DNA from: an uncultured Thermodesulfobacterium sp.
GTDB taxonomy: Bacteria; Desulfobacterota; Thermodesulfobacteria; Thermodesulfobacteriales; Thermodesulfobacteriaceae
Length of the DNA stretch: 64,000 nt
Assembly (NCBI GenBank): GCA_938091335.1
Contig: CALLJG010000001.1
Location: 1 to 64,000 of the forward strand
Reading direction: 5' to 3'
This document shows positions 1 through 64,000 of this stretch, piece after piece; the stretch's first letter is position 1; each line of letters begins with the position of its first letter. Made by a program: the position numbers and the translations under genes. Under the pieces are notes generated by a model. That model was not told the origin of the DNA, did not search any database, and worked only from the letters and a program-made list of their open reading frames with translations.

Positions 1-129
1 CTTTGCTAAACCCCTTGTCTCTAAAACCTTCGTTATTGCACTTGTTAAAGTGGTCTTCCCATGATCAATATGCCCAATAGTCCCTACATTCAAATGAGGT
101 TTCTTCCTCTCAAACTTAGGCTTTGCCAT
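1..129 (-). CDS. tuf: Elongation factor Tu, N-terminal fragment (runs off window)
   Basis: The first 43 residues of EF-Tu are present; the gene continues beyond base 1. EF-Tu is the GTPase that carries aminoacyl-tRNA to the ribosome. The translation begins [20 protein letters not shown] and contains the G1 P-loop GHIDHGKTT, which is close to invariant in EF-Tu (the second residue of the loop, Ile rather than Val, is a minor variant). The start is the ATG read from base 129, with a Shine-Dalgarno-like GGAGG a few bases before it. Three tRNA genes lie directly upstream on the same strand, so the gene is probably transcribed as the last part of a tRNA-tuf operon. The identity is secure although only about a tenth of the protein is visible. 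Confidence 0.95.
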
Positions 130-177
130 TTTTTATCCTCCCAATATAAGCATATTATTAAAATCAAATTCAAACCA

Positions 178-250
178 AGCCCACGACCGGATTCGAACCG
201 GTGACCACTTCCTTACCAAGGAAGTGCTCTACCTCCTGAGCTACGTGGGC
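178..250 (-). tRNA. tRNA-Thr (anticodon GGT)
   Basis: The complement folds into a standard cloverleaf: acceptor arm GCCCACG pairs with CGTGGGC, the anticodon stem CTTCC/GGAAG closes a TTGGTAA loop, and the T loop reads TTCGAAT. The anticodon GGT reads ACC/ACT threonine codons. The 3' CCA is not encoded. It is the last tRNA before tuf. Confidence 0.95.
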
Positions 251-270
251 TTATATTTTTATTTTTAGAA

Positions 271-342
271 AGCGGGCGACGGGGCTCGAACCCGCAACCC
301 TCAGCTTGGAAGGCTGATGCTCTACCATTGAGCTACGCCCGC
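271..342 (-). tRNA. tRNA-Gly (anticodon TCC)
   Basis: On the complement, acceptor GCGGGCG pairs with CGCCCGC, the anticodon stem CAGC/GCTG closes CTTCCAA (anticodon TCC, reading GGA/GGG), and the T loop is TTCGAGC. CCA is not encoded. It lies between tRNA-Tyr and tRNA-Thr, with about 20 bases to the latter. Confidence 0.95.
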
Positions 343-358
343 TTTCTAAAAATTTATA

Positions 359-441
359 TGGAGGGGGGAGGATTTGAACCTCCGAAGGCGAAAGCCACCG
401 GGTTTACAGCCCGGCCCCTTTGGCCACTCGGGTACCCCTCC
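359..441 (-). tRNA. tRNA-Tyr (anticodon GTA)
   Basis: An 83-base class II tRNA with a long variable arm. Acceptor GGAGGGG pairs with CCCCTCC and the anticodon stem CCGGG/CCCGG closes CTGTAAA. The discriminator is A and CCA is not encoded. It is the first gene of the Tyr-Gly-Thr-tuf set, the same order as in the well-known proteobacterial tRNA-tufB operon. Confidence 0.95.
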
Positions 442-461
442 AATTAGTCAATAATAAAATT

Positions 462-484
462 AACTTAATTTAATTTTTTGTCAA
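462..484 (-). promoter_or_regulatory. Possible promoter of the tRNA-tuf operon
   Basis: A perfect -35 element TTGACA is read on the minus strand at 484-479, about 40 bases before tRNA-Tyr. The region where a -10 box should be is a run of A and T without a clear TATAAT. The -35 box and the position favour a promoter for the tRNA-tuf operon, but the -10 assignment is uncertain. Confidence 0.4.
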
Positions 485-506
485 GATAATAATAAATAGA
501 AAAAAA

Positions 507-1700
507 CTAAGACATCTTTTGAGTTATATCTTTAAAATATAGATCAAATACTATTGCTGTTGTTCTAAAAACTAAATGAGTAAATTTAGAATAAGCAACT
601 CCTAAAAATAAAATAAATACCAAAGCTAAATGTATAAGATATATTAAAGAGGTCGCATTTTTTATAGAAGGAATACTCCTAAATATCTCTATGCCAAATC
701 CAGTTAAACCTATGAAAAGAATAAGATATATTAACAAGCTATCTGGATAGCTGGTTCTAACACTTTTCTCTACTTCTGCACGAGATCTTCCTAAGGCAAT
801 ACTTATTATTCCGTAAAGAAGCATGAGACCTCCTATATTACCTAACCATTTTACAGGATGAAGAAGAGGATGCCAAGGCGTGTGAAATCCCAAAATATCT
901 GCCATCACAAATACAATAGCTGTTGTAAAAGCTAAAATAATAAAAGCCCATAGAAGAACCTTATGAGGTAAGGCCCTCCATTTATTAGCTTCACATTTTT
1001 CAAATCTGGTATGATTTAAAATTTCAGCAATAGCAGGAATTAAATAAACTTTTAAAATGCTCCATACTTTATATCTATAGGCCTGAGGAATTTTATAAGT
1101 ATCTAAATAAAAATTCCAAATTCGATTTATTGCAGACAATAAAATAATTATTACAAACACAGTTAATGGAATAAAAACTACATCTATCATTAAAATCCTG
1201 GCAGGAAGATGAAGAAACCATATTTCATAAGATGGACCTCCATAAGGGAAAGATTCTGCATTAAAAAAATTAGGAATTCCTCCAAAAGTACCAATAGCAG
1301 CAAGCAAAATAAAAAACAGAGAAATAAGAAACAAAATAGGAAAACCCCATAAATTATTATAAAAAGTATTTAAAAATTTAAAAGGCATTAGCTCCCTAAT
1401 TACAGAAAGTCTCAAAGCTGCTAATACTTCACCAGGATTAGCCTGCCTTGGACAATATTTGCTACAATCTCCACATTGATGACATAACCATATGGCAGGA
1501 TCATTGATCAATCTTTCTTTAAAACCCCATTGAGCTAAAATCATTTGTTTTCTAGGAAATGGTGCTTCATCAGGAGATAAAGGACAAACTGTTGAACAAG
1601 TAGCGCATTGATAACATTTTTTAAGGGTATCAGCCCCTATTGCTTGTATCTCTTTAATGGCCTGTAAGTCAGGTTCCATTTTTATAATTTCCTTAACCAT
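507..1700 (-). CDS. qmoC: QmoC, membrane subunit of the quinone-interacting oxidoreductase
   Basis: QmoC anchors the Qmo complex, which carries electrons between the menaquinone pool and APS reductase during sulfate respiration. The N-terminal soluble part resembles HdrC and has two CX2CX2CX3C clusters at C29-C39 and C73-C83, enough for two [4Fe-4S] centres. From about residue 105 the protein has some six hydrophobic helices resembling the HdrE/cytochrome b part of heterodisulfide reductases. A length of 397 residues is normal for the family. It is the last gene of qmoABC, 13 bases after qmoB, with GGAGG before the ATG. No strong terminator hairpin was seen between its stop codon and tRNA-Tyr. 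Confidence 0.95.
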   Translation of the reverse strand: MVKEIIKMEPDLQAIKEIQAIGADTLKKCYQCATCSTVCPLSPDEAPFPRKQMILAQWGFKERLINDPAIWLCHQCGDCSKYCPRQANPGEVLAALRLSVIRELMPFKFLNTFYNNLWGFPILFLISLFFILLAAIGTFGGIPNFFNAESFPYGGPSYEIWFLHLPARILMIDVVFIPLTVFVIIILLSAINRIWNFYLDTYKIPQAYRYKVWSILKVYLIPAIAEILNHTRFEKCEANKWRALPHKVLLWAFIILAFTTAIVFVMADILGFHTPWHPLLHPVKWLGNIGGLMLLYGIISIALGRSRAEVEKSVRTSYPDSLLIYLILFIGLTGFGIEIFRSIPSIKNATSLIYLIHLALVFILFLGVAYSKFTHLVFRTTAIVFDLYFKDITQKMS

Positions 1701-1713
1701 AAGTCAACCTCCT

Positions 1714-3915
1714 TTACCATCCTTTAAATGGATTTTCTTCAAATCCTCTAATTTCTTTATCAAACTCTTGCACCTTTTTAACTACTTCTTCTATTTCATC
1801 AATAGCAGTAGTATGTAAAGTCACTCTTTCTGGTTCCAATGCCAGTTGTTGTAAAGTTTCTGCAACATTTGTCATACGAGTATTAGCTAATTCACTACCC
1901 TTTATAAAATGACATTGATAATTTTCTCCATATTTACAACCTAATAAAAGGATACCATCATATCCCTTACTCATAGCATCTTTAACAAAAGCTACATTTA
2001 CTGATCCTAAACATCTAACAGGAATTATTCTAATGGTTACAGGAAGACTTTTTCTGTGATAAGCTGCTATATCTAAAGATGGCAATGCATCATTTTCGCA
2101 AACAAATGCCATAAGCCGATAAAGTCCATAACCTTGTTCAGGCATTTCTGTAGCTTTAATCATATTAGAAATCATTTCAATTGAATAATCTTTAAAGTTG
2201 ATAATTCTTTGTGGACAAGCACCAAAACAGGTACCACATCTTCTACATCTAGTAATAAATGGGATAGGATATGCCTTTTCATCTTCATTTAAAGCTCCAA
2301 AAGGACATTCTTCAGTACACCTTTTACACTGAGTACACATTTTTAAATCAAATTCTGGATAAGCAAAATCCCAAGTTCTTGGATGTACTGCACGACCTTC
2401 TTCAATAGCAACTAAACATTGAATAGCTTTTAAAGCTGCTCCTTTAGCATCCTCTATTGCTTGCTGAATAGTCATTGGTTGATGAATAGCACCTGCTGCA
2501 TAAATCCCTGTTCTTCTTGTTTCATAAGGAAAGCATATAAAATTAGAGTCAGCATATCCATAAAATATTTCAAGTTCAGGTAAAGCTGGACCCTGTCTAT
2601 ATTCTAAATTAAGCACTGCTTCCTCAGCTGTTACAGGAACCATCCCTATAGCAAGAACTACTAAATCTACATTTATCTCTAATTTTTCTCCAAATAAAGT
2701 TTCTTCTACAACAACTTTAACCTTATCATTTTCTCCTTGAGAAACTTCAACCACTTTTCCCTTAGTTAAAAAAATACCTGGATCATCTTGTAAACTCTTA
2801 TAAAAATTTTCATAAATTCCCATAGTTCTCATATGATCATAAATAATAAAAGCCTTTGATTCAGAATCATTTTCTCTTATATATTTAGCTTGTTTAAGAG
2901 ATGCCAAACAACAATAACTTGAACAATAAGGTAAGTGATTCTCGTCTCTCTGACCAGCACATTGAATAAAAAGAATACTTTTAATTGGTTTACTATCAGA
3001 AGGCCTTGTTAAATTTCCTTCTTTAGCCATCTTCTCAAATTCTACATTAGTAACTACATTTTTCACCAATCCGTAACCAAGATGAGAAAGTTTAGAAGCA
3101 TCATAAGGTTTAAATCCTGCTGCTAAAATCACTACACCAACTTTTATTTGTTCTTCCTTACCATCTAGTTTTATTTTCACTTGAAATATTCCTGGACCTC
3201 CTTCAATATTTGAAACCACTGCTCCTTTATATATCTTTATTTTTTCATTAGCTTCAACCTGAGAAATAAGCTCATTTATTATTGGAGAAACAATATTTTT
3301 ATAAGGAGAATTAATTTCACAATGAGCTTTCATTTTAGCTACAAAACCACCTAATTCTTTTTCTTTCTCTACTAAAATAACCTCATAACCAGCTTTAGCA
3401 GATTCTATAGCTGCAGTTAATCCGGCTACACCTCCTCCAATTACTAATATAGTTTTAGAAATTTCTTCTTCAGGCTTAAAAGGTTCAGGAAATTTATAAG
3501 TCTGAAGTTTAGCTATACTCATTCTTACATAATCCTTAGCTAATGCCATAAGCTCATCTTTAAAGGATACTCCACTCACATATTCAGAAGAATCCTCTAA
3601 AATTTCTCCTCCTTCACTTACAAAAAATCTACTCCAAACAATCCCTTCTCTTAAACTTACTCTATCTACTGCCACTTTATCAAAATTAAACACATCATAA
3701 TTAACCCTTTGAGAACAAGCACATATAGAAACCGCACTAAGACCATTTTCTTTAATTTTTTCTTCTATAAAAGTTTTTCCCTCTTTTGAACATAAAAATT
3801 CTTTACTATACACTGCAGTTGCTCCTTGGGTACGAGCAATATTTTCTAATTCTGCAATATCTAAACGTTTTTCAATATCACAAGAAGTGCATATAAATAC
3901 ACCTATTTTTTCCAT
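1714..3915 (-). CDS. qmoB: QmoB, HdrA/MvhD-like flavoprotein subunit
   Basis: QmoB is the large cytoplasmic flavin and iron-sulfur subunit of QmoABC. An N-terminal segment with scattered Cys is followed by an HdrA-like FAD domain whose dinucleotide-binding motif IGGGVAGLTAA lies near residue 160. Two ferredoxin-type clusters follow, CTQCKRCTEECP near 527-538 and CRRCGTCFGACP near 557-568. The last about 140 residues resemble MvhD, including RCLGSVN and LLGCKYGENYQCHF, which is typical of QmoB and separates it from QmoA. At 733 residues it is full length. The gap to qmoA is only 3 bases, so the two are cotranscribed and probably translationally coupled. Confidence 0.95.
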   Translation of the reverse strand: MEKIGVFICTSCDIEKRLDIAELENIARTQGATAVYSKEFLCSKEGKTFIEEKIKENGLSAVSICACSQRVNYDVFNFDKVAVDRVSLREGIVWSRFFVSEGGEILEDSSEYVSGVSFKDELMALAKDYVRMSIAKLQTYKFPEPFKPEEEISKTILVIGGGVAGLTAAIESAKAGYEVILVEKEKELGGFVAKMKAHCEINSPYKNIVSPIINELISQVEANEKIKIYKGAVVSNIEGGPGIFQVKIKLDGKEEQIKVGVVILAAGFKPYDASKLSHLGYGLVKNVVTNVEFEKMAKEGNLTRPSDSKPIKSILFIQCAGQRDENHLPYCSSYCCLASLKQAKYIRENDSESKAFIIYDHMRTMGIYENFYKSLQDDPGIFLTKGKVVEVSQGENDKVKVVVEETLFGEKLEINVDLVVLAIGMVPVTAEEAVLNLEYRQGPALPELEIFYGYADSNFICFPYETRRTGIYAAGAIHQPMTIQQAIEDAKGAALKAIQCLVAIEEGRAVHPRTWDFAYPEFDLKMCTQCKRCTEECPFGALNEDEKAYPIPFITRCRRCGTCFGACPQRIINFKDYSIEMISNMIKATEMPEQGYGLYRLMAFVCENDALPSLDIAAYHRKSLPVTIRIIPVRCLGSVNVAFVKDAMSKGYDGILLLGCKYGENYQCHFIKGSELANTRMTNVAETLQQLALEPERVTLHTTAIDEIEEVVKKVQEFDKEIRGFEENPFKGW

Positions 3916-3918
3916 TTT

Positions 3919-5160
3919 TTACCTCCTTAGTATAGTTTGAATAGCTTTCAGTGCAGCTCCAGTGGCTGTCTCATTGGAAGTCATTACATCAAGAGGCATT
4001 TTTGCACATCCACACCCAATAATTCCTTCATCAGAAATCACAAATCCATTCTCATCTATTTTAAGTCCAGAAATATTAATTCCAGCTATACTAGGTTGCA
4101 TCCCTAAAGCAAGTACTACCATGTTTACTCTTTCATGTATTTTTTTACCAGAAAGAATATCTTCTGCAGTAACTATTAGATCTTTTGTTTCAGGATCTTC
4201 TTCAATTTTAGCAACCTTTCCTTTTATAAAATGAATTCTGGCTTCCTCTTGAACCCTTTTTAAAAATTTTTCATATCTTCCAGGTGTTCTTATATCTATA
4301 TAAAAAATTAAAGCCTCAGCTTCTTGATTTTTTTCAGCTAAATATAAACTTTGCTTAAGAGAAGCTAAACAACATATATATGAACAATAAGGCAGGTGAT
4401 TTTCATCACGTGAACCTGCACATTGAACAAAAGCAACCTTTTTAGGAAAAGTTTTATCAGATGGTCTTAAAATTTGACCTCCAGTGGGTCCCCAAGGAGA
4501 AGCAAGTCTTTCCATTTGCATATTAGTAATAACATTTGAAAATTTCCCATAACCTAAGATATCAAGTTTACTTGCATCATAAGGTTTCCATCCAGTTGCC
4601 CAAATAATAGCAGAAACTTCAAATTCTAAAATCTGTTCTTTCATATCTGGTTCTATAGCATTATATTTACAAGCAGAAATTATACGCTCTAAATCACCAG
4701 GAGCTAAGGCTTCTTTATCTAACACATATTTTAAAGGAAAAGCCATAGGATAAGGCAAATAAATAGCTTTGGTTTTTTTTAGACCAAAGTCAAAATCACT
4801 TACTCTCTCCCCTTCACAAACCTTTTCACATTCACCACAAGCTGTACAATTATCATTTATATAGCGTGGTTTTGTTTTTATTTTTACCTTATAATTCCCT
4901 ATTTCACCAGAAATTTCTATAACTTCACTTAAAGTATAAACTTTAATTTTAGGATTAGACTTAATTCTTCTGTAGTTAATCTCCAAACCACAAGTAGGAG
5001 GACATAATTTGGGGAAATAATATCTTAATTGAGCTACCCTCCCACCTAGAGTAGGCTCTTTTTCTACTAATATTACCTCAGCTCCTACTTCTGCAGCTTC
5101 AACAGCTGCAGTAATACCACTAATTCCTCCTCCTACTACTAATATAGGTAAACTTTTCAT
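3919..5160 (-). CDS. qmoA: QmoA, HdrA-like flavoprotein subunit
   Basis: QmoA is the second HdrA-like flavoprotein of the Qmo complex. The FAD-binding motif ILVVGGGISGITAA starts at residue 6. C53 and C57 (LCPPTCGLE) and the cluster C105-C108-C111-C115 match the usual QmoA iron-sulfur pattern. The C-terminal ATGAALKAIQ motif is shared with HdrA. Length (413) is normal. It is the first gene of qmoABC on the minus strand, with a GGAGG element before the ATG. It is separated from aprA by 131 bases containing a terminator and a second long hairpin, so qmoABC either depends on read-through or has its own promoter. Confidence 0.95.
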   Translation of the reverse strand: MKSLPILVVGGGISGITAAVEAAEVGAEVILVEKEPTLGGRVAQLRYYFPKLCPPTCGLEINYRRIKSNPKIKVYTLSEVIEISGEIGNYKVKIKTKPRYINDNCTACGECEKVCEGERVSDFDFGLKKTKAIYLPYPMAFPLKYVLDKEALAPGDLERIISACKYNAIEPDMKEQILEFEVSAIIWATGWKPYDASKLDILGYGKFSNVITNMQMERLASPWGPTGGQILRPSDKTFPKKVAFVQCAGSRDENHLPYCSYICCLASLKQSLYLAEKNQEAEALIFYIDIRTPGRYEKFLKRVQEEARIHFIKGKVAKIEEDPETKDLIVTAEDILSGKKIHERVNMVVLALGMQPSIAGINISGLKIDENGFVISDEGIIGCGCAKMPLDVMTSNETATGAALKAIQTILRR

Positions 5161-5191
5161 GAATTGCCTCCTTCCTATTTTTTCAAATAAA

Positions 5192-5238
5192 TTTTTTCAG
5201 AATAAACCTCTTTCAAAAAGAGGTTTATTCTGAAAAAA
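5192..5238. terminator. Second long hairpin between aprA and qmoA
   Basis: A perfect 22-base inverted repeat, arms 5192-5213 and 5217-5238, encloses a three-base loop. The GC core is short (CAG, CC, CTC) and the ends are T and A runs, so the hairpin ends in a U-tract on either strand. On the minus-strand transcript it follows the GC-rich terminator and lies about 30 bases before the qmoA start. It may be a backup terminator, an mRNA 3'-end stabiliser, or a structure at the 5' end of qmoA mRNA. Confidence 0.7.
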
Positions 5239-5271
5239 AAAATAAAAAGAGGGGGCAAAAGCCCCCTCTTT
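5233..5271 (-). terminator. Strong intrinsic terminator after aprA
   Basis: On the minus strand, an 11-bp stem (5246-5256 with 5261-5271, containing five consecutive G:C pairs plus a closing C:G) closes an AAAA/TTTT loop and is followed by a T-rich tract including ten T. It begins about 20 bases after the aprA stop codon. This is a textbook Rho-independent terminator and probably ends most sat-orf-aprB-aprA transcripts. Confidence 0.9.
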
Positions 5272-5291
5272 ATTTTTCCAAAATTATGCCA

Positions 5292-7292
5292 TTAAGGTCC
5301 AAGAGGATCAGGAATAATCTGGACATAAGGATAGGTTTCCAAAGTCCACTCTTTAGTTTCAGAATTATAAGAAGATAAAGTGAAACATCTCCAATTAGCA
5401 TCATCAATATTTGGGAAATCTGTTCTATAAAAATATCCAGGATAACGAGTCTCTTCACGGAAAAGAATATGTAAGAGATGAGCTTCTGCTGTCCATACAC
5501 GATGTCTATTTTCCCAAGCTCTCATAAGTTCATGAAGATCCCTTGCTGCAGCCAATTCTATATCTTCTTTGAGCATCTTAAGAAGCTCAAGCCCTCTTTC
5601 AAGCATTACTTTATTAGTCTTATAAAAAGTGGAACATCCAGCTACATATTCATCCATAAGTTTCATAAGCCTATCTTGAATGTGACGAGGTAATAAATAA
5701 TTAGGATTGATTTCATAAGCTGTAGTTTGATTCTTAAATTCTTCAAATCTATACCAAGGACCATATATCTCTTTCTTCAATTCTTCTGCTGTTTCCTTAA
5801 TAGTAGGTGTGTAATCCTTATTGTCTAAGCAGAACTTAACCATTGCTTTAGCTGCAATTCTTCCTTCCACATGAGATCCAGATGAAAACTTATGACCAGA
5901 AGCTCCGGTTACATCTCCTGCAGTAAATAACCCTTTTACAGTACTCATTCTATTATAAAGTCCAATTTCTCTCCAAGGTGCTTTATACTCTTCTGGAACC
6001 CAATCTTCATCAGGTCCACATACCCATCCACCTGCACATCCAGCATGACTACCTAAAAGATAAGGTTCTGTAGGCATAATTTCAGAAGGGAGCTTTTCAG
6101 GTTCAATATTCAAACAAGCCCAAAGTCCAGCCTGAGTTATACACATGTCTAAAAAGTCTTCCCAAGCTTCAGCTACTAAATGTTTAAAATCCTTTTTATC
6201 CATCTTTTCTGCAGCTTCTTGTAATGCCCATTCAGTATGCATATAAATAGGACCACGACCTTCTTCCATTTCAATAAGCATTACATGATTTCTCAAACAA
6301 GTTCCAATATGAGTAGCTTCTCCATAAGGAGTAAACTTCTTTAATTCATCTTGATGTTTTGCTACATAATCTTCACCATAAGCATTTGTAGCTCTTGCTT
6401 TAAATAGTAAGAACCAAGCACCAACTGGACCATAACCATCTTTAAAACGTGCAGGAATAAATCTGTTTTCCATAAGCACCAGTTTTGCCCCAGTTTGAGC
6501 AAGCATTGCATACCCTGTACCAGGATTCCAAACAGGATACCATGCACGACCTTTTCCTTCACCAATAGATCTTGGACGAAATACATTAACTGCTCCTCCT
6601 GTAGCAAGTAAGGTAGCATTAGATTTAATAATATAAATCTTATTTTCTCTTACTGAAAATCCTACTGCTCCAGCACAACGATTAGGTTCCTTACCATCAA
6701 GAAGAGGTCTTACAATAAAACATCTTTCAATAATTTCAGCCTTATCATAACCAGTAAGAGCATTTTTTGCAGCTTCAGCTACAATCACTTTATAAGACTC
6801 CCCATTAATCATTATCTGCCAACGTCCAGAACGCACAGGTTGAGCTCCTGCTTTAAGAGTTAATCCTTTTGCTTTAGACTCTGCACCATCTAAAGTTTTA
6901 CCAGTTTGAGGATCCTTTTTCCAAATAGGAAGACCCCATTCTTCAAAACAATGCACTGTATCATCTACATGGCGCCCTACATCAAAAACTAAATCTTCCC
7001 TTACAACACCCATTAAGTCACAACGAACCATTCTTACATAATCATCAGGAGTATTTTCACCAATATAAGTATTGATAGCAGAAAGACCCATTGCCACTGC
7101 ACCAGATCTTTCCATAGCTGCCTTATCACAAAGTATAATCCTTAATCCATGAGGTTTAGCCCATTTTACAGCTTCAACAGCAGCACCACAAGCTGCCATA
7201 CCTCCACCAACAATTAAAATATCTGTTTCTTTTTCTACAATTTCAGGTTCTGCACATTCTAAACCAGGATTATAAGACCAAATTTTAGGCAT
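5292..7292 (-). CDS. aprA: Adenylylsulfate (APS) reductase, alpha subunit
   Basis: AprA is the FAD-containing catalytic subunit that reduces APS to sulfite and AMP. The FAD-binding motif LIVGGGMAACGAAVEA lies at about residues 26-41. The protein belongs to the fumarate reductase/succinate dehydrogenase flavoprotein family, and near the C-terminal half has GLFTAGDVTGASGHKFSSGS, characteristic of AprA. Its 666 residues are full length. It lies 31 bases downstream of aprB with GGAGG before the ATG, and a strong terminator follows it. Physical linkage to qmoABC fits the known electron flow from quinol through Qmo to AprBA. Confidence 0.97.
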   Translation of the reverse strand: MPKIWSYNPGLECAEPEIVEKETDILIVGGGMAACGAAVEAVKWAKPHGLRIILCDKAAMERSGAVAMGLSAINTYIGENTPDDYVRMVRCDLMGVVREDLVFDVGRHVDDTVHCFEEWGLPIWKKDPQTGKTLDGAESKAKGLTLKAGAQPVRSGRWQIMINGESYKVIVAEAAKNALTGYDKAEIIERCFIVRPLLDGKEPNRCAGAVGFSVRENKIYIIKSNATLLATGGAVNVFRPRSIGEGKGRAWYPVWNPGTGYAMLAQTGAKLVLMENRFIPARFKDGYGPVGAWFLLFKARATNAYGEDYVAKHQDELKKFTPYGEATHIGTCLRNHVMLIEMEEGRGPIYMHTEWALQEAAEKMDKKDFKHLVAEAWEDFLDMCITQAGLWACLNIEPEKLPSEIMPTEPYLLGSHAGCAGGWVCGPDEDWVPEEYKAPWREIGLYNRMSTVKGLFTAGDVTGASGHKFSSGSHVEGRIAAKAMVKFCLDNKDYTPTIKETAEELKKEIYGPWYRFEEFKNQTTAYEINPNYLLPRHIQDRLMKLMDEYVAGCSTFYKTNKVMLERGLELLKMLKEDIELAAARDLHELMRAWENRHRVWTAEAHLLHILFREETRYPGYFYRTDFPNIDDANWRCFTLSSYNSETKEWTLETYPYVQIIPDPLGP

Positions 7293-7323
7293 AGTTTCAC
7301 CTCCTTAATTTTTTTAAAATTTT

Positions 7324-7824
7324 TTAAGCTGTTTTAATTTTCATAACTTTACCAAGTGCTCCCACCTCAAATTTTTTATTAAGAACAGCTTGAGGTTTTT
7401 TAGGTTCAATTCCATCTACTGCCTGAGTAAAAAGTTGGTTAGTATTGATAAGAGCCGGATCCGGATCAGGTTTGCCTACCGATGGATCAGCAGATCCTTC
7501 AGGAGTAGTTCTTGTAGGATACTTAAATCTTAGTACTACACCATTTCTAAATTTAATAGTCCACATAATATCCGTTGTCCCACGCATAGGTTGACAAGTT
7601 CCGTGAAGAGGAGCAAAATCTGCATAGTGTCTTACAGAAATAGCTCCTTGAGGACAGCTCTTTACACAACTATAACACTCCCAACATTGATCAGGTTCCT
7701 GATTATACGCCTTCATAGCTTCTGGATCAAGAATCATAAGATCATTGGGACAAATGTACATACATACAGTTTTGTCACCACCTTTACATCCATCACATTT
7801 TTCAGGATTAACATAACTAGGCAT
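7324..7824 (-). CDS. aprB: APS reductase, beta (iron-sulfur) subunit
   Basis: AprB carries electrons to the FAD of AprA through two [4Fe-4S] clusters. Counting from the chosen start, the ligands are C10, C13, C21, C25 (with C57 by family rule) and C47, C50, C53, C57. The long C-terminal tail that wraps around AprA is present. I chose the ATG at 7824 rather than the GTG at 7830: a GGGGG ribosome site lies seven bases before the ATG but only one base before the GTG, and other AprB proteins begin with MPS at this point. This gives 166 residues. It lies between the small conserved-looking gene and aprA in the sulfate operon. Confidence 0.96.
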   Translation of the reverse strand: MPSYVNPEKCDGCKGGDKTVCMYICPNDLMILDPEAMKAYNQEPDQCWECYSCVKSCPQGAISVRHYADFAPLHGTCQPMRGTTDIMWTIKFRNGVVLRFKYPTRTTPEGSADPSVGKPDPDPALINTNQLFTQAVDGIEPKKPQAVLNKKFEVGALGKVMKIKTA

Positions 7825-7847
7825 ATTCACACCCCCTTTTTATTTTT

Positions 7848-8255
7848 TTATTCAATTGGTTTTTGTATAGGATTTTTCTGTAATTCTAATATATCACTTA
7901 TATCAATATCAGGCACTGGAAGTTCTCTATCCTCTTTTTCGATCTCATCCTTAATTGTCGGAATTTCTTCTAGTGCTTTTTCCAACACTTCTGGTCCAAG
8001 AAATTTTAATTCTACCAATTTTTTAAATACAAGTCTTTTAAAAGCTGCAGGAGTTTCTTCAATAAAACCTCTAGCATCAAATCTTGCTTTTGAAAATTGA
8101 TCAATAACCTTTTGTCCAAGTTCATCAGAAACTTCAATTACTAATCTTTTTAATGCTCCTCCAAATATGGGCTCAACTTTTTCTTCAAGAGACGTTCCTT
8201 TTATAGCTGTCATTCTCTTTTCATCTATTATAATCCCAAAATATTTAGCCATCAC
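7848..8255 (-). CDS. Small uncharacterised protein of the sat-apr operon
   Basis: A 135-residue cytoplasmic protein, acidic at the C-terminus, without Cys clusters, signal peptide or membrane helix. Notable segments are KYFGIIIDEKRMTAIKG near the N-terminus and a helical stretch ending in several Asp/Glu. A small gene in the same position (sat-orf-aprB-aprA) is known to me from the Archaeoglobus fulgidus sat-apr operon; I cannot compare the sequences here, so homology is only suspected. It lies 24 bases downstream of sat and 23 bases upstream of aprB, with AGGAGG before the start. The first Met is doubled (MMAK), and the second may be the true start. The operon position implies a role linked to APS formation or reduction, for example as a chaperone or regulator; this is inference. 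Confidence 0.8.
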   Translation of the reverse strand: MMAKYFGIIIDEKRMTAIKGTSLEEKVEPIFGGALKRLVIEVSDELGQKVIDQFSKARFDARGFIEETPAAFKRLVFKKLVELKFLGPEVLEKALEEIPTIKDEIEKEDRELPVPDIDISDILELQKNPIQKPIE

Positions 8256-8279
8256 TTTCCTCCTTTTCAGATTTTTTCT

Positions 8280-9674
8280 TTAAACAATTTTTTTCTTTAA
8301 ATGCTCTGGCATATCCATATGAGGAAGATCCACTTCTAATTTTTCTTCTCTTTCTTTTAAATATTTTTCATTATTAAATGGATATCCTAATTCTTTCCAC
8401 CACTTAACTACTACTTTATAAACCTCTGGTCTATAAATCTCTGGTGGGGGAGTCACTCCTTCATTAAGAAGTCCTCTAATAAAACTACCAGAATATCTTG
8501 AATATATTCCTTTATGTGTACAATTATCTGAATAGGCAAACTCTTTACATTTTGGACAATACCAAAACTCAGCAATATTCTGAGGTCTAATGTAAAAACC
8601 ACCAGGTACAGCATATGGAGGAGCATCAAATCCAAAACTTGGAATTCCTTTAGACCATAAAATCTGAGTTGCATAAACGTCATAATAGTCACCTAATGCA
8701 GCGTGATCTCTTCCAAACATATGCCAAGAAATACCCATATTTTGTCTAATTACTGCATGAAGTAATGACTCAATAGGATTACCATATCTCATATCCCAAA
8801 GTGTAATTGTAACCATATGTCTTTCTGGTTTAATATACCCAGCAAGATGAAGCATTTCATGAGCTTCTACAATTGCTTCATCTGGAAAATCACCTATTCT
8901 TTTTGCTCCAATAATAGCATTTACTACTATACCGTCACAAGGCTTAATATCACCTATATAAGCTGCCATTTTCATTAATGCTTCATGTCCAGTATGAGGA
9001 ACATTTCTTGTCTGATGTGCAATAACTGTAGTCCATCCTCTTCTTTTGAATTCTTCTCTTGCTTTTTTAGGAGGATACCAAAATCTATTAAATGGTGGTC
9101 TTAACTTAGGTTCATTTATTATAGTATATTTTCCTGCAAGAATAATAGGATTTAAAGAACAATAAATATTATATCCTGTATGTTTATGATCAAAAGGAAC
9201 TTTAACTACTTCTGGATTTTTTTCAGGTGTGCCAAAAGTTCTTATAGCTATATCCTGAGGATTAATTTCATAAACTTCCTCAATTTCTAAAATTGCAAAA
9301 GGCTCTCCTTTAAGTCTTAAAAGGAGCCAATCACCAGGTCCAACACCAAGTCTTTTAAAATCCTCTTCTGAAACATCAAAAAGAATTGGATAAGGAAATA
9401 CCCACCCACTCAAAAGCCTTCTTTTGTTAAGAACACTTTCAAGTTCAGCTTTTGTCATAGAACCTTCAACAGGACTAAAAAAACCATAACAAACTGACAT
9501 AATTTCTCTGTAAACATTTCTTATAGGAACACCTTTAAAAAAATTAGGTTTAATGTCATACACCGCAGAGCATTTTTCCATTAATCTCCTTGCCATTTGA
9601 GGATCTCTAACTATTCTCTCAACAATTTTTCCACCATGAGGCGGAGGTAGATCTTTAATTCTAATATCCTGCAT
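8280..9674 (-). CDS. sat: Dissimilatory sulfate adenylyltransferase (ATP sulfurylase)
   Basis: Sat converts sulfate and ATP to APS and pyrophosphate, the first step of sulfate reduction. The nucleotide-binding motif QTRNVPHTGH is at residues 221-230 and the second family motif GRDHAALG at 321-328. C373, C376, C385 and H387 form a small C2-C-H cluster near the C-terminus, like the structural zinc site described in some thermophilic ATP sulfurylases. At 464 residues it is the single-domain, homo-oligomeric type with no APS kinase domain. The start has a strong AGGAGGAGG. It is the first gene of the cluster; 244 AT-rich bases separate it from the divergent prenyl synthase. They contain a doubled TTGACT at 9752-9741, but no convincing -10 box at proper spacing. 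Confidence 0.97.
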   Translation of the reverse strand: MQDIRIKDLPPPHGGKIVERIVRDPQMARRLMEKCSAVYDIKPNFFKGVPIRNVYREIMSVCYGFFSPVEGSMTKAELESVLNKRRLLSGWVFPYPILFDVSEEDFKRLGVGPGDWLLLRLKGEPFAILEIEEVYEINPQDIAIRTFGTPEKNPEVVKVPFDHKHTGYNIYCSLNPIILAGKYTIINEPKLRPPFNRFWYPPKKAREEFKRRGWTTVIAHQTRNVPHTGHEALMKMAAYIGDIKPCDGIVVNAIIGAKRIGDFPDEAIVEAHEMLHLAGYIKPERHMVTITLWDMRYGNPIESLLHAVIRQNMGISWHMFGRDHAALGDYYDVYATQILWSKGIPSFGFDAPPYAVPGGFYIRPQNIAEFWYCPKCKEFAYSDNCTHKGIYSRYSGSFIRGLLNEGVTPPPEIYRPEVYKVVVKWWKELGYPFNNEKYLKEREEKLEVDLPHMDMPEHLKKKIV

Positions 9675-9918
9675 ATCCTCCTCCTATAAAAAATTTTTTT
9701 TAATTTTTATAACATTAAAATTTAAAAATTTAATCATTAAAGTCAAAGTCAATTTTTAGCTATTTTAAAAGTTTTATAACTTTTATATAAAGTTTATTTA
9801 GATTTAAAAATTTTTTATTGATTTTTTTAATAATATTTTATTTTTTCTTTTTATTTTTTTTATTTTTAAGCTTCTCAAAAAAGTTGTTTTATAATATAAT
9901 AAATAAAGCTCTTTAAAG

Positions 9919-10902
9919 ATGGATGATACTAAAATTTTAGAAATTATAAAAACTGAATTAAATATTATTGAAGAAACTTTAAAAATGCATTTAGATTCTC
10001 AACATCCTTTTATTAATCAAGTAAGTGAATACATAATTTTTTCTGGTGGGAAAAGAATAAGACCATTATTAACTGTTCTTTCAGCAAAACTTTTTTTAAA
10101 TAAAAAAAAGGAAATTAATTATAATTACATTTATCAAACTTCTGTTCTTTTTGAATATTTACATGCAGCCACTCTTCTTCATGATGATGTAGTAGATTCT
10201 GCAGAATTTAGAAGAGGAAGAAAAGCTGCAAGACAATTATGGGGTAACCAAGCAACCATTTTAGTAGGAGACTATTTATATGCTAAAGCTTTAAGATTGG
10301 CAAGTTTATTAAGGGATCCAGAGATCATAGATGTAATTACTCACACCACCCTTATTATGAGTGAAGGTGAAATTTTACAACTTCTTAATTTTAACAATTC
10401 TAATCTTTCTGAAAAAGAATATGAAGAAGTTATTTTTAGAAAAACTGCTATTTTGATTTCAGCCTGTTGTGAGGTAGGATCTATATTAGGAGGTGCAAGT
10501 TTAGAAAATAGAAATGCTTTAAAACATTTTGGAAAGTATTTAGGCTTAGCTTTCCAGATTGTAGATGATCTTCTTGATTATTTAGGCCTTCAAACTGGAA
10601 AAGACTTAGGAAAAGATTTTAAAGAGGGTAAAATTACTTTACCTGTGATTTATGCCTTAAAAAGGGCTGAAAAAGAGGAAAGAAAATTTCTTTTAAATTT
10701 ACTTACAACTCCTGAGACAGAAAAAAAAGATTTTGAAACTGCTAAAAAAATTATTGAAAAAAATGAAGGTTTTACCAAAAGTAAAATTAAAGCTCAACAT
10801 TATATCAATCTAGCTAAAAATTATTTAAAACCAATTCCTAACAATTTTTATAAAGATGCGCTTCTTTTTATTAGTGATTATCTTTTAACAAGAGATAAAT
10901 GA
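9919..10902 (+). CDS. Long-chain (E)-polyprenyl diphosphate synthase
   Basis: The enzyme builds the isoprenoid chain, probably for the menaquinone side chain. The first Asp-rich motif is D89-D90-x2-D93 in LLHDDVVDS, followed by FRRGRKAARQLWG. The second is D216-D217-x2-D220 in FQIVDDLLDYLG, followed by GKDLGKDFKEGKITLP. FSGGKRIRP at 41-49 binds the diphosphate. The length of 327 residues matches the octaprenyl/heptaprenyl synthase group. Two overlapping TATAAT boxes lie at 9890-9900, and there is no clear ribosome site before the ATG. The stop codon overlaps the next gene by 4 bases. Chain length cannot be predicted with confidence. Confidence 0.92.
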   Translation: MDDTKILEIIKTELNIIEETLKMHLDSQHPFINQVSEYIIFSGGKRIRPLLTVLSAKLFLNKKKEINYNYIYQTSVLFEYLHAATLLHDDVVDSAEFRRGRKAARQLWGNQATILVGDYLYAKALRLASLLRDPEIIDVITHTTLIMSEGEILQLLNFNNSNLSEKEYEEVIFRKTAILISACCEVGSILGGASLENRNALKHFGKYLGLAFQIVDDLLDYLGLQTGKDLGKDFKEGKITLPVIYALKRAEKEERKFLLNLLTTPETEKKDFETAKKIIEKNEGFTKSKIKAQHYINLAKNYLKPIPNNFYKDALLFISDYLLTRDK

Positions 10903-11552
10903 ATTTAATAAAGCTTTTAGTTTTCGATTGTGATGGAGTCATTTTTGATTCAAAATTAGCTAATATTCACTTTTATAATTATATCTTAAAAAGAGTTGAA
11001 AGAACTCCTCTAACTTCCAAAGAAATTGAATTTATTCATATGCATTCTGTAGATGAATGTATAGAATACCTTTTAAGAGACTTTCCAGAAAAATTGAAAT
11101 TTGCAAAAGAAATCCAAAAAGAAACTTCTTATCAAATGTTTTTTAAATATATAAAACCTGAAAGGGGATTAAAAAAATTTTTGAAATGGGCTAAAAATTA
11201 TTTCTATTTAGCAATATGCACCAATAGAACCACCTCCACTTTGCCACTTTTAGAATATTTTAATTTAAGGGATTTTTTTGATTATATTATGACTGCTTCT
11301 AAAATACCTAAAAATAATCCATTAGCTCTGACTACTATTATAGAACATTTCAGTTTAGATTTTTCATCTGTTTTATATATTGGAGACTCTGAAGTAGATA
11401 AAAATCTATGTGAAAAATGTAATGTCAAAATGGTTGCTTTTAAAAATCCAAATTTAAAAACTCATTTTTTTGTAAAAAATTATAAGGAATTAAGAGAACT
11501 CATAGAAAAAATGTTTAATTTTGAGCCTTTAAAAAAGGATATATTTTTTTAA
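10899..11552 (+). CDS. HAD-superfamily hydrolase, phosphoglycolate phosphatase-like
   Basis: A 217-residue haloacid dehalogenase-type phosphatase. Motif I is FDCDGVIFDS, with the nucleophile and acid Asp at residues 10 and 12. Motif II is the Thr/Ser region ICTNRTT, and motif III/IV includes YIGDSEVDKN. A helical cap between motifs I and II places it with the phosphoglycolate phosphatase/beta-phosphoglucomutase type. The start overlaps the prenyl synthase stop by 4 bases, so the two are coupled. It ends inside the 3' end of the convergent helicase gene (38-base overlap). The substrate is unknown. Confidence 0.85.
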   Translation: MNLIKLLVFDCDGVIFDSKLANIHFYNYILKRVERTPLTSKEIEFIHMHSVDECIEYLLRDFPEKLKFAKEIQKETSYQMFFKYIKPERGLKKFLKWAKNYFYLAICTNRTTSTLPLLEYFNLRDFFDYIMTASKIPKNNPLALTTIIEHFSLDFSSVLYIGDSEVDKNLCEKCNVKMVAFKNPNLKTHFFVKNYKELRELIEKMFNFEPLKKDIFF

Positions 11553-13803
11553 AAATTTTGGGTATTTCAAATTGAGAAGCTTTTTGTAGACCCTCAGTTT
11601 TTGGAATAAGTATATAAAGATTTTCTATAGCTCTTGTAAAAGCTACATAAAGTAAATTTAAAAGTTCTAATTTCTTTTTAGCCTTTTCTAAATACCAACC
11701 TATTTTACCTTCAGTAGAGAGTTCTTCTTTTTTTCCTATATAAATACTATTGTTATAAAACACAACCTTTAAATTGGAAGCAAAAAATTTTTCTTCCCAA
11801 GTTAAAGGTAAAATTACATTTTTAAATTCAAGACCCTTAGCTGAATGAATAGTCATAACTTTAATAGCCTCCTTATCTTTTGGCATCTCAAGCTCATCTT
11901 CTGAATATTTTTCCCAATATTCCAAAAATTCTTCCCAATCTCCCTCTTTGAAAGAAAAGTCAAGTATTATACTTAAAAATTTATATAAATAAGCAAGTTC
12001 TTCTTTATTTGTTTTTTCTAATTGGAATTTTTTTATTAAATATTGACAGAATTCATAAAGAGAAAAATATTTAGTATTTTCTAACAATTCATTTATATAA
12101 ATATTCCAAAAATAGGGATATTCATTTTTTACAAACTCAATTAAACTCAAATTGCTACCTGTAAATTTAAATTCAATAAATTTTTTTAATATTTCTTTTC
12201 CTTCTTTTAAAAAATTGCTACTTAAAAAACTAGCTAAAGCAATCTCATCTTCAGAGTAATTAATAAATTTTAAAAGAGATATTAAGGAAATTATAAGTGG
12301 AGACTCTTTGAGTCTCAAAAAGGAACTTCCTATAACTTTAAATCCTTCAGAAATCAAAAAAGAGGAAATCTCATTTACTTCTTCATTTTTTCTTACCAAA
12401 ATAGCAGTATCTTCTAACTTTTGATTTCTTTCTAAGTCTTTTAAAATATTTAAAATTTCTTTTTTGATTTGTTCTTTAATATTTTCTTTTATTTCTATAA
12501 AAAGTTTCTTGTTTTTAATTTCTTCTGGAATTAAAAGCCATTTATCTATTACCTTTCCTTGAAACTTATTTAGAGGGTATTGGATAATGTTTTCAAATCC
12601 CCATTTTATCTCATTAAAAACCAACTCAAGCACTTTTTCTTTTTCTTCAAATTTATCTTTCCCAAATATTAATTCTTCTAATATTTCTCTCTTCAATTTT
12701 TCATTTTCTTTAAGAGCGAAAAAAAAAGAATTGTTAAAATAAACTATCTCAGGAGCACTTCTATAGTTTTTATCAAGAATCTCTATTTTAATTGGGTAAT
12801 CAGAAAATCTTTGTTTAATCTCTTCTAAAATAAATGGATCTCCACCTCTCCATTGAAATATAGATTGTTTAGGGTCTCCTGCACAAATAAGAAATTTGTT
12901 TCTACTAATTAAATCTTCTATAAGGGGATAGAGGGCCTCCCATTGTAGTCTATCTGTATCCTGAAGTTCATCTATTATAATCCCTTCTAAATTACCAAGT
13001 TTTACATATATCCAGGGAATAAATTTGTCATAAAAAGAAAGACAAAGTTTTTCTTTCCATAACCCAATTATCATTATTTTTTCCTTCTCCAAAATATCTT
13101 CTAAACTTTTTTTAAGTAGTGAACATAATCCTATATACATTTTTTTTTCTTCCATTTCTTTTTCTAAGTTTTTAAAAAAATTTTGTTCGTATATATTGAG
13201 AATTGAAGAAAATTCCTTTTTATAAGTAATTTTTTGAAAAATATCTTTTACAAATTCAATAAGCTTATTTTTAATGTCTATTTTTACTTTCTCTTCTTTA
13301 TAAAAAAGTCGATTCACTAAATTTTCTAAAAAATTAAAGAATTCCTTATTTTTTTTTGCTTCTTCAAAAATTTTATTAAGTGCTTTTTCAATTAAATTTT
13401 CTTCTATATAGGATTTAATTTGAAAATCAGATATTATACCAAGCTCATAAGCCAGTGCTTTATATAAGGTTAAAAGAAAACTATCAATAGTTTTTATCTG
13501 GAGATTATCATAATTTAAAAATATTTCTTGTAAAATATTTTCTGCTATTTGTGAACTAATACCGATTTCTTCTGATAAATACTTACCTTTTTGAGTTCCT
13601 TTACATATTTCTTTCAAAAAAGTTATAATTCTCTCTTTCATTTCAAAAGCAGCTTTATTAGTAAAAGTAATAGCAAAAATATTTTTAGTTATTCCAAATG
13701 AATTTTGTTGAAGTTCTTTTAAAAGTTTTAGATAATTAATAGACAATTGATAAGTTTTACCACTTCCTGCACTAGCATTGTAAATTATTATATTGGCAGA
13801 CAT
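11515..13803 (-). CDS. UvrD/RecB-type helicase (AddA/RecB-like) without nuclease domain
   Basis: A 762-residue superfamily 1A DNA helicase. Motifs seen in order: Walker A NASAGSGKT (9-17), motif Ia TFTNKAAFEMKERI, motif II IIIDELQDTD, motif III ICAGDPKQSIFQWRGGDP, motif IV ILDKNYRSAPEIV, motif V VMTIHSAKGLEFKNV and motif VI LLYVAFTRAIENLYI. ASAGSGKT and the GGDP in motif III are typical of the RecB/AddA branch rather than UvrD/PcrA. RecB and AddA usually exceed 1000 residues and end in a nuclease domain with GxxDR; this protein stops soon after motif VI and has no such domain. The start lies eight bases after a TATAAT box with no ribosome site, suggesting a leaderless mRNA. It probably acts in recombination or repair. 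Confidence 0.88.
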   Translation of the reverse strand: MSANIIIYNASAGSGKTYQLSINYLKLLKELQQNSFGITKNIFAITFTNKAAFEMKERIITFLKEICKGTQKGKYLSEEIGISSQIAENILQEIFLNYDNLQIKTIDSFLLTLYKALAYELGIISDFQIKSYIEENLIEKALNKIFEEAKKNKEFFNFLENLVNRLFYKEEKVKIDIKNKLIEFVKDIFQKITYKKEFSSILNIYEQNFFKNLEKEMEEKKMYIGLCSLLKKSLEDILEKEKIMIIGLWKEKLCLSFYDKFIPWIYVKLGNLEGIIIDELQDTDRLQWEALYPLIEDLISRNKFLICAGDPKQSIFQWRGGDPFILEEIKQRFSDYPIKIEILDKNYRSAPEIVYFNNSFFFALKENEKLKREILEELIFGKDKFEEKEKVLELVFNEIKWGFENIIQYPLNKFQGKVIDKWLLIPEEIKNKKLFIEIKENIKEQIKKEILNILKDLERNQKLEDTAILVRKNEEVNEISSFLISEGFKVIGSSFLRLKESPLIISLISLLKFINYSEDEIALASFLSSNFLKEGKEILKKFIEFKFTGSNLSLIEFVKNEYPYFWNIYINELLENTKYFSLYEFCQYLIKKFQLEKTNKEELAYLYKFLSIILDFSFKEGDWEEFLEYWEKYSEDELEMPKDKEAIKVMTIHSAKGLEFKNVILPLTWEEKFFASNLKVVFYNNSIYIGKKEELSTEGKIGWYLEKAKKKLELLNLLYVAFTRAIENLYILIPKTEGLQKASQFEIPKIFKKIYPFLKAQN

Positions 13804-13821
13804 TAAATTTGATTATATTAT
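13793..13821 (+). promoter_or_regulatory. Promoter of rsmE (leaderless type)
   Basis: TTGGCA at 13793-13798, a 17-base spacer and TATTAT at 13816-13821 form a good sigma-70-type promoter. Only six bases separate the -10 box from the rsmE ATG at 13828, so transcription would start at or within a base or two of the start codon. The -35 box lies in the first codons of the divergent helicase gene. Confidence 0.6.
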
Positions 13822-13839
13822 ATAATAATGAATATTCAA
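13812..13839 (-). promoter_or_regulatory. Promoter of the helicase gene (leaderless type)
   Basis: On the minus strand TTGAAT (13839-13834), a 16-base spacer and a perfect TATAAT (13817-13812) precede the helicase ATG (13803) by eight bases. It overlaps the rsmE promoter on the opposite strand, so the two divergent promoters should compete for polymerase. Confidence 0.55.
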
Positions 13840-14580
13840 GCTGGAGATAGATTTTATTTAGATTTTGAGGGTCAGGAAGGTTTCCTCTCTGAAGAGGAAT
13901 CTCATCATTTAATAAATGTTTTAAGAAAAAAGATAAATGAAAAGATAAAACTTATAAATGGTAAAGGATTTGAATACGAAGGTGAAATTGTAAAGATAAT
14001 AAAAAAAGGAAAAACTCTAAAAGTAAAAGTTAAAATTTTGCAACTTTTAAGAACTGAGCCCCCTCCTCTTAAAAAAATCTCTGCTTTTATTCCCTTATTA
14101 AAAGGAAATAAAACTGAATTGCTGATAGAAAAAGGTACAGAACTTGGGATTCATAGATTTTTTCCTTTCATAAGTGATTTCACTATAGTTAAACCATCTC
14201 CTAAAATTGTAGAAAAATTAAAGAAAAAAGCCATAAATGTTCTTAAACAATCTGGAAGACTTTACCTACCAGAAATTAATATACCTATAAACCTAAAAAA
14301 TTTTTTAAAAAAAAATATCTTTAGTTCATCTCTTAGAATTGTTGCTCTTCCTGAAGGTCCTACTTTTTCTCAAGAATTGATTGAAAAAATACTTGTTTCT
14401 GAAGAAATTATGTTACTTTCTGGACCTGAAGGAGGATTTAGTAAAGAAGAGTTAAACTTGCTAAAAGAGTTAAATTTTATATCTCTTTCTATCTCTCCTA
14501 ATATATTAAAAGCAGAAACAGCTTCTTTAGCACTAATGAGTTTTTTAAGTATTATTCTTTATAACAAAATAGAAACTTGA
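13828..14580 (+). CDS. rsmE: 16S rRNA (uracil-1498-N3)-methyltransferase RsmE
   Basis: RsmE methylates U1498 of 16S rRNA using S-adenosylmethionine. It has an N-terminal PUA-like domain (ESHHLINVLRKK, near residue 25) followed by a SPOUT methyltransferase domain forming the knotted SAM site: IEKGTELGIHRFFPF, LSGPEGGFSKEE near 196 and the C-terminal LKAETASLALMSFL. Length is 250, normal for the family. It starts directly after its promoter with no ribosome site. About 60 bases separate it from the next gene, an uncharacterised protein that may be cotranscribed. Confidence 0.93.
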   Translation: MNIQAGDRFYLDFEGQEGFLSEEESHHLINVLRKKINEKIKLINGKGFEYEGEIVKIIKKGKTLKVKVKILQLLRTEPPPLKKISAFIPLLKGNKTELLIEKGTELGIHRFFPFISDFTIVKPSPKIVEKLKKKAINVLKQSGRLYLPEINIPINLKNFLKKNIFSSSLRIVALPEGPTFSQELIEKILVSEEIMLLSGPEGGFSKEELNLLKELNFISLSISPNILKAETASLALMSFLSIILYNKIET

Positions 14581-14641
14581 AAAAAATTAAATTCTGTGAT
14601 TTATTAAAAATTAATATTAAATTAGAAATTGAGGTGTTTTC

Positions 14642-15127
14642 ATGGGGGGAAGATCTCGAAAATCCATATTAAAACAAAAAATGGTTAAATATTATAGAGA
14701 GAGAGAAAATCCCTTACCTTTATTAGCTTTACAAGACGAGGTAATTCGCTTGAATCAAGAAAAATTGAATATATTTCAAAAAAATCTCGAATATTTAAAA
14801 AGTTTTGACTTTTCTTCAGATAATAAAAAGGTTCTCTCTAAATTAAGCATAAGACGATACCCTAATGAACCAGATAAAAAGTTTACTACTCGCGCTTTTT
14901 ATGAAGCTCTCTATCCTATTACTTTAGAATACAGATTTATGTCTCTTCAAGCTATTTTTATTTGGTATATAAGGGCATTGGAAATGATTTATGAAGAAAA
15001 AATTCCTAAAATTCATTTAGGCAGATTACAAAAATGGATAAAATACTGGCTTTCTAGCTTAACTCCTGAACAAGAACTTAAACTTAAAAGTGCTGTAATA
15101 TCATGGATATTAAACAGATTTACTTAA
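14642..15127 (+). CDS. Uncharacterised basic, helical cytoplasmic protein
   Basis: I do not recognise a family. The 161 residues are basic at the start (GGRSRKSILKQK), then predicted mostly helical with many aromatic residues in the second half (YEALYPITLEYRF, FIWYIRALEMIYEE). There is no signal peptide, membrane helix or Cys motif. A GAGGTG ribosome site lies upstream. The last 25 bases overlap the start of the next gene, an exported protein, which suggests coexpression. Codon use is like the neighbours. The coding call rests on length, ribosome site and position. Confidence 0.7.
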   Translation: MGGRSRKSILKQKMVKYYRERENPLPLLALQDEVIRLNQEKLNIFQKNLEYLKSFDFSSDNKKVLSKLSIRRYPNEPDKKFTTRAFYEALYPITLEYRFMSLQAIFIWYIRALEMIYEEKIPKIHLGRLQKWIKYWLSSLTPEQELKLKSAVISWILNRFT

Positions 15128-15912
15128 ACATCGTAGTTTTAATTTTTCTTTTATTTAGGTCTTCTTTTGCGTATAAACTTTTTGTTATTACTTTTCCTGA
15201 TAATTATGGAAAGGTAAAAAAAGAAAAAATTTTTTATTTAGGAAACAGTGAACCTTCTTTGGGAGTAATTTATGATTTAAAGCCACCTAAAAATTTTTTT
15301 CTTCTTACACCTAACCGGAGTAAAATAAAGTTAAGTCTTTTAAGAACCCAATACGAAGATCAAAGTCTTAATGTTAAAAAAATAGGTTATCAAACTAAAA
15401 TTATTCCTGAAGAAAAAGGAGATTATTATCTTTGTATAGAAGGTGATTTTTTTTTAGGTAAAGAAGGTAAAATTTTAAAAAATCTTTCTAAAACATCTTT
15501 TCATGTAGAGATAGAAAAAGGATGGGACAATTTATGTGAATTTGATTTAGAAATTAAACCACAAACCAGACCTTATGGATTTCGTAAACATGGTATCTTT
15601 TGGGGACAGGTATTGTATAAAAAAAAACCACTAGAAAATGGTATAGTGGAAGTGGAGAAATTTAGTCCTTTTTTTATTCCTTATGAGGATTTACCTAAAG
15701 ATTCTTACGGAGAGATTAATTATCCATATCTTAAAAAAACAGTTAAAATCTCAAAAAATGGTTTTTTTGTGGTGTCATTTGAAGAACCTGGATGGTGGGT
15801 GATTACAGTAAGAAAAAAATCAGGAATAAAACATTATGGTAATGCTTTATATCCAGTTGAAATAATTAGCCATTTATGGATATATGTGTACTCTTCAAAA
15901 AATATAGAATAG
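15103..15912 (+). CDS. Exported DUF4198-like protein
   Basis: A 269-residue protein with an N-terminal signal peptide (hydrophobic core about residues 8-20, likely cut after SSFA). The rest is predicted beta-rich. The segments PYGFRKHGIFWGQVLYKKKP, VEVEKFSPFFIPYEDLPKDS, INYPYLKKTVKISKNGFFVV and EEPGWWVITV resemble the DUF4198/NikK-type periplasmic proteins that often accompany nickel or cobalt uptake systems. No CbiM/NikM transporter is adjacent, so a metal role is only a suggestion. It starts 25 bases inside the preceding gene in another frame. Confidence 0.65.
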   Translation: MDIKQIYLNIVVLIFLLFRSSFAYKLFVITFPDNYGKVKKEKIFYLGNSEPSLGVIYDLKPPKNFFLLTPNRSKIKLSLLRTQYEDQSLNVKKIGYQTKIIPEEKGDYYLCIEGDFFLGKEGKILKNLSKTSFHVEIEKGWDNLCEFDLEIKPQTRPYGFRKHGIFWGQVLYKKKPLENGIVEVEKFSPFFIPYEDLPKDSYGEINYPYLKKTVKISKNGFFVVSFEEPGWWVITVRKKSGIKHYGNALYPVEIISHLWIYVYSSKNIE

Positions 15913-15922
15913 GAGGAGAAAA

Positions 15923-16774
15923 ATGGGGAAATATCAAAAAATTTTAGTAGCTCTTGATGGTTCTGAAAGAAGCAAACATGCTTATGAAGAAACATTAAAA
16001 TTTGTTAAGGAAACAAAAGCTAAAATATTAACTATAGCTGTGATGCCTACTCATAAGGAGTTAGTAAGTTCTCTTTCAGTATTTGGACATGTAAAAGAAT
16101 TAATTAAAAAACCTTATATAAAGGCTCTAGAAGAAGCAAAGGAACTTGCTGAAGAAAATGGTATAGATATTAAAACTTTTTTTGAAGAGGGAAAACCTTA
16201 TGAAAAAATTATCGAAATTGCTCAGAAGGAAGGTTGTGATCTGATTGTAACAGGAAGAAGAGGAGTGACTTCTTTTGAAAAAATTTTAATTGGGAGTGTG
16301 GCTCATCGAATTATAAATTATAGTCCTATTGATGTTTTAATAATACCTAAATATACTAAAGTGAGTTTTAAAAAAATATTAGCTGCCACTGATATTTCAG
16401 AAGAAGGAAATAAAGCAGTCAAAAAGGCAGGAAAAATTGCTAAAAATTACAATGGTGAACTGGGAATTATATCAGTTATAAAACTTCCTGCTGAACCTAT
16501 TATAGATCTTCAGGAAATTATTGAAGAATTTAAAAAAGAAATAGAAAATCATTTAATTTCAATAGCTAATGAAATTACCAAGGAAGAAGTTAAAGTAGAA
16601 ATTTTGATAAGACAAGGTGAACCTCATATAGTGATAGTTAATACTGCTAAGGAAATAGAAGCTACCACTATTGCAATAGGTGCATATAGCCCCTTAACTC
16701 AAAAATCTATAGGTAGTGTAGGAGAAAAAATAATTGCCAATGCTAATTGCCCCATATTAGTAATAAAAAGTTAA
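15923..16774 (+). CDS. Tandem universal stress protein (two UspA domains)
   Basis: A 283-residue protein made of two UspA domains, about residues 1-145 and 148-283. The first ends with TGRRGVTSFEKILIGSVAHR and a DVLII strand, which fits the ATP-binding signature G-x2-G-x9-G-S. The second ends with IGAYSPLTQKSIGSVGEK and PILVI, a looser match to the signature. Such tandem proteins are common in anaerobes and bind ATP in one or both halves. GGAGG precedes the start. It follows the exported protein by 10 bases and overlaps dnaB tail to tail by 4 bases. Confidence 0.9.
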   Translation: MGKYQKILVALDGSERSKHAYEETLKFVKETKAKILTIAVMPTHKELVSSLSVFGHVKELIKKPYIKALEEAKELAEENGIDIKTFFEEGKPYEKIIEIAQKEGCDLIVTGRRGVTSFEKILIGSVAHRIINYSPIDVLIIPKYTKVSFKKILAATDISEEGNKAVKKAGKIAKNYNGELGIISVIKLPAEPIIDLQEIIEEFKKEIENHLISIANEITKEEVKVEILIRQGEPHIVIVNTAKEIEATTIAIGAYSPLTQKSIGSVGEKIIANANCPILVIKS

Positions 16775-18132
16775 ATAAGGGTTGATGTTTCTAGATTTCC
16801 AAAAGATGTATATTGAGGAAAATAGGCTAGTTTTACTATCCCTATAGGTCCATTTCTTTGCTTACCAATTATTATTTCTGCAACTCCTTTTTCTGAAGTA
16901 TCTTTATTATAAAATTCATCTCTATAAATAAAAAGAATAACATCTGCATCTTGTTCTAAAGCTCCTGATTCTCTAAGATCAGCCAATTGAGGTCTTTTAT
17001 CTGGTCTTTCTTCAACTCTTCTATTAAGTTGAGAGATAGCAAGTATTGGAATATTTAATTCCTTTGCCAATGATTTAAGTCCTGCTGAAATTTCAGATAT
17101 TTCTTGCTCTCTTCTTTCTTTTCTTTCAAGTCCCTTCATTAATTGAAGATAATCTATTACAATAAGTCCCAATGGTAATTCTTTTAAAAGTTTTCTTGCT
17201 TTAGCTTTTAACTCTAAAATATTAATACCTGGAGTTTCATCTATATAAATTGGAAGCTGACTTAAGGTAGAAGCTGCTTGAGCAATTTTCTGCCATTCTG
17301 TTTGTCCAAGCTGTCCTGTTCTAAATTTTTGGAAATTTACTTTGGCTTCTGCACAAAGTATTCTTGAACAAATTTGTTGTTTTCCCATTTCTAAAGAAAA
17401 AATAGCTGCTCCAAAATTACTTAATTTACATGCATTTCTAACTATATCTAAAGCAAAGGCAGTTTTACCCATTCCAGGACGGCCAGCTAAAATGATTAAA
17501 TCTCCTTTTTGAAAACCTGCTGTCATTCTATCTAAATCATAAAATCCTGTAGGAATCCCGGTAATAGGTGTTCCCTTTTGATATAAATTTTCTAAATACC
17601 TAATAGTGTCTTTTATTATCTCTTTTAAAGAAGAAAAACTTTCCTTTTTACCATAATAGGAAAGATCAAAAAATACTTTTTCTGCATAATTTAATAATTC
17701 TTGAGAATCTTCCATGGAATAATAGGCTCTATAAATTAAATCTTGACTTAATCTTATAATTTCTCTTAAAATACTTTTTTCTTTCACAATTTTAGCATAG
17801 TGAACAATATGAGCTGAAGTGGGAAGTAATCCCACTATCTCAGAAAGATAAACTGCTCCCCCAACTTTTTCCAAATCTCCTCTTTTTTCTATCTCATTAT
17901 GTACTGTAACAATATCTATAGGTTCATCTTTTTCAAAAAGAGAAAGACAAGCTGAATAAATAACCCTATGAGCTGCTGAATAAAAATCTTCAGGTTTTAA
18001 ATAATCAATAATTTTAATTATAGATGAAGGATCTATAAAAATACTTGCTAATAAATATTTTTCTGCTTGAAGATCTTGAGGAGGTAGAAATTCTTCTATT
18101 GCTTTTTTTTTCACTTGTTTATTAAAAGGCAT
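16771..18132 (-). CDS. dnaB: Replicative DNA helicase DnaB
   Basis: DnaB is the hexameric helicase that unwinds DNA at the replication fork. An N-terminal helical domain (LPPQDLQAEKYLLASIF) binds primase and a RecA-like domain follows. Walker A is LAGRPGMGKTAFA and Walker B lies in LGLIVIDYLQLM; RESGALEQDADVILFIYR near the C-terminus carries the arginine finger region. At 453 residues it is full length, with no intein at the usual Walker A site. It is the last gene of rpsF-rpsR-rplI-dnaB, 8 bases after rplI. No dnaC is nearby, but a DciA-like gene lies at 39364. Confidence 0.96.
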   Translation of the reverse strand: MPFNKQVKKKAIEEFLPPQDLQAEKYLLASIFIDPSSIIKIIDYLKPEDFYSAAHRVIYSACLSLFEKDEPIDIVTVHNEIEKRGDLEKVGGAVYLSEIVGLLPTSAHIVHYAKIVKEKSILREIIRLSQDLIYRAYYSMEDSQELLNYAEKVFFDLSYYGKKESFSSLKEIIKDTIRYLENLYQKGTPITGIPTGFYDLDRMTAGFQKGDLIILAGRPGMGKTAFALDIVRNACKLSNFGAAIFSLEMGKQQICSRILCAEAKVNFQKFRTGQLGQTEWQKIAQAASTLSQLPIYIDETPGINILELKAKARKLLKELPLGLIVIDYLQLMKGLERKERREQEISEISAGLKSLAKELNIPILAISQLNRRVEERPDKRPQLADLRESGALEQDADVILFIYRDEFYNKDTSEKGVAEIIIGKQRNGPIGIVKLAYFPQYTSFGNLETSTLI

Positions 18133-18140
18133 AATTTATC

Positions 18141-18587
18141 TTATTTTTCTTCCAAAACCTCTATTTTTATATTAATTGTTTTTTCACTACTTAATTTTAT
18201 AGGTACTTCAAATACACCTATTTTTTTAATAGGTTCTTCTAGAATAATTTGGCTTTTGTCAATTTCTATTCCCTTTTCTTTTAATAAGTTCAAAATATCT
18301 ACTTCACTAACTGAACCATATATCCTGTCTTCCTTTATTACTTTTCTATACATAACAAGAACTAATCCTTCAAGTTTTTCAGCTAAAGCCTGTAACTTTT
18401 TCTTTTCTCTTTCTATTTTAATTAATATAATTTTTCTCTGATTTTCTAAAGCTTTTATATTTTTTTGATTAGCAGGAATAGCAAGCCCTTTGGGAATAAG
18501 ATAATTTCTGGCATAACCATCTTTAACCTTCACTATATCTCCAGCTTTTCCTAGTTTAGCCACATCTTTTTTTAGAATAATTTCCAT
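18141..18587 (-). CDS. rplI: 50S ribosomal protein L9
   Basis: L9 binds 23S rRNA at the base of the L1 stalk. The N-terminal domain is highly conserved: EIILKKDVAKLGKAGDIVKV then GYARNYLIPKGLAIPA. A long helix joins it to a C-terminal domain, total 148 residues. It lies in the standard order between rpsR and dnaB, with AGGAGG before the ATG. Confidence 0.97.
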   Translation of the reverse strand: MEIILKKDVAKLGKAGDIVKVKDGYARNYLIPKGLAIPANQKNIKALENQRKIILIKIEREKKKLQALAEKLEGLVLVMYRKVIKEDRIYGSVSEVDILNLLKEKGIEIDKSQIILEEPIKKIGVFEVPIKLSSEKTINIKIEVLEEK

Positions 18588-18613
18588 ATATCCTCCTGTG
18601 TTAAAAATTATTT

Positions 18614-18871
18614 TTATTCTTTTGATTCTACATCAGCTATGAAAGGTAAAAGTGCCATAATTCTTGCCTTTTTAATTGCAGAGGAAAGTCTTCTTTGATG
18701 ATAAGCACATGTCCCTGTTTGCCTTCTATGAAGAATCATACCTTTTTCATTTAAAAAATATTTTAATATTTCAGGATTTTTATAGTCAATTTTTAAATTA
18801 GGATCAGCACAGAATTTACATATTTTTTTCCTTACAAACACTCTTTTTTTAATTACCAAACTTTCATCCAT
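18614..18871 (-). CDS. rpsR: 30S ribosomal protein S18
   Basis: S18 forms a dimer with S6 on the 30S platform. The core [32 protein letters not shown] is diagnostic in its parts [14 protein letters not shown] and ARIMALLP. The N-terminal part contains [19 protein letters not shown], with two Cys that with the later Cys/His may form a zinc site as in some S18 proteins. It has 85 residues. It lies between rpsF and rplI. Confidence 0.97.
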
Positions 18872-18896
18872 AAAATAAAACCCCCTTTAGAAATTA

Positions 18897-19250
18897 TTAT
18901 GTTAATTGAATCTGCTCAGGTTGTTCAGAAATATATTTTTTTTCTAATCTCACTATAATAAATCTTAATATTCTTTCATCCACTCTGAAAAATTCTTCTA
19001 GTTCTTTAGGTAAATCTACTGATCCATAAAATTCTATAAGTATGTAATATCCGCGTGTTTTCTTTTGGATAGGATAGGCTAGTTTTCTAAGACCCCATTC
19101 CTCAATTTTTAAAATTTCACCTTCTTTAGAACGAATAATCTGGTTAATTTTTTCTAAAATTTGTTCTTTTTCATCTATTTTTTCAGGATTAATAATAAAA
19201 AAAGTTTCCCATTTACTAAGTCTTTTAAAGGGTTTTAAACTTTCAATCAT
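18897..19250 (-). CDS. rpsF: 30S ribosomal protein S6
   Basis: A 117-residue S6 protein. Family features seen are WETFFIINPEKIDE, the conserved EWGLRKLAYPIQKKTRGYY and the RVDERILRFIIVR strand. It starts the rpsF-rpsR-rplI-dnaB operon, 54 bases after tRNA-Val on the same strand, with GGAGG before the ATG. Confidence 0.96.
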   Translation of the reverse strand: MIESLKPFKRLSKWETFFIINPEKIDEKEQILEKINQIIRSKEGEILKIEEWGLRKLAYPIQKKTRGYYILIEFYGSVDLPKELEEFFRVDERILRFIIVRLEKKYISEQPEQIQLT

Positions 19251-19304
19251 TAAATCTCCCTCCTTTCAGACTTCAATCCTTTTTAAAAAGATCTAGAAAT
19301 AAAA

Positions 19305-19377
19305 TGGGCGGTGCTGGATTTGAACCAGCGACCTCCACCTTGTGAGGATGGCGCTCTTCCCCCTGAGCTAACCGCCC
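19305..19377 (-). tRNA. tRNA-Val (anticodon CAC)
   Basis: On the complement the acceptor GGGCGGT pairs with ACCGCCC, the anticodon stem CCATC/GGTGG closes CTCACAA, and the T loop is TTCAAAT. The anticodon CAC reads only GTG. CCA is not encoded. It lies 37 bases after mutT and 54 before rpsF, all on the same strand, so it may be cotranscribed with them. Confidence 0.94.
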
Positions 19378-19414
19378 TTTATTCCCTATTTTATTAAACA
19401 CCATATTTTATTTT

Positions 19415-19798
19415 TTACAAGTGATTTTTTAAATTTATTAAAAGCTTTCTGTCTGCTGGACAGAGATCTAATTTTTCCGCATATTCTAAAGTTACCCACA
19501 TTGCTTCACTAGCTTCATTTAAAATAGGCTCATCTTTAAACTCCACATCTAAAAGATAAAGCTCTATCAATTCTTCAGGATATAAAAAATCTATTTTTTT
19601 AATTACTTTTTTAGGAAAGGTTTCAATTCCCAATTCTTCCTTCAACTCTCTTTTAAGTGCCTCTTCTAATGATTCTTTTTCTTTTACTTTACCTCCAGGA
19701 AATTCCCAAAGACCACCCCTTTTTTTATTAATTGGCCTTTTTACTAATAAAAATTTATTTCCCCTTCTTAAAAGACCTGCTACAACCTTTACCGCCAT
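19415..19798 (-). CDS. mutT: NUDIX hydrolase, MutT-like
   Basis: A 127-residue single-domain Nudix pyrophosphohydrolase. The Nudix box GX5EX7REUXEEXGU reads GKVKEKESLEEALKRELKEE followed by LGI. The flanking LLVKRPINKKRGGLWEFPGG closely resembles MutT, which removes 8-oxo-dGTP from the nucleotide pool, but the exact substrate cannot be proved from sequence. It starts 3 bases after purB and is probably cotranscribed with it. Confidence 0.85.
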   Translation of the reverse strand: MAVKVVAGLLRRGNKFLLVKRPINKKRGGLWEFPGGKVKEKESLEEALKRELKEELGIETFPKKVIKKIDFLYPEELIELYLLDVEFKDEPILNEASEAMWVTLEYAEKLDLCPADRKLLINLKNHL

Positions 19799-19801
19799 TG
19801 T

Positions 19802-21127
19802 TCAATTTGAAAAAACCCTTTCATATATTTTATCTACATATCTAAGATAATAGGAAACATCAAAAATTTTTTCAATTTCTTCATGAGTTAAAAATTCAAG
19901 AATTCTTTTATCTTTAGCTATAAGCTCTTTAAAATTTAAGTTTTTATCTTTCCATACTTTCATAGCTAATTCTTGAACAATTCTATATGCTAATTCTCTT
20001 GTCATTCCTTTTTCTATTAAAAATAGCATAACGGACTGTGAAAAAACAAGACCTCTCAATAACTCAAAATTTTTTCTCATATTTTCTGAATGTACAACAA
20101 GATTTTTAATAAGATTTTCCAATCTAACTAACATAAAATCAGCTATAATTGTAGCATCCGGTATAATAATTCTCTCAACAGAAGAGTGACTTATATCTCT
20201 TTCATGCCATAGGGCAATATTTTCTAAAGCAGGAACCAAATATCCTCTTAAAAGTCTTGCAAGACCACATAAATTTTCAGAAAGAATAGGATTTTTTTTA
20301 TGAGGCATGGCAGAAGAACCTGTCTGTCCTGAAGAAAAATATTCCTCTACCTCCAAAATTTCTGTTTTCTGCAAATGTCTTATTTCTGTTGCTATTTTTT
20401 CTACTGTAGCCCCAAGTATAGCAAGTGAAGCTATATATTCTGCATATCTATCTCTTTGTATAATTTGATTAGAAATTGGATCTGGAATAAGTCCCATTTT
20501 TTTACATACATAAGCTTCAACTTCCGGAGGAACATGAGCAAAAGTTCCCACTACTCCCGATATTTTTCCATAAGAAATATCTTCTAAAGCTTGATAAAGT
20601 CTTTTCTCATTTCTTTTCATTTCTTCATACCATAAAGCAAACTTTAATCCAAAAGTAATAGGTTCTGCATGAATCCCGTGAGTTCTCCCAATCATTAAAG
20701 TATCCTTAAATTCATAAGCTCTTTCTTTGAACACCTCTTTTATTTCTTTAACATTTTCTATAATAATTTCCATAGCCCTTTTCATAAGCCAAGCCATAGC
20801 AGTATCAAGAACATCAGAGGAGGTCATACCCATATGAAGATATTTTGCAGAAGGACCAATAATTTCTGAAAGGTGTGTCAAAAAAGCAACTACATCATGC
20901 TTAGTAATTTTTTCAATCTCTTCTATTCTTTTAATATTCTCTTGAGTAAAACCATTTTCCATGTAAGGATTAAGTTTTTCTTTTATAGTTTCATAATCTT
21001 TTTTAGGAACCTTGCCAAGATTATACCATGCCTCACAAGCATAAAATTCAACTAAACACCAGGCTCTTAATTTTTCTTCAACACTCCAAAGCTTGCTCAT
21101 TATTGGTCTTGTATATCTTGGTATCAT
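19802..21127 (-). CDS. purB: Adenylosuccinate lyase
   Basis: PurB acts twice in purine synthesis: it releases fumarate from SAICAR and from adenylosuccinate. The signature loop SSGQTGSSAMPHKKNP is at residues 265-280 with the catalytic Ser, and GRTHGIHAEP at 147-156 holds the active-site His. TSSDVLDTA near 102-110 is the first conserved region. Its 441 residues match the short bacterial type. AAGGAG precedes the ATG. The gene is followed by mutT at 3 bases. Confidence 0.96.
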   Translation of the reverse strand: MIPRYTRPIMSKLWSVEEKLRAWCLVEFYACEAWYNLGKVPKKDYETIKEKLNPYMENGFTQENIKRIEEIEKITKHDVVAFLTHLSEIIGPSAKYLHMGMTSSDVLDTAMAWLMKRAMEIIIENVKEIKEVFKERAYEFKDTLMIGRTHGIHAEPITFGLKFALWYEEMKRNEKRLYQALEDISYGKISGVVGTFAHVPPEVEAYVCKKMGLIPDPISNQIIQRDRYAEYIASLAILGATVEKIATEIRHLQKTEILEVEEYFSSGQTGSSAMPHKKNPILSENLCGLARLLRGYLVPALENIALWHERDISHSSVERIIIPDATIIADFMLVRLENLIKNLVVHSENMRKNFELLRGLVFSQSVMLFLIEKGMTRELAYRIVQELAMKVWKDKNLNFKELIAKDKRILEFLTHEEIEKIFDVSYYLRYVDKIYERVFSN

Positions 21128-21222
21128 TTCCTATACTCCTTAATTATTTTAAAATTTTTAAAAAATTTCTTAAAAAATTTTTATTTTTTTTATTTTTCTA
21201 AAAATTTTTTTTAAATTTTCAC

Positions 21223-21250
21223 TTGACTTTTCCAAATTTTTCCATATAAA
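21223..21250 (+). promoter_or_regulatory. Promoter of the LysM/NlpC gene
   Basis: TTGACT at 21223-21228, a 16-base spacer and TATAAA at 21245-21250. It would give a leader of roughly 30 bases before the ATG at 21288. No ribosome site is apparent in that leader, which is almost pure A and T. Confidence 0.55.
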
Positions 21251-21287
21251 ATTTTTAAAACTCTTTTATTAAAAAAATTATATCTAT

Positions 21288-22505
21288 ATGATCAAAAATA
21301 AAAAAAGGTTTTTATTTTTTTATATTTTTTTTATTTTTTTTCTTTTTTTAAATGTTTCAAAAATTTGGGCAAAATCTAAAAAAATATATAAAAAATCATA
21401 TAAAATTTCAGTAAATACCCACAAAAGTTTTTATTCTCTTTATTTAGTAAAAAAAGGAGACACACTTTATAGTATAAGCAAAAAATTAGGAATTCCAATA
21501 GAAGAAATTAAAAACCTAAATAATTTAACCTCTTTAAATTTAAAGGAAGGGCAAATTTTAAAAATTCCTGAATCTAAAAATAAAAATTATTATATAGATA
21601 AAAACAATCAAACAAAAAGTGAAGATACAAAATATCATATTGTGAGAGAGGGAGAAACTTTATACAAAATTGCTCAAAATTATAATATTTCTTTAAAAGA
21701 ATTAAAGCGAATAAATAATTTAAAAAATAATAATTTAAAACCTGGCCAAAAATTAATAATAACCAAAAACATTACAAATGAATTTACAAAAAGATTTTTT
21801 AATGATTTTTTAACTCACGAAGTAAAAGAAGGAGAAACTCTATATAGGATTTCCCTATATTATAATGTACCTATTGATATTTTGAAAAATATAAACCACA
21901 TAGAAGATAATGTAATATTTGTTGGACAAAAGTTAAAAATTCCATATACTCAATTAGAAGAAATACCTTTTATATTAGAAAATCCTGCTATTGTTTATAA
22001 AGAACAGCCTAAAGAGTTTCTCAGTGAAAAGTTTAGGAAATTTTTTTTAACTAAATCTATCCTTGATAGAGAAGAAGAAAATTTTCTTAGGCAAAAATTT
22101 TTAGAAATTTCGCAACAATATAGAGAACATAAATATAAAATAGGTGGTGATGGCAATGGATATTTAGATTGTTCTATGTTTGTAAAATTAATATACCAAA
22201 ATTTTGGAATAGAGCTTCCGAGAACTTCAAGGGAGCAATTTCAAATAGGAATAGAAGTAGAAAAAGAAGAATTAATTCCAGGGGACCTTCTATTTTTTTC
22301 ACGAGATAAAACAAGAGAGAAAATTTCTCATGTAGGTATTTATATAGGGGACAATAAATTTATTCATTTTTCTTCTTCAAGAAGAGGTTTATCAATAGAC
22401 TCCTTAGAAGAGGATTATTTTAAAAATCGTTTTATAGGAGCAAAAAGAATTCTTAATGAAGATATAATAGAATATTTTTCAAAATTAAAAGAACAAAATT
22501 CTTAA
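21288..22505 (+). CDS. Secreted peptidoglycan hydrolase: three LysM repeats plus NlpC/P60
   Basis: A 405-residue exported protein. An N-terminal hydrophobic signal (about residues 8-28, very Phe-rich) is followed by three LysM repeats, each beginning with the pattern V-x2-G-[DE]-T-L-Y (near 55, 115 and 180). The C-terminal NlpC/P60 domain has the catalytic Cys in GYLDCSMFVK near 293 and the His in ISHVGIYIGDNKFIHF. LysM binds peptidoglycan, and NlpC/P60 cuts peptide cross-links in it. The protein probably works in wall turnover or cell separation. It ends 3 bases before the convergent REC-GGDEF gene. Confidence 0.92.
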   Translation: MIKNKKRFLFFYIFFIFFLFLNVSKIWAKSKKIYKKSYKISVNTHKSFYSLYLVKKGDTLYSISKKLGIPIEEIKNLNNLTSLNLKEGQILKIPESKNKNYYIDKNNQTKSEDTKYHIVREGETLYKIAQNYNISLKELKRINNLKNNNLKPGQKLIITKNITNEFTKRFFNDFLTHEVKEGETLYRISLYYNVPIDILKNINHIEDNVIFVGQKLKIPYTQLEEIPFILENPAIVYKEQPKEFLSEKFRKFFLTKSILDREEENFLRQKFLEISQQYREHKYKIGGDGNGYLDCSMFVKLIYQNFGIELPRTSREQFQIGIEVEKEELIPGDLLFFSRDKTREKISHVGIYIGDNKFIHFSSSRRGLSIDSLEEDYFKNRFIGAKRILNEDIIEYFSKLKEQNS

Positions 22506-22508
22506 ATC

Positions 22509-23483
22509 TCACCATTTAAAAGGTATTAATCTTAGAGTTTCCTTATCTACTTCATAAGTATTGCCTTTTTCTTTTTTAGCTAATTTTAATGCCTCATTAA
22601 CTCTTTTAATAAGAGAAGTTACAGAATCTTCTAGGGATTTTTCAGCTAAAATTTGAGAAATCCCAATAGAAAGAGTTAGATCTTTATATTGTGTCTGTTC
22701 CCATCTTTTTATAATTCTTTCTACTATACTAATAGATTTTTGCCAATTAATATGAGGCAAAATAAGTGCGAATCTTTCTATATTATATCTAAATACTTTA
22801 TCAATTTTTTCTCTGGTTGAATTTTGTAAATTCTTAGCAAGTTCTTTCAAAACTTTAGTTCCTTCTTCTTGACCAAAATTTTGAATATACCATCTAAAAT
22901 CATCTATATCTACCATAAAAATTACCAATGGATATTTTTGCCTCAAAGCTCTATAACTTTCTTCAACTATAATTTCTTCAAAATATTTTCTATTAAACAC
23001 CCCTGTAATTGGATCTTCTATTTCTAATTTTTTAATTTCTTTAAATAATAAATACTCTTTAAGTAACTTAAAAATTTTTGCTTTAAATTCCTCTAAAGAA
23101 AAGGGCTTTATAATAAAATCATCTACTCCCCAGGTAAATAAGTCTAAAAAATCTACTTTATAAAAATATAAATATTCCAATACAACTAAATCTAATATTA
23201 TAAGAATTCTAGTTTCTGGAACTAAGGTTTTTAAATAAAAAATAAATTCAGAAAAACCTTTTTTAATTTCTCTAGATAGAATTATAATAAGTTGAGCTTT
23301 TTCCTGTTTGAGTAGTTCATATATTTTTTCTTTTTGATCTACTTCTAGGACATTTATTCCAAATTGACTTAAAAATTTATTTAAAAAAGATCTAAAAAGG
23401 GGATCTCCTTCTATGTATAATAAAACTTTAAGCTTTTCTTTTAATTTTTTTTCTATATGAATACATAAATCGTTCAATTTCAT
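22509..23483 (-). CDS. Degenerate receiver plus degenerate GGDEF protein
   Basis: A 324-residue protein built like a response-regulator diguanylate cyclase (receiver about 18-140, GGDEF about 150-315), but both active sites are altered. In the receiver the strand that should end in the phosphorylated Asp reads AQLIIILSREI, so the Asp is missing, while the conserved Lys is kept in DDFIIKPF. In the GGDEF domain the signature after RY reads NIERF instead of GGDEF. The metal-binding DIDDF and the domain ends (ITGVFNRKYFEE, TLSIGIS) are retained. It is therefore probably not a phospho-controlled cyclase; it may bind a ligand or a partner. The start lies near a TATTAT box without a clear ribosome site. 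Confidence 0.85.
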   Translation of the reverse strand: MKLNDLCIHIEKKLKEKLKVLLYIEGDPLFRSFLNKFLSQFGINVLEVDQKEKIYELLKQEKAQLIIILSREIKKGFSEFIFYLKTLVPETRILIILDLVVLEYLYFYKVDFLDLFTWGVDDFIIKPFSLEEFKAKIFKLLKEYLLFKEIKKLEIEDPITGVFNRKYFEEIIVEESYRALRQKYPLVIFMVDIDDFRWYIQNFGQEEGTKVLKELAKNLQNSTREKIDKVFRYNIERFALILPHINWQKSISIVERIIKRWEQTQYKDLTLSIGISQILAEKSLEDSVTSLIKRVNEALKLAKKEKGNTYEVDKETLRLIPFKW

Positions 23484-23711
23484 AAATCTTTATGGGTATA
23501 ATATATAAAAAATACCTTATTCAATATTTTTCGGTAAAGCTTAAAAATAGTTTATTTTTAAAAATAATATCTTGATTTTTTTAAGCATTGATTTACATTC
23601 AAAAAAGTCATGTCAAAAATCATAAGCTTAAAGGAAAAGAATTTAATTAGTAAAATCTTTAAAAATTATTAAGCTCCTATATAGATGAAGAAGCTTACAT
23701 TAAGGAAAAAT

Positions 23712-24704
23712 ATGGAAACTAAACCTAATATTGATATTCTCAAAAGAGCAAAAGAGGTTATAGAAACAGAAAAAAAGGGATTAGATAAAATTTCCCAAAA
23801 TTTGGATTCTTCTTTTGAAAAGGCTGTAGAGCTTATTTTAAATACTAAAGGAAGAGTAGTAGTCACAGGAGTTGGTAAAAGTGGAATTATAGGGAGAAAG
23901 ATTTCAGCTACTCTTTCTTCAACTGGTACTCCTTCTTTCTTTCTTCATTCTGTAGAAGCTCTCCACGGAGATCTTGGCATGGTTATCCATGATGACATTC
24001 TACTTGCTGTGTCTTATTCAGGAAACACTTTAGAAGTTTGTGAACTTGCTTCCATTTTAAAAAAAAGAAATATAAAAATAATAAGCCTTACAGGAAATTT
24101 AGAAAGCAAATTAGCTCAACTTTCTGACATTGTCATTAATGTTAAAATCCCTAAGGAAGCTTGTCCTTTTAATCTTGCTCCTACTACAAGTACCACTGCA
24201 ATTTTAGCTTTAGGTGATGCTTTAGCAATATGTTTGTTTGAATTAAAGGGACTTAAAGCTGAGGATTTTAGAAAAAATCATCCTGGTGGTTCCTTAGGAG
24301 AACGACTTAAAGTAAAAGTTAAAGAAATTATGTTAACTGGTGAAAAAATTCCTGTGGTTTCACAAAAAACACCTTTAGAAGATGCCATAATTGAAATAGA
24401 TAAAAAAAGATTGGGATGTGTTTTAATTACTGATTCCTTAGGAATATTAATCGGAATAATTACAGATGGAGATTTAAGAAGGATATTTTTAAAATATAAA
24501 ACTTACAGTAATCTTAAAGTAGAAGAAGTTATGACCAGAAATCCTAAAGTTATTGAAGAGAATTCTTTAGCTTCTGAAGCATTAGAACTTATGGAAAAAC
24601 ATCTAATAACAGTTCTCCCTGTAATAAACTATGACAAAAAATTAGTAGGAATTCTTCATCTTCATGACATTTTAGGAAAAGGAACCTTTAAATTCACCAT
24701 TTAA
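23712..24704 (+). CDS. kdsD: Arabinose-5-phosphate isomerase (KDO pathway)
   Basis: KdsD converts ribulose 5-phosphate to arabinose 5-phosphate, the precursor of KDO in lipopolysaccharide. An SIS sugar-isomerase domain (VVTGVGKSGIIGRKISATLSS; SGNTLEV; APTTSTTAILALGDALA; KNHPGGSLG) is followed by two CBS domains (about 200-330). I chose the ATG at 23712: AAGGA lies 5-6 bases upstream, whereas the in-frame ATG at 23685 has no ribosome site. This gives 330 residues, almost the length of E. coli KdsD. It implies an LPS-bearing outer membrane. The 3' end overlaps the convergent fusion gene by 33 bases. Confidence 0.93.
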   Translation: METKPNIDILKRAKEVIETEKKGLDKISQNLDSSFEKAVELILNTKGRVVVTGVGKSGIIGRKISATLSSTGTPSFFLHSVEALHGDLGMVIHDDILLAVSYSGNTLEVCELASILKKRNIKIISLTGNLESKLAQLSDIVINVKIPKEACPFNLAPTTSTTAILALGDALAICLFELKGLKAEDFRKNHPGGSLGERLKVKVKEIMLTGEKIPVVSQKTPLEDAIIEIDKKRLGCVLITDSLGILIGIITDGDLRRIFLKYKTYSNLKVEEVMTRNPKVIEENSLASEALELMEKHLITVLPVINYDKKLVGILHLHDILGKGTFKFTI

Positions 24705-25841
24705 ATATTGTTTAATTAACTTCAAATTTTCTTCTAATGGATTTTCAGCATTAAGAATTAAGTAATTAAACCATCTTAGGTATCTTTTATAAATAGTATC
24801 TACCTTCGTTAAAAATTCTTCTTTTTCAAAAATTTCTGTTTTTCTACTTCTATTATTTATTCTTTTTAATGCTTCCTTGACTTGCAAATCTAAATAAATT
24901 ACTAAATCAGGAATAGGGGCTATGGTTTCATTTTCTTTTAACAAACTCTTTTCATCCAAACCTTGAGCTCCTTGATAAGCAACAGTAGAAAGGTAGTATC
25001 TATCTAAAATAACCCATTTACCATTCTCAATAGCAGGAATAATTAATTTTTCTACATGCCATTTTCTATCCTTCAAAAACAATTTTTTTAATTCTATAGG
25101 ATTAGTTTCTTTTTTTAGTAATTCCTTTAATTTTTGACCAAAAGAACTTATAGTGGGTTCTTCACTTAAAATACAGTTTATCTTTTCTTTTTTTAAATCT
25201 TCATAAAGAGCTTTGCTTAAAGTAGTTTTTCCTGCTCCATCAATTCCTTCTACTGCAATAATTTTCCCCTTTCTTAAAAATTCATATTTTAATCTATTTC
25301 TTAAAAAATTTCTGTTTTCTTCAGTTACTTCACAAAAAAAAGCTGGCTCAAAAATTTTTATTTTTTTTAAAAATGGACTTTCTCCTTTACCTACAGTTGC
25401 TATAAGATAATGCGAAGAATTTAAAATCATTTTTATAAACTCACAAAATTTATAAGATATTATTTCCATTTTCCCTATCTCATCAATGATAAAGAAAAGA
25501 GATTCTCTTACGTCTAAATTATTTCTCAAAATTTTTATAATATTTTCAAGATTTTCTATAAAAACTATATATTTCCCTACCGAAGGTCTATTTAAATCCT
25601 TTTCAGAAGTTAAAAATTTTTTATCTTCAGCAAAAATACATTCTTGTTGAGAAGGTAAAACTTTAATCTTAAAACCCCTTCTTTTATTACCTTCTCTAAT
25701 CTCTTTTGTAATAAATCCCGATACAAAAAATTGAGGTAAATTTTGTATAATAAATTTATATAAATATTCTATTAAAGTAGTTTTGCCGACTCCAGGAAGA
25801 CCAAGAATAAAAAATTTTTTACGTGGAGATTGAAGAAACAT
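24672..25841 (-). CDS. tmk: Fusion: THEP1-like NTPase plus thymidylate kinase
   Basis: Two P-loop proteins in one 389-residue chain. The N-terminal part (about 8-178) has Walker A GLPGVGKT at 14-21, Walker B FFIIDEIGKME at 116-126 and the layout of THEP1-type nucleoside-triphosphatases. The C-terminal part (about 183-389) is a complete thymidylate kinase: P-loop EGIDGAGKTTLS at 188-199, the DRYYLSTVAYQG motif and a LID region NNRSRKTEIFE. Thymidylate kinase makes dTDP from dTMP and is essential. Both halves look intact, and the reading frame is continuous. No second tmk is visible in the window. It overlaps kdsD tail to tail by 33 bases. Confidence 0.88.
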   Translation of the reverse strand: MFLQSPRKKFFILGLPGVGKTTLIEYLYKFIIQNLPQFFVSGFITKEIREGNKRRGFKIKVLPSQQECIFAEDKKFLTSEKDLNRPSVGKYIVFIENLENIIKILRNNLDVRESLFFIIDEIGKMEIISYKFCEFIKMILNSSHYLIATVGKGESPFLKKIKIFEPAFFCEVTEENRNFLRNRLKYEFLRKGKIIAVEGIDGAGKTTLSKALYEDLKKEKINCILSEEPTISSFGQKLKELLKKETNPIELKKLFLKDRKWHVEKLIIPAIENGKWVILDRYYLSTVAYQGAQGLDEKSLLKENETIAPIPDLVIYLDLQVKEALKRINNRSRKTEIFEKEEFLTKVDTIYKRYLRWFNYLILNAENPLEENLKLIKQYLNGEFKGSFS

Positions 25842-25991
25842 TATTTTTAAAACTTTTCAATTGAGACACCAAACAATTTATATAAACTTACAAAAACAAG
25901 TCTTTTTTTCTTAAAATAGCTTATTTTACTAATTTTTTTTACTAATCAACCCTTAGATAAAAATCCTTTATATAGAAATGAAGCTTTTAGA

Positions 25992-26339
25992 TTATTTTTT
26001 AAGTCCTTTTTCAAAAATTCTTTCACATTTTTCAGCAGCAGTATTTGCTTTCTGAGCTGCCTCTTCAGCTCTATTAGCAGCTTCGATCGCTTTCTGAGAG
26101 GCAGAGATAGCCTTTCCTGCTGCTTCATTAGCATTAGCTACATCTACTTTTAATTGGTTTATTTGACTTTTTAAAGCCTCTATCTCTGATCTTAACCCTT
26201 TTAATTCGTTTTGAACCGGAATTACACATTCAGGACATTCTGGTTTAGCCACCTCTTGAGGAAGTTGTACAGGACAAGCACATCCCAAAACAAACCCACT
26301 CAATATTCCTATCATAGCTAACCTAATACCTTTTCTCAT
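25992..26339 (-). CDS. Small lipoprotein with alanine-rich coiled coil (Lpp/OprI-like)
   Basis: A 115-residue lipoprotein. The signal peptide ends in the lipobox VLGC with the lipidated Cys at 20. A short Cys/Pro-rich linker (residues 20-38, further Cys at 22, 34, 37) is followed by a heptad-rich coiled coil from about 43 to 105, with Ala-rich faces, and a C-terminal KGLKK. This is the layout of Braun-type lipoproteins (Lpp, OprI), which link outer membrane to peptidoglycan, in Lpp through the terminal Lys. An L,D-transpeptidase, the enzyme class that makes this link, is encoded at 32272. Another small Cys, near 104, lies in the coiled coil. Ribosome site AGGAGGG. Confidence 0.8.
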   Translation of the reverse strand: MRKGIRLAMIGILSGFVLGCACPVQLPQEVAKPECPECVIPVQNELKGLRSEIEALKSQINQLKVDVANANEAAGKAISASQKAIEAANRAEEAAQKANTAAEKCERIFEKGLKK

Positions 26340-26387
26340 ATTACCCTCCTATTTTAATTTTTTTTATAAAAATATATTATATAAAAA

Positions 26388-27818
26388 TTAACCCTTAATA
26401 CAACCCATAGGTAAAAGTTTAGCTACTTTTTTAGTTAATCCTGCCTTACAAGTAGCATTGATAACTTCATTCACATCTTTGTAAGCTTCAGGGGCCTCTT
26501 CTGCAAGTCCCTTTTTAGATTTTCCAATTACAATTATTCCTTTTTTCCTAAGTCTTTCTATAATTTCATCTGCTCTAAAAGATTTAATGGCTTGATGTCT
26601 GCTCATGGATCTTCCTGCTCCATGACAAGCTGAACCAAAAGCTTTATTTTCTCCTTCTTTGGTTCCTACTAAAATATAAGAAGCTGTCCCCATAGAACCA
26701 CCTATTATAACTGGTTGACCCACCTCTCTATAAGCTTCTGGCAATTCTTTTCTTCCTGGTCCCCAAGCTCTAGTAGCTCCTTTTCTGTGAACATAAAGTT
26801 TTAAAACTTTTCCATCTACTTCGTGATATTCTACTTTACAAGTGTTATGACTTACATCATAAAGAATCTTTAAATATATTCCGGGGAAAAAATCTTTAAA
26901 AACTTCTCTTATTAGATGAGTAATTACTTGACGATTAGCAAGAGCACAATTTACTCCACAAACCATAGCTTTAAAATACTGTTTACCCTCTGGAGAATCA
27001 ATAGGAGCACATACTAATTCTTTTTCTTTAATAGGGATTCCATAAGTTCTAGCTGCTTTAGCTAAAAGAGGAAGATAATCTGTAGCTATCTGATGACCAA
27101 GAGCCCGGGATCCGCAGTGGAAAGTAACAACTACTTGATTTTCAAAAAGTCCAAAAATATTAGCAACTTTTTGATCATATATCTCAGCCACATATTGAAT
27201 TTCAAGATAGTGATTTCCTGAACCAAGAGTTCCTACTTGCCGATGTTGCCTTTTTTTTGCCTCTATAGAAACATAATCAGGATCTGCACCTGGCATACAA
27301 CCTTTTTCTTCTATATATTCTAAATCTTCCCAATTTCCATATCCTTTTTCTACCGCCCATTTTGCTCCACCTACTAGAACTTCATCCAATTGAGAAGGAG
27401 TGAGCTTTATCTCTCCTTCTGAACCTACTCCGCAAGGAATAGTCTCAAAAAGCTTTTTTACCAGTTTTTCTAAATGAGACTCTACCTCCTCCTTTGTTAA
27501 TGAACTTAAAAGTGTTCTTACTCCACAAGAAATATCATATCCTACTCCTCCTACAGAAATAATTCCTCCCTCTTCAGGATCAAAAGCAGCTACCCCTCCT
27601 ATAGGAAATCCATAACCCCAATGAGCATCAGGCATAGCAATAGAAGCTTTAACAATTCCTGGAAGGGTAGCCACATTGCAAACTTGTTCATACACTTTTT
27701 CATCCATTTCTTCTAAAAGTTTTTCATCTCCAAAGATCTTACCAGGAACTTTCATATCTTCAAAAGGAGGGATTTCCCATTCATAATCATTAATTTTATT
27801 AAGTTTTTTAAGTTCCAT
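26388..27818 (-). CDS. rtcB: tRNA-splicing/RNA-repair ligase RtcB
   Basis: RtcB joins RNA ends with 2',3'-cyclic phosphate (or 3'-phosphate) and 5'-OH, using GTP and Mn2+. Conserved metal-binding segments are seen in order: AMPDAHWGYGFPIGG (about 61-75), GVGYDISCGVR with C98, GSGNHYLE, FHCGSRALGHQ, then HRKGATRAWGPG and CHGAGRSMSR near the C-terminus. The length of 476 is normal for bacterial RtcB. No archease gene or RtcR regulator is adjacent. A TTGATA-16-TATAAT promoter ends nine bases before the ATG, and there is no ribosome site, so the mRNA may be leaderless. Confidence 0.95.
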   Translation of the reverse strand: MELKKLNKINDYEWEIPPFEDMKVPGKIFGDEKLLEEMDEKVYEQVCNVATLPGIVKASIAMPDAHWGYGFPIGGVAAFDPEEGGIISVGGVGYDISCGVRTLLSSLTKEEVESHLEKLVKKLFETIPCGVGSEGEIKLTPSQLDEVLVGGAKWAVEKGYGNWEDLEYIEEKGCMPGADPDYVSIEAKKRQHRQVGTLGSGNHYLEIQYVAEIYDQKVANIFGLFENQVVVTFHCGSRALGHQIATDYLPLLAKAARTYGIPIKEKELVCAPIDSPEGKQYFKAMVCGVNCALANRQVITHLIREVFKDFFPGIYLKILYDVSHNTCKVEYHEVDGKVLKLYVHRKGATRAWGPGRKELPEAYREVGQPVIIGGSMGTASYILVGTKEGENKAFGSACHGAGRSMSRHQAIKSFRADEIIERLRKKGIIVIGKSKKGLAEEAPEAYKDVNEVINATCKAGLTKKVAKLLPMGCIKG

Positions 27819-27827
27819 ATATTTTTT

Positions 27828-27855
27828 ATTATATATTAATTTATTGTAATATCAA
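27828..27855 (-). promoter_or_regulatory. Promoter of rtcB (leaderless type)
   Basis: On the minus strand TTGATA (27855-27850), a 16-base spacer and a perfect TATAAT (27833-27828) are followed by nine bases and the rtcB ATG at 27818. The expected start of transcription falls at or within about three bases of the start codon. Confidence 0.7.
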
Positions 27856-27881
27856 GGACTTTTTAAATTTCTAAATTATGG

Positions 27882-27887
27882 TATAAC
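27882..27887 (+). promoter_or_regulatory. -10 box of hslVU (leaderless type)
   Basis: TATAAC lies eight bases before the hslV ATG at 27896. No convincing -35 box is seen at 16-18 bases upstream, and no ribosome site lies between the box and the start codon. Confidence 0.45.
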
Positions 27888-27895
27888 TTTATATC

Positions 27896-28423
27896 ATGCT
27901 AAAAGGAACTACAGTTATTGCTGTTAAAAGAGATGACAAAATAGCTATGGCTGGGGATGGACAAGTTAGTTTTGGAAACACCGTATTAAAACATAAAGCT
28001 AAAAAAATAAGAAAACTTTACAAAGGGCAAGTTTTAGCTGGTTTTGCTGGTTCTACAGCAGATGCCCTTACTCTTTTTGAAAGACTTGAAAAAAAATTAG
28101 AAGCTTATAGTGGTCAATTATTAAGAGCAGCTGTAGAATTAGCAAAGGATTGGAGAACAGATAAAGTTTTAAGAAGATTAGAAGCCTTTCTTATTGCTTG
28201 TGATAAAGAAAATTTACTTCTTATTTCTGGAGCAGGAGATGTGGTTGAACCTGATGAAGGAGTAATAGCAATTGGTTCTGGTGGTCCTATTGCTCTTGCT
28301 GCAGCTAAAGCCTTATTAAAGTATACAAATCTTACAGCTAAAGAAATTGCAGAAATTGCTGTGAAAATAGCAGGAGAGATATGTATCTATACTAATTCAG
28401 AAATAATAGTAGAAGAACTATGA
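27896..28423 (+). CDS. hslV: ATP-dependent protease subunit HslV (ClpQ)
   Basis: HslV is the proteasome-like peptidase of the HslUV protease. After processing the N-terminal catalytic Thr is exposed; here it is the first Thr of [12 protein letters not shown] (residue 5). [31 protein letters not shown] and [16 protein letters not shown] are family signatures. It has 175 residues. Its stop codon overlaps the start of hslU by 4 bases (ATGA), as in coupled hslVU operons. The ATG follows a -10 box by eight bases with no ribosome site. Confidence 0.96.
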
Positions 28424-29739
28424 GGAATGAATTAACTCCTAAAGAAATTGTAGCTGAATTAAATCGATATATAATTGGACAAGAAAAAGCTAAAAAAGCA
28501 GTAGCTATTGCTATGAGAAATCGTTGGAGAAGACAACAACTTAAAGATCCTATAAAGGAAGAAATATATCCTAAAAATATTCTTATGATTGGACCTACAG
28601 GGGTTGGTAAAACTGAAATTGCAAGAAGACTTGCTAAGCTTTCAAATTCTCCCTTTTTAAAAGTGGAAGCCACCAAATTTACAGAAGTTGGATATGTTGG
28701 AAGAGATGTAGAATCTATGATAAGAGATCTAACTCATATAGCTGTGCAAATGGTAAAAAACGAAGAAGAAAAAAAAGTTATAAATAAAGCAAGGTCTTTA
28801 GCAGAAGAAAGATTAGTAAATCTCCTTATTCCCTCTTCTTCAAAAGCAGAGTATGATCCCTTAACAAAAGAGAAGTTTTTAAAAATGTTAAGAGATGGGG
28901 TTCTAGATGAAAGATATGTAGAAATAGAGACAGAACTATCTCAAAAAACTCCAACTATAGAAATCTTAGCTGCTTCTGGATTAGAAGAGATAGAAATGCA
29001 GTTAAGAGATATGTTTTCTACCTTTTTTCCTTTTAAAACCAAAAAAAGAAAGGTAAAAGTAAAAGAAGCTTTAGAAATATTAACTAAAGAAGAAGCTAAC
29101 AAATTAATTGATATGGACAAAGTAATTCATGAAGCTATTCACCGGACAGAAACAAGCGGGATTATTTTTATTGATGAAATTGACAAGATAGCAAGCAGAG
29201 GAGAAACACACGGACCTGATGTTTCAAGAGAAGGAGTTCAAAGAGATCTTTTACCTATTGTAGAAGGAACTACTGTAAATACAAGATATGGAATGGTAAA
29301 AACTGATTATATTTTATTTATAGCCAGCGGAGCCTTTCATATGTCAAAGCCTTCAGATCTTATTCCTGAATTACAAGGAAGATTTCCTATTAGAGTAGAA
29401 CTTGACCCTTTGAGTAAAGAAGATTTTGTAAGAATATTAACTGAACCAGAAAATGCTATTATAAAACAATATCAAGCTTTATTAGAAACTGAAGGAGTTG
29501 AATTAAAATTCACACCAGCTGCTATAGAAGAAATAGCTAAAATTGCTTTTGAATTAAATCAAAAAATGGAAAATATTGGAGCAAGAAGGCTTTACACTGT
29601 GGTAGAAAAAGTATTAGAGGATTTTTCATTTTCTGCTCCAGACATAACTCTAAGTAAAATATTAATTACACCTGAATATGTAAGAGAAAAATTAGAAAAT
29701 ATTATTTCTGATGAAGAATTAGCAAAATTTATTCTTTGA
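28420..29739 (+). CDS. hslU: HslUV protease ATPase subunit HslU (ClpY)
   Basis: HslU is the AAA+ unfoldase that feeds HslV. It starts with [17 protein letters not shown]. Walker A is GPTGVGKTE at 58-66, the pore loop GYVGRD follows at about 89-94, and Walker B is [11 protein letters not shown]. The I-domain between them is present and the C-terminal region carries sensor 2 ([21 protein letters not shown]). The length is 439 residues. The C-terminus ends KFIL, close to the usual tail that docks into HslV. It starts inside the hslV stop codon. Confidence 0.97.
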
Positions 29740-29793
29740 GATTTAAACTATTTTTTACTTGTCTAGTTGCTTTGATAAAAGATTTTTTAATTT

Positions 29794-31056
29794 TCAAATT
29801 ATTTCAGCCCAAAGATCATAAATACTTGCTTTTTTTATTTTAACTTTTACTATATCTCCTGGAAAAACATCTTCTTTTTTATTCTTAATAAGATAAGTAA
29901 TTCCATCTATTTCTGGAGCCTGTATTTTAGCTATACCAAAAAGTCTATCCTTCAAATCAACTCCTAAAATAAGAACCTCCTCTTCCAAACCAATTCTTTG
30001 ATTTAACCTTTTCCTAGAAATTTCTTTTTGAATTTTTATGATTTCTCGTTTTCTATTAATTTTTTCTTTATAAGACACTTTTGGTTTTAATTTTTCTGCA
30101 TAAGTACTCTCTTCAGGATAAAAAATAAAAACTCCCAAATAATCAAATTCTATTTCTTTAATAAATTCACAAAGATATAAAAATTCCTTTTCTCCCTCTC
30201 CAGGAAATCCAACTATTATGGTAGTTCTTATAGCTGAAAAAGGATTTAATTTTCTAATATTTTCTATGATTTTTTTGAATCCATCCAAATTAGAGGGTCT
30301 GTTCATTTTTTTTAATATTTTGGGGTGGGCATGTTGTATAGGAATATCAAAATAAGGAACTACTTTAGAATTAGATAAAATCTCTTTAATAAAAGTTTCA
30401 TCAATATTAGCAGGATATAGATAAAGAAGCCTTATCCTAAAAAAATAAGGCAAGGAAGAAATTTTCTCAATTAATTTTAAAAGTGCATATTTTTCTTTTC
30501 TGTCTTTTCCAAAAGATGTTATATCTTGTCCTACTAAAATTAATTCTTTTACTCCCTTTTCTAAAAGCTTTTTAGCTTCTTGAAGAATCTCTTCTTTTGG
30601 TCTACTTCTTAAAAATCCTCTTATTTTTGGAATAACACAATAAGAACATCTATAATTGCAACCATCACTAATTTTTAAATAAGCATAAAAGGAACTTTCA
30701 GTTAATATTCTATCTAATGGTTCTTTAGGAGTAAAATTTTTGTAAGGTTCTATTCCTAAAAAATTATCTACTTCTGGAAGAAGAGATTTTAAAGTTTTTT
30801 CTCCATATCGTGATACCAAACAACCTGAAACTATTAACTTTTGCCCATTGTTTTTTTGTTCTCCCAACTCTAATATGTATGAAATTGCTTCTTCTACAGC
30901 TGGCCTTATAAAGGCACAAGTATTTATCCACAATATATCTGCTTGCTCTGGAGAAAGAACTATATCATAATTTTTTTTATAAAGCACATAAAGTAATTTT
31001 TCAAAATCCACTTTATTTTTTGGACATCCTAGACTTATGGGATAAATTTTAGGCAT
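29794..31056 (-). CDS. rimO: Ribosomal protein S12 methylthiotransferase RimO
   Basis: RimO adds a methylthio group to an Asp of ribosomal protein S12. The N-terminal UPF0004 domain begins with ISLGCPKNKVD (first cluster Cys at 11), the radical-SAM cluster motif is DGCNYRCSYCVIPKIRG, and a C-terminal TRAM domain ends the protein (420 residues). SLGCPKN-VD separates RimO from the related MiaB. It follows panD by 2 bases on the minus strand in a panC-panD-rimO run. Its end lies 54 bases from hslU with no clear terminator hairpin. Confidence 0.94.
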   Translation of the reverse strand: MPKIYPISLGCPKNKVDFEKLLYVLYKKNYDIVLSPEQADILWINTCAFIRPAVEEAISYILELGEQKNNGQKLIVSGCLVSRYGEKTLKSLLPEVDNFLGIEPYKNFTPKEPLDRILTESSFYAYLKISDGCNYRCSYCVIPKIRGFLRSRPKEEILQEAKKLLEKGVKELILVGQDITSFGKDRKEKYALLKLIEKISSLPYFFRIRLLYLYPANIDETFIKEILSNSKVVPYFDIPIQHAHPKILKKMNRPSNLDGFKKIIENIRKLNPFSAIRTTIIVGFPGEGEKEFLYLCEFIKEIEFDYLGVFIFYPEESTYAEKLKPKVSYKEKINRKREIIKIQKEISRKRLNQRIGLEEEVLILGVDLKDRLFGIAKIQAPEIDGITYLIKNKKEDVFPGDIVKVKIKKASIYDLWAEII

Positions 31057-31058
31057 TT

Positions 31059-31424
31059 TTAGCCAACAAATTTTTCTACTATTTCTTTGATATTATTTTC
31101 TTCATCTAAATACACTAAAAGGGTCTTGAAATTTTTAAGCTCTTCTTCACTAACCCAGGTATAAGATACAATAATAATTTTATCTCCAATTTCCCCTAAT
31201 CTTGCTGCAGCACCATTAAGAACAACTTCTCCTTCTTTTCCCTCTATAATATAAGTTTCAAATCTTTTTCCATTATTTAAATTATATACCCACACAGCTT
31301 CAAAAGGTTTAAGTCTTGCAGAAGCTATTATTTTTTTATCCAAAGTAAGACTTCCCTCATAAAAAATATTTTTATTTGTTACAGTAGCTAAATGAATCTT
31401 ACTTTTTAAAAGTTTTACTAACAT
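31059..31424 (-). CDS. panD: Aspartate 1-decarboxylase (pyruvoyl type)
   Basis: PanD makes beta-alanine for pantothenate. The self-cleavage site is G24-S25 in FYEGSLTLD; Ser25 becomes the pyruvoyl group. TNGKRFETY-like NNGKRFETYII, and VVLNGAAARLGEIGDKIIIVSY match the family. The length is 121 residues. It begins 1 base before the panC stop region (31425), so it is translationally coupled to panC, its pathway partner. Confidence 0.94.
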   Translation of the reverse strand: MLVKLLKSKIHLATVTNKNIFYEGSLTLDKKIIASARLKPFEAVWVYNLNNGKRFETYIIEGKEGEVVLNGAAARLGEIGDKIIIVSYTWVSEEELKNFKTLLVYLDEENNIKEIVEKFVG

Positions 31425-32270
31425 CTATGGTGAAATAAGCATATTATCAATTAATCTTGCTTTTCCTACATATACTGCTAAAGCACAAATTACTGGTTTT
31501 TGGATAACTTCTACAGGCTCCAAAGTTTCTGGATCTACAAACTCTATGTACTGCACTTTAGTAAAGGGATGGGTATGAATAAAATTTTCCATTTCCTTTT
31601 TTAATATTCTAGGGTCTTTTATTCCTTCTTTAACAAGTTTTTGTGCCATAAGAAGCGATTTATAAAGAGATAAAGCTGAGTTTCTTTCTTCTTTAGAAAT
31701 ATATATATTTCTAGAGCTCATAGCAAGTCCATCTTTTTCTCTTACCGTAGGATAACCAATAATTTCTATATCTAAATTTAAATCTTTAACCATTTGTTTA
31801 ATCACTTGTAGTTGTTGATAATCCTTTTCCCCAAAGATAGCTATATCTGGTTTAACTATATTAAATAATTTTAATACTACAGTAGCAACTCCTTTAAAAT
31901 GTCCTATTCTATAAGCCCCACAAAGACCTTGAGTTAATTTGGTTACCTCCACATAGGTTTGAAAATCAGGAGGATACATTTCTTCAACTGTTGGAACAAA
32001 AACTGCATCCACTTTTTCTTCTCTAAGAAGTTTCAAATCTCTTTCTAAATCTCTTGGATATTCTTTAAAATCTTCAGTTGGACCAAATTGTAAAGGATTC
32101 ACAAATATGCTTACTACAACTTTATTACCCAATTCTCTTGCTTTTTTTACTAAAGCTAAATGTGCAGCATGTAAGAACCCCATAGTAGGAACAAAAGAAA
32201 TTTTATAACCTTTTGATTTCCAAAAATTACTTATTTTTTTCATTTCAGAAATTTCTTTTATTATTTCCAT
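31425..32270 (-). CDS. panC: Pantothenate synthetase
   Basis: PanC joins pantoate and beta-alanine using ATP. The nucleotide-binding HxxH is in PTMGFLHAAHLALVKKA, SIFVNPLQFGPTEDFKEYPR follows, and the KMSKS-like loop is DGLAMSSRNIYIS. There are 281 residues. panC and panD adjoin directly; panB is not in the window. The upstream L,D-transpeptidase gene ends 1 base from its start. Confidence 0.95.
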   Translation of the reverse strand: MEIIKEISEMKKISNFWKSKGYKISFVPTMGFLHAAHLALVKKARELGNKVVVSIFVNPLQFGPTEDFKEYPRDLERDLKLLREEKVDAVFVPTVEEMYPPDFQTYVEVTKLTQGLCGAYRIGHFKGVATVVLKLFNIVKPDIAIFGEKDYQQLQVIKQMVKDLNLDIEIIGYPTVREKDGLAMSSRNIYISKEERNSALSLYKSLLMAQKLVKEGIKDPRILKKEMENFIHTHPFTKVQYIEFVDPETLEPVEVIQKPVICALAVYVGKARLIDNMLISP

Positions 32271-32271
32271 T

Positions 32272-33132
32272 TTATATTTCTATTTCTTTATAAGGAAATA
32301 AAAGTTTTTCCAAGTTTTCTATAAGAAGGTTTTTAAGATATTTTTCCTTTTCACCAAATTCTCCTTTCTCATCACTTATTAATTCCTCTTTTAAAGCCCC
32401 TCTAATCCATTTTTTTATAATAAGTTTTTTTGAACCTTGATATTTCTCCATAATATAAAAATTTAGATAAGTATATTCATTTAATTTTAAATATAACTCT
32501 CCTTCAAAAATTTCAAAAGATTTTATCCGTACAGGATAAACAAGTTTTTTTATTATATCATAAAATTTTTTTTCCGAATTTATAATAAAAACTTTTTGAT
32601 TTTCTTTTACATATTTTAAAAATTTATAAAGATCATCATCTTCAAGAGAAATACATCCCTTAGTCCAGTAATAATTTTTATAAAAATTTCCTTCTCTTTT
32701 TTCTATTTTAAAGGCACCACCTCCATGAATTCCTATTTTACCCCCAAGAGGGGTATTTCTCAAAATTTTATTATTTTCAAGCATTTTCACCCATTTTAAA
32801 AATTTATCTTTTTCAACACCACCCTTATAATAGGCCCAAGCTAAATCATTTAAATTAGGATAATTTATTTCTATAAAATATTTAAAATTCTCAGATGGCT
32901 TGATTTCCACCACTTTATAAATTCCTTCGGGAGTTAAAAAGTCATTTTGTTTTTCTTTAGGAAGATAACTTTTTATTCCTTGCCCTATTTCAAATGAAGC
33001 TATTACTTTATCTTTTTCTCTTAATTGTAAAAGATTTTTTCCTTTATCTATTAAAACAATAATTTCTGCTTTTAAAAAAGCTCCTTTTAAAACAAAAAAA
33101 AGAACCAAAAAATAAAATATCTTTTTATTCAT
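32272..33132 (-). CDS. L,D-transpeptidase (YkuD family), exported
   Basis: A 286-residue exported protein. A signal peptide (hydrophobic about 5-20, cut near FLKA) precedes a YkuD domain of about 150 residues with the active-site motif: IGIHGGGAFK, then TKGCISLEDDD, where the Cys is the nucleophile. A C-terminal region of about 100 residues follows. Such enzymes form L,D cross-links in peptidoglycan or attach lipoproteins to it; an Lpp-like lipoprotein is encoded at 25992. It starts the minus-strand run with panC, panD and rimO. A TATAAT box lies about 18 bases upstream of the ATG. Confidence 0.88.
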   Translation of the reverse strand: MNKKIFYFLVLFFVLKGAFLKAEIIVLIDKGKNLLQLREKDKVIASFEIGQGIKSYLPKEKQNDFLTPEGIYKVVEIKPSENFKYFIEINYPNLNDLAWAYYKGGVEKDKFLKWVKMLENNKILRNTPLGGKIGIHGGGAFKIEKREGNFYKNYYWTKGCISLEDDDLYKFLKYVKENQKVFIINSEKKFYDIIKKLVYPVRIKSFEIFEGELYLKLNEYTYLNFYIMEKYQGSKKLIIKKWIRGALKEELISDEKGEFGEKEKYLKNLLIENLEKLLFPYKEIEI

Positions 33133-33224
33133 ACTTAATCTTTATTTTAAATTATAATTTTTAATTTCTTCTTGACTTTTAAAAAATTTTTTAAAATATT
33201 ATAAAATTAAAAAAATTAAATTTT

Positions 33225-33611
33225 ATGAAGATTATTCCGATAAAGTCTAATAAAAAAGTAGAACTTATAGACATTACTGAAGAAATTGAAAAAATGTTAC
33301 CTCCTAAAGATGGAATTTGTATAATATATATACCCCATACTACAGCAGGAATTATTATAAATGAAGGTGCTGATCCTGCTGTAAAGGAAGACATTTTAAA
33401 TATTTATGATAAAATTGCTCCTATAAATTTTCCTTATAAACATTTAGAGGGGAATTCTCCCGGGCATGTTAAGTCAAGTCTTACAGGACCTTCATTGATT
33501 TTAATAGTAGAAAAGGGTAAACTTCTTTTAGGAACTTGGCAAAGGGTTTTTTTTGCAGAATATGATGGGCCAAGGAATAGAAAGGTTTATATAAAATTTA
33601 TTGAGGGGTAA
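33225..33611 (+). CDS. YjbQ/UPF0047 family protein
   Basis: A 128-residue protein of the YjbQ family (UPF0047), some members of which have weak thiamine-phosphate synthase activity. Conserved elements are IYIPHTTAGIIINEGADPAV near 35-54, HLEGNSPGHVKSSLTGPS and GTWQRVFFAEYDGPRNRKV. The physiological role is unknown. It starts after an AT-only stretch with TTGACT at 33172 and TATTAT at 33197, without a ribosome site, and is followed at 6 bases by the TPR lipoprotein gene. Confidence 0.9.
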   Translation: MKIIPIKSNKKVELIDITEEIEKMLPPKDGICIIYIPHTTAGIIINEGADPAVKEDILNIYDKIAPINFPYKHLEGNSPGHVKSSLTGPSLILIVEKGKLLLGTWQRVFFAEYDGPRNRKVYIKFIEG

Positions 33612-33617
33612 AAAAAT

Positions 33618-34388
33618 ATGTCAAGATCAGGATTGTTTATAATTTTTTTTGTTATTTTTTTATTTTCTTGTAAAGCTGAAAAAATGTATTATTTAGAAAA
33701 AACAACCTCTCATAAAGAACTAGCTAAAATTTACATAAAAGAAAATCGTTATACTGAGGCTTTGACAGAATTAGAATTAGCTAAAAATACAGATAAATGT
33801 GATCCGGAAATATACAATCTTTTAGGCTTAGCTTATATGGGAAAAGGGGAATATTTTAAAGCTGAGGAAAGTTTAAAAGAGGCTATTAGATTAAAACCTA
33901 ATTATTCTGAAGCTTATAATAACTTAGGTTCTTTAAAAATGTTACAAGAAAAATATATTGAAGCTATTGAATATTTTAATAAAGCCTTAGAAGATCCATA
34001 TTATGTAAATTCTTTTATTGCATTAACTAATCTCGGATGGGCATATTATCAATTAGGTGATAAAGAAAAGGCTATTTTTAATTTACTTAATGCTTTAAAA
34101 GAAAATTCTCGTTATCCTAAAGCTTTAACTTATTTGGGGCTTATTTACTTTCAAGAAGGAGAACTTAATTCAGCAAAATTTTATTTTGAACAAGTTTTAA
34201 AAATAGAGAAAACATCTGGAGAAGCAAGATATTATTTAGGTGAAATATTCTTTAGAGAAGGCAATTATCCAAAGGCTAAAGAAATATGGCAATCTATTGT
34301 ATACTTAAACCCAGAAAGTGAATGGTCAAATAGAGCTACAGAAAGAATTTTTTTCCTAGAAAAATTAGCTCCTACTTTTAAAAGATAA
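33618..34388 (+). CDS. TPR-repeat lipoprotein, PilF/PilW-like
   Basis: A 256-residue lipoprotein: signal peptide with lipobox LFSC (Cys 18), then about six tetratricopeptide repeats (for example EIYNLLGLAYMGKGEYFKA, EAYNNLGSLKMLQEKYIEA and ALTNLGWAYYQLGDKEKA). The layout is like PilF/PilW proteins, which help pilotin-type assembly of the type IV pilus secretin, but TPR lipoproteins have many roles and no pilus gene is nearby. The 3' end overlaps leuA tail to tail by 24 bases. Confidence 0.82.
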   Translation: MSRSGLFIIFFVIFLFSCKAEKMYYLEKTTSHKELAKIYIKENRYTEALTELELAKNTDKCDPEIYNLLGLAYMGKGEYFKAEESLKEAIRLKPNYSEAYNNLGSLKMLQEKYIEAIEYFNKALEDPYYVNSFIALTNLGWAYYQLGDKEKAIFNLLNALKENSRYPKALTYLGLIYFQEGELNSAKFYFEQVLKIEKTSGEARYYLGEIFFREGNYPKAKEIWQSIVYLNPESEWSNRATERIFFLEKLAPTFKR

Positions 34389-36008
34389 AACCTGACTTTT
34401 CAATTCTTTTCCTTTTTCTTCCAAAATTTCTAGACGATTAAGAGCTTTAAGAAATGCTTTTAAACTGGCAATTACAATATCTCCGTCTTTTCCAAGACCA
34501 GCAGTTCTTAATCCTTTTTCATTTTCAATAATTACTCCACATACTCCTTCTGCTGAAGTTCCTCCAGTTAAAGCACTTATATGAAAATCTATCAATTTTA
34601 AAAATTTCTCCTTATCATTCTTTTCAAAGCTATATCCTAAGGCTTTTGCTACAGCTTTATAAGCTGCATCAATAGGACCTACTCCAAGCCCCACTGAGAC
34701 TTTTTTACCTAATTTTTTATCCTCTATTTCTACTTGAGCAATCGGTTTTAAGGATCCACTATATACACTTATTACTTGAGAAGATATTAAAGAATATCTA
34801 TACTCTTTTTCTGAAAATAAATCTATTAATATACCTTCTACATATTCATCATCTATTTTTTTAAGTATATCCTTTATCTCAGTACGAAACCTTTCAAAGA
34901 TATGATTTAAAACCTCGTCATCAAATTTCCATCCTTTGCTTTTTAATTTAAAATTTATAGCGTGTCTCCCTGAATGTTTTCCTAAAATAATTGCAGAACC
35001 TGTCCATCCCACTTCTTCAGGATTAATAATTTCATAAGTTGATCTTTCACAAATTACTCCATGTTGATGAATTCCTGATTCATGAGCAAAAGCATTTGCT
35101 CCTACTATAGCTTTATTGGGTTGAACAAACATACCGGTATATTTAACTACCAATTGACTAAGAGGAACTATTTTTTGTGTATTTATATTTATTTCAAGAG
35201 GATATCCTAAATTTTTTTCAAAGAAATCTTTCCTTGTTTTAAGCGCCATAATAACTTCTTCTAAAGCAGCATTCCCTGCTCTTTCTCCTATTCCATTTAG
35301 AGTCCCTTCAACTTGGGTAGCACCTGCTAAAATAGCAGAAAGAGAATTAGCAACTGCTAAACCTAAATCATTATGACAATGTACAGAAATTCTTAAATCA
35401 CCCTTTTTTAAAACTTCTTCATATCCTGCTAAAAGAAGTTTTTCTACTAAGAATTTAATAAGCTTATAATATTCCATAGGTACTGTATACCCAACAGTAT
35501 CAGGAATATTAACAGTTTTTGCCCCAATTTTAACTACTTCCAATATTACTTCTCCTAAATATTCCCAATCACTTCGGGTAGCATCTTCTGCAGAAAATTC
35601 TACGTCGGAACAAAAAGAAAGAGCATATTTTACAGCAGATTTTGCTAATTCTAAAACCTCACTTCTGGATTTTTTAAGCTTATATTTAAGATGAATATCT
35701 GAAGTTGCAATAAATGTATGAATTCTAGGAGATTCTGCAAATTTCAAAGCTTCCCAAGCTACTTCTATATCCTTTGGATTAGCTCTAGCTAAAGCTGCTA
35801 TAGTAACTCCTTTAACTTCTTTAGCTAAAGTTTTCACTGCTTCAAAATCTCCTGGAGATGTAATAGGAAATCCTGCTTCTATTACATCTATTCCTAAATC
35901 TGCTAAGGCTTTACCAATCTCTACTTTTTGTGTTAAATTTAAAGAAACTCCAGGAGATTGTTCTCCATCTCTTAAAGTGGTATCAAAAAAAACTATTTTA
36001 GAATTCAA
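34365..36008 (-). CDS. leuA: 2-isopropylmalate synthase
   Basis: LeuA joins acetyl-CoA and 2-oxoisovalerate, the first step of leucine synthesis. FFDTTLRDGEQSPGVSL is the DRE-TIM motif, with VNIPDTVGYTVP and HCHNDLGLAVANSLSAI giving metal-binding residues. Near 310 is GANAFAHESGIHQHGV. The C-terminal about 130 residues form the allosteric leucine-binding domain, so feedback control is likely. The length, 547, suits the LeuA type 2/1 group, and the segment order argues against citramalate synthase, though the substrate cannot be proved. The start is TTG with a strong AGGAGGT seven bases upstream. Confidence 0.92.
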   Translation of the reverse strand: MNSKIVFFDTTLRDGEQSPGVSLNLTQKVEIGKALADLGIDVIEAGFPITSPGDFEAVKTLAKEVKGVTIAALARANPKDIEVAWEALKFAESPRIHTFIATSDIHLKYKLKKSRSEVLELAKSAVKYALSFCSDVEFSAEDATRSDWEYLGEVILEVVKIGAKTVNIPDTVGYTVPMEYYKLIKFLVEKLLLAGYEEVLKKGDLRISVHCHNDLGLAVANSLSAILAGATQVEGTLNGIGERAGNAALEEVIMALKTRKDFFEKNLGYPLEININTQKIVPLSQLVVKYTGMFVQPNKAIVGANAFAHESGIHQHGVICERSTYEIINPEEVGWTGSAIILGKHSGRHAINFKLKSKGWKFDDEVLNHIFERFRTEIKDILKKIDDEYVEGILIDLFSEKEYRYSLISSQVISVYSGSLKPIAQVEIEDKKLGKKVSVGLGVGPIDAAYKAVAKALGYSFEKNDKEKFLKLIDFHISALTGGTSAEGVCGVIIENEKGLRTAGLGKDGDIVIASLKAFLKALNRLEILEEKGKELKSQVLSFKSRS

Positions 36009-36149
36009 AAACTTACCTCCTTTTTATAGTTTATTAAAAAATTTTAATTTTATTTTAAAATTTTGCCAACTCAAAATATACTTGCAAAAATTAAAAATTA
36101 GGAGTTTATTTAATTAATCAAAATAATATTTTAAAAAAGGTGAGAAAAA

Positions 36150-37256
36150 ATGGTTATTATAATGGAAGCTCATATTAATAGAGAAAGCCCTGAGTTACAA
36201 TCTCTTTTAAGATATTTACAAAGATTTCCCCATTTAAAAATAAAAATAATGGAGCACCAAGGAGTAACAAGGAATTTACTTGAGGTTCATTTAATAGGAG
36301 AAGATTATATGGTTTCTGAAGAAGAAATAAAAAATTTACCTGGAGTAGAAAAAGCTATTAGAGTAACAGCTAAGTATAGATTAATTGGAAGGCATGGCTT
36401 AAAAGAAGATTTAGGATTCGAATATAAGGGAATTCAGTTTAATCAAGATTCCTTTCATATCTTTGCAGGACTTTGTGCAGTAGATACCTATGAAAATGTC
36501 AAGAAAACTTTTAAAATTTTAAAAGAAAATAATATATCTTGTGCCAGAATGGGGGCTTACAAACCAAGAACTTCTCCTTATGACTTTCAAGGTTATGGTA
36601 AAGAATGCCTTCCATGGGTTTTTGATTTAGCTGGCAAATATGAGATAAAAATAATTGTAATGGAAGTTCTTTCTCCATCCCATATAGAAGAAATAAAGGA
36701 AGCTTTAGATATTAGTGGAAATCCCTGTGGAGTAATATTACAAATAGGGACAAGAAATGCCCAAAATTTTGAACTACTTAAAGCTTTGGGTAAACAACAA
36801 GATTTTCCTATTCTTTATAAAAGAGGATATGGTTTATCTTTGGAGGAAAGTTTAAATGCAGCTGAATATATTGCCTCTGAAGGCAATACCAAAATTATTT
36901 TTTGCTTAAGAGGAGTTAGAACCCATTTAGGAGATCCTCATAGAAATTTGACTGATTTTGCTCATGTACCAGTAGTAAAAAGACTTACAAGACTACCTGT
37001 ATGTATAGATCCATCTCATCCTATTGGAACGAGAATAAAATCATCTGACGGAATAAGAGATATTTATCATGTTACTGCTCAAGGAGTAATAGCAGGCGCT
37101 AATGCTATACTTGTTGAGTTCCATCCTGACCCTGAAAAAGCTCTATGCGATGGACCCCAAGCTATTCCATTAGCTGAACTTCCTATATATTTAAAATATA
37201 TATATAAGGTTAGAGAGACTTATTTAGAATTAAAAAAATTAGTAAATCAAAATTAA
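36150..37256 (+). CDS. Divergent DAHP synthase (type I-beta-like)
   Basis: A 368-residue member of the DAHP/KDO8P synthase family: N-terminal ferredoxin-like domain (about 1-75), then a TIM barrel. Family residues kept are C109 (metal ligand), GAYKPRTSPYDFQG, KRG, DPSH, EFHPDPEKALCDGPQ. However several near-invariant positions differ: FAGPCAVES reads FAGLCAVDT, GARNMQNF reads GTRNAQNF, and LKRG is YKRG. Probably it makes DAHP for aromatic amino acids, but substrate change is possible. GGTGAG precedes the start. No other shikimate gene is adjacent. The start could also be the Met five codons later. Confidence 0.78.
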   Translation: MVIIMEAHINRESPELQSLLRYLQRFPHLKIKIMEHQGVTRNLLEVHLIGEDYMVSEEEIKNLPGVEKAIRVTAKYRLIGRHGLKEDLGFEYKGIQFNQDSFHIFAGLCAVDTYENVKKTFKILKENNISCARMGAYKPRTSPYDFQGYGKECLPWVFDLAGKYEIKIIVMEVLSPSHIEEIKEALDISGNPCGVILQIGTRNAQNFELLKALGKQQDFPILYKRGYGLSLEESLNAAEYIASEGNTKIIFCLRGVRTHLGDPHRNLTDFAHVPVVKRLTRLPVCIDPSHPIGTRIKSSDGIRDIYHVTAQGVIAGANAILVEFHPDPEKALCDGPQAIPLAELPIYLKYIYKVRETYLELKKLVNQN

Positions 37257-37260
37257 AAAG

Positions 37261-37860
37261 TTACTTTTTTTCTTTTAAAAGATTTAATATACTTTTTCCA
37301 AATTCCTCAGCAGCCTGAGGACCTGAACCAGTAACTATTTTTCCATCTATTTCTACAGACTTACCTGTATAAATAGCCCCTTTAGCTTCTAAAACCTTGG
37401 CTTCAGAAACCCATACTGTAGCTTTTTTACCTTTTAAAACCCCTGCTTCAGCCAAAGTCCTTGGAGCAAGACATATAGCTGCAAGTATTTTTCCTTCAGA
37501 TACAGCTTCTTTAGCAATTTTATGAGCTGTAGAGTCAAAAAAATATTCCTGGGCTCCTACTCCTCCCACAAATATTATGGCTTCATACTCGCTAACCTTT
37601 ATTTGATTGATCAAAATATTTGGAGTTACCACAGCTCCAAGCATCCCTTTAGCTGGTTTTAAAGAGGAAGAAGCTATAACTACTTGGTAACCTTCTTTTT
37701 CAAAAAGTTTCTTGGGAACTAATAACTCCTCGTCTCTAAAATTCTGATGGGCAATTATCATAAGAATTTTTTTACCATTCTTAGCTGATAAAGAAAAAGT
37801 AGTTAATAAAATAAAAAATATAATAAAAAATATAAATATTTTAACAAAAATCGTTATCAT
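37261..37860 (-). CDS. Exported DJ-1/PfpI-family protein
   Basis: I chose the ATG at 37860, which has a perfect AAAGGAGGTGA just upstream, over the Met at 37941 which adds 27 residues that include that ribosome site. The 199-residue product then has a clear signal peptide (hydrophobic 3-22, likely cut after SLSA near 26). The mature part is a DJ-1/PfpI domain: KILMIIAHQNFRDEELL, FVGGVGAQEYF and the nucleophile-elbow Cys at about 130 in AAICLAPRTLAEAGVLKGKK. Members include glyoxalase/deglycase-like, protease-like and chaperone proteins, mostly cytoplasmic, so export is unusual. It ends 4 bases from the DAHP synthase stop. Confidence 0.82.
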   Translation of the reverse strand: MITIFVKIFIFFIIFFILLTTFSLSAKNGKKILMIIAHQNFRDEELLVPKKLFEKEGYQVVIASSSLKPAKGMLGAVVTPNILINQIKVSEYEAIIFVGGVGAQEYFFDSTAHKIAKEAVSEGKILAAICLAPRTLAEAGVLKGKKATVWVSEAKVLEAKGAIYTGKSVEIDGKIVTGSGPQAAEEFGKSILNLLKEKK

Positions 37861-37985
37861 TTTTTCACCTCCTTTTTCTGATACATTTATCAATTTTCCA
37901 ATTATTCTATTATTTTTATCAACTTCATACTTTATCATCAACTTAAAAAAATTTTTATACTACTTTTAAATTTTAAGTCAAGTAT

Positions 37986-37991
37986 TATAAT
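37986..37991 (+). promoter_or_regulatory. -10 box of the phosphohexomutase operon (leaderless type)
   Basis: A perfect TATAAT lies eight bases before the ATG at 38000. The -35 region is weak. No ribosome site lies between box and start codon. Confidence 0.5.
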
Positions 37992-37999
37992 TAAAGGCT

Positions 38000-39364
38000 A
38001 TGAGAATAAATCCTTACATTTTTAGAGAATACGATATAAGAGGAAAAGTAGGGATAGACTTAACAGAGGAAATCATAAAAGAAATTGGTAAAGCCTATGG
38101 CACTATGGTTAAACGAAAAGGAGGAAAAAAAGTAAGTTGTGGAAGAGATGGAAGACATTCTTCTGAATCTTTACAAAATGCTTTAATAGAAGGGATTCTT
38201 TCCACAGGGGTAAATGTGATAAATATAGGAATATGTCCTACTCCTGTGATGTATTTTTCTCTTTTTACTTTAAAAAGTTTAGATGGAGGAATACAAGTTA
38301 CAGGTTCTCATAATCCTCCTGAATTTAACGGGCTTAAAATCTGTATAGGTAAAGACACACTTTTTGGTTCTCAAATTCAACAAATAAGAAATATAATAGA
38401 AAAAAAAGACTTTGAAAAAGGGAAAGGAAATCTAGAGGAAAAAGAAATAATATCTTCTTATATAGAATATGTTTGTAATAATATAAAAATAGAAAAACCT
38501 ATAAAAGTAGTAATAGATCCAGGTAATGGAGTTTGTGGATTAACTGCTGAACCAATTTTTAAACACTTAGGATGTGAAATTGAATGTATTTTTTGTGAAA
38601 TAGACGGTAACTTTCCAAATCATTTTCCAGATCCTGTAGTTCCAGAAAATCTTAAATGGCTTAAAGAGACTGTATTAAATAAAGGATATGAAGTAGGTTT
38701 TGGTTATGATGGAGATGGAGATAGATTAGGCGTAGTTGATGAAAAAGGTAACATTATATGGGGAGACCAACTTTTAATCGTTTTTGCTAAAGAGTTATTA
38801 AAAAAATATCCAGGAGCAAAGATAATTGGTGAGGTCAAATGTTCTCGAGTTTTTTATGAAACTGTAAAAAAATTAGGTGGCACACCTATTATGTGGAAAA
38901 CTGGACATTCTCTTATTAAAAATAAAATGAAAGAAGAAAAAGCTCTTCTTGCTGGTGAAATGAGTGGACATATTTTTTTCGGAGACAAATGGTTTGGTTT
39001 TGATGACGGAGTTTATGCTTCATTAAGATTATCTGAGATTATTTCCCAAAATAACATTCCTTTTTCTGAACACTTTAAAAATTTTCCTAAAATGTTTTCT
39101 ACCCCTGAAATTAGAAAAGAATGTCCAGATGAAATAAAATTTGAAGTAGTTAAAAAACTTACAGAGAAATTTAAAAAAGAAGGGCTTCAGGTTATAGATA
39201 TTGATGGAGCAAGAATAGAATTTAAAGAGGGTTGGGCTTTAGTAAGAGCTTCTAATACTCAACCAGTTTTAGTTTTAAGGTTTGAAGCTTCCAATGAAAA
39301 CTTTTTAAATTATCTTCAGGAAAAAGTATATCAAGCTTTAGAAGAAATTTTAATAAATTTTTAA
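38000..39364 (+). CDS. manB: Phosphomannomutase/phosphoglucomutase
   Basis: A 454-residue alpha-D-phosphohexomutase that interconverts 1- and 6-phosphates of mannose or glucose for LPS and polysaccharide. The active-site Ser is in VTGSHNPPEFNGLK near residue 100; the metal loop is GYDGDGDRLGVVD; the sugar loop is LLAGEMSGHIFF; and the phosphate loop is VRASNTQPVLVLRFE, instead of the usual SNT. The start IFREYDIRGKVG is typical of AlgC-type enzymes. Gene symbol is tentative. Its stop overlaps the next start by 1 base, opening a nine-gene plus-strand run. Confidence 0.9.
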   Translation: MRINPYIFREYDIRGKVGIDLTEEIIKEIGKAYGTMVKRKGGKKVSCGRDGRHSSESLQNALIEGILSTGVNVINIGICPTPVMYFSLFTLKSLDGGIQVTGSHNPPEFNGLKICIGKDTLFGSQIQQIRNIIEKKDFEKGKGNLEEKEIISSYIEYVCNNIKIEKPIKVVIDPGNGVCGLTAEPIFKHLGCEIECIFCEIDGNFPNHFPDPVVPENLKWLKETVLNKGYEVGFGYDGDGDRLGVVDEKGNIIWGDQLLIVFAKELLKKYPGAKIIGEVKCSRVFYETVKKLGGTPIMWKTGHSLIKNKMKEEKALLAGEMSGHIFFGDKWFGFDDGVYASLRLSEIISQNNIPFSEHFKNFPKMFSTPEIRKECPDEIKFEVVKKLTEKFKKEGLQVIDIDGARIEFKEGWALVRASNTQPVLVLRFEASNENFLNYLQEKVYQALEEILINF

Positions 39365-39798
39365 TGAATACTTTAAAAGATTTAATTTTAAGTCTTCCTT
39401 TACCAAAAAAGATAAAAATGAGCATCCTTGCTCTTGAAATTGCTAAAAAATATTGGAAAAAAGTGGTAGAACCACATCTTTGCCAAATATCCAATCCCTT
39501 AGCTTTTGAAGAGGGAACTCTTTTAGTTGGAGTATCAAACCATTATGCTCTTCAAATACTTTCTTCTCGTAGTTTAGAAATCATAGAGAAACTAGAAAAA
39601 AAGGTTCCTACAACACTTAGACCTTTGTTTAAGGAAATAAAGTTTAAATATATCTTTGAAGAACATAAAGAAAAAATGAATTTTTACAAAAAGAAATTAC
39701 CTGAAAATAAAATTAGATTTGAAAATATACAAGACCCTGAATTAAAATCTCTTTTTGAAAAAGCCTTTAAAAGTTATTTAAATATTTTTAAAATCTGA
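39364..39798 (+). CDS. DciA-like (DUF721) protein
   Basis: A 144-residue protein whose first hundred residues resemble DUF721/DciA: a conserved Trp in AKKYWKKVVEPHL, then NPLAFEEGTLLVGVSNHYALQIL, which matches the usual pattern P-x-x-hydrophobic-G-x-L-x-V-x-V-x-[SN]. DciA loads or assists the replicative helicase DnaB in bacteria that lack DnaC. Since dnaB is present here (16771) and no dnaC is seen, the assignment is attractive, though distant homology limits certainty. It overlaps the phosphohexomutase gene by 1 base. Confidence 0.65.
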   Translation: MNTLKDLILSLPLPKKIKMSILALEIAKKYWKKVVEPHLCQISNPLAFEEGTLLVGVSNHYALQILSSRSLEIIEKLEKKVPTTLRPLFKEIKFKYIFEEHKEKMNFYKKKLPENKIRFENIQDPELKSLFEKAFKSYLNIFKI

Positions 39799-39807
39799 CA
39801 TTTAGAA

Positions 39808-40350
39808 ATGCTTAATATATTTGAAATTTTAAATAAATACTATAAAAATAACCTTAAACTTTTAGATATTTTGATTAAACATTCTGAAGCAGTAACAGAA
39901 AAGGCTTTAAAAATTGCTGAAAAATTTAAAGATATAGATAAAAATTTTATTTATGAAGCAGCTATGCTTCATGATATAGGGATTATTGAAACTTATATTC
40001 CTAAACTTAATCCAAAAGGCAAATATCCTTATATAGCTCATGGATACATAGGAAGGCTCATTCTTGAAAAAGAAAAACTACCAAAACATGCTCTAGTTTG
40101 TGAAAGACATATGGGGGTAGGTATTACTAAGGAGGAAATAATTGAAAAAAAATTACCCTTACCTATGAGAGATATGTTTCCTGAAACATTAGAAGAAAAA
40201 ATAATCGCTTTTGCTGACAAATTTTATTCAAAAAATCCTGATGGAATAGTTGTAGAAAAAAGCATTGATAAAATTTTAAAGGATCTTGAAAAGTATGGTA
40301 AAGATAAGGTAAAAATTTTTGAAGAGTGGTTAAAACTTTTTGGAGAATAA
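39808..40350 (+). CDS. HD-domain phosphohydrolase
   Basis: A 180-residue HD-superfamily protein. Metal ligands are visible as H25, the H55-D56 doublet in AAMLHDIGIIE, a second His in YIAHGYIGR and a third region CERHMGVG, plus a late Asp in IAFADKFYS. These proteins cleave phosphate esters in nucleotides; the substrate is unknown. It lies in the plus-strand run between the DciA-like gene and mdh, 3 bases before mdh. Confidence 0.85.
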   Translation: MLNIFEILNKYYKNNLKLLDILIKHSEAVTEKALKIAEKFKDIDKNFIYEAAMLHDIGIIETYIPKLNPKGKYPYIAHGYIGRLILEKEKLPKHALVCERHMGVGITKEEIIEKKLPLPMRDMFPETLEEKIIAFADKFYSKNPDGIVVEKSIDKILKDLEKYGKDKVKIFEEWLKLFGE

Positions 40351-40353
40351 AAA

Positions 40354-41280
40354 ATGAGTAAAATCTCCATTCTAGGGGCTGGTGCTGTAGGGACAAGCTG
40401 TGCTCAATGGGCTTTAATAAAAAATTTAGCCAAAGAAATAGTTTTAATAGATATCATTCCAGACCTGGCTAAGGGAAAAGCCCTAGATCTTGTACAAAGT
40501 GCTCCTCTTTTTGGATATTCGGGAAAAATATGGGGAACTGAGGATTTTTCAGCTATAAAAGATTCTAATGTAATAATAATTACTGCAGGTAAACCTAGAC
40601 AGCCAGGTATTTCTAGAGAAGAGCTTTTAAATATAAACAAAGAGATTGTCAAAAGTTGTTCAGAAAAAATAAAAAATTTTGCTCCTAATAGTATTGTAAT
40701 AGTAGTATCTAATCCTTTAGATGCTATGGTTTATGTAGCTTATAAAATAACAGAATTTCCTAAAAACAGAGTTATAGGAATGGCTGGAGTGCTTGATTCA
40801 ACAAGATATAGGTATTTTATAGCTGAAGCAGTAGGTATTTCTCCCAAAGATATACAAGCTTTAGTAATAGGAACTCATGGAGATCATATGATACCTTTAG
40901 TAAGATTTGCTAATGCAGCAGGTATTCCTATAAGTGAACTACTACCTCAAGAAAAAATTGAAGAAATTGTTAAAAGAACAAAATTTGCAGGAGGAGAAAT
41001 AGTTTCTTATCTCAAAACAGGAAGTGCCTTTATTACCCCAGGATTATCTGTTATGGAAATGGTTGAAAGTATTATTAATGATGAAAAAAGACTTTTCACC
41101 TGCTCTGTTTATTTAGAAGGGGAATATGGAATAAGAGGAGTTTTTTTAGGAGTTCCCGTAATTCTCGGTAAAAATGGAGTGGAAAAAATTATTGAAATTA
41201 AACTTTTACCAGAAGAAGAAGCTTCATTAAAGAGATGTGCTGAGTTTTGTAAAAATCTTATTAGTCTTTTAAATTTATAA
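40354..41280 (+). CDS. mdh: Malate dehydrogenase
   Basis: A 308-residue NAD-dependent malate dehydrogenase of the LDH-like type. The NAD site is ISILGAGAVGTS; the substrate loop is AGKPRQPGISREELL, in which the Arg after GKP favours malate over lactate; the catalytic pair lies in LDSTRYRYFIAE and VIGTHGDHMIPL. It connects malate and oxaloacetate in central carbon metabolism. Its stop codon directly precedes the ATG of mutL. Confidence 0.93.
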   Translation: MSKISILGAGAVGTSCAQWALIKNLAKEIVLIDIIPDLAKGKALDLVQSAPLFGYSGKIWGTEDFSAIKDSNVIIITAGKPRQPGISREELLNINKEIVKSCSEKIKNFAPNSIVIVVSNPLDAMVYVAYKITEFPKNRVIGMAGVLDSTRYRYFIAEAVGISPKDIQALVIGTHGDHMIPLVRFANAAGIPISELLPQEKIEEIVKRTKFAGGEIVSYLKTGSAFITPGLSVMEMVESIINDEKRLFTCSVYLEGEYGIRGVFLGVPVILGKNGVEKIIEIKLLPEEEASLKRCAEFCKNLISLLNL

Positions 41281-42948
41281 ATGCCTAATATACATATTCT
41301 TTCTGAGGAAATAAGATCCAAAATTGCAGCAGGTGAAATTGTTGAAAGACCTGCTTCTGTAGTAAAAGAATTAATAGAAAACGCTTTTGATGCTAAGGCA
41401 AATTTTATAAAAATACTTTTAAAAGAAGGAGGAATAAAAGAAATATTAGTTTATGATAATGGAGAAGGCATAGAACCTGAAGATCTAAAACTTTGTTATA
41501 AGCATTTTGCTACTAGTAAAATAAAAACCTTGGCTGATATTTTCAAAATTACTACCTTTGGTTTCAGAGGCGAAGCTTTAGCAAGTATCTCCCAGGTTTC
41601 CAATCTTATTATAACAAGTAAACATAAAAATTACCCCTCAGCCTATGAGATAAGAATAGACTGGGGAAAAGAAACTTATTTTAAACCTGCTCAATTAAAT
41701 AAAGGAACTTTGGTAAAGGTAGAAAATCTTTTTTCTAATCTCCCTGCTAGAAAAGCCTTTTTAAAATCTTCAAAAATCGAACTTTTAAAATCATTAGAAA
41801 TAATAAAAGGATTAATGTTTTGTCATCCAGAAAATAAATATGAAATACTCTCTATTAATGAAATTTCACAAGAAAAAAGACTTCTTTTTTGGGAAGGAGG
41901 TAAACTAAAAGAATTAATAAGTTTTTTATTAAAAATAGAAGAAAAGAAGTTAAACGAAATTGTTTTAGAAGATCCACCTTATTCTATATATTTAATATTA
42001 ACTGATACTTCAAAAATTTTTTTTCATACTAAATATCTTTACATCTTAATTAATAAAAGATGGATAAAAGATGAAAAATTAAACAAATTAATCTTAAGTG
42101 CTTTAAAAATTTATTATGGGAATCTTGGTTTTCCTGCAGGTGTAATTTTTATCAAAACACCCTATCATTTAGTAGATGTAAATGTTCATCCTGCTAAATG
42201 GGAAGTAAGATTTAAAAATGAAAAAGCCCTTTTTAATGCCCTTAGTAAAGCTTTAGAAAATCTTTTTCATAAAAAATTTTTTTATTATAAAACTGAAAAA
42301 AATTTTTCTTACAAAACTAAAGAAGATTTACCTATTGAGCACTATAAAATTGATTTATCAGAAGAAAAATCTTTTATTCTTTCATCTTCTTTCAAAAAAC
42401 CTCTTTATAAATATTTAGGATCTTTTTTGAATACTTACCTTATTGTAGAAATAAATGATGAACTTTACATTATTGATCAACATGCACTTTCTGAAAGAAT
42501 AATTTTTGAAGAACTTAAACAAAAATTCAGTAAAAGTGTTTCTCAATCTCTTCTCATTCCTATTTTAATAAAAATTTCAGATTCTGCTTTAATAAATTTT
42601 ACAGAAAAAATCAAAGCTCTTGAAAAAATAGGATTTAAACTTGATCTAATAAAAAACAATGAAATTATTATTAAAAAAATTCCTTCTATTTTTAATGAAA
42701 ATGTAAAAGATTTATTGGAGAAAATATTAGAAGAGGATTTTTTGGATCCTGAAGAAATAAAAAAAGAAATTTTAAAAGGATATGCATGTATCTTAGCAAG
42801 AAAAAAAAGAGAAATAATTTCTGAAAATGAAATAATTTATTTAATTGAAAAATTTTGTAAAGACAATTTACAATTTTGTCCCCATGGAAGACCTTTATAC
42901 TTTAAACTGTCTGCGGAAGATATAGAAAAAGCTATAAAAAGAAAATAA
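41281..42948 (+). CDS. mutL: DNA mismatch repair protein MutL
   Basis: MutL couples mismatch recognition by MutS to strand incision. The GHKL ATPase motifs are seen: AAGEIVERPASVVKELIENAFDA (N-motif), VYDNGEGIEP and TFGFRGEALASISQV. The C-terminal dimerisation domain keeps the endonuclease motif IIDQHALSERIIFE (DQHAx2Ex4E) and the partner motif CPHGRP, so it should be a nicking MutL, expected where no MutH exists. The length is 555. No mutS is in the window. It is followed by miaA with a 1-base overlap, as in many bacteria. Confidence 0.96.
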   Translation: MPNIHILSEEIRSKIAAGEIVERPASVVKELIENAFDAKANFIKILLKEGGIKEILVYDNGEGIEPEDLKLCYKHFATSKIKTLADIFKITTFGFRGEALASISQVSNLIITSKHKNYPSAYEIRIDWGKETYFKPAQLNKGTLVKVENLFSNLPARKAFLKSSKIELLKSLEIIKGLMFCHPENKYEILSINEISQEKRLLFWEGGKLKELISFLLKIEEKKLNEIVLEDPPYSIYLILTDTSKIFFHTKYLYILINKRWIKDEKLNKLILSALKIYYGNLGFPAGVIFIKTPYHLVDVNVHPAKWEVRFKNEKALFNALSKALENLFHKKFFYYKTEKNFSYKTKEDLPIEHYKIDLSEEKSFILSSSFKKPLYKYLGSFLNTYLIVEINDELYIIDQHALSERIIFEELKQKFSKSVSQSLLIPILIKISDSALINFTEKIKALEKIGFKLDLIKNNEIIIKKIPSIFNENVKDLLEKILEEDFLDPEEIKKEILKGYACILARKKREIISENEIIYLIEKFCKDNLQFCPHGRPLYFKLSAEDIEKAIKRK

Positions 42949-43868
42949 TGAAGGAAAAGAAAAAAATAGTCGCAATAGTGGGACCTACAGGGGTTGGAAA
43001 ATCAGAGCTTGCTCTTTTTTTAGCTCAAAATCTTAATGGAGAAATAATAAATTTTGACTCTATTCAATTTTATAAAGAATTAAATAAAGGTACTGCGAAA
43101 CCTGGACCAGAAGAGAGAAAAAAAGTTCCTCATCATTTATATGATTTATTAGATTTAGATGAAGAATTTAATGCAGCTAAATTTGTAAAAATTGCTGATG
43201 ATTTAATAAAGGAAATCTTTGAAAGAAAAAAAATACCTATTTTAGTAGGTGGAACAGGATTATATTTAAGAGCTTTAGAATATGGACTTTTTCCTATAGA
43301 AATACCCCAAAAAATTAGAGAAGAAATAAAAAAAGAAGCAGAAAAAAATATTGAAATCCTTTATGAAAAATTAAAAAGCCTTGATCCTGAATATGCAAAA
43401 AAAATATTTCCTAAAGATAAAGTTAGAATTACAAGAGCTTTAGAAGTAATTTACACCTCAGGAAAACCCTTTTCAGAATTTCATAAAGAAAATCCTTTTT
43501 TTAAAAACCCCCGTTATCAGATAATTAAGATAGGATTAAATCTTCCAAGAAAAATACTTTATGCAAAAATAAATGAGCGTGTAATAAAAATGATCTCCCA
43601 AGGATGGATAGAAGAGGTAAAAAATCTTTTAAACAAAGGTTATTCTCCTCATCTTAAACCCTTTAAAGCTATAGGATATAAATATATTATCAAATACTTA
43701 GAAGAAGAAATTCCTATTGAAAAAACTATTGAACTTATTCAAAAAGATACTAGGCATTATGCAAAAAGACAATTAACTTGGTTTAAAAAAGAACCAAATA
43801 TCCATTGGTTTAGTCCCGAAGAAAAAGAAGAAATCCTAAAATTTTTAAAAGAAAAGTTAAAAAATTAA
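42948..43868 (+). CDS. miaA: tRNA dimethylallyltransferase
   Basis: MiaA adds a dimethylallyl group to A37 of tRNAs reading UNN codons. The P-loop GPTGVGKSELAL is at 14-25, followed by NFDSIQFYKELNKGTAKPGPEE and PILVGGTGLYLRALEYG; the end carries the TRHYAKRQLTWFKKEP motif. There are 306 residues. It overlaps mutL by 1 base. Confidence 0.96.
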   Translation: MKEKKKIVAIVGPTGVGKSELALFLAQNLNGEIINFDSIQFYKELNKGTAKPGPEERKKVPHHLYDLLDLDEEFNAAKFVKIADDLIKEIFERKKIPILVGGTGLYLRALEYGLFPIEIPQKIREEIKKEAEKNIEILYEKLKSLDPEYAKKIFPKDKVRITRALEVIYTSGKPFSEFHKENPFFKNPRYQIIKIGLNLPRKILYAKINERVIKMISQGWIEEVKNLLNKGYSPHLKPFKAIGYKYIIKYLEEEIPIEKTIELIQKDTRHYAKRQLTWFKKEPNIHWFSPEEKEEILKFLKEKLKN

Positions 43869-43876
43869 AACACACT

Positions 43877-44755
43877 ATGGAAAGTATGACAGGTTTTGGA
43901 AAAGGAGTAAATCAAAATGAAAAATTTATTATTTCAGTTTATGCAAAAAGTGTAAATTCAAAATATTTAGATATTATTCTTAAACTTCCTAAAAGATATA
44001 TTTTGTTAGAGGAAAAAATAAAAAAATTTGTTGCTCAAAATTTTAAAAGAGGAAAAATTGAAATTCAGATAAAATATACAGGAAATGTAGAACCAAAAGA
44101 AATTTTTATTGATTTAGAAACAGCTAAAAATCTAAAAGCCCTTTTAAATTATCTAAAAAAAGAATTAGGATTTGAAGAACCTTTAACCTATTCAGATTTC
44201 TTAAGATTCAGAGATTTTTTAACTTTTGAAGAAAAAGAAGAAGAAATAGATAAACTCTGGGAAGAAATTTATCCAGCTTTAAATAAAGCTTTAGAGGAAT
44301 TAAAAAATTCTCGTTTAAGAGAAGGGGAGTTTTTAAAAGAAATTCTTAAAAAACATTTAGAAGAATTAAAAAATGAAGTCTTTAAAATAGAAGCTCTAAA
44401 AGAAAAAATTCTAGAAGAAAATCAAAAAAAATTAAAAAAAAGGATAGAAAAAATTTTAAAAGATTGGGAAATAAAGGATTTGGAAGAAAATAGATTTTAT
44501 CAAGAATTGGTTTATTTTCTTGAAAAGTTTGATTTTACTGAAGAATTGGATAGACTAAAAACACATTTTTATCATTTTGAATTAATTATGCAAGAAGATA
44601 ACAATGGTAAAAAACTTGATTTTCTTTGTCAAGAAATGTTTAGAGAAATAAACACTCTTTCTAATAAAGCTTATTCTTCAGAAATTTCTTTAATAGTTGT
44701 AGAAATAAAAAATCTTATTGAAAAATTAAGGGAACAAATTCAAAATATTGCTTAA
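43877..44755 (+). CDS. yicC: YicC family endoribonuclease
   Basis: A 292-residue protein of the YicC family, recently linked to endoribonuclease activity and RNA decay. It starts MESMTGFGKG and ends with HFELIMQEDNNGKKLDFLCQ and EMFREINTLSNKAYS, both diagnostic, with a long charged coiled coil between. It stands 8 bases after miaA and 2 before the prenyltransferase gene. Confidence 0.93.
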   Translation: MESMTGFGKGVNQNEKFIISVYAKSVNSKYLDIILKLPKRYILLEEKIKKFVAQNFKRGKIEIQIKYTGNVEPKEIFIDLETAKNLKALLNYLKKELGFEEPLTYSDFLRFRDFLTFEEKEEEIDKLWEEIYPALNKALEELKNSRLREGEFLKEILKKHLEELKNEVFKIEALKEKILEENQKKLKKRIEKILKDWEIKDLEENRFYQELVYFLEKFDFTEELDRLKTHFYHFELIMQEDNNGKKLDFLCQEMFREINTLSNKAYSSEISLIVVEIKNLIEKLREQIQNIA

Positions 44756-44757
44756 TC

Positions 44758-45630
44758 ATGATAAAGAAGAGATTAAAATTATATTGTGAACTACTTAAAT
44801 TAGAACACACTATATTTGCTTTACCTTTTGGTCTTGCAAGCATATTTATTCTTTATAAAAATTTTCCCTCTTTTAAAAAAATCCTCTATATTTTATTTGC
44901 TCTTATCTTTGCTCGTATTCTTGGAATGTCACTTAATAGATTTATCGATAAGCCTTTTGATGAAAAAAATCCAAGAACAAGACTTTGGCCTCATGCAAAA
45001 GGATTAATAAAAGATTGGGAAATAAAAACTATTATTTTCATTAGTTCTTTTCTGTTTATTTTTTTTTCTTATAAAATAAATCTCTTAGCCTTTTTTCTTA
45101 GCCCATTAGTTATCTTTTCTTTAATAATTTATCCTTATGCTAAAAGATTTACTTATTTCCCTCATTTATTTTTAGGATTAATATATTTTTTAATTCCTAT
45201 AGCCATAGATATAGCTCTAAACGAAAGAATATCTTTATTAGCTATTTTTCTTGGTATAGCTATGGCTTGTTGGGTTTCTGGTTTTGATATTCTTTATAGT
45301 TTACAAGATTTGGAATTTGATAAATTTATGGGATTGAAATCCATTCCTGTGAAATTTGGTATAAAAAAAGCTTTAAAAATCTCTAGATTTTTACATTTTA
45401 TAACTTTCTTATCACTTTTATTAACAGGTTATTTATATCCCAAAACCACATGGATATATCTGGGTGGGATCAATTTACTTGCTATTTTTTTAATTTATGA
45501 ACATAGCCTTATTAAAGAAAATGACATTTCTAAAATAAATAAAGCTTTTTTTACTACTAATGGAATTATAAGTATTGTTTTTTTTATAATAATTTTTATA
45601 AATCACCTATATTGGTATTTTTTAAAATAG
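44758..45630 (+). CDS. UbiA-family prenyltransferase (menaquinone-type)
   Basis: An integral membrane aromatic prenyltransferase of 290 residues with about eight helices. The first Asp-rich motif is NRFIDKPFDEKNPRTR near 60-75, and the second is FDILYSLQDLEFDKFMGLKSIP near 178-199. The ACWVSGFDILYSLQD segment resembles the UbiA/MqnP group in menaquinone synthesis through futalosine. Together with the prenyl synthase at 9919 it may supply the quinone that feeds QmoABC. This role is inference. The start lies 2 bases after yicC. Confidence 0.82.
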   Translation: MIKKRLKLYCELLKLEHTIFALPFGLASIFILYKNFPSFKKILYILFALIFARILGMSLNRFIDKPFDEKNPRTRLWPHAKGLIKDWEIKTIIFISSFLFIFFSYKINLLAFFLSPLVIFSLIIYPYAKRFTYFPHLFLGLIYFLIPIAIDIALNERISLLAIFLGIAMACWVSGFDILYSLQDLEFDKFMGLKSIPVKFGIKKALKISRFLHFITFLSLLLTGYLYPKTTWIYLGGINLLAIFLIYEHSLIKENDISKINKAFFTTNGIISIVFFIIIFINHLYWYFLK

Positions 45631-45637
45631 TTTTTTC

Positions 45638-46426
45638 ATGAAGATTTTTGCTTTTATAAATCAAAAAGGAGGGGTAGGGAAAACTACAGCAGCTATAAAT
45701 TTAGCAAGAGCCTTAAGTCTTAAAAATTATAAAATACTCTTGGTGGATTTCGATCCACAAGCCAATGCTGGAAGCGGACTTGGAATAAGGGTAAATAAAA
45801 AAGAAAGTATATATCAGGCAATTTTAGAGAATAACTGTGAAAAATTTATTAAAAACCCTTATCCTAATCTTTATCTTCTTCCTTCTTCTATTGATTTAGT
45901 GGGATTGGAAGTAGAATTAATAAATCTACCTAAAAGAGAATATATTCTCAAAAATTTATTAGAACAAAGCCATTTTAATAGTTCTTCCTTAAAGGCTTTC
46001 TTTGATTTTATATTTATAGATTCTCCTCCTTCTCTTAGTCTTATTACAGTGAATGTACTTACAGCTTGTGAAGGAGTCATTATACCCTTACAATGTGAAT
46101 ATTATGCTTTAGAAGGTTTATCTTTACTAGTTAGAACTATAAGGGGTATAAAAAAGAAACTAAACCCTGATTTAGTTCTTTTTGGTTTGATATTAATAAT
46201 GTATGATAGCAGAAATAAACTTTCTTATGAAGTAGCAGAAGAAGCTAAAAAACACTTTAAATGGATTGTTTTTGAGACTATTATTCCAAGAAGCGTAAAA
46301 GTGAGTGAAGCTCCTAGTTTTGGTAAATCAGTTCTAGATTATGATAAAAATAATAAAGCAAGTTTTGCTTTTATTAAACTTGCAGAGGAATTTTTAGAAA
46401 GATTGAAAATTTACAAAAAATTTTAA
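45638..46426 (+). CDS. parA: ParA/Soj-type partition ATPase
   Basis: A 262-residue deviant Walker ATPase. Walker A is NQKGGVGKTTAAINLA with the signature Lys at 10; Walker A' is LLVDFDPQANAGSGLG; Walker B is FIFIDSPPSLSLITVN; and the segment PLQCEYYALEGLSLL and SEAPSFGKSVLDYD are typical of chromosomal Soj/ParA. ParB is usually the next gene, but here 127 bases of AT-rich DNA and tRNA-Pro follow. No parS-like TGTTTCACGTGAAACA was seen near it. Confidence 0.9.
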   Translation: MKIFAFINQKGGVGKTTAAINLARALSLKNYKILLVDFDPQANAGSGLGIRVNKKESIYQAILENNCEKFIKNPYPNLYLLPSSIDLVGLEVELINLPKREYILKNLLEQSHFNSSSLKAFFDFIFIDSPPSLSLITVNVLTACEGVIIPLQCEYYALEGLSLLVRTIRGIKKKLNPDLVLFGLILIMYDSRNKLSYEVAEEAKKHFKWIVFETIIPRSVKVSEAPSFGKSVLDYDKNNKASFAFIKLAEEFLERLKIYKKF

Positions 46427-46489
46427 ATTTCTTTAAAATCTAAAAATTTTTCTGAGATATTTTTAGAATACTTTATTTTTTTTAGGTAC

Positions 46490-46518
46490 TTGACAATTTA
46501 AAAAATTTTTTTTATTAT
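46490..46518 (+). promoter_or_regulatory. Promoter of tRNA-Pro
   Basis: A perfect TTGACA at 46490-46495, a 17-base spacer and TATTAT at 46513-46518. The start of transcription is expected near 46525, about 30 bases before the tRNA. It may also drive speD, speE and rsmD downstream. Confidence 0.75.
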
Positions 46519-46553
46519 AAATTTTTAAAAAATTCTAAATTTTTTAAAAAAAT

Positions 46554-46627
46554 CGGGACGTAGCGCAGCTTGGGAGCGCACCCGCTTGGGGTGTGGGGGG
46601 TCGGCGGTTCAAATCCGCCCGTCCCGA
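46554..46627 (+). tRNA. tRNA-Pro (anticodon GGG)
   Basis: Acceptor CGGGACG pairs with CGTCCCG; the anticodon stem CCCGC/GTGGG closes TTGGGGT, and the T loop is TTCAAAT. The anticodon GGG reads CCC/CCT. CCA is not encoded. A run of seven T directly follows the discriminator A, but no separate hairpin precedes it. Confidence 0.92.
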
Positions 46628-46674
46628 TTTTTTTATGTTTTTAAAAGAGCACCTTACCTGGGGGGAGGTGAGTC

Positions 46675-47112
46675 ATGAGAATGATTGAACCTCTTTGTCA
46701 AGTAGAGAAGTTAGAAATTACCTCTACTCCGCATGGTGCTCTTAAACGAAGTATTTGGAATTATCACCTTATTGTAGAATTTTGGAATTCTCCTTTTGAG
46801 GTTTTGGCTAAAGCAAAGTATATTGAAAAAACTCTTAAATCTGCCTTAAAAAATTCTGAGAAAAACCATTTCTTAAGGGCTATTAGTTATCAGTTTAAAC
46901 CTTTTGGTGTTTCAGCTCAAGTAAATTCTGGAAATGTGCATATTTATATTCATACTTGGCCAGAAAATGGATACTCTGCTATTGATATAATCGCAAAAGA
47001 TAAAGACAAAGCTTATGAAATTTTGGAAAAATTAAAAAAATCTTTAAAACCTAAAAATGTATATATAGCTGAAATAATAAGAGGAATTTCAGAAGATTGG
47101 GGTGAAACTTGA
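46675..47112 (+). CDS. SpeD-like protein lacking the catalytic serine and cysteine
   Basis: A 145-residue homologue of class 1B S-adenosylmethionine decarboxylase. HLIVEF at 31, FKPFGVSA at 74, HIYIHTWPENGYSAID at 89-104 and the end pattern match SpeD closely. But in active enzymes the Ser of ESH is self-cleaved to make the pyruvoyl group, and here that position is V88 (NVH); the catalytic Cys 20 residues later is K108. The spacing to His93 and K108 is exactly that of Ser63-His68-Cys83 in the Thermotoga enzyme. So canonical decarboxylase activity is unlikely. The N-terminus has about 24 extra residues. A strong GGGAGGTGA precedes the ATG. The stop overlaps the TTG start of speE. Confidence 0.85.
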   Translation: MRMIEPLCQVEKLEITSTPHGALKRSIWNYHLIVEFWNSPFEVLAKAKYIEKTLKSALKNSEKNHFLRAISYQFKPFGVSAQVNSGNVHIYIHTWPENGYSAIDIIAKDKDKAYEILEKLKKSLKPKNVYIAEIIRGISEDWGET

Positions 47113-47945
47113 CTGGATATTTTTGGTGGAAAGAAAAAATTTTTAAAGATTTTGGACACGCCTATAAGGTTGAATTAGTTTTTGAAGAGAAAAATTTACA
47201 AAAAATTCAAATATTTAAAAATTCTTTTTGGGGTTATATTTTTGTTTTAGATGGAATTGTTCAATTTACAGAAAGAGATGAATTTATTTATCATGAAAGT
47301 ATTGTTTATCTTCCTACAAGCCTATTAAATTCTTCTCCGGAAAAAGTCCTTATTATAGGTGGAGGAGATGGAGGAGTTTTGAGAGAACTTCAAAAAATAC
47401 CTTCTATAAAAGAAATCCTTCAATTTGAAATAGATGTTCTCGTTTTTGAAATCTCTCAGAAATATTTTTTTAAACTTTCTGGAAATTATAAAGATCCAAA
47501 AGTTTCTTTTATTATAAAAGATGGATTAGAAGGGTTAAAAGAATGTAACTCTGAACAATTTGATCTTATTATTGTAGATTGTACAGATCCAATCGGACCT
47601 GCTAAAACTCTTTATACTTTAGATTTTTATAAATATGCTTTAAAAGCTCTAAAATGGGATGGAATTTTTATTCAACAGGTAAGTCTTCCTATATATTTTC
47701 CAAATATTATAAAAAATTCTTATCCCTTAATAAAATCTATTTTTCCTGAGGTTAAAATAGCTAGAGTTTTTGTTCCTTCTTATGGAGAAGAAATAGCATT
47801 TTTTATAGGAGCTAAGAAACCAAAAGATTGGTTAAAACCTAAACAGACCTTTAAAGGAAAATTTTATTATCCTGAATTGAATCCCTATTATTTCTCTATT
47901 CCTAATACTTGGATTCAAATAATTTCAAATTTTCAGGAAGTCTAA
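47109..47945 (+). CDS. speE: Polyamine aminopropyltransferase (spermidine synthase family)
   Basis: SpeE transfers an aminopropyl group from decarboxylated S-adenosylmethionine to a polyamine acceptor. The cofactor site is IIGGGDGGVLRELQK with FEID on the next strand; the catalytic DCTDPIGPAKTLYTLDFY carries the acidic residues that bind the amine; the N-terminal lid contains FVLDGIVQFTERDEFIYHE. It has 278 residues. The acceptor (putrescine, agmatine or spermidine) cannot be told. The TTG start overlaps the stop codon of the SpeD-like gene, so translation is coupled. Confidence 0.9.
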   Translation: MTGYFWWKEKIFKDFGHAYKVELVFEEKNLQKIQIFKNSFWGYIFVLDGIVQFTERDEFIYHESIVYLPTSLLNSSPEKVLIIGGGDGGVLRELQKIPSIKEILQFEIDVLVFEISQKYFFKLSGNYKDPKVSFIIKDGLEGLKECNSEQFDLIIVDCTDPIGPAKTLYTLDFYKYALKALKWDGIFIQQVSLPIYFPNIIKNSYPLIKSIFPEVKIARVFVPSYGEEIAFFIGAKKPKDWLKPKQTFKGKFYYPELNPYYFSIPNTWIQIISNFQEV

Positions 47946-47947
47946 TT

Positions 47948-48505
47948 TTGCAAATTACTGGAGGTTATTTAAAAGGACAAAAACTTTATTCTCCATCTAA
48001 AACTTTATATGTTATTAGGCCTTTAAGAACAAAAATAAGAAAAGCTTTATTTGATATTTTAGGGCAAAACCTTCCTTCATGGAATGTATTAGATCTATTT
48101 GCAGGGATTGGTGCTTTAGGAATAGAAGCTCTTTCGAGGGGAGCTAAATTTACTGTATTTGTAGATGCAAGTCCATTAAGTATTTTTATTATAAAAAAGA
48201 ATCTTGAAAAATTTAATCTTCAGTCAAAATCTCAAATTTTTAAATTAAAACTTCCTAAGGGCTTGAAAGCTCTTTCTATCAAATTCCCAAAATTTTTTAA
48301 TTTAGTTTTTATTACTCCTCCTTATGAGGAAAATCTCCTCCTAAAAACCTTAAAAGTTTTTCCTGAAAATATTCTAAAAGAAAACGCAATAATAATTGGG
48401 GAAGAAAAAACAGGAATAATATTACCTTCTGAAATAAAAAGACTAAAAAAAATAAAAGAAAAACATTATGGAGAAACTACTCTACACATATATCAGATGT
48501 TTTAG
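47948..48505 (+). CDS. rsmD: 16S rRNA (guanine-966-N2)-methyltransferase RsmD
   Basis: RsmD methylates G966 of 16S rRNA. I chose the TTG at 47948 (185 residues), with AGGAAG nine bases upstream and directly after the speE stop; the upstream ATG at 47909 would add 13 residues inside speE that have no family match. Seen are ITGGYLKGQKLYSP, RPLRTKIRKALFDILG, LDLFAGIGALGIEALSRGA and the catalytic motif, here TPPY instead of the usual N/D-PPY. It overlaps the convergent lipoprotein gene by 29 bases. Confidence 0.9.
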   Translation: MQITGGYLKGQKLYSPSKTLYVIRPLRTKIRKALFDILGQNLPSWNVLDLFAGIGALGIEALSRGAKFTVFVDASPLSIFIIKKNLEKFNLQSKSQIFKLKLPKGLKALSIKFPKFFNLVFITPPYEENLLLKTLKVFPENILKENAIIIGEEKTGIILPSEIKRLKKIKEKHYGETTLHIYQMF

Positions 48506-49190
48506 GTCCTGGAATAAAAGTTCCTCTAAAATTTAATAGGGACCTTATATTATAACATGTTTTTATTCCTAATTTTATTTCATCAAAATATTCTTCTTTG
48601 TTTTTTATTTTGATATTTTTTCTCTCTTTTTCGGTTGTTTTTTCTATTTCATAAAATATGTCTCCTTCTAAATCCAATCCATAAATATCTTTTTTTGGTC
48701 TTTTCCAAGTTAATAATACTGTATCTTCCTTTATAAGATTTAATTTGAATTCCTGCGGAAAATCAGGAGGATTATGCCAATGAATTTCTAAAGGCTTTGT
48801 AAAAGGAGTTTCTACTAAAAAATCTTTTATTATTTTTATTCTATAAGTATATTTATGCCTGTGTTTAAGATTATAATCTGGATAAACAAATAAATTACTT
48901 GCAGAGTGAAGTTTTACTGGTAGCTTTAAAATACTTTTTTTTTCTTTAGCTCTTGGAATATCAAGGGGAAGTTCTGTTTTTTCAATAATCAATTTTTTTA
49001 TTTTCACTAAGGGATAACCTCCCTGTGTTTCTGTAGGGAGATAAATAAAAAGATTTGCTCCTTGAGAAGTTAGTTGAATTTCAAATGAAAGATCTTTAGG
49101 AACACTTTTTTCTATAGGTAAAGGTGGGGTCTTTTTTCCACAAGAAAGTATCAAAAAAGCAAAAAAAACAATAAAAAAGTCTTTTTTCAT
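48477..49190 (-). CDS. Uncharacterised lipoprotein with fibronectin III-like repeats
   Basis: A 237-residue lipoprotein: signal peptide with lipobox LSCG (Cys 17), a Pro-rich start GKKTPPLP typical of small LptM-like or FN3 lipoproteins, then two beta-rich repeats of about 95 residues, each with the pattern of fibronectin type III domains (HKYTYRIKII; VLLTWKRPKKDIYG; CYNIRSLLNFRGTF). The function is unknown. It follows the fumarase subunit gene by 7 bases and overlaps rsmD tail to tail. Confidence 0.72.
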   Translation of the reverse strand: MKKDFFIVFFAFLILSCGKKTPPLPIEKSVPKDLSFEIQLTSQGANLFIYLPTETQGGYPLVKIKKLIIEKTELPLDIPRAKEKKSILKLPVKLHSASNLFVYPDYNLKHRHKYTYRIKIIKDFLVETPFTKPLEIHWHNPPDFPQEFKLNLIKEDTVLLTWKRPKKDIYGLDLEGDIFYEIEKTTEKERKNIKIKNKEEYFDEIKLGIKTCYNIRSLLNFRGTFIPGPKTSDICVE

Positions 49191-49197
49191 AAAAATT

Positions 49198-50037
49198 TCA
49201 AATAATTTTTATCTTCTTTATTCTTGCTGAATGACATTGAATATTTACTGCTACAGGTAAACTTCCTATATGAGAAGGATAAGTCTCAATATGAACTCCT
49301 AAACAAGTAGTTTTACCACCAAAACCTAAAGGACCAATGGTTAAAGAATTTATTTCTTCCATTAATTCTTTTTCTAATTTTGCTATTTCAAGATCTGGAT
49401 TAAAAATGCCCAAATCTCTAAAAATAGCTTTTTTTGCAAGAATAGCTGATTTTTCAAAATTTCCTCCTATTCCAACTCCTACAATAATAGGAGGGCAGGG
49501 ATTAGAACCTGCTTTTTTAATTATTTCTATTACAAATCTTTTTATACTCTCTATTCCTGCAGAGGGAGATAACATAGATAAAGCACTCATATTTTCACTG
49601 CCACATCCTTTAGGCATTAGATAAATTTCAAAAATATCTTCAGAAACAATTTCATAATGAATAATTCCTGGTGTATTATCATTTGTATTTTTTCTATTTA
49701 AAGGATTACATACTGAGGCTCTAAGAAATCCTTCTTGGCAAGCTAATTTTAGACCTTCGTTAATAGCTTTTTCTAAATTTTTGATATATACTTTTTCCCC
49801 TATTCTTACCCATACTACAGCAACACCTGTATCTTGACAAAGAGGAATATTTTCTTTTTTAGCTATTTCTGCATTGTTTAACAAAATCTCTAGAACTGCC
49901 TTAGCTAAAACATTTTCTTCTTTTTCCAAAGCTATTTTTAATGCGTTTATTATTTCATTAGGCAGAATCTTACAAGCTTTAATATAGTTTTCTTTTACAA
50001 GGTTTACTATTTCTTCATAGGATATTTCTTTTTTCAT
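49198..50037 (-). CDS. Fumarate hydratase class I, alpha subunit
   Basis: A 279-residue [4Fe-4S] hydratase alpha subunit (TtdA/FumA N-terminal type). Cluster ligands are in PLCQDTGVAVV, MPKGCGSENMS and GPLGFGGKTTCLG. The class I fumarase of many anaerobes has separate alpha and beta chains; the beta gene is not next to this one nor elsewhere in the window. L-tartrate dehydratase alpha is an alternative, but fumarase is favoured in an organism with mdh. It overlaps nagZ by 4 bases. Confidence 0.87.
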   Translation of the reverse strand: MKKEISYEEIVNLVKENYIKACKILPNEIINALKIALEKEENVLAKAVLEILLNNAEIAKKENIPLCQDTGVAVVWVRIGEKVYIKNLEKAINEGLKLACQEGFLRASVCNPLNRKNTNDNTPGIIHYEIVSEDIFEIYLMPKGCGSENMSALSMLSPSAGIESIKRFVIEIIKKAGSNPCPPIIVGVGIGGNFEKSAILAKKAIFRDLGIFNPDLEIAKLEKELMEEINSLTIGPLGFGGKTTCLGVHIETYPSHIGSLPVAVNIQCHSARIKKIKII

Positions 50038-50975
50038 AATGATTGTCCTAAAATTTTCTCTAAGGCTGAAAAACTTTTTTTTATTTTTTCTCTTAAAACT
50101 AAACTTTTTTCTATTTCTCCTTTTATATCTTCTAAAATAAATATTAAGTTATACCACTTTTCAGAATAAATTATAAGATTATGACCACTTGCTAAACTTA
50201 AAATAATTCTTTCTTGAGGTTCCCAGAAATCTAAAGCACCCATAGAAAGATCATCAGTTAAAATAATACCTTTATAGTTAAAATTTTTTCTTAAAAGAGA
50301 AATTATCTTTTCAGAAAAAGTAACTGGTTTTACATCTATTTCTTTAATAACTATATGAGTAGTCATAATGAAAGAAACATCAGTTTTTTCTAAAAGTGAA
50401 AAAAACACATCTAAATTTTCTTTATCAAGATTTTCTTTAAAAGGAAGTTTTTGATGGGGATCAATTTTAACATCTTTTAATCCAGGAAAATGTTTTAAGC
50501 AAGAGAAAATTTTTTCTTTTTTATGTTCCTCTATAAAAAGATAGGCCAATTTTTCTACTAAATTTTTATTTTTACCAAAAGTTCTACCTCTTAAAAAAAC
50601 TTCTGCAGATTCATCAGCTAAATCTACACAGGGAGCAAGGTTTAGATTAAGTTGGTAATTTTTTAAAGTTAATACTATTTTTTTACTCCATTCTTTAACA
50701 GATTTTTCTCCTTCTTTTTCATATTTTTTAGCTATTTCCAGTGGAGATAAAAAATTACCTTCAATTCTACAAACTCTACCTCCTTCTTGATCAACAGCTA
50801 AAAGAAGTGTCTTTAGTTTTTCTTTAAAATTAGATATAAAAAATTTAAAGTCATTTTCGAAATGTTCTTTAAAGAAAATAAAATTTTTAAACCCAAATTC
50901 TTTATAAAAAGAAATTTCCTCTTGTGTTAATTTTTCTGGTTTAATCAAAAAAAGAGCGCCAATTTTATTAAACAT
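50034..50975 (-). CDS. nagZ: Glycoside hydrolase family 3, NagZ-like
   Basis: A 313-residue GH3 N-terminal-domain protein, the size of NagZ, which removes N-acetylglucosamine from peptidoglycan fragments. Seen are LAVDQEGGRVCRIEG, FSCLKHFPGL with the variant loop KIDPHQKLP (usual form D-S-H) and the nucleophile Asp in ILTDDLSMGALDF. There is no signal peptide, in line with a cytoplasmic recycling enzyme. It overlaps nifS by 8 bases and the fumarase gene by 4. Confidence 0.85.
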   Translation of the reverse strand: MFNKIGALFLIKPEKLTQEEISFYKEFGFKNFIFFKEHFENDFKFFISNFKEKLKTLLLAVDQEGGRVCRIEGNFLSPLEIAKKYEKEGEKSVKEWSKKIVLTLKNYQLNLNLAPCVDLADESAEVFLRGRTFGKNKNLVEKLAYLFIEEHKKEKIFSCLKHFPGLKDVKIDPHQKLPFKENLDKENLDVFFSLLEKTDVSFIMTTHIVIKEIDVKPVTFSEKIISLLRKNFNYKGIILTDDLSMGALDFWEPQERIILSLASGHNLIIYSEKWYNLIFILEDIKGEIEKSLVLREKIKKSFSALEKILGQSL

Positions 50976-52095
50976 TTTTCTTGAAATACTCAGAAAAAAT
51001 TTCTAAAACTTCTTCAATTTCTTCTTCATTAGTATATCTTCCAAGAGAAAATCTTATGGTTCCTTCAGCTACATCTGGAGAAACTTTCAATGCCAAAAGC
51101 GTATGAGAGCCTTTTCTATCATGACAAGCAGCACCTGTAGAAGCACATATTTGAGGAAGATCTTCTAGAATTTTCACTCCATTTTTACCTATAAAAGAAA
51201 CTGTTAAGGTATTAGGTAAAGTATTTTCTGGAACCCCATATCGGTAAATTTTAGGATAAATCTCTTTTAGCCCTTTAAAAAACTTTTCTCGCAAGTAAAT
51301 TAGTCTTTCTTTTTCGAAAGGAACATCTTTTTTAGCTATTTCCGAAGCTTTTGCAAAAGCTGCTATTAAGCTAACAGGCTCTGTACCTGCCCTTAAACCT
51401 CTTTCCTGTCCTCCTCCTAAAAATAAAGGATTTATTTCTATCCCCTTTTTTATATATAAAGCTCCTATTCCTTTTGGTGCATACATCTTGTGTCCAGCCA
51501 TGGTTAATAGATCACACCCTATTTCCTTCACATCAACAGAAATTTTCCCTACTGCTTGACAAGCATCTGTATGAAATAAAACCCCCCTTTTTTTACATAA
51601 TTTAGCTATTTCTTTCACAGGCTGAATAGTTCCTATTTCATTATTAGCCATCATCACAGAAACAAGAATAGTATCAGATTTTATTCTCTTTTCAATCTCA
51701 TCTATTTCTACATATCCATAATTATTAATAGGAATAAAATCCACTTTAAAACCTATTTCCAAAAGTTTAAGCACTGGGGTCAGAATAGAAGGATGTTCAA
51801 AAGCACTAACTAAAAGATGCCCCTTCCCTTTTTCTAAAGCGATCCCAAATAAAGCGAGATGATTAGCTTCTGTTCCACCAGAAGTAAAAATTACTTCCTC
51901 TGGTTCTGCATTAATTAAATCTGCTACTTTTTGGCGAAAATCATGAAGTTTTTCTCTAACAAATCTACCTAAAACATGCCCAGAACTTGGATTAGCAAAG
52001 TATTCAGAAGAATAAAGTTTTAACTCCTCTACTACTTCAGGAAGACAGGGAGTAGTAGCATTATAGTCTAAATAAATTATCTTTTTTTCCTTCAT
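50968..52095 (-). CDS. Cysteine desulfurase (NifS/IscS type)
   Basis: A 375-residue PLP enzyme giving sulfur for iron-sulfur clusters. The PLP Lys is K203 in MAGHKMYAPKG; the sulfur-carrying Cys is C324 in ASTGAACHDRKGSHTL; VIFTSGGTEANHLA and FHTDACQAVGK are family motifs. The loop around C324 is short, as in NifS/IscS group I. A scaffold gene such as iscU is not next to it. It heads a minus-strand run of nifS-nagZ-fumarase alpha-lipoprotein. The start is a Met with no good ribosome site. Confidence 0.92.
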   Translation of the reverse strand: MKEKKIIYLDYNATTPCLPEVVEELKLYSSEYFANPSSGHVLGRFVREKLHDFRQKVADLINAEPEEVIFTSGGTEANHLALFGIALEKGKGHLLVSAFEHPSILTPVLKLLEIGFKVDFIPINNYGYVEIDEIEKRIKSDTILVSVMMANNEIGTIQPVKEIAKLCKKRGVLFHTDACQAVGKISVDVKEIGCDLLTMAGHKMYAPKGIGALYIKKGIEINPLFLGGGQERGLRAGTEPVSLIAAFAKASEIAKKDVPFEKERLIYLREKFFKGLKEIYPKIYRYGVPENTLPNTLTVSFIGKNGVKILEDLPQICASTGAACHDRKGSHTLLALKVSPDVAEGTIRFSLGRYTNEEEIEEVLEIFSEYFKKNV

Positions 52096-52335
52096 TAATC
52101 TTTTTCTTAATTAGCAAAATTTTCTTATAAAAAACTTTAATCAATTTTTGAAGAATATCAAAAGGTATTTTTTACTTTATTTCCAAATCTCAAAATAACT
52201 TCTTTTACTCCTTTTATCTTTCACAAACAATCTTTTAGCAACTTTTATTTAAAAAATTAAATAGGAATTTAAAAATTTTGTTAAGAAAAAGATAGGTTAT
52301 TGCTTTTTTCAGTTTTTCTTTTATTGTTTTAATTT

Positions 52336-55300
52336 ATGCTTTTTTATATAGCAAATGGTTGCCCCAATTGTAACGGAATAATTTCTGATGAAAGATTAGC
52401 TAAGGGCCTACCATGTGAAAATTGCTTTTCTGAAGAAATACCTTTCTCAATTTCACAGATTTCTGAAATCTGTGAAAATTTATATTCTAAGAATAATCTT
52501 AAAGGTTTAAAAATATTTTGTGAAGTAGAAAAAAAAATAAAAATTTTTAAAAAGATTTTTTATGAGATTTTAGAAACTTCACCATCTTCTTTACAGATAA
52601 GCTGGGCAAAAAGGTTCTTTTTAGGTGAATCCTTTGCTATTGTTGCTCCTACAGGAACAGGGAAATCAACCTTTGGTCTAATAATAAGTCTTCTTGCTCT
52701 AAAAAAAGTACTTATTATTGTTCCTACAAAGGTCTTGGTAAAGCAAGTAGAACAAAGACTTAATTATTATTTAACAAAAACAAAAGAGTTAAATAATAAA
52801 ATAATTTTAGCTTATTCTGGAAACTCTAAAGAAAAGGAAATACTTGAAAAAGAAAAATTTGATATTTTTATCTGTACATCTGCCTTTATGTATAGAAACT
52901 TTGAATTATTAAAAACTTTAGATTTTTCCTTTATTTTTGTAGATGATGTAGATTCTTTTTTAAAAAACAGTAAAAATGTAGATAATCTTTTTTTACTTCT
53001 TGGTTTCAGTAGAAAAGAAATAGAACTTGCTTTAAAAAGAAAAAAAGAAGAATTAGATTATGCAGAACTTTTAAAAATAAAGGAAATCCATAGAAAAAAG
53101 GCAAAACAATTAATAATATCTTCTGCTACTTTGAAACCTAAAACTAATAGAGTTCTTTTATTTCAAAACTTGCTTGGGTTTGAAATTACTAGATTTATTT
53201 CTACTTTAAGAAAAGTTACAGATACATATATTTGTATAAATCTAAAAAATAAAAACACTAAGGATGAGATTTTTTACCAACTTCTTGAGGAAGCAGAAAA
53301 ATTAATATTTTTGTTAGGAGAGGGTGGACTTATCTTTGTTGAAGAATCTTTTGGTAAAAAGTATGTAGAAATTGCAAGAAATTATTTTAAGAACAAAGGA
53401 ATAAAAGCAATTTCTTATTTGGAGGTAAATGAAGAAACTCTTATTTCTGTTATTAAAAATAGGGAAGTGGATATAGCTATAGGACTTTGTCATATTAGCA
53501 ATCCTTTAGTAAGGGGGGTTGATTTTCCAGAATTTTTAAAATATGTAATATTTTTGGGAGTTCCTAAACATATATTTTTGGTATTTAATAAAGCTAAAAA
53601 AATCAGTTTTTCTACATCTCCCCAGTTTCTTTATAATATAATTCTTTCTCTTATACCTCTTTTTGAGGAAGAAGAAAAAATCACAGCCCTTTCTTACATA
53701 AATTATCTTAAAAAATACCTTTCTCTAAAAGAAGAACAAATAATTCAATACGAAGGTCTTTATAAAAAAATCCTTTCTATCAAAGGGTTTTTAGAAAAGA
53801 AACTAAGTGATTCCAAATTTATAGAAAAATTGAAAAAAAGTGATGAAGTTTTTTTAGAAATAGATAAAGAGGGAAATTATTACATAATAGTTGGAAATGC
53901 CTCTTCATATCTTCAAGCTTCTGGAAGAGTTTCAAGACTTTCTATAAAGGGTCTTCTTCCTGGTCTTTCTATTATATTAGTAGATAACTTTAAAGCTTTA
54001 AACAGTTTAAAAAAGAGACTTCGTTTATTTTTAGGAGAGGATGTGGAAATTAAAGAAATAGACTTAGAAACTGCATTAAAGTTAAATGAAGAAATCAAAA
54101 AAGAAAGAGAAAATTTAATTAAGAAAAAAATAGACTTTAAAAATTATCTTGTTATAGTGGAATCTCCTCATAAAGCTAAAACCATTGCAAACTTTTTTGG
54201 TAAACCTTCAATAAGAAGAATTAAGAATGTATTGGTCTATGAAATTCCTATGGAAAATAATCTTCTATCTATTTGTGCTTCTTTAGGTCATATTTTTAAT
54301 CTTTCAAGAAAAAAGGGAATTTTTGGAGTTATTAAAACTGATGGATATTTTTATCCTGTATTTGATACGATTAAATTAGATAAAAAAACTAATGAACAGT
54401 TTATAGATGAAGATTTAGAAGAAAGTAGAGAAATATTTAATAAAGGAGAAATAATTGAGGTTTTAAGAACACTTTCTTTTTGTGCTGATAGAGTTTTTAT
54501 TGCTTCTGATCCTGATGCTGAAGGAGAAAAAATCGCTTATGATCTTTATATTAATCTAAGACTTTTTCAAAACAATATAAAAAGACTTGAAATTCATGAA
54601 ATTACAGAAAGAGCTTTTAGAAAGGCTTTAGAAAATCCTCAAGAAATAAATTTAGCAAGAGTTCAAGCTCAGCTTGCGAGAAGAATAGCTGATAGATGGA
54701 TAGGATTTTCTTTGTCTCAGCAATTATGGAAGAATTTTAAAAAATTCACTCTCTCTGCTGGAAGGGTTCAAACTCCTGTTCTTGGCTGGGTCATTGAAAG
54801 AGCTGAACTTGCTAAACAGCATATATATAAAATAATTTTTAATTTAAATGATTACAAATTTAGTATCGAAGTAGATAATAAATCTTTAGCAAATAAAATA
54901 CTTAAAGAAATTGTTGAGCATTTGAAAATTGAAAAGATAAAAGAATTTGAAGATGAACTTTCACCTCCAGCTCCTTATACTACAGATACTATTTTAGAAG
55001 ATGCTTTTTATCTATTTAAATTTTCTCCTTATTATACCATGGAACTTTTACAAGAACTGTTTGAATTAGGTCTTATCACTTATCACAGAACAGATTCTTC
55101 AAGAATCTCTGAAGCAGGTCGCTATCAAGTAGCTAAATCTTATATAATTCAAACTTTAGGAGAAGATTTTTTTTCTCCGAGAGAATGGGAAAGTACCGGA
55201 GCTCATGAAGGAATAAGACCTACCAGAGCTTGGGATTTAGCTGAAATAAAATTAAGATATACTCACGGGCTTATCACCTTTAAAAATCCTAAGGATAGTT

Positions 55301-55848
55301 TTAAACTTTATGATATCATATTTAGAAGATTTATAGCAAGTCAAACAAGAAAAACCAAAGTTCTTAAAGGTATTTTTAAATTTAAGCTTCCCTCTTATGA
55401 ATGGGAAGAAACTTTAATCTTAGAAATAATTAAATCAGGATATGAAGTCCTTTGGAAGAGGCTGCATATTTTTAAACCTTCAGAACCTTTTCAAATTAAA
55501 AATCTTCAGCTTTTAAAAATTCCAAAAGTATTTTTATATAATCAGGGAACTTTGATACAGGAAATGAAAAAAAGAGGCCTTGGCAGACCTTCTACTTATG
55601 CAGAAATAGTTTCAACTCTTTTAAATAGGTCTTATGTAACCGTTAAACGAGGAGGACTTGTTCCAACTCGTGATGGAAAAAAAGTTTATGAATATTTAAA
55701 AACCCACTTTAGCGAATATATATCAGAAGATTTTACTCGTGAATTAGAAAATTTTATGGAGTGTGTAGAAAAAGGAGAAAAAAATTGGGAAGAAATATGT
55801 ATAAAATTATTACCTTTACTTAACCTTTTAAATTTAGCTTCTCATTAA
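52336..55848 (+). CDS. rgy: Reverse gyrase
   Basis: Reverse gyrase introduces positive supercoils and is the one protein found in essentially all hyperthermophiles. The 1170-residue chain has an N-terminal zinc finger (C9, C12, C27, C30), a helicase-like half with Walker A APTGTGKST (K110) and motif II FVDDVDSFL, and a topoisomerase IA half from about residue 605 (IVESPHKAKTIANFF), with DPDAEGEK and the catalytic Tyr 916 in LITYHRTDSS. The second zinc finger before the Toprim domain is not evident. No ribosome site precedes the ATG; a TATTGT box ends eight bases upstream. A perfect palindrome lies in codons 39-48. Confidence 0.97.
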   Translation: MLFYIANGCPNCNGIISDERLAKGLPCENCFSEEIPFSISQISEICENLYSKNNLKGLKIFCEVEKKIKIFKKIFYEILETSPSSLQISWAKRFFLGESFAIVAPTGTGKSTFGLIISLLALKKVLIIVPTKVLVKQVEQRLNYYLTKTKELNNKIILAYSGNSKEKEILEKEKFDIFICTSAFMYRNFELLKTLDFSFIFVDDVDSFLKNSKNVDNLFLLLGFSRKEIELALKRKKEELDYAELLKIKEIHRKKAKQLIISSATLKPKTNRVLLFQNLLGFEITRFISTLRKVTDTYICINLKNKNTKDEIFYQLLEEAEKLIFLLGEGGLIFVEESFGKKYVEIARNYFKNKGIKAISYLEVNEETLISVIKNREVDIAIGLCHISNPLVRGVDFPEFLKYVIFLGVPKHIFLVFNKAKKISFSTSPQFLYNIILSLIPLFEEEEKITALSYINYLKKYLSLKEEQIIQYEGLYKKILSIKGFLEKKLSDSKFIEKLKKSDEVFLEIDKEGNYYIIVGNASSYLQASGRVSRLSIKGLLPGLSIILVDNFKALNSLKKRLRLFLGEDVEIKEIDLETALKLNEEIKKERENLIKKKIDFKNYLVIVESPHKAKTIANFFGKPSIRRIKNVLVYEIPMENNLLSICASLGHIFNLSRKKGIFGVIKTDGYFYPVFDTIKLDKKTNEQFIDEDLEESREIFNKGEIIEVLRTLSFCADRVFIASDPDAEGEKIAYDLYINLRLFQNNIKRLEIHEITERAFRKALENPQEINLARVQAQLARRIADRWIGFSLSQQLWKNFKKFTLSAGRVQTPVLGWVIERAELAKQHIYKIIFNLNDYKFSIEVDNKSLANKILKEIVEHLKIEKIKEFEDELSPPAPYTTDTILEDAFYLFKFSPYYTMELLQELFELGLITYHRTDSSRISEAGRYQVAKSYIIQTLGEDFFSPREWESTGAHEGIRPTRAWDLAEIKLRYTHGLITFKNPKDSFKLYDIIFRRFIASQTRKTKVLKGIFKFKLPSYEWEETLILEIIKSGYEVLWKRLHIFKPSEPFQIKNLQLLKIPKVFLYNQGTLIQEMKKRGLGRPSTYAEIVSTLLNRSYVTVKRGGLVPTRDGKKVYEYLKTHFSEYISEDFTRELENFMECVEKGEKNWEEICIKLLPLLNLLNLASH
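52451..52477. repeat. Perfect 13-base-arm palindrome inside reverse gyrase
   Basis: Arms TTTCACAGATTTC (52451-52463) and GAAATCTGTGAAA (52465-52477) are exact reverse complements around a single T. It lies about 115 bases after the start codon. With such a small centre a few inner pairs would open in RNA, leaving a stable stem of about 11 pairs; in DNA it is a dyad of operator size. Confidence 0.85.
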
Positions 55849-55918
55849 ATTATATTGTGCTTTTATGGGCTTTTGTTATACTTTATAATATTATAAATTT
55901 AAAAATGGAGGGGAAAAA

Positions 55919-56824
55919 ATGAAATTAAAAAATATAGGAATAGGATTTTTCCTTATGAGTTTAATTTATTTTTTTTGTGCTTTAAATGAAAAAAGTATTT
56001 TACCAGATAATAGTATTCTTTTTAGTTTAACTACTTTCATTTATTTTGGAGCAAGTTTTTTATATTTTATATATTGGATATTTAAATGGAAATGGGGAGA
56101 AATTTTAGGTTCTGTGATTGGCTGGAGTGGTTTTTTTTTAAATTTTTGTGCATTTTTAATAAGATGGTTACAAACTCATCAAGCAGGGTTTGGTTATGTA
56201 CCTCTTTCTAATTTATACGAATCTTTAGTATTTTTTGGATTATGTATAGCAAGTATTTATTTATTTTTAGAATTTAAACTTCCTACCAAAATTTTTGGAA
56301 GTATAGTATTTTTAACAGCAAGTTTGATTATGGCATATGCTTCCTTAAAAACCAATTCCGAAATTAAGCCTCTTATTCCTGCATTGAAAAGTAACTGGCT
56401 TATTGCTCATGTTATAACCTGTTTTCTAGGATATGGTGCTTTTGCAGTAGCCTTTGCTTTTAGTGTTTTTTATTTGATAAGTGACAAAAGCAATCTTAAA
56501 GATTATTTTCCATCTAAATTAACTTTAGATAATTTTACTTATAAACTTATTCTTTTTGGTTTTTTTTGGTTTACTTTAGGAATTATCACAGGTGCAGTTT
56601 GGGCTGATCAAGCATGGGGAAGTTATTGGAGCTGGGATCCCAAAGAAACATGGTCTCTTATTACTTGGTTAATTTACGGAGGTACAATTCATGCTAGAAT
56701 CATTAGAGGATGGTATGGGGAAAAACTAGCATGGCTTAGCATAATAGGATTTGCTTCTGTTCTTTTTACTTACTTTGGAGTTAATTTCTTACTTTCTGGC
56801 TTACATTCTTATGCTACCCCTTAA
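55919..56824 (+). CDS. ccsB: Cytochrome c biogenesis protein CcsB/CcsA-type (system II)
   Basis: A 301-residue membrane protein with about eight helices and the WWD haem-handling motif: WADQAWGSYWSWDPKETWSL near 228-247, with conserved His at about 168 (LIAHVITCFLGYG), 255 (HARI) and 296 (LHSY). It belongs to system II cytochrome c maturation, which attaches haem to c-type cytochromes outside the membrane. The usual partner (ResB) is not adjacent. GGAGGGG precedes the ATG. The stop overlaps the PBP stop by 4 bases. Confidence 0.9.
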   Translation: MKLKNIGIGFFLMSLIYFFCALNEKSILPDNSILFSLTTFIYFGASFLYFIYWIFKWKWGEILGSVIGWSGFFLNFCAFLIRWLQTHQAGFGYVPLSNLYESLVFFGLCIASIYLFLEFKLPTKIFGSIVFLTASLIMAYASLKTNSEIKPLIPALKSNWLIAHVITCFLGYGAFAVAFAFSVFYLISDKSNLKDYFPSKLTLDNFTYKLILFGFFWFTLGIITGAVWADQAWGSYWSWDPKETWSLITWLIYGGTIHARIIRGWYGEKLAWLSIIGFASVLFTYFGVNFLLSGLHSYATP

Positions 56825-58701
56825 AAGGTGCTATTAGAATCAATTTTATATTCTATATCAGTCTCTTGTTTTTCAGGAGAAATATAATAAGGAAAATATA
56901 AATATTCATGAGGAATACTTTGCATAATACTTAACCATATAGGACAAGCTATTTTACCACCGGTCTCCCTTTTACCTAAACTTTTTGCTTTATCATATCC
57001 TACCCAAACTCCACAAATGTATCGAGGAGTATAACCTATAAACCAAGCATCTTTGTGGTCTTGTGTAGTGCCAGTTTTCCCTGCAACAGGAACTCCTAAA
57101 GCCCTTGCACAAGTACCTGTTCCATATTGAACTACTGCTTGCATAAATTCATTCATTATATAAGCAGTGCTCGATGAAATAACAGATTTATTTTCTGAAA
57201 TATTTTGATATAGAAGCCTTCCCTTTTTATCATAGATTTTTTCAATAAAATAAGGTTTAACTAAAATACCCATATTAGGAAAAATGGAGTAAGCTCTTGT
57301 TAATTCTAAAGGAGTAACCTCATAGGTCCCTAAAGCTATGCTATAATCTAAAAATTTATTAAAATTAAACTCTAATCTTTTAAGAAATTCCTGAAGTCTA
57401 TTTATCCCAACAAAAAGAGCAATTCTTACTGAAACTGTATTACGAGAATAAGCTAATCCATCTTTTAAACTTACTGGCCCCATATATTTTCCATCATAAT
57501 TTCCTGGATTCCAATCTTTTCCAGCATCAGCTCCAGTAAGAACTATAGGTGCATCAGGAATTACAGAATCTGGAAGTAAAACCCCTCCATCCAAAGCAGC
57601 AGCCCAAATAAAAGGTTTAAACGCTGAACCAGGTTGACGCTTACCTAAAAGAACTCTATTATAAGATGATTGAATATAATTTTTCCCTCCAATTAAAACC
57701 CTAACCCCTCCATCTTTACCATTTAAACATACTGCTGCAAATTCAGGTAATTCTCTGTTATAATACAATTGATTGAGCACTTTTAATGCATTAGTGTAAG
57801 CTCTTTTACTCCATTCCAAATCTAAAGTAGTTTGAATTTCTAACCCCCCTTGTTCTATAACCTTAGCCGGAAATATTTTATTAAGTTCCATTTTTACAGC
57901 ATCTATAAAATACCCTACATACATGGGAATGTTAACATTTTTTGGATTTACAATTATAGGTTGTAAAGAAACAGCTTTAGCCTGATCCCAAGAAATATAA
58001 CCAACTTCAGCCATTCTTTTTAACACATAATTTCTTCTAGCCATAGCAAGTTCAGGATTTGCTAAGGGATTAAATTTAGAAGGAGCAGCTGGTAGACCAG
58101 CTAATACAGCTGCTTCATTGAGATTTAATTCCCAAACATGTTTGTTAAAATAAGTTAAAGATGCTGCTTCCACTCCATAAGCACCTTCACCTAAGTAGAT
58201 ATGATTAAGATAAATGGTCAAAATTTCATCTTTAGTGAGGTGTTTTTCTATTTGCCAAGCTAAGATAAGTTCTTTTATTTTTCTTTGTAAAGTTCTTTCA
58301 GGAGACAAAAGCAAAGCTCTTACAGTTTGTTGAGTTATGGTGCTTCCACCTTGAACAATTTTCCCATGAATTATATTTTTATAAATTGCTCTTAATATAC
58401 TTAAAAAATCTATTCCTTGGTGTTTGTAAAAATCTGCGTCTTCAGCAGCTATAAATGCTTTAATTACATATGAAGGAATTTTTTCCAACGGAACAAAAAT
58501 TCTTCTTTCTTCTCCTATATATCCTACTAAATTACCTTTAACATCAAGAATTAAATTAACTTCTTTAGGTTTGTAATTTTTCAATTGAGATATACTGGGA
58601 AGAGAAATCTTTAGATAAAGAAAGAAAATCAAAAATAGAATCCCTGAAAATAAAAAAATAGTGATTGTAAAAAGAGCAAATAATTTAAAAAAGAATTTCA
58701 T
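56821..58701 (-). CDS. mrcA: Class A penicillin-binding protein (PBP1A type)
   Basis: A 626-residue bifunctional peptidoglycan synthase: one N-terminal membrane anchor (about 8-30), a GT51 glycosyltransferase domain (AAEDADFYKHQGIDFLSILR, GGSTITQQTVRALLL, YLNHIYLGEGAYGVEAA), and a transpeptidase domain with SxxK in PGSAFKPF, SxN in AYSRNTVS and KTGTT. It is shorter than the E. coli PBP1A (no OB domain). It starts only about 50 bases after the 5S gene on the same strand, without a clear terminator between and without a ribosome site. Confidence 0.94.
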   Translation of the reverse strand: MKFFFKLFALFTITIFLFSGILFLIFFLYLKISLPSISQLKNYKPKEVNLILDVKGNLVGYIGEERRIFVPLEKIPSYVIKAFIAAEDADFYKHQGIDFLSILRAIYKNIIHGKIVQGGSTITQQTVRALLLSPERTLQRKIKELILAWQIEKHLTKDEILTIYLNHIYLGEGAYGVEAASLTYFNKHVWELNLNEAAVLAGLPAAPSKFNPLANPELAMARRNYVLKRMAEVGYISWDQAKAVSLQPIIVNPKNVNIPMYVGYFIDAVKMELNKIFPAKVIEQGGLEIQTTLDLEWSKRAYTNALKVLNQLYYNRELPEFAAVCLNGKDGGVRVLIGGKNYIQSSYNRVLLGKRQPGSAFKPFIWAAALDGGVLLPDSVIPDAPIVLTGADAGKDWNPGNYDGKYMGPVSLKDGLAYSRNTVSVRIALFVGINRLQEFLKRLEFNFNKFLDYSIALGTYEVTPLELTRAYSIFPNMGILVKPYFIEKIYDKKGRLLYQNISENKSVISSSTAYIMNEFMQAVVQYGTGTCARALGVPVAGKTGTTQDHKDAWFIGYTPRYICGVWVGYDKAKSLGKRETGGKIACPIWLSIMQSIPHEYLYFPYYISPEKQETDIEYKIDSNSTF

Positions 58702-58750
58702 ATCGAAATATTTAAAAATAATTGATTTTAGAAAATTTGCAATAGAAAAA

Positions 58751-58870
58751 TCCCGGGCACCGACCTACTCTCCCAGGGAGGTAACTCCCCAGTACCATCG
58801 GCCCTGGAGGGCTTAACGACCGTGTTCGGAATGGGAACGGGTGTTTCCCCTCCGGTATAGGCACCCGGGA
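58751..58870 (-). rRNA. rrf: 5S ribosomal RNA
   Basis: The minus strand reads as a 5S rRNA of about 120 bases. The ends CCCGGGTGCC and GGTGCCCGGG pair over about ten bases, and the central CGAACACGGTCGTTAAGCCC-like loop region and the GTAGGTCGGTG end are typical. It is the last gene of the rRNA operon. Confidence 0.94.
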
Positions 58871-58927
58871 AATTGATATTTTAAACAAGTGAATAAGAAC
58901 TTTCTGAAATTTTTAAGCTGGTATTGT

Positions 58928-61950
<3,023 letters not shown>

Positions 61951-62033
61951 ACAAATACCAGCTTAAAAATCACAGAAAGTTTCTTATTCACTTGTCAAAG
62001 ATCTTAAATTGTATCCACCACTTATCAAAGAAG

Positions 62034-62109
62034 TGGTGGAGGTGAACGGATTCGAACCGTCGACCTCCGGCTTGCAAAGCCGGCGCTCTCCCAACTGAGC
62101 TACACCCCC
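62034..62109 (-). tRNA. tRNA-Ala (anticodon TGC)
   Basis: Lies in the 16S-23S spacer. Acceptor GGGGGTG pairs with CACCTCC, giving the G3:U70 identity pair of alanine tRNA. The anticodon stem CCGGC/GCCGG closes TTTGCAA. Unlike the other tRNAs in the window its 3' CCA is encoded. Confidence 0.96.
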
Positions 62110-62121
62110 ACATTATAAACA

Positions 62122-62198
<77 letters not shown>

Positions 62199-62222
62199 TT
62201 AATCCGTTCACCAATTTATATT

Positions 62223-62241
62223 TGAATAGCATCCGCTTGAG
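62223..62241 (-). other. 16S processing stem, 3' strand
   Basis: TGAATAGCATCCGCTT then GAG on the plus strand is the reverse complement (one bulged base) of 63861-63880. The two strands bracket the 16S gene and should pair in the precursor RNA to form the RNase III-type processing helix. Confidence 0.85.
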
Positions 62242-62260
62242 CCCTGTTTTTTTCTCCTTA

Positions 62261-63834
<1,574 letters not shown>

Positions 63835-63860
63835 AAATTATAAATCAAAAATTAAAGTAG

Positions 63861-63880
63861 CTCAAAGCGGATGCTATTCA
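63861..63880 (-). other. 16S processing stem, 5' strand
   Basis: Partner of 62223-62241. Read on the minus strand it lies just after a boxA-like GATCTTTGAAAATTG (about 63892-63878), the element where antitermination factors usually bind in rRNA leaders. Confidence 0.85.
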
Positions 63881-63911
63881 ATTTTCAAAGATCATAAATG
63901 AGCCAAAATAT

Positions 63912-63940
63912 ATTATAAATCAGAATATTTAAATTGTCAA
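63912..63940 (-). promoter_or_regulatory. rRNA operon promoter
   Basis: Minus strand: perfect TTGACA (63940-63935), 17-base spacer, perfect TATAAT (63917-63912). Transcription should begin near 63905, about 70 bases before the 16S gene. A second boxA-like TGCTCTTTAA lies upstream of it (about 63956-63947), which hints that another promoter lies beyond the window. Confidence 0.9.
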
Positions 63941-64000
63941 GAGCTTTTAAAGAGCAGGTGGAAATTTTATTTTTAATTATAATTTCTAATTAATTTTTTG

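Follow-up and report, generated by a model that had tools for sequence, protein, structure and literature searches.

A SpeD homologue that has lost its catalytic residues is conserved beside the aminopropyltransferase gene speE in heat-loving sulphur bacteria, where it is probably the missing half of a two-part enzyme. This homologue, which we call D, is encoded in the window (the whole stretch of 64,000 nucleotides analysed here), and the partner proposed for it is the other SpeD of the same genome, which we call A. The reading that we favour, at roughly even odds (about 0.5), takes D for a half-subunit without processing, which together with A would make up the active site of an AdoMet decarboxylase (AdoMetDC); we infer the pairing, the division of labour between the two chains and the substrate of A.

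The locus is summarised in Table 1. D begins with an ATG preceded by a GGGGGGAGGTGA ribosome site, and its frame is open. The ORFs of D and speE overlap by 4 nt, the TGA stop of D lying at 47110-47112 and the TTG start of speE at 47109-47111. This bears out the operon proposed in the first-pass annotation, with the two genes translationally coupled as separate, unfused ORFs. D scores 83.4 bits against Pfam AdoMet_dc (cut-off 25), having both the domain and the fold of a class 1b SpeD, and 73.2 bits against the NCBIfam AdoMetDC equivalog TIGR03330, just below the cut-off of 75.65. With phmmer, residues 30-141 align on residues 6-117 of the Thermotoga maritima enzyme (1tmi), with a single-residue gap before the catalytic region and another behind it. 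This places V88 at Ser63, H93 at His68, K108 at Cys83 and N87 at Glu62, and so confirms that both catalytic residues of a genuine SpeD homologue are replaced, as had been claimed from the sequence. A tRNA-Pro (GGG) lies directly 5' of D (window 46553-46628, + strand), and at some D loci of the second lineage described below the frame 5' of D also runs through an apparent tRNA.

Table 1. Features of the D locus, in window positions; residue equivalences are to T. maritima SpeD and residue counts are from 57 distinct D sequences.
Feature	Position	Strand	Basis
Ribosome-binding site GGGGGGAGGTGAGTC, 5' of D	46660..46674	+	Sequence
D (P0001), free-standing class 1b SpeD homologue, 145 aa, without pyruvoyl Ser and catalytic Cys	46675..47112	+	ORF, Pfam, orthologues, model
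F74 codon (Phe49; F in 57/57)	46894..46896	+	D alignment
S80 codon (Ser55; S in 57/57)	46912..46914	+	D alignment
V88 codon at the pyruvoyl Ser63 position (A33 S7 V4 I4 L4 T3 M2)	46936..46938	+	phmmer, D alignment
H93 codon (His68; H in 57/57)	46951..46953	+	phmmer, D alignment
E97 codon (Glu72; E in 57/57)	46963..46965	+	D alignment
K108 codon at the catalytic Cys83 position (Cys in 0/57)	46996..46998	+	phmmer, D alignment
speE, aminopropyltransferase (Spermine_synt_N + Spermine_synth)	47109..47945	+	Pfam; 3' of D in 33/33 loci of the order

As a reference for losses we used the 19 positions whose conservation reaches 90% or more among 27 AdoMetDC-type SpeDs, a set that leaves out L045, L056 and L066 as aberrant. 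D has lost six of them (Gly5, His47, Glu62, Ser63, Thr82 and Cys83) and keeps 13, among them Phe49, Pro51, His68, Trp70 and Glu72; 12 of the 13 are present in all 57 distinct sequences and Tyr75 in 56. Phe49, Pro51, Ser55, His68, Trp70, Glu72, Asp79, Arg112 and Gly113 are invariant. We take Ser55, Phe49 and Glu72 of the T. maritima enzyme to be its processing, adenine-stacking and ribose-binding residues; in human AdoMetDC numbering the residues concerned are presumably Ser229, His243, Glu247 and Cys82. Ser63 and Cys83 occur together in none of the 57 sequences and Glu62 in three. Cys83 is lost from all 57, and Ser63 is still present in seven. The D of one further genome (L269 of G255), outside these counts, has Ala at 63 and Ser at 83. 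Sequences for the residue counts and the tree were selected on score and on a motif whose last residue is Glu72, which removed none of 103 D matches and 12 of 81 A matches; the variation of A at Glu72 is consequently under-represented in the 48-sequence A set used below, and across all 81 distinct A sequences this position holds Glu in 65, Asp in 13 and Leu in three. A C-terminal Glu/Asp-Thr ([ED]T) is also conserved in D (window 47104-47109); the ribosome site of speE is by itself insufficient to explain it, as the pair is present in L160, L232 and L233, for which no adjoining speE was found.

It is highly improbable that D is itself an AdoMet decarboxylase working through another residue or a different cofactor. 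D does sit in the AdoMetDC slot beside speE, and Ser63 persists in a minority, but Cys83 is missing from every sequence, and positions 62, 63 and 83 carry varied residues with no new conserved nucleophile. Ala is the commonest D residue at position 63, and the T. maritima S63A structure (1tmi) is titled non-processing. Cleavage at the nearby Ser85 of the window protein is rejected, as this residue is not conserved among D sequences, and a sequencing error is ruled out by the 57 distinct orthologues. Nor is there support for the idea that D does without a cofactor and has a novel enzymatic activity, because none of positions 62, 63 and 83 has gained a conserved residue.

D is widespread in the order of the window genome and reaches beyond it. 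In an order-level set made up of the window genome and 35 others, D is found in 33 genomes, A in 31 and both in 30; D occurs without A in G011 (70% complete), G023 (90%) and G035 (76%), A occurs without D in G030, and G003 and G034 have neither. All 33 D loci of the order have speE 3' of D. G003 belongs to the same genus as the window genome and is 93% complete, and it has neither an AdoMet_dc match nor the D-linked type of SpeE. In a phylum set of 395 genomes, D occurs in 33, of which 17 belong to the order of the window and 16 to eight other families; D is retained in eleven sampled families, and A is present in all 33 of these genomes. The second-lineage proteins score 117-146 bits in this search, the next matches at most 94 bits, and their named contigs are metagenome-assembled genomes labelled Deltaproteobacteria or Thermodesulfobacteriota. 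The 16 second-lineage loci, all of which were read, have speE 3' of D in 12 cases; none was found adjoining in the other four (G350, G133, G186 and G255), that is, none within 1.3-1.5 kb on either side in L160 or within 1.6-1.7 kb downstream in L232, L233 and L269. D gave no match at E 1e-5 in 50,697 phage records.

A tree of 135 SpeD homologues unites all 57 distinct D sequences, from both lineages, in a single clade (UFBoot 100), which sits on a long branch within the AdoMetDC-type SpeDs and is separate from A. D accordingly had one origin and has been retained for long. The dN/dS of D in eight genome pairs is 0.039-0.165, which indicates purifying selection and agrees with the earlier view that the gene is maintained and not decaying. 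That D has no polyamine function at all, being either a slowly decaying relic or a protein with an unrelated role, is very improbable. It is true that D evolves faster than A, whose dN/dS in the same eight pairs is 0.003-0.068, and that one genome (G186, locus L233) has A and D and no match for SpeE, SpeY or BpsA, hence no recognised user of decarboxylated AdoMet (dcAdoMet). Against this stand the single origin, retention across the eleven sampled families, purifying selection and coupling to speE.

Paralogue A is a protein of 151 aa encoded on a different contig from D (G000:C5:74682-75017, - strand), beside agmatinase; both proteins are single-domain. A carries ESH, His68 and Cys83. All 84 A loci examined fit an AESH..H pattern that was also used for picking them, and Cys83 is present in all 81 distinct A sequences. 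The second, ESH-bearing speD that had been predicted elsewhere in the genome therefore exists, and it is probably not a plain AdoMetDC. The window genome, in an assembly that is 92% complete, has just two AdoMet_dc homologues, D and A, of which A alone has intact residues; a second intact AdoMetDC of the same family was sought there and only A was found. A is the only source of a pyruvoyl group among the SpeDs of this genome. It is also the only candidate found there for arginine decarboxylation, since a pyruvoyl-dependent arginine decarboxylase was not found, no OKR_DC match exceeded its cut-off and the sole PF02784 match is LysA. By the logic of PMC10407285, the adjoining agmatinase marks A as an arginine decarboxylase. 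In G073, A adjoins genes for both 1,9-bis(guanidino)-5-aza-nonane synthase and agmatinase, which are agmatine users. From this genome context, A is probably an arginine decarboxylase rather than a plain AdoMetDC, and its missing Pro51 (present in 0/48) may correspond to the Pro gamma of PMC10407285, a residue conserved in AdoMetDC. Relatives of A in phages, with no link to any assayed protein, reach 54.5% identity; the SpeD concerned, which is unannotated and aligns over residues 13-133 of A, belongs to a phage of 735 kb (LR756501 and LR756503).

We cross-tabulated 78 A-bearing genomes: 22 have A alone, 23 have A and a canonical second SpeD, and 33 have A and D. The 23 canonical second SpeDs were all read, and none lacks the pyruvoyl Ser, the Cys, Phe49, Pro51 or His68. 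A SpeE match counted as strong at 1e-50, a threshold set after viewing the values, none of which falls between 1e-30 and 1e-56. Among genomes with A and no second AdoMetDC-type SpeD, SpeE is strong in one, weak in 12 (1e-17 to 1e-30) and absent in nine, and SpeY is present in 21. Strong SpeE is found in 22 of the 23 genomes with a canonical SpeD (SpeY in 9/23) and in 32 of the 33 with D (SpeY in 0/33), or in 54 of these 56 taken together. For the presence of strong SpeE with and without a canonical second SpeD, Fisher's test gives p = 1.3e-10, the genomes being related and not phylogenetically independent; the same contrast is seen within families f9 (6/7 vs 0/5) and f53 (3/3 vs 0/1). These patterns make A look like an arginine decarboxylase and put D in the AdoMetDC slot: D occupies the place held by AdoMetDC in other lineages. 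One exception is G301, which has A and strong SpeE with no second SpeD identified, and only one weak D-profile match (4.5e-7). A search for class 2 AdoMetDC (PF01536) in the 33 D genomes gave no match, but as the control search also matched nowhere this does not demonstrate absence. The dcAdoMet users of the window genome are two SpeE-type enzymes and BpsA, the latter being present in all 17 D genomes of the order and in none of the 16 of the second lineage.

Several SpeDs depart from the usual motifs. The canonical second SpeDs of f9 and f53 (L259-L263, L265-L268, L257) have QSH for ESH and GVT for GVS, that is, Glu62 replaced by Gln and Ser55 by Thr. G052 and G108 were rejected as genomes with a canonical second SpeD, their proteins being A-like or degenerate: L256 (G108) keeps ESH and the Cys, with HGNLN in place of HTFPE, and L255 (G052) has VESG and HTLSE. 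SpeD-like proteins with His68 replaced are found in L056 (G040; IATWPE) and L067 (G019; NASTWPE), and the protein of L056, whose N-terminus is lipoprotein-like, lacks both the pyruvoyl Ser and the Cys. L224, L227, L230 and L231 encode SpeDs of one family with ESF or ESY for ESH, with Cys83 replaced by Ser in L224 and L227; speE lies 3' in L224, L230 and L231, while L227, a short stretch, showed none. These proteins may be another impaired SpeD. Separately, L085 and L086 encode a LysA/FslC-like decarboxylase that is below all NCBIfam cut-offs and adjoins a likely ATP-grasp gene; it is present in several relatives and absent from the window genome.

Bacterial SpeD is a half-enzyme, and the sandwich it forms consists of two such halves placed face to face (PMC5201418). 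Eukaryotic AdoMetDC is two such halves fused, the N-terminal half carrying the pyruvoyl Ser and the Cys and the C-terminal half the processing His and the ribose-binding Glu, with the bacterial enzymes holding the union of both (PMC1282579). In the T. brucei enzyme, C100 touches an inhibitor from the pyruvoyl side, and Y243 and S249 touch it from the opposite side (PMC5201418). The spacing of six between Y243 and S249 equals that between Phe49 and Ser55, or F74 and S80 in D. Set against this residue split and these contacts, D keeps the contributions of the C-terminal half, mostly without those of the N-terminal half. A structural model of D, compared by VIA-align, lies on residues 155-318 of human AdoMetDC, a match that is weak evidence by itself because archaeal SpeDs also align best with the C-terminal half of the eukaryotic enzyme (PMC1282579).

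A shows much of the residue complement to what D has lost. Of the same 19 positions, A has lost Glu11, His47, Phe49, Pro51, Trp70, Ala77 and Thr82, so that only His47 and Thr82 are lost from both proteins; Glu62, Ser63 and Cys83 are present in 48/48 A sequences, and Phe49 and Trp70, like Pro51, in none. This complementarity need not reflect pairing, because the losses of A are also found in the A of genomes without D, and no clear D-specific change was seen in the A of D genomes except at A residues 12 and 90.

On the favoured reading, D would carry out no catalysis with a pyruvoyl group of its own and would be the non-catalytic half of a heterodimer with A. In the A:D dimer, A would supply from its own chain the pyruvoyl Ser, the Glu preceding it and the proton-donating Cys, while the contribution of D, reaching across the interface, would be a Phe that stacks on the adenine, a Ser and a His for processing, and a Glu that binds the ribose. 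The A:A dimer would stay an arginine decarboxylase, and A:D would be an AdoMet decarboxylase feeding SpeE and the other dcAdoMet users. That D completes an AdoMetDC with A is made more likely by A looking like an arginine decarboxylase. The strongest single argument for the A:D pairing is that the self-processing residues Ser55 and His68 are invariant in D even though the pyruvoyl Ser is mostly lost. It is plausible, if somewhat doubtful, that D is more precisely a specificity subunit, the substrate of A depending on its partner, arginine in A:A and AdoMet in A:D, because residues that bind the substrate are contributed across the interface. Counting against A:D are the seven of 57 D sequences that keep Ser63, and in the order set of 36 the three D genomes without A (70-90% complete) and the one A genome without D. 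The NCBIfam scores, with A over the AdoMetDC equivalog cut-off and D just under it, the four second-lineage loci with no adjoining speE found, and the genomes G186 and G301 also count against it.

The main rival to A:D pairing is a partnership with SpeE. D could be a SpeE subunit that aids assembly or holds dcAdoMet, an unfused counterpart of the N-terminal domain of human spermine synthase (3c6k), in which a SpeD-like fold precedes the aminopropyltransferase in one chain. We regard this as unlikely. SpeE already has an N-terminal domain of its own (Spermine_synt_N), the invariant self-processing Ser55 and His68 are left unexplained, dcAdoMet would have no source with A as an arginine decarboxylase, and four genomes retain D with no adjoining speE found. 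The first-pass annotation had suggested a regulatory partner of SpeE; such a role is possible, but the residue pattern favours one like that of the eukaryotic C-terminal half. Alternatively, A may act on both arginine and AdoMet, with D as an allosteric activator, a stabiliser or a SAM/dcAdoMet sensor. There is precedent in the trypanosome prozyme, a dead paralogue that activates AdoMetDC about 1000-fold (PMC5201418), and A passes the AdoMetDC equivalog cut-off with 81.7 bits against 75.65. This too is quite unlikely, since 21 of 22 related genomes that have A and no second AdoMetDC-type SpeD lack strong SpeE, the three residues Phe49, Pro51 and Trp70 are missing from A, and a purely regulatory role would not require the Ser and His of processing to be retained.

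Comparison with known systems shows where D would stand. Unlike the class 1b SpeDs of T. maritima (1tlu/1vr7) and A. aeolicus (2iii), D is without the pyruvoyl Ser in 50/57 sequences and without the catalytic Cys in 57/57. It has the same half-fold and the same split of kept and lost residues as the C-terminal half of eukaryotic class 2 AdoMetDC (human, potato), and differs from it in being a free polypeptide whose putative partner is of the arginine-decarboxylase type. Prozyme is likewise a dead AdoMetDC paralogue alongside one with catalytic residues, but it is a two-halved class 2 protein that relieves auto-inhibition, whereas D is a single class 1b half. Bacterial SpeD-SpeDC fusions join a non-self-cleaving half of the SpeD fold to an active half in front of speE, and dead SpeD domains are reported in fusions of V. 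vadensis and D. latus (PMC10407285). In such fusions both halves lie in one ORF, the dead half being regarded as an ornithine decarboxylase that has degraded and its active neighbour as a true AdoMetDC; D and A, by contrast, are at two separate loci, with a dead half from the AdoMetDC branch and an active half of the arginine-decarboxylase type. The SpeD-derived pyruvoyl arginine decarboxylase SpeDA (PMC10407285) fits A and not D, which lacks the catalytic residues: like SpeDA, A keeps Ser, His and Cys, has agmatinase or SpeY adjoining and is accompanied by no other arginine decarboxylase that we found.

AdoMetDC pseudoenzyme partners are known in trypanosomes, and degraded bacterial SpeD domains in fusions; our search of largely open-access main texts found no report of a free-standing dead bacterial SpeD. 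Annotation can be led astray by both proteins. A, a probable arginine decarboxylase that scores over the AdoMetDC equivalog cut-off, will be mislabelled automatically, and D looks like a SpeD and cannot complete catalysis by the known route. If the A:D pairing is true, two steps of the pathway would share one catalytic chain and be balanced by the choice of partner, so that substrate choice would be made by exchange of a dead partner. D would then correspond, as a separate bacterial polypeptide, to the half of eukaryotic AdoMetDC that is inactive, and would offer a simple natural system for the turning of a homodimer into an active and a dead half, the step that is thought to have given rise to eukaryotic AdoMetDC.
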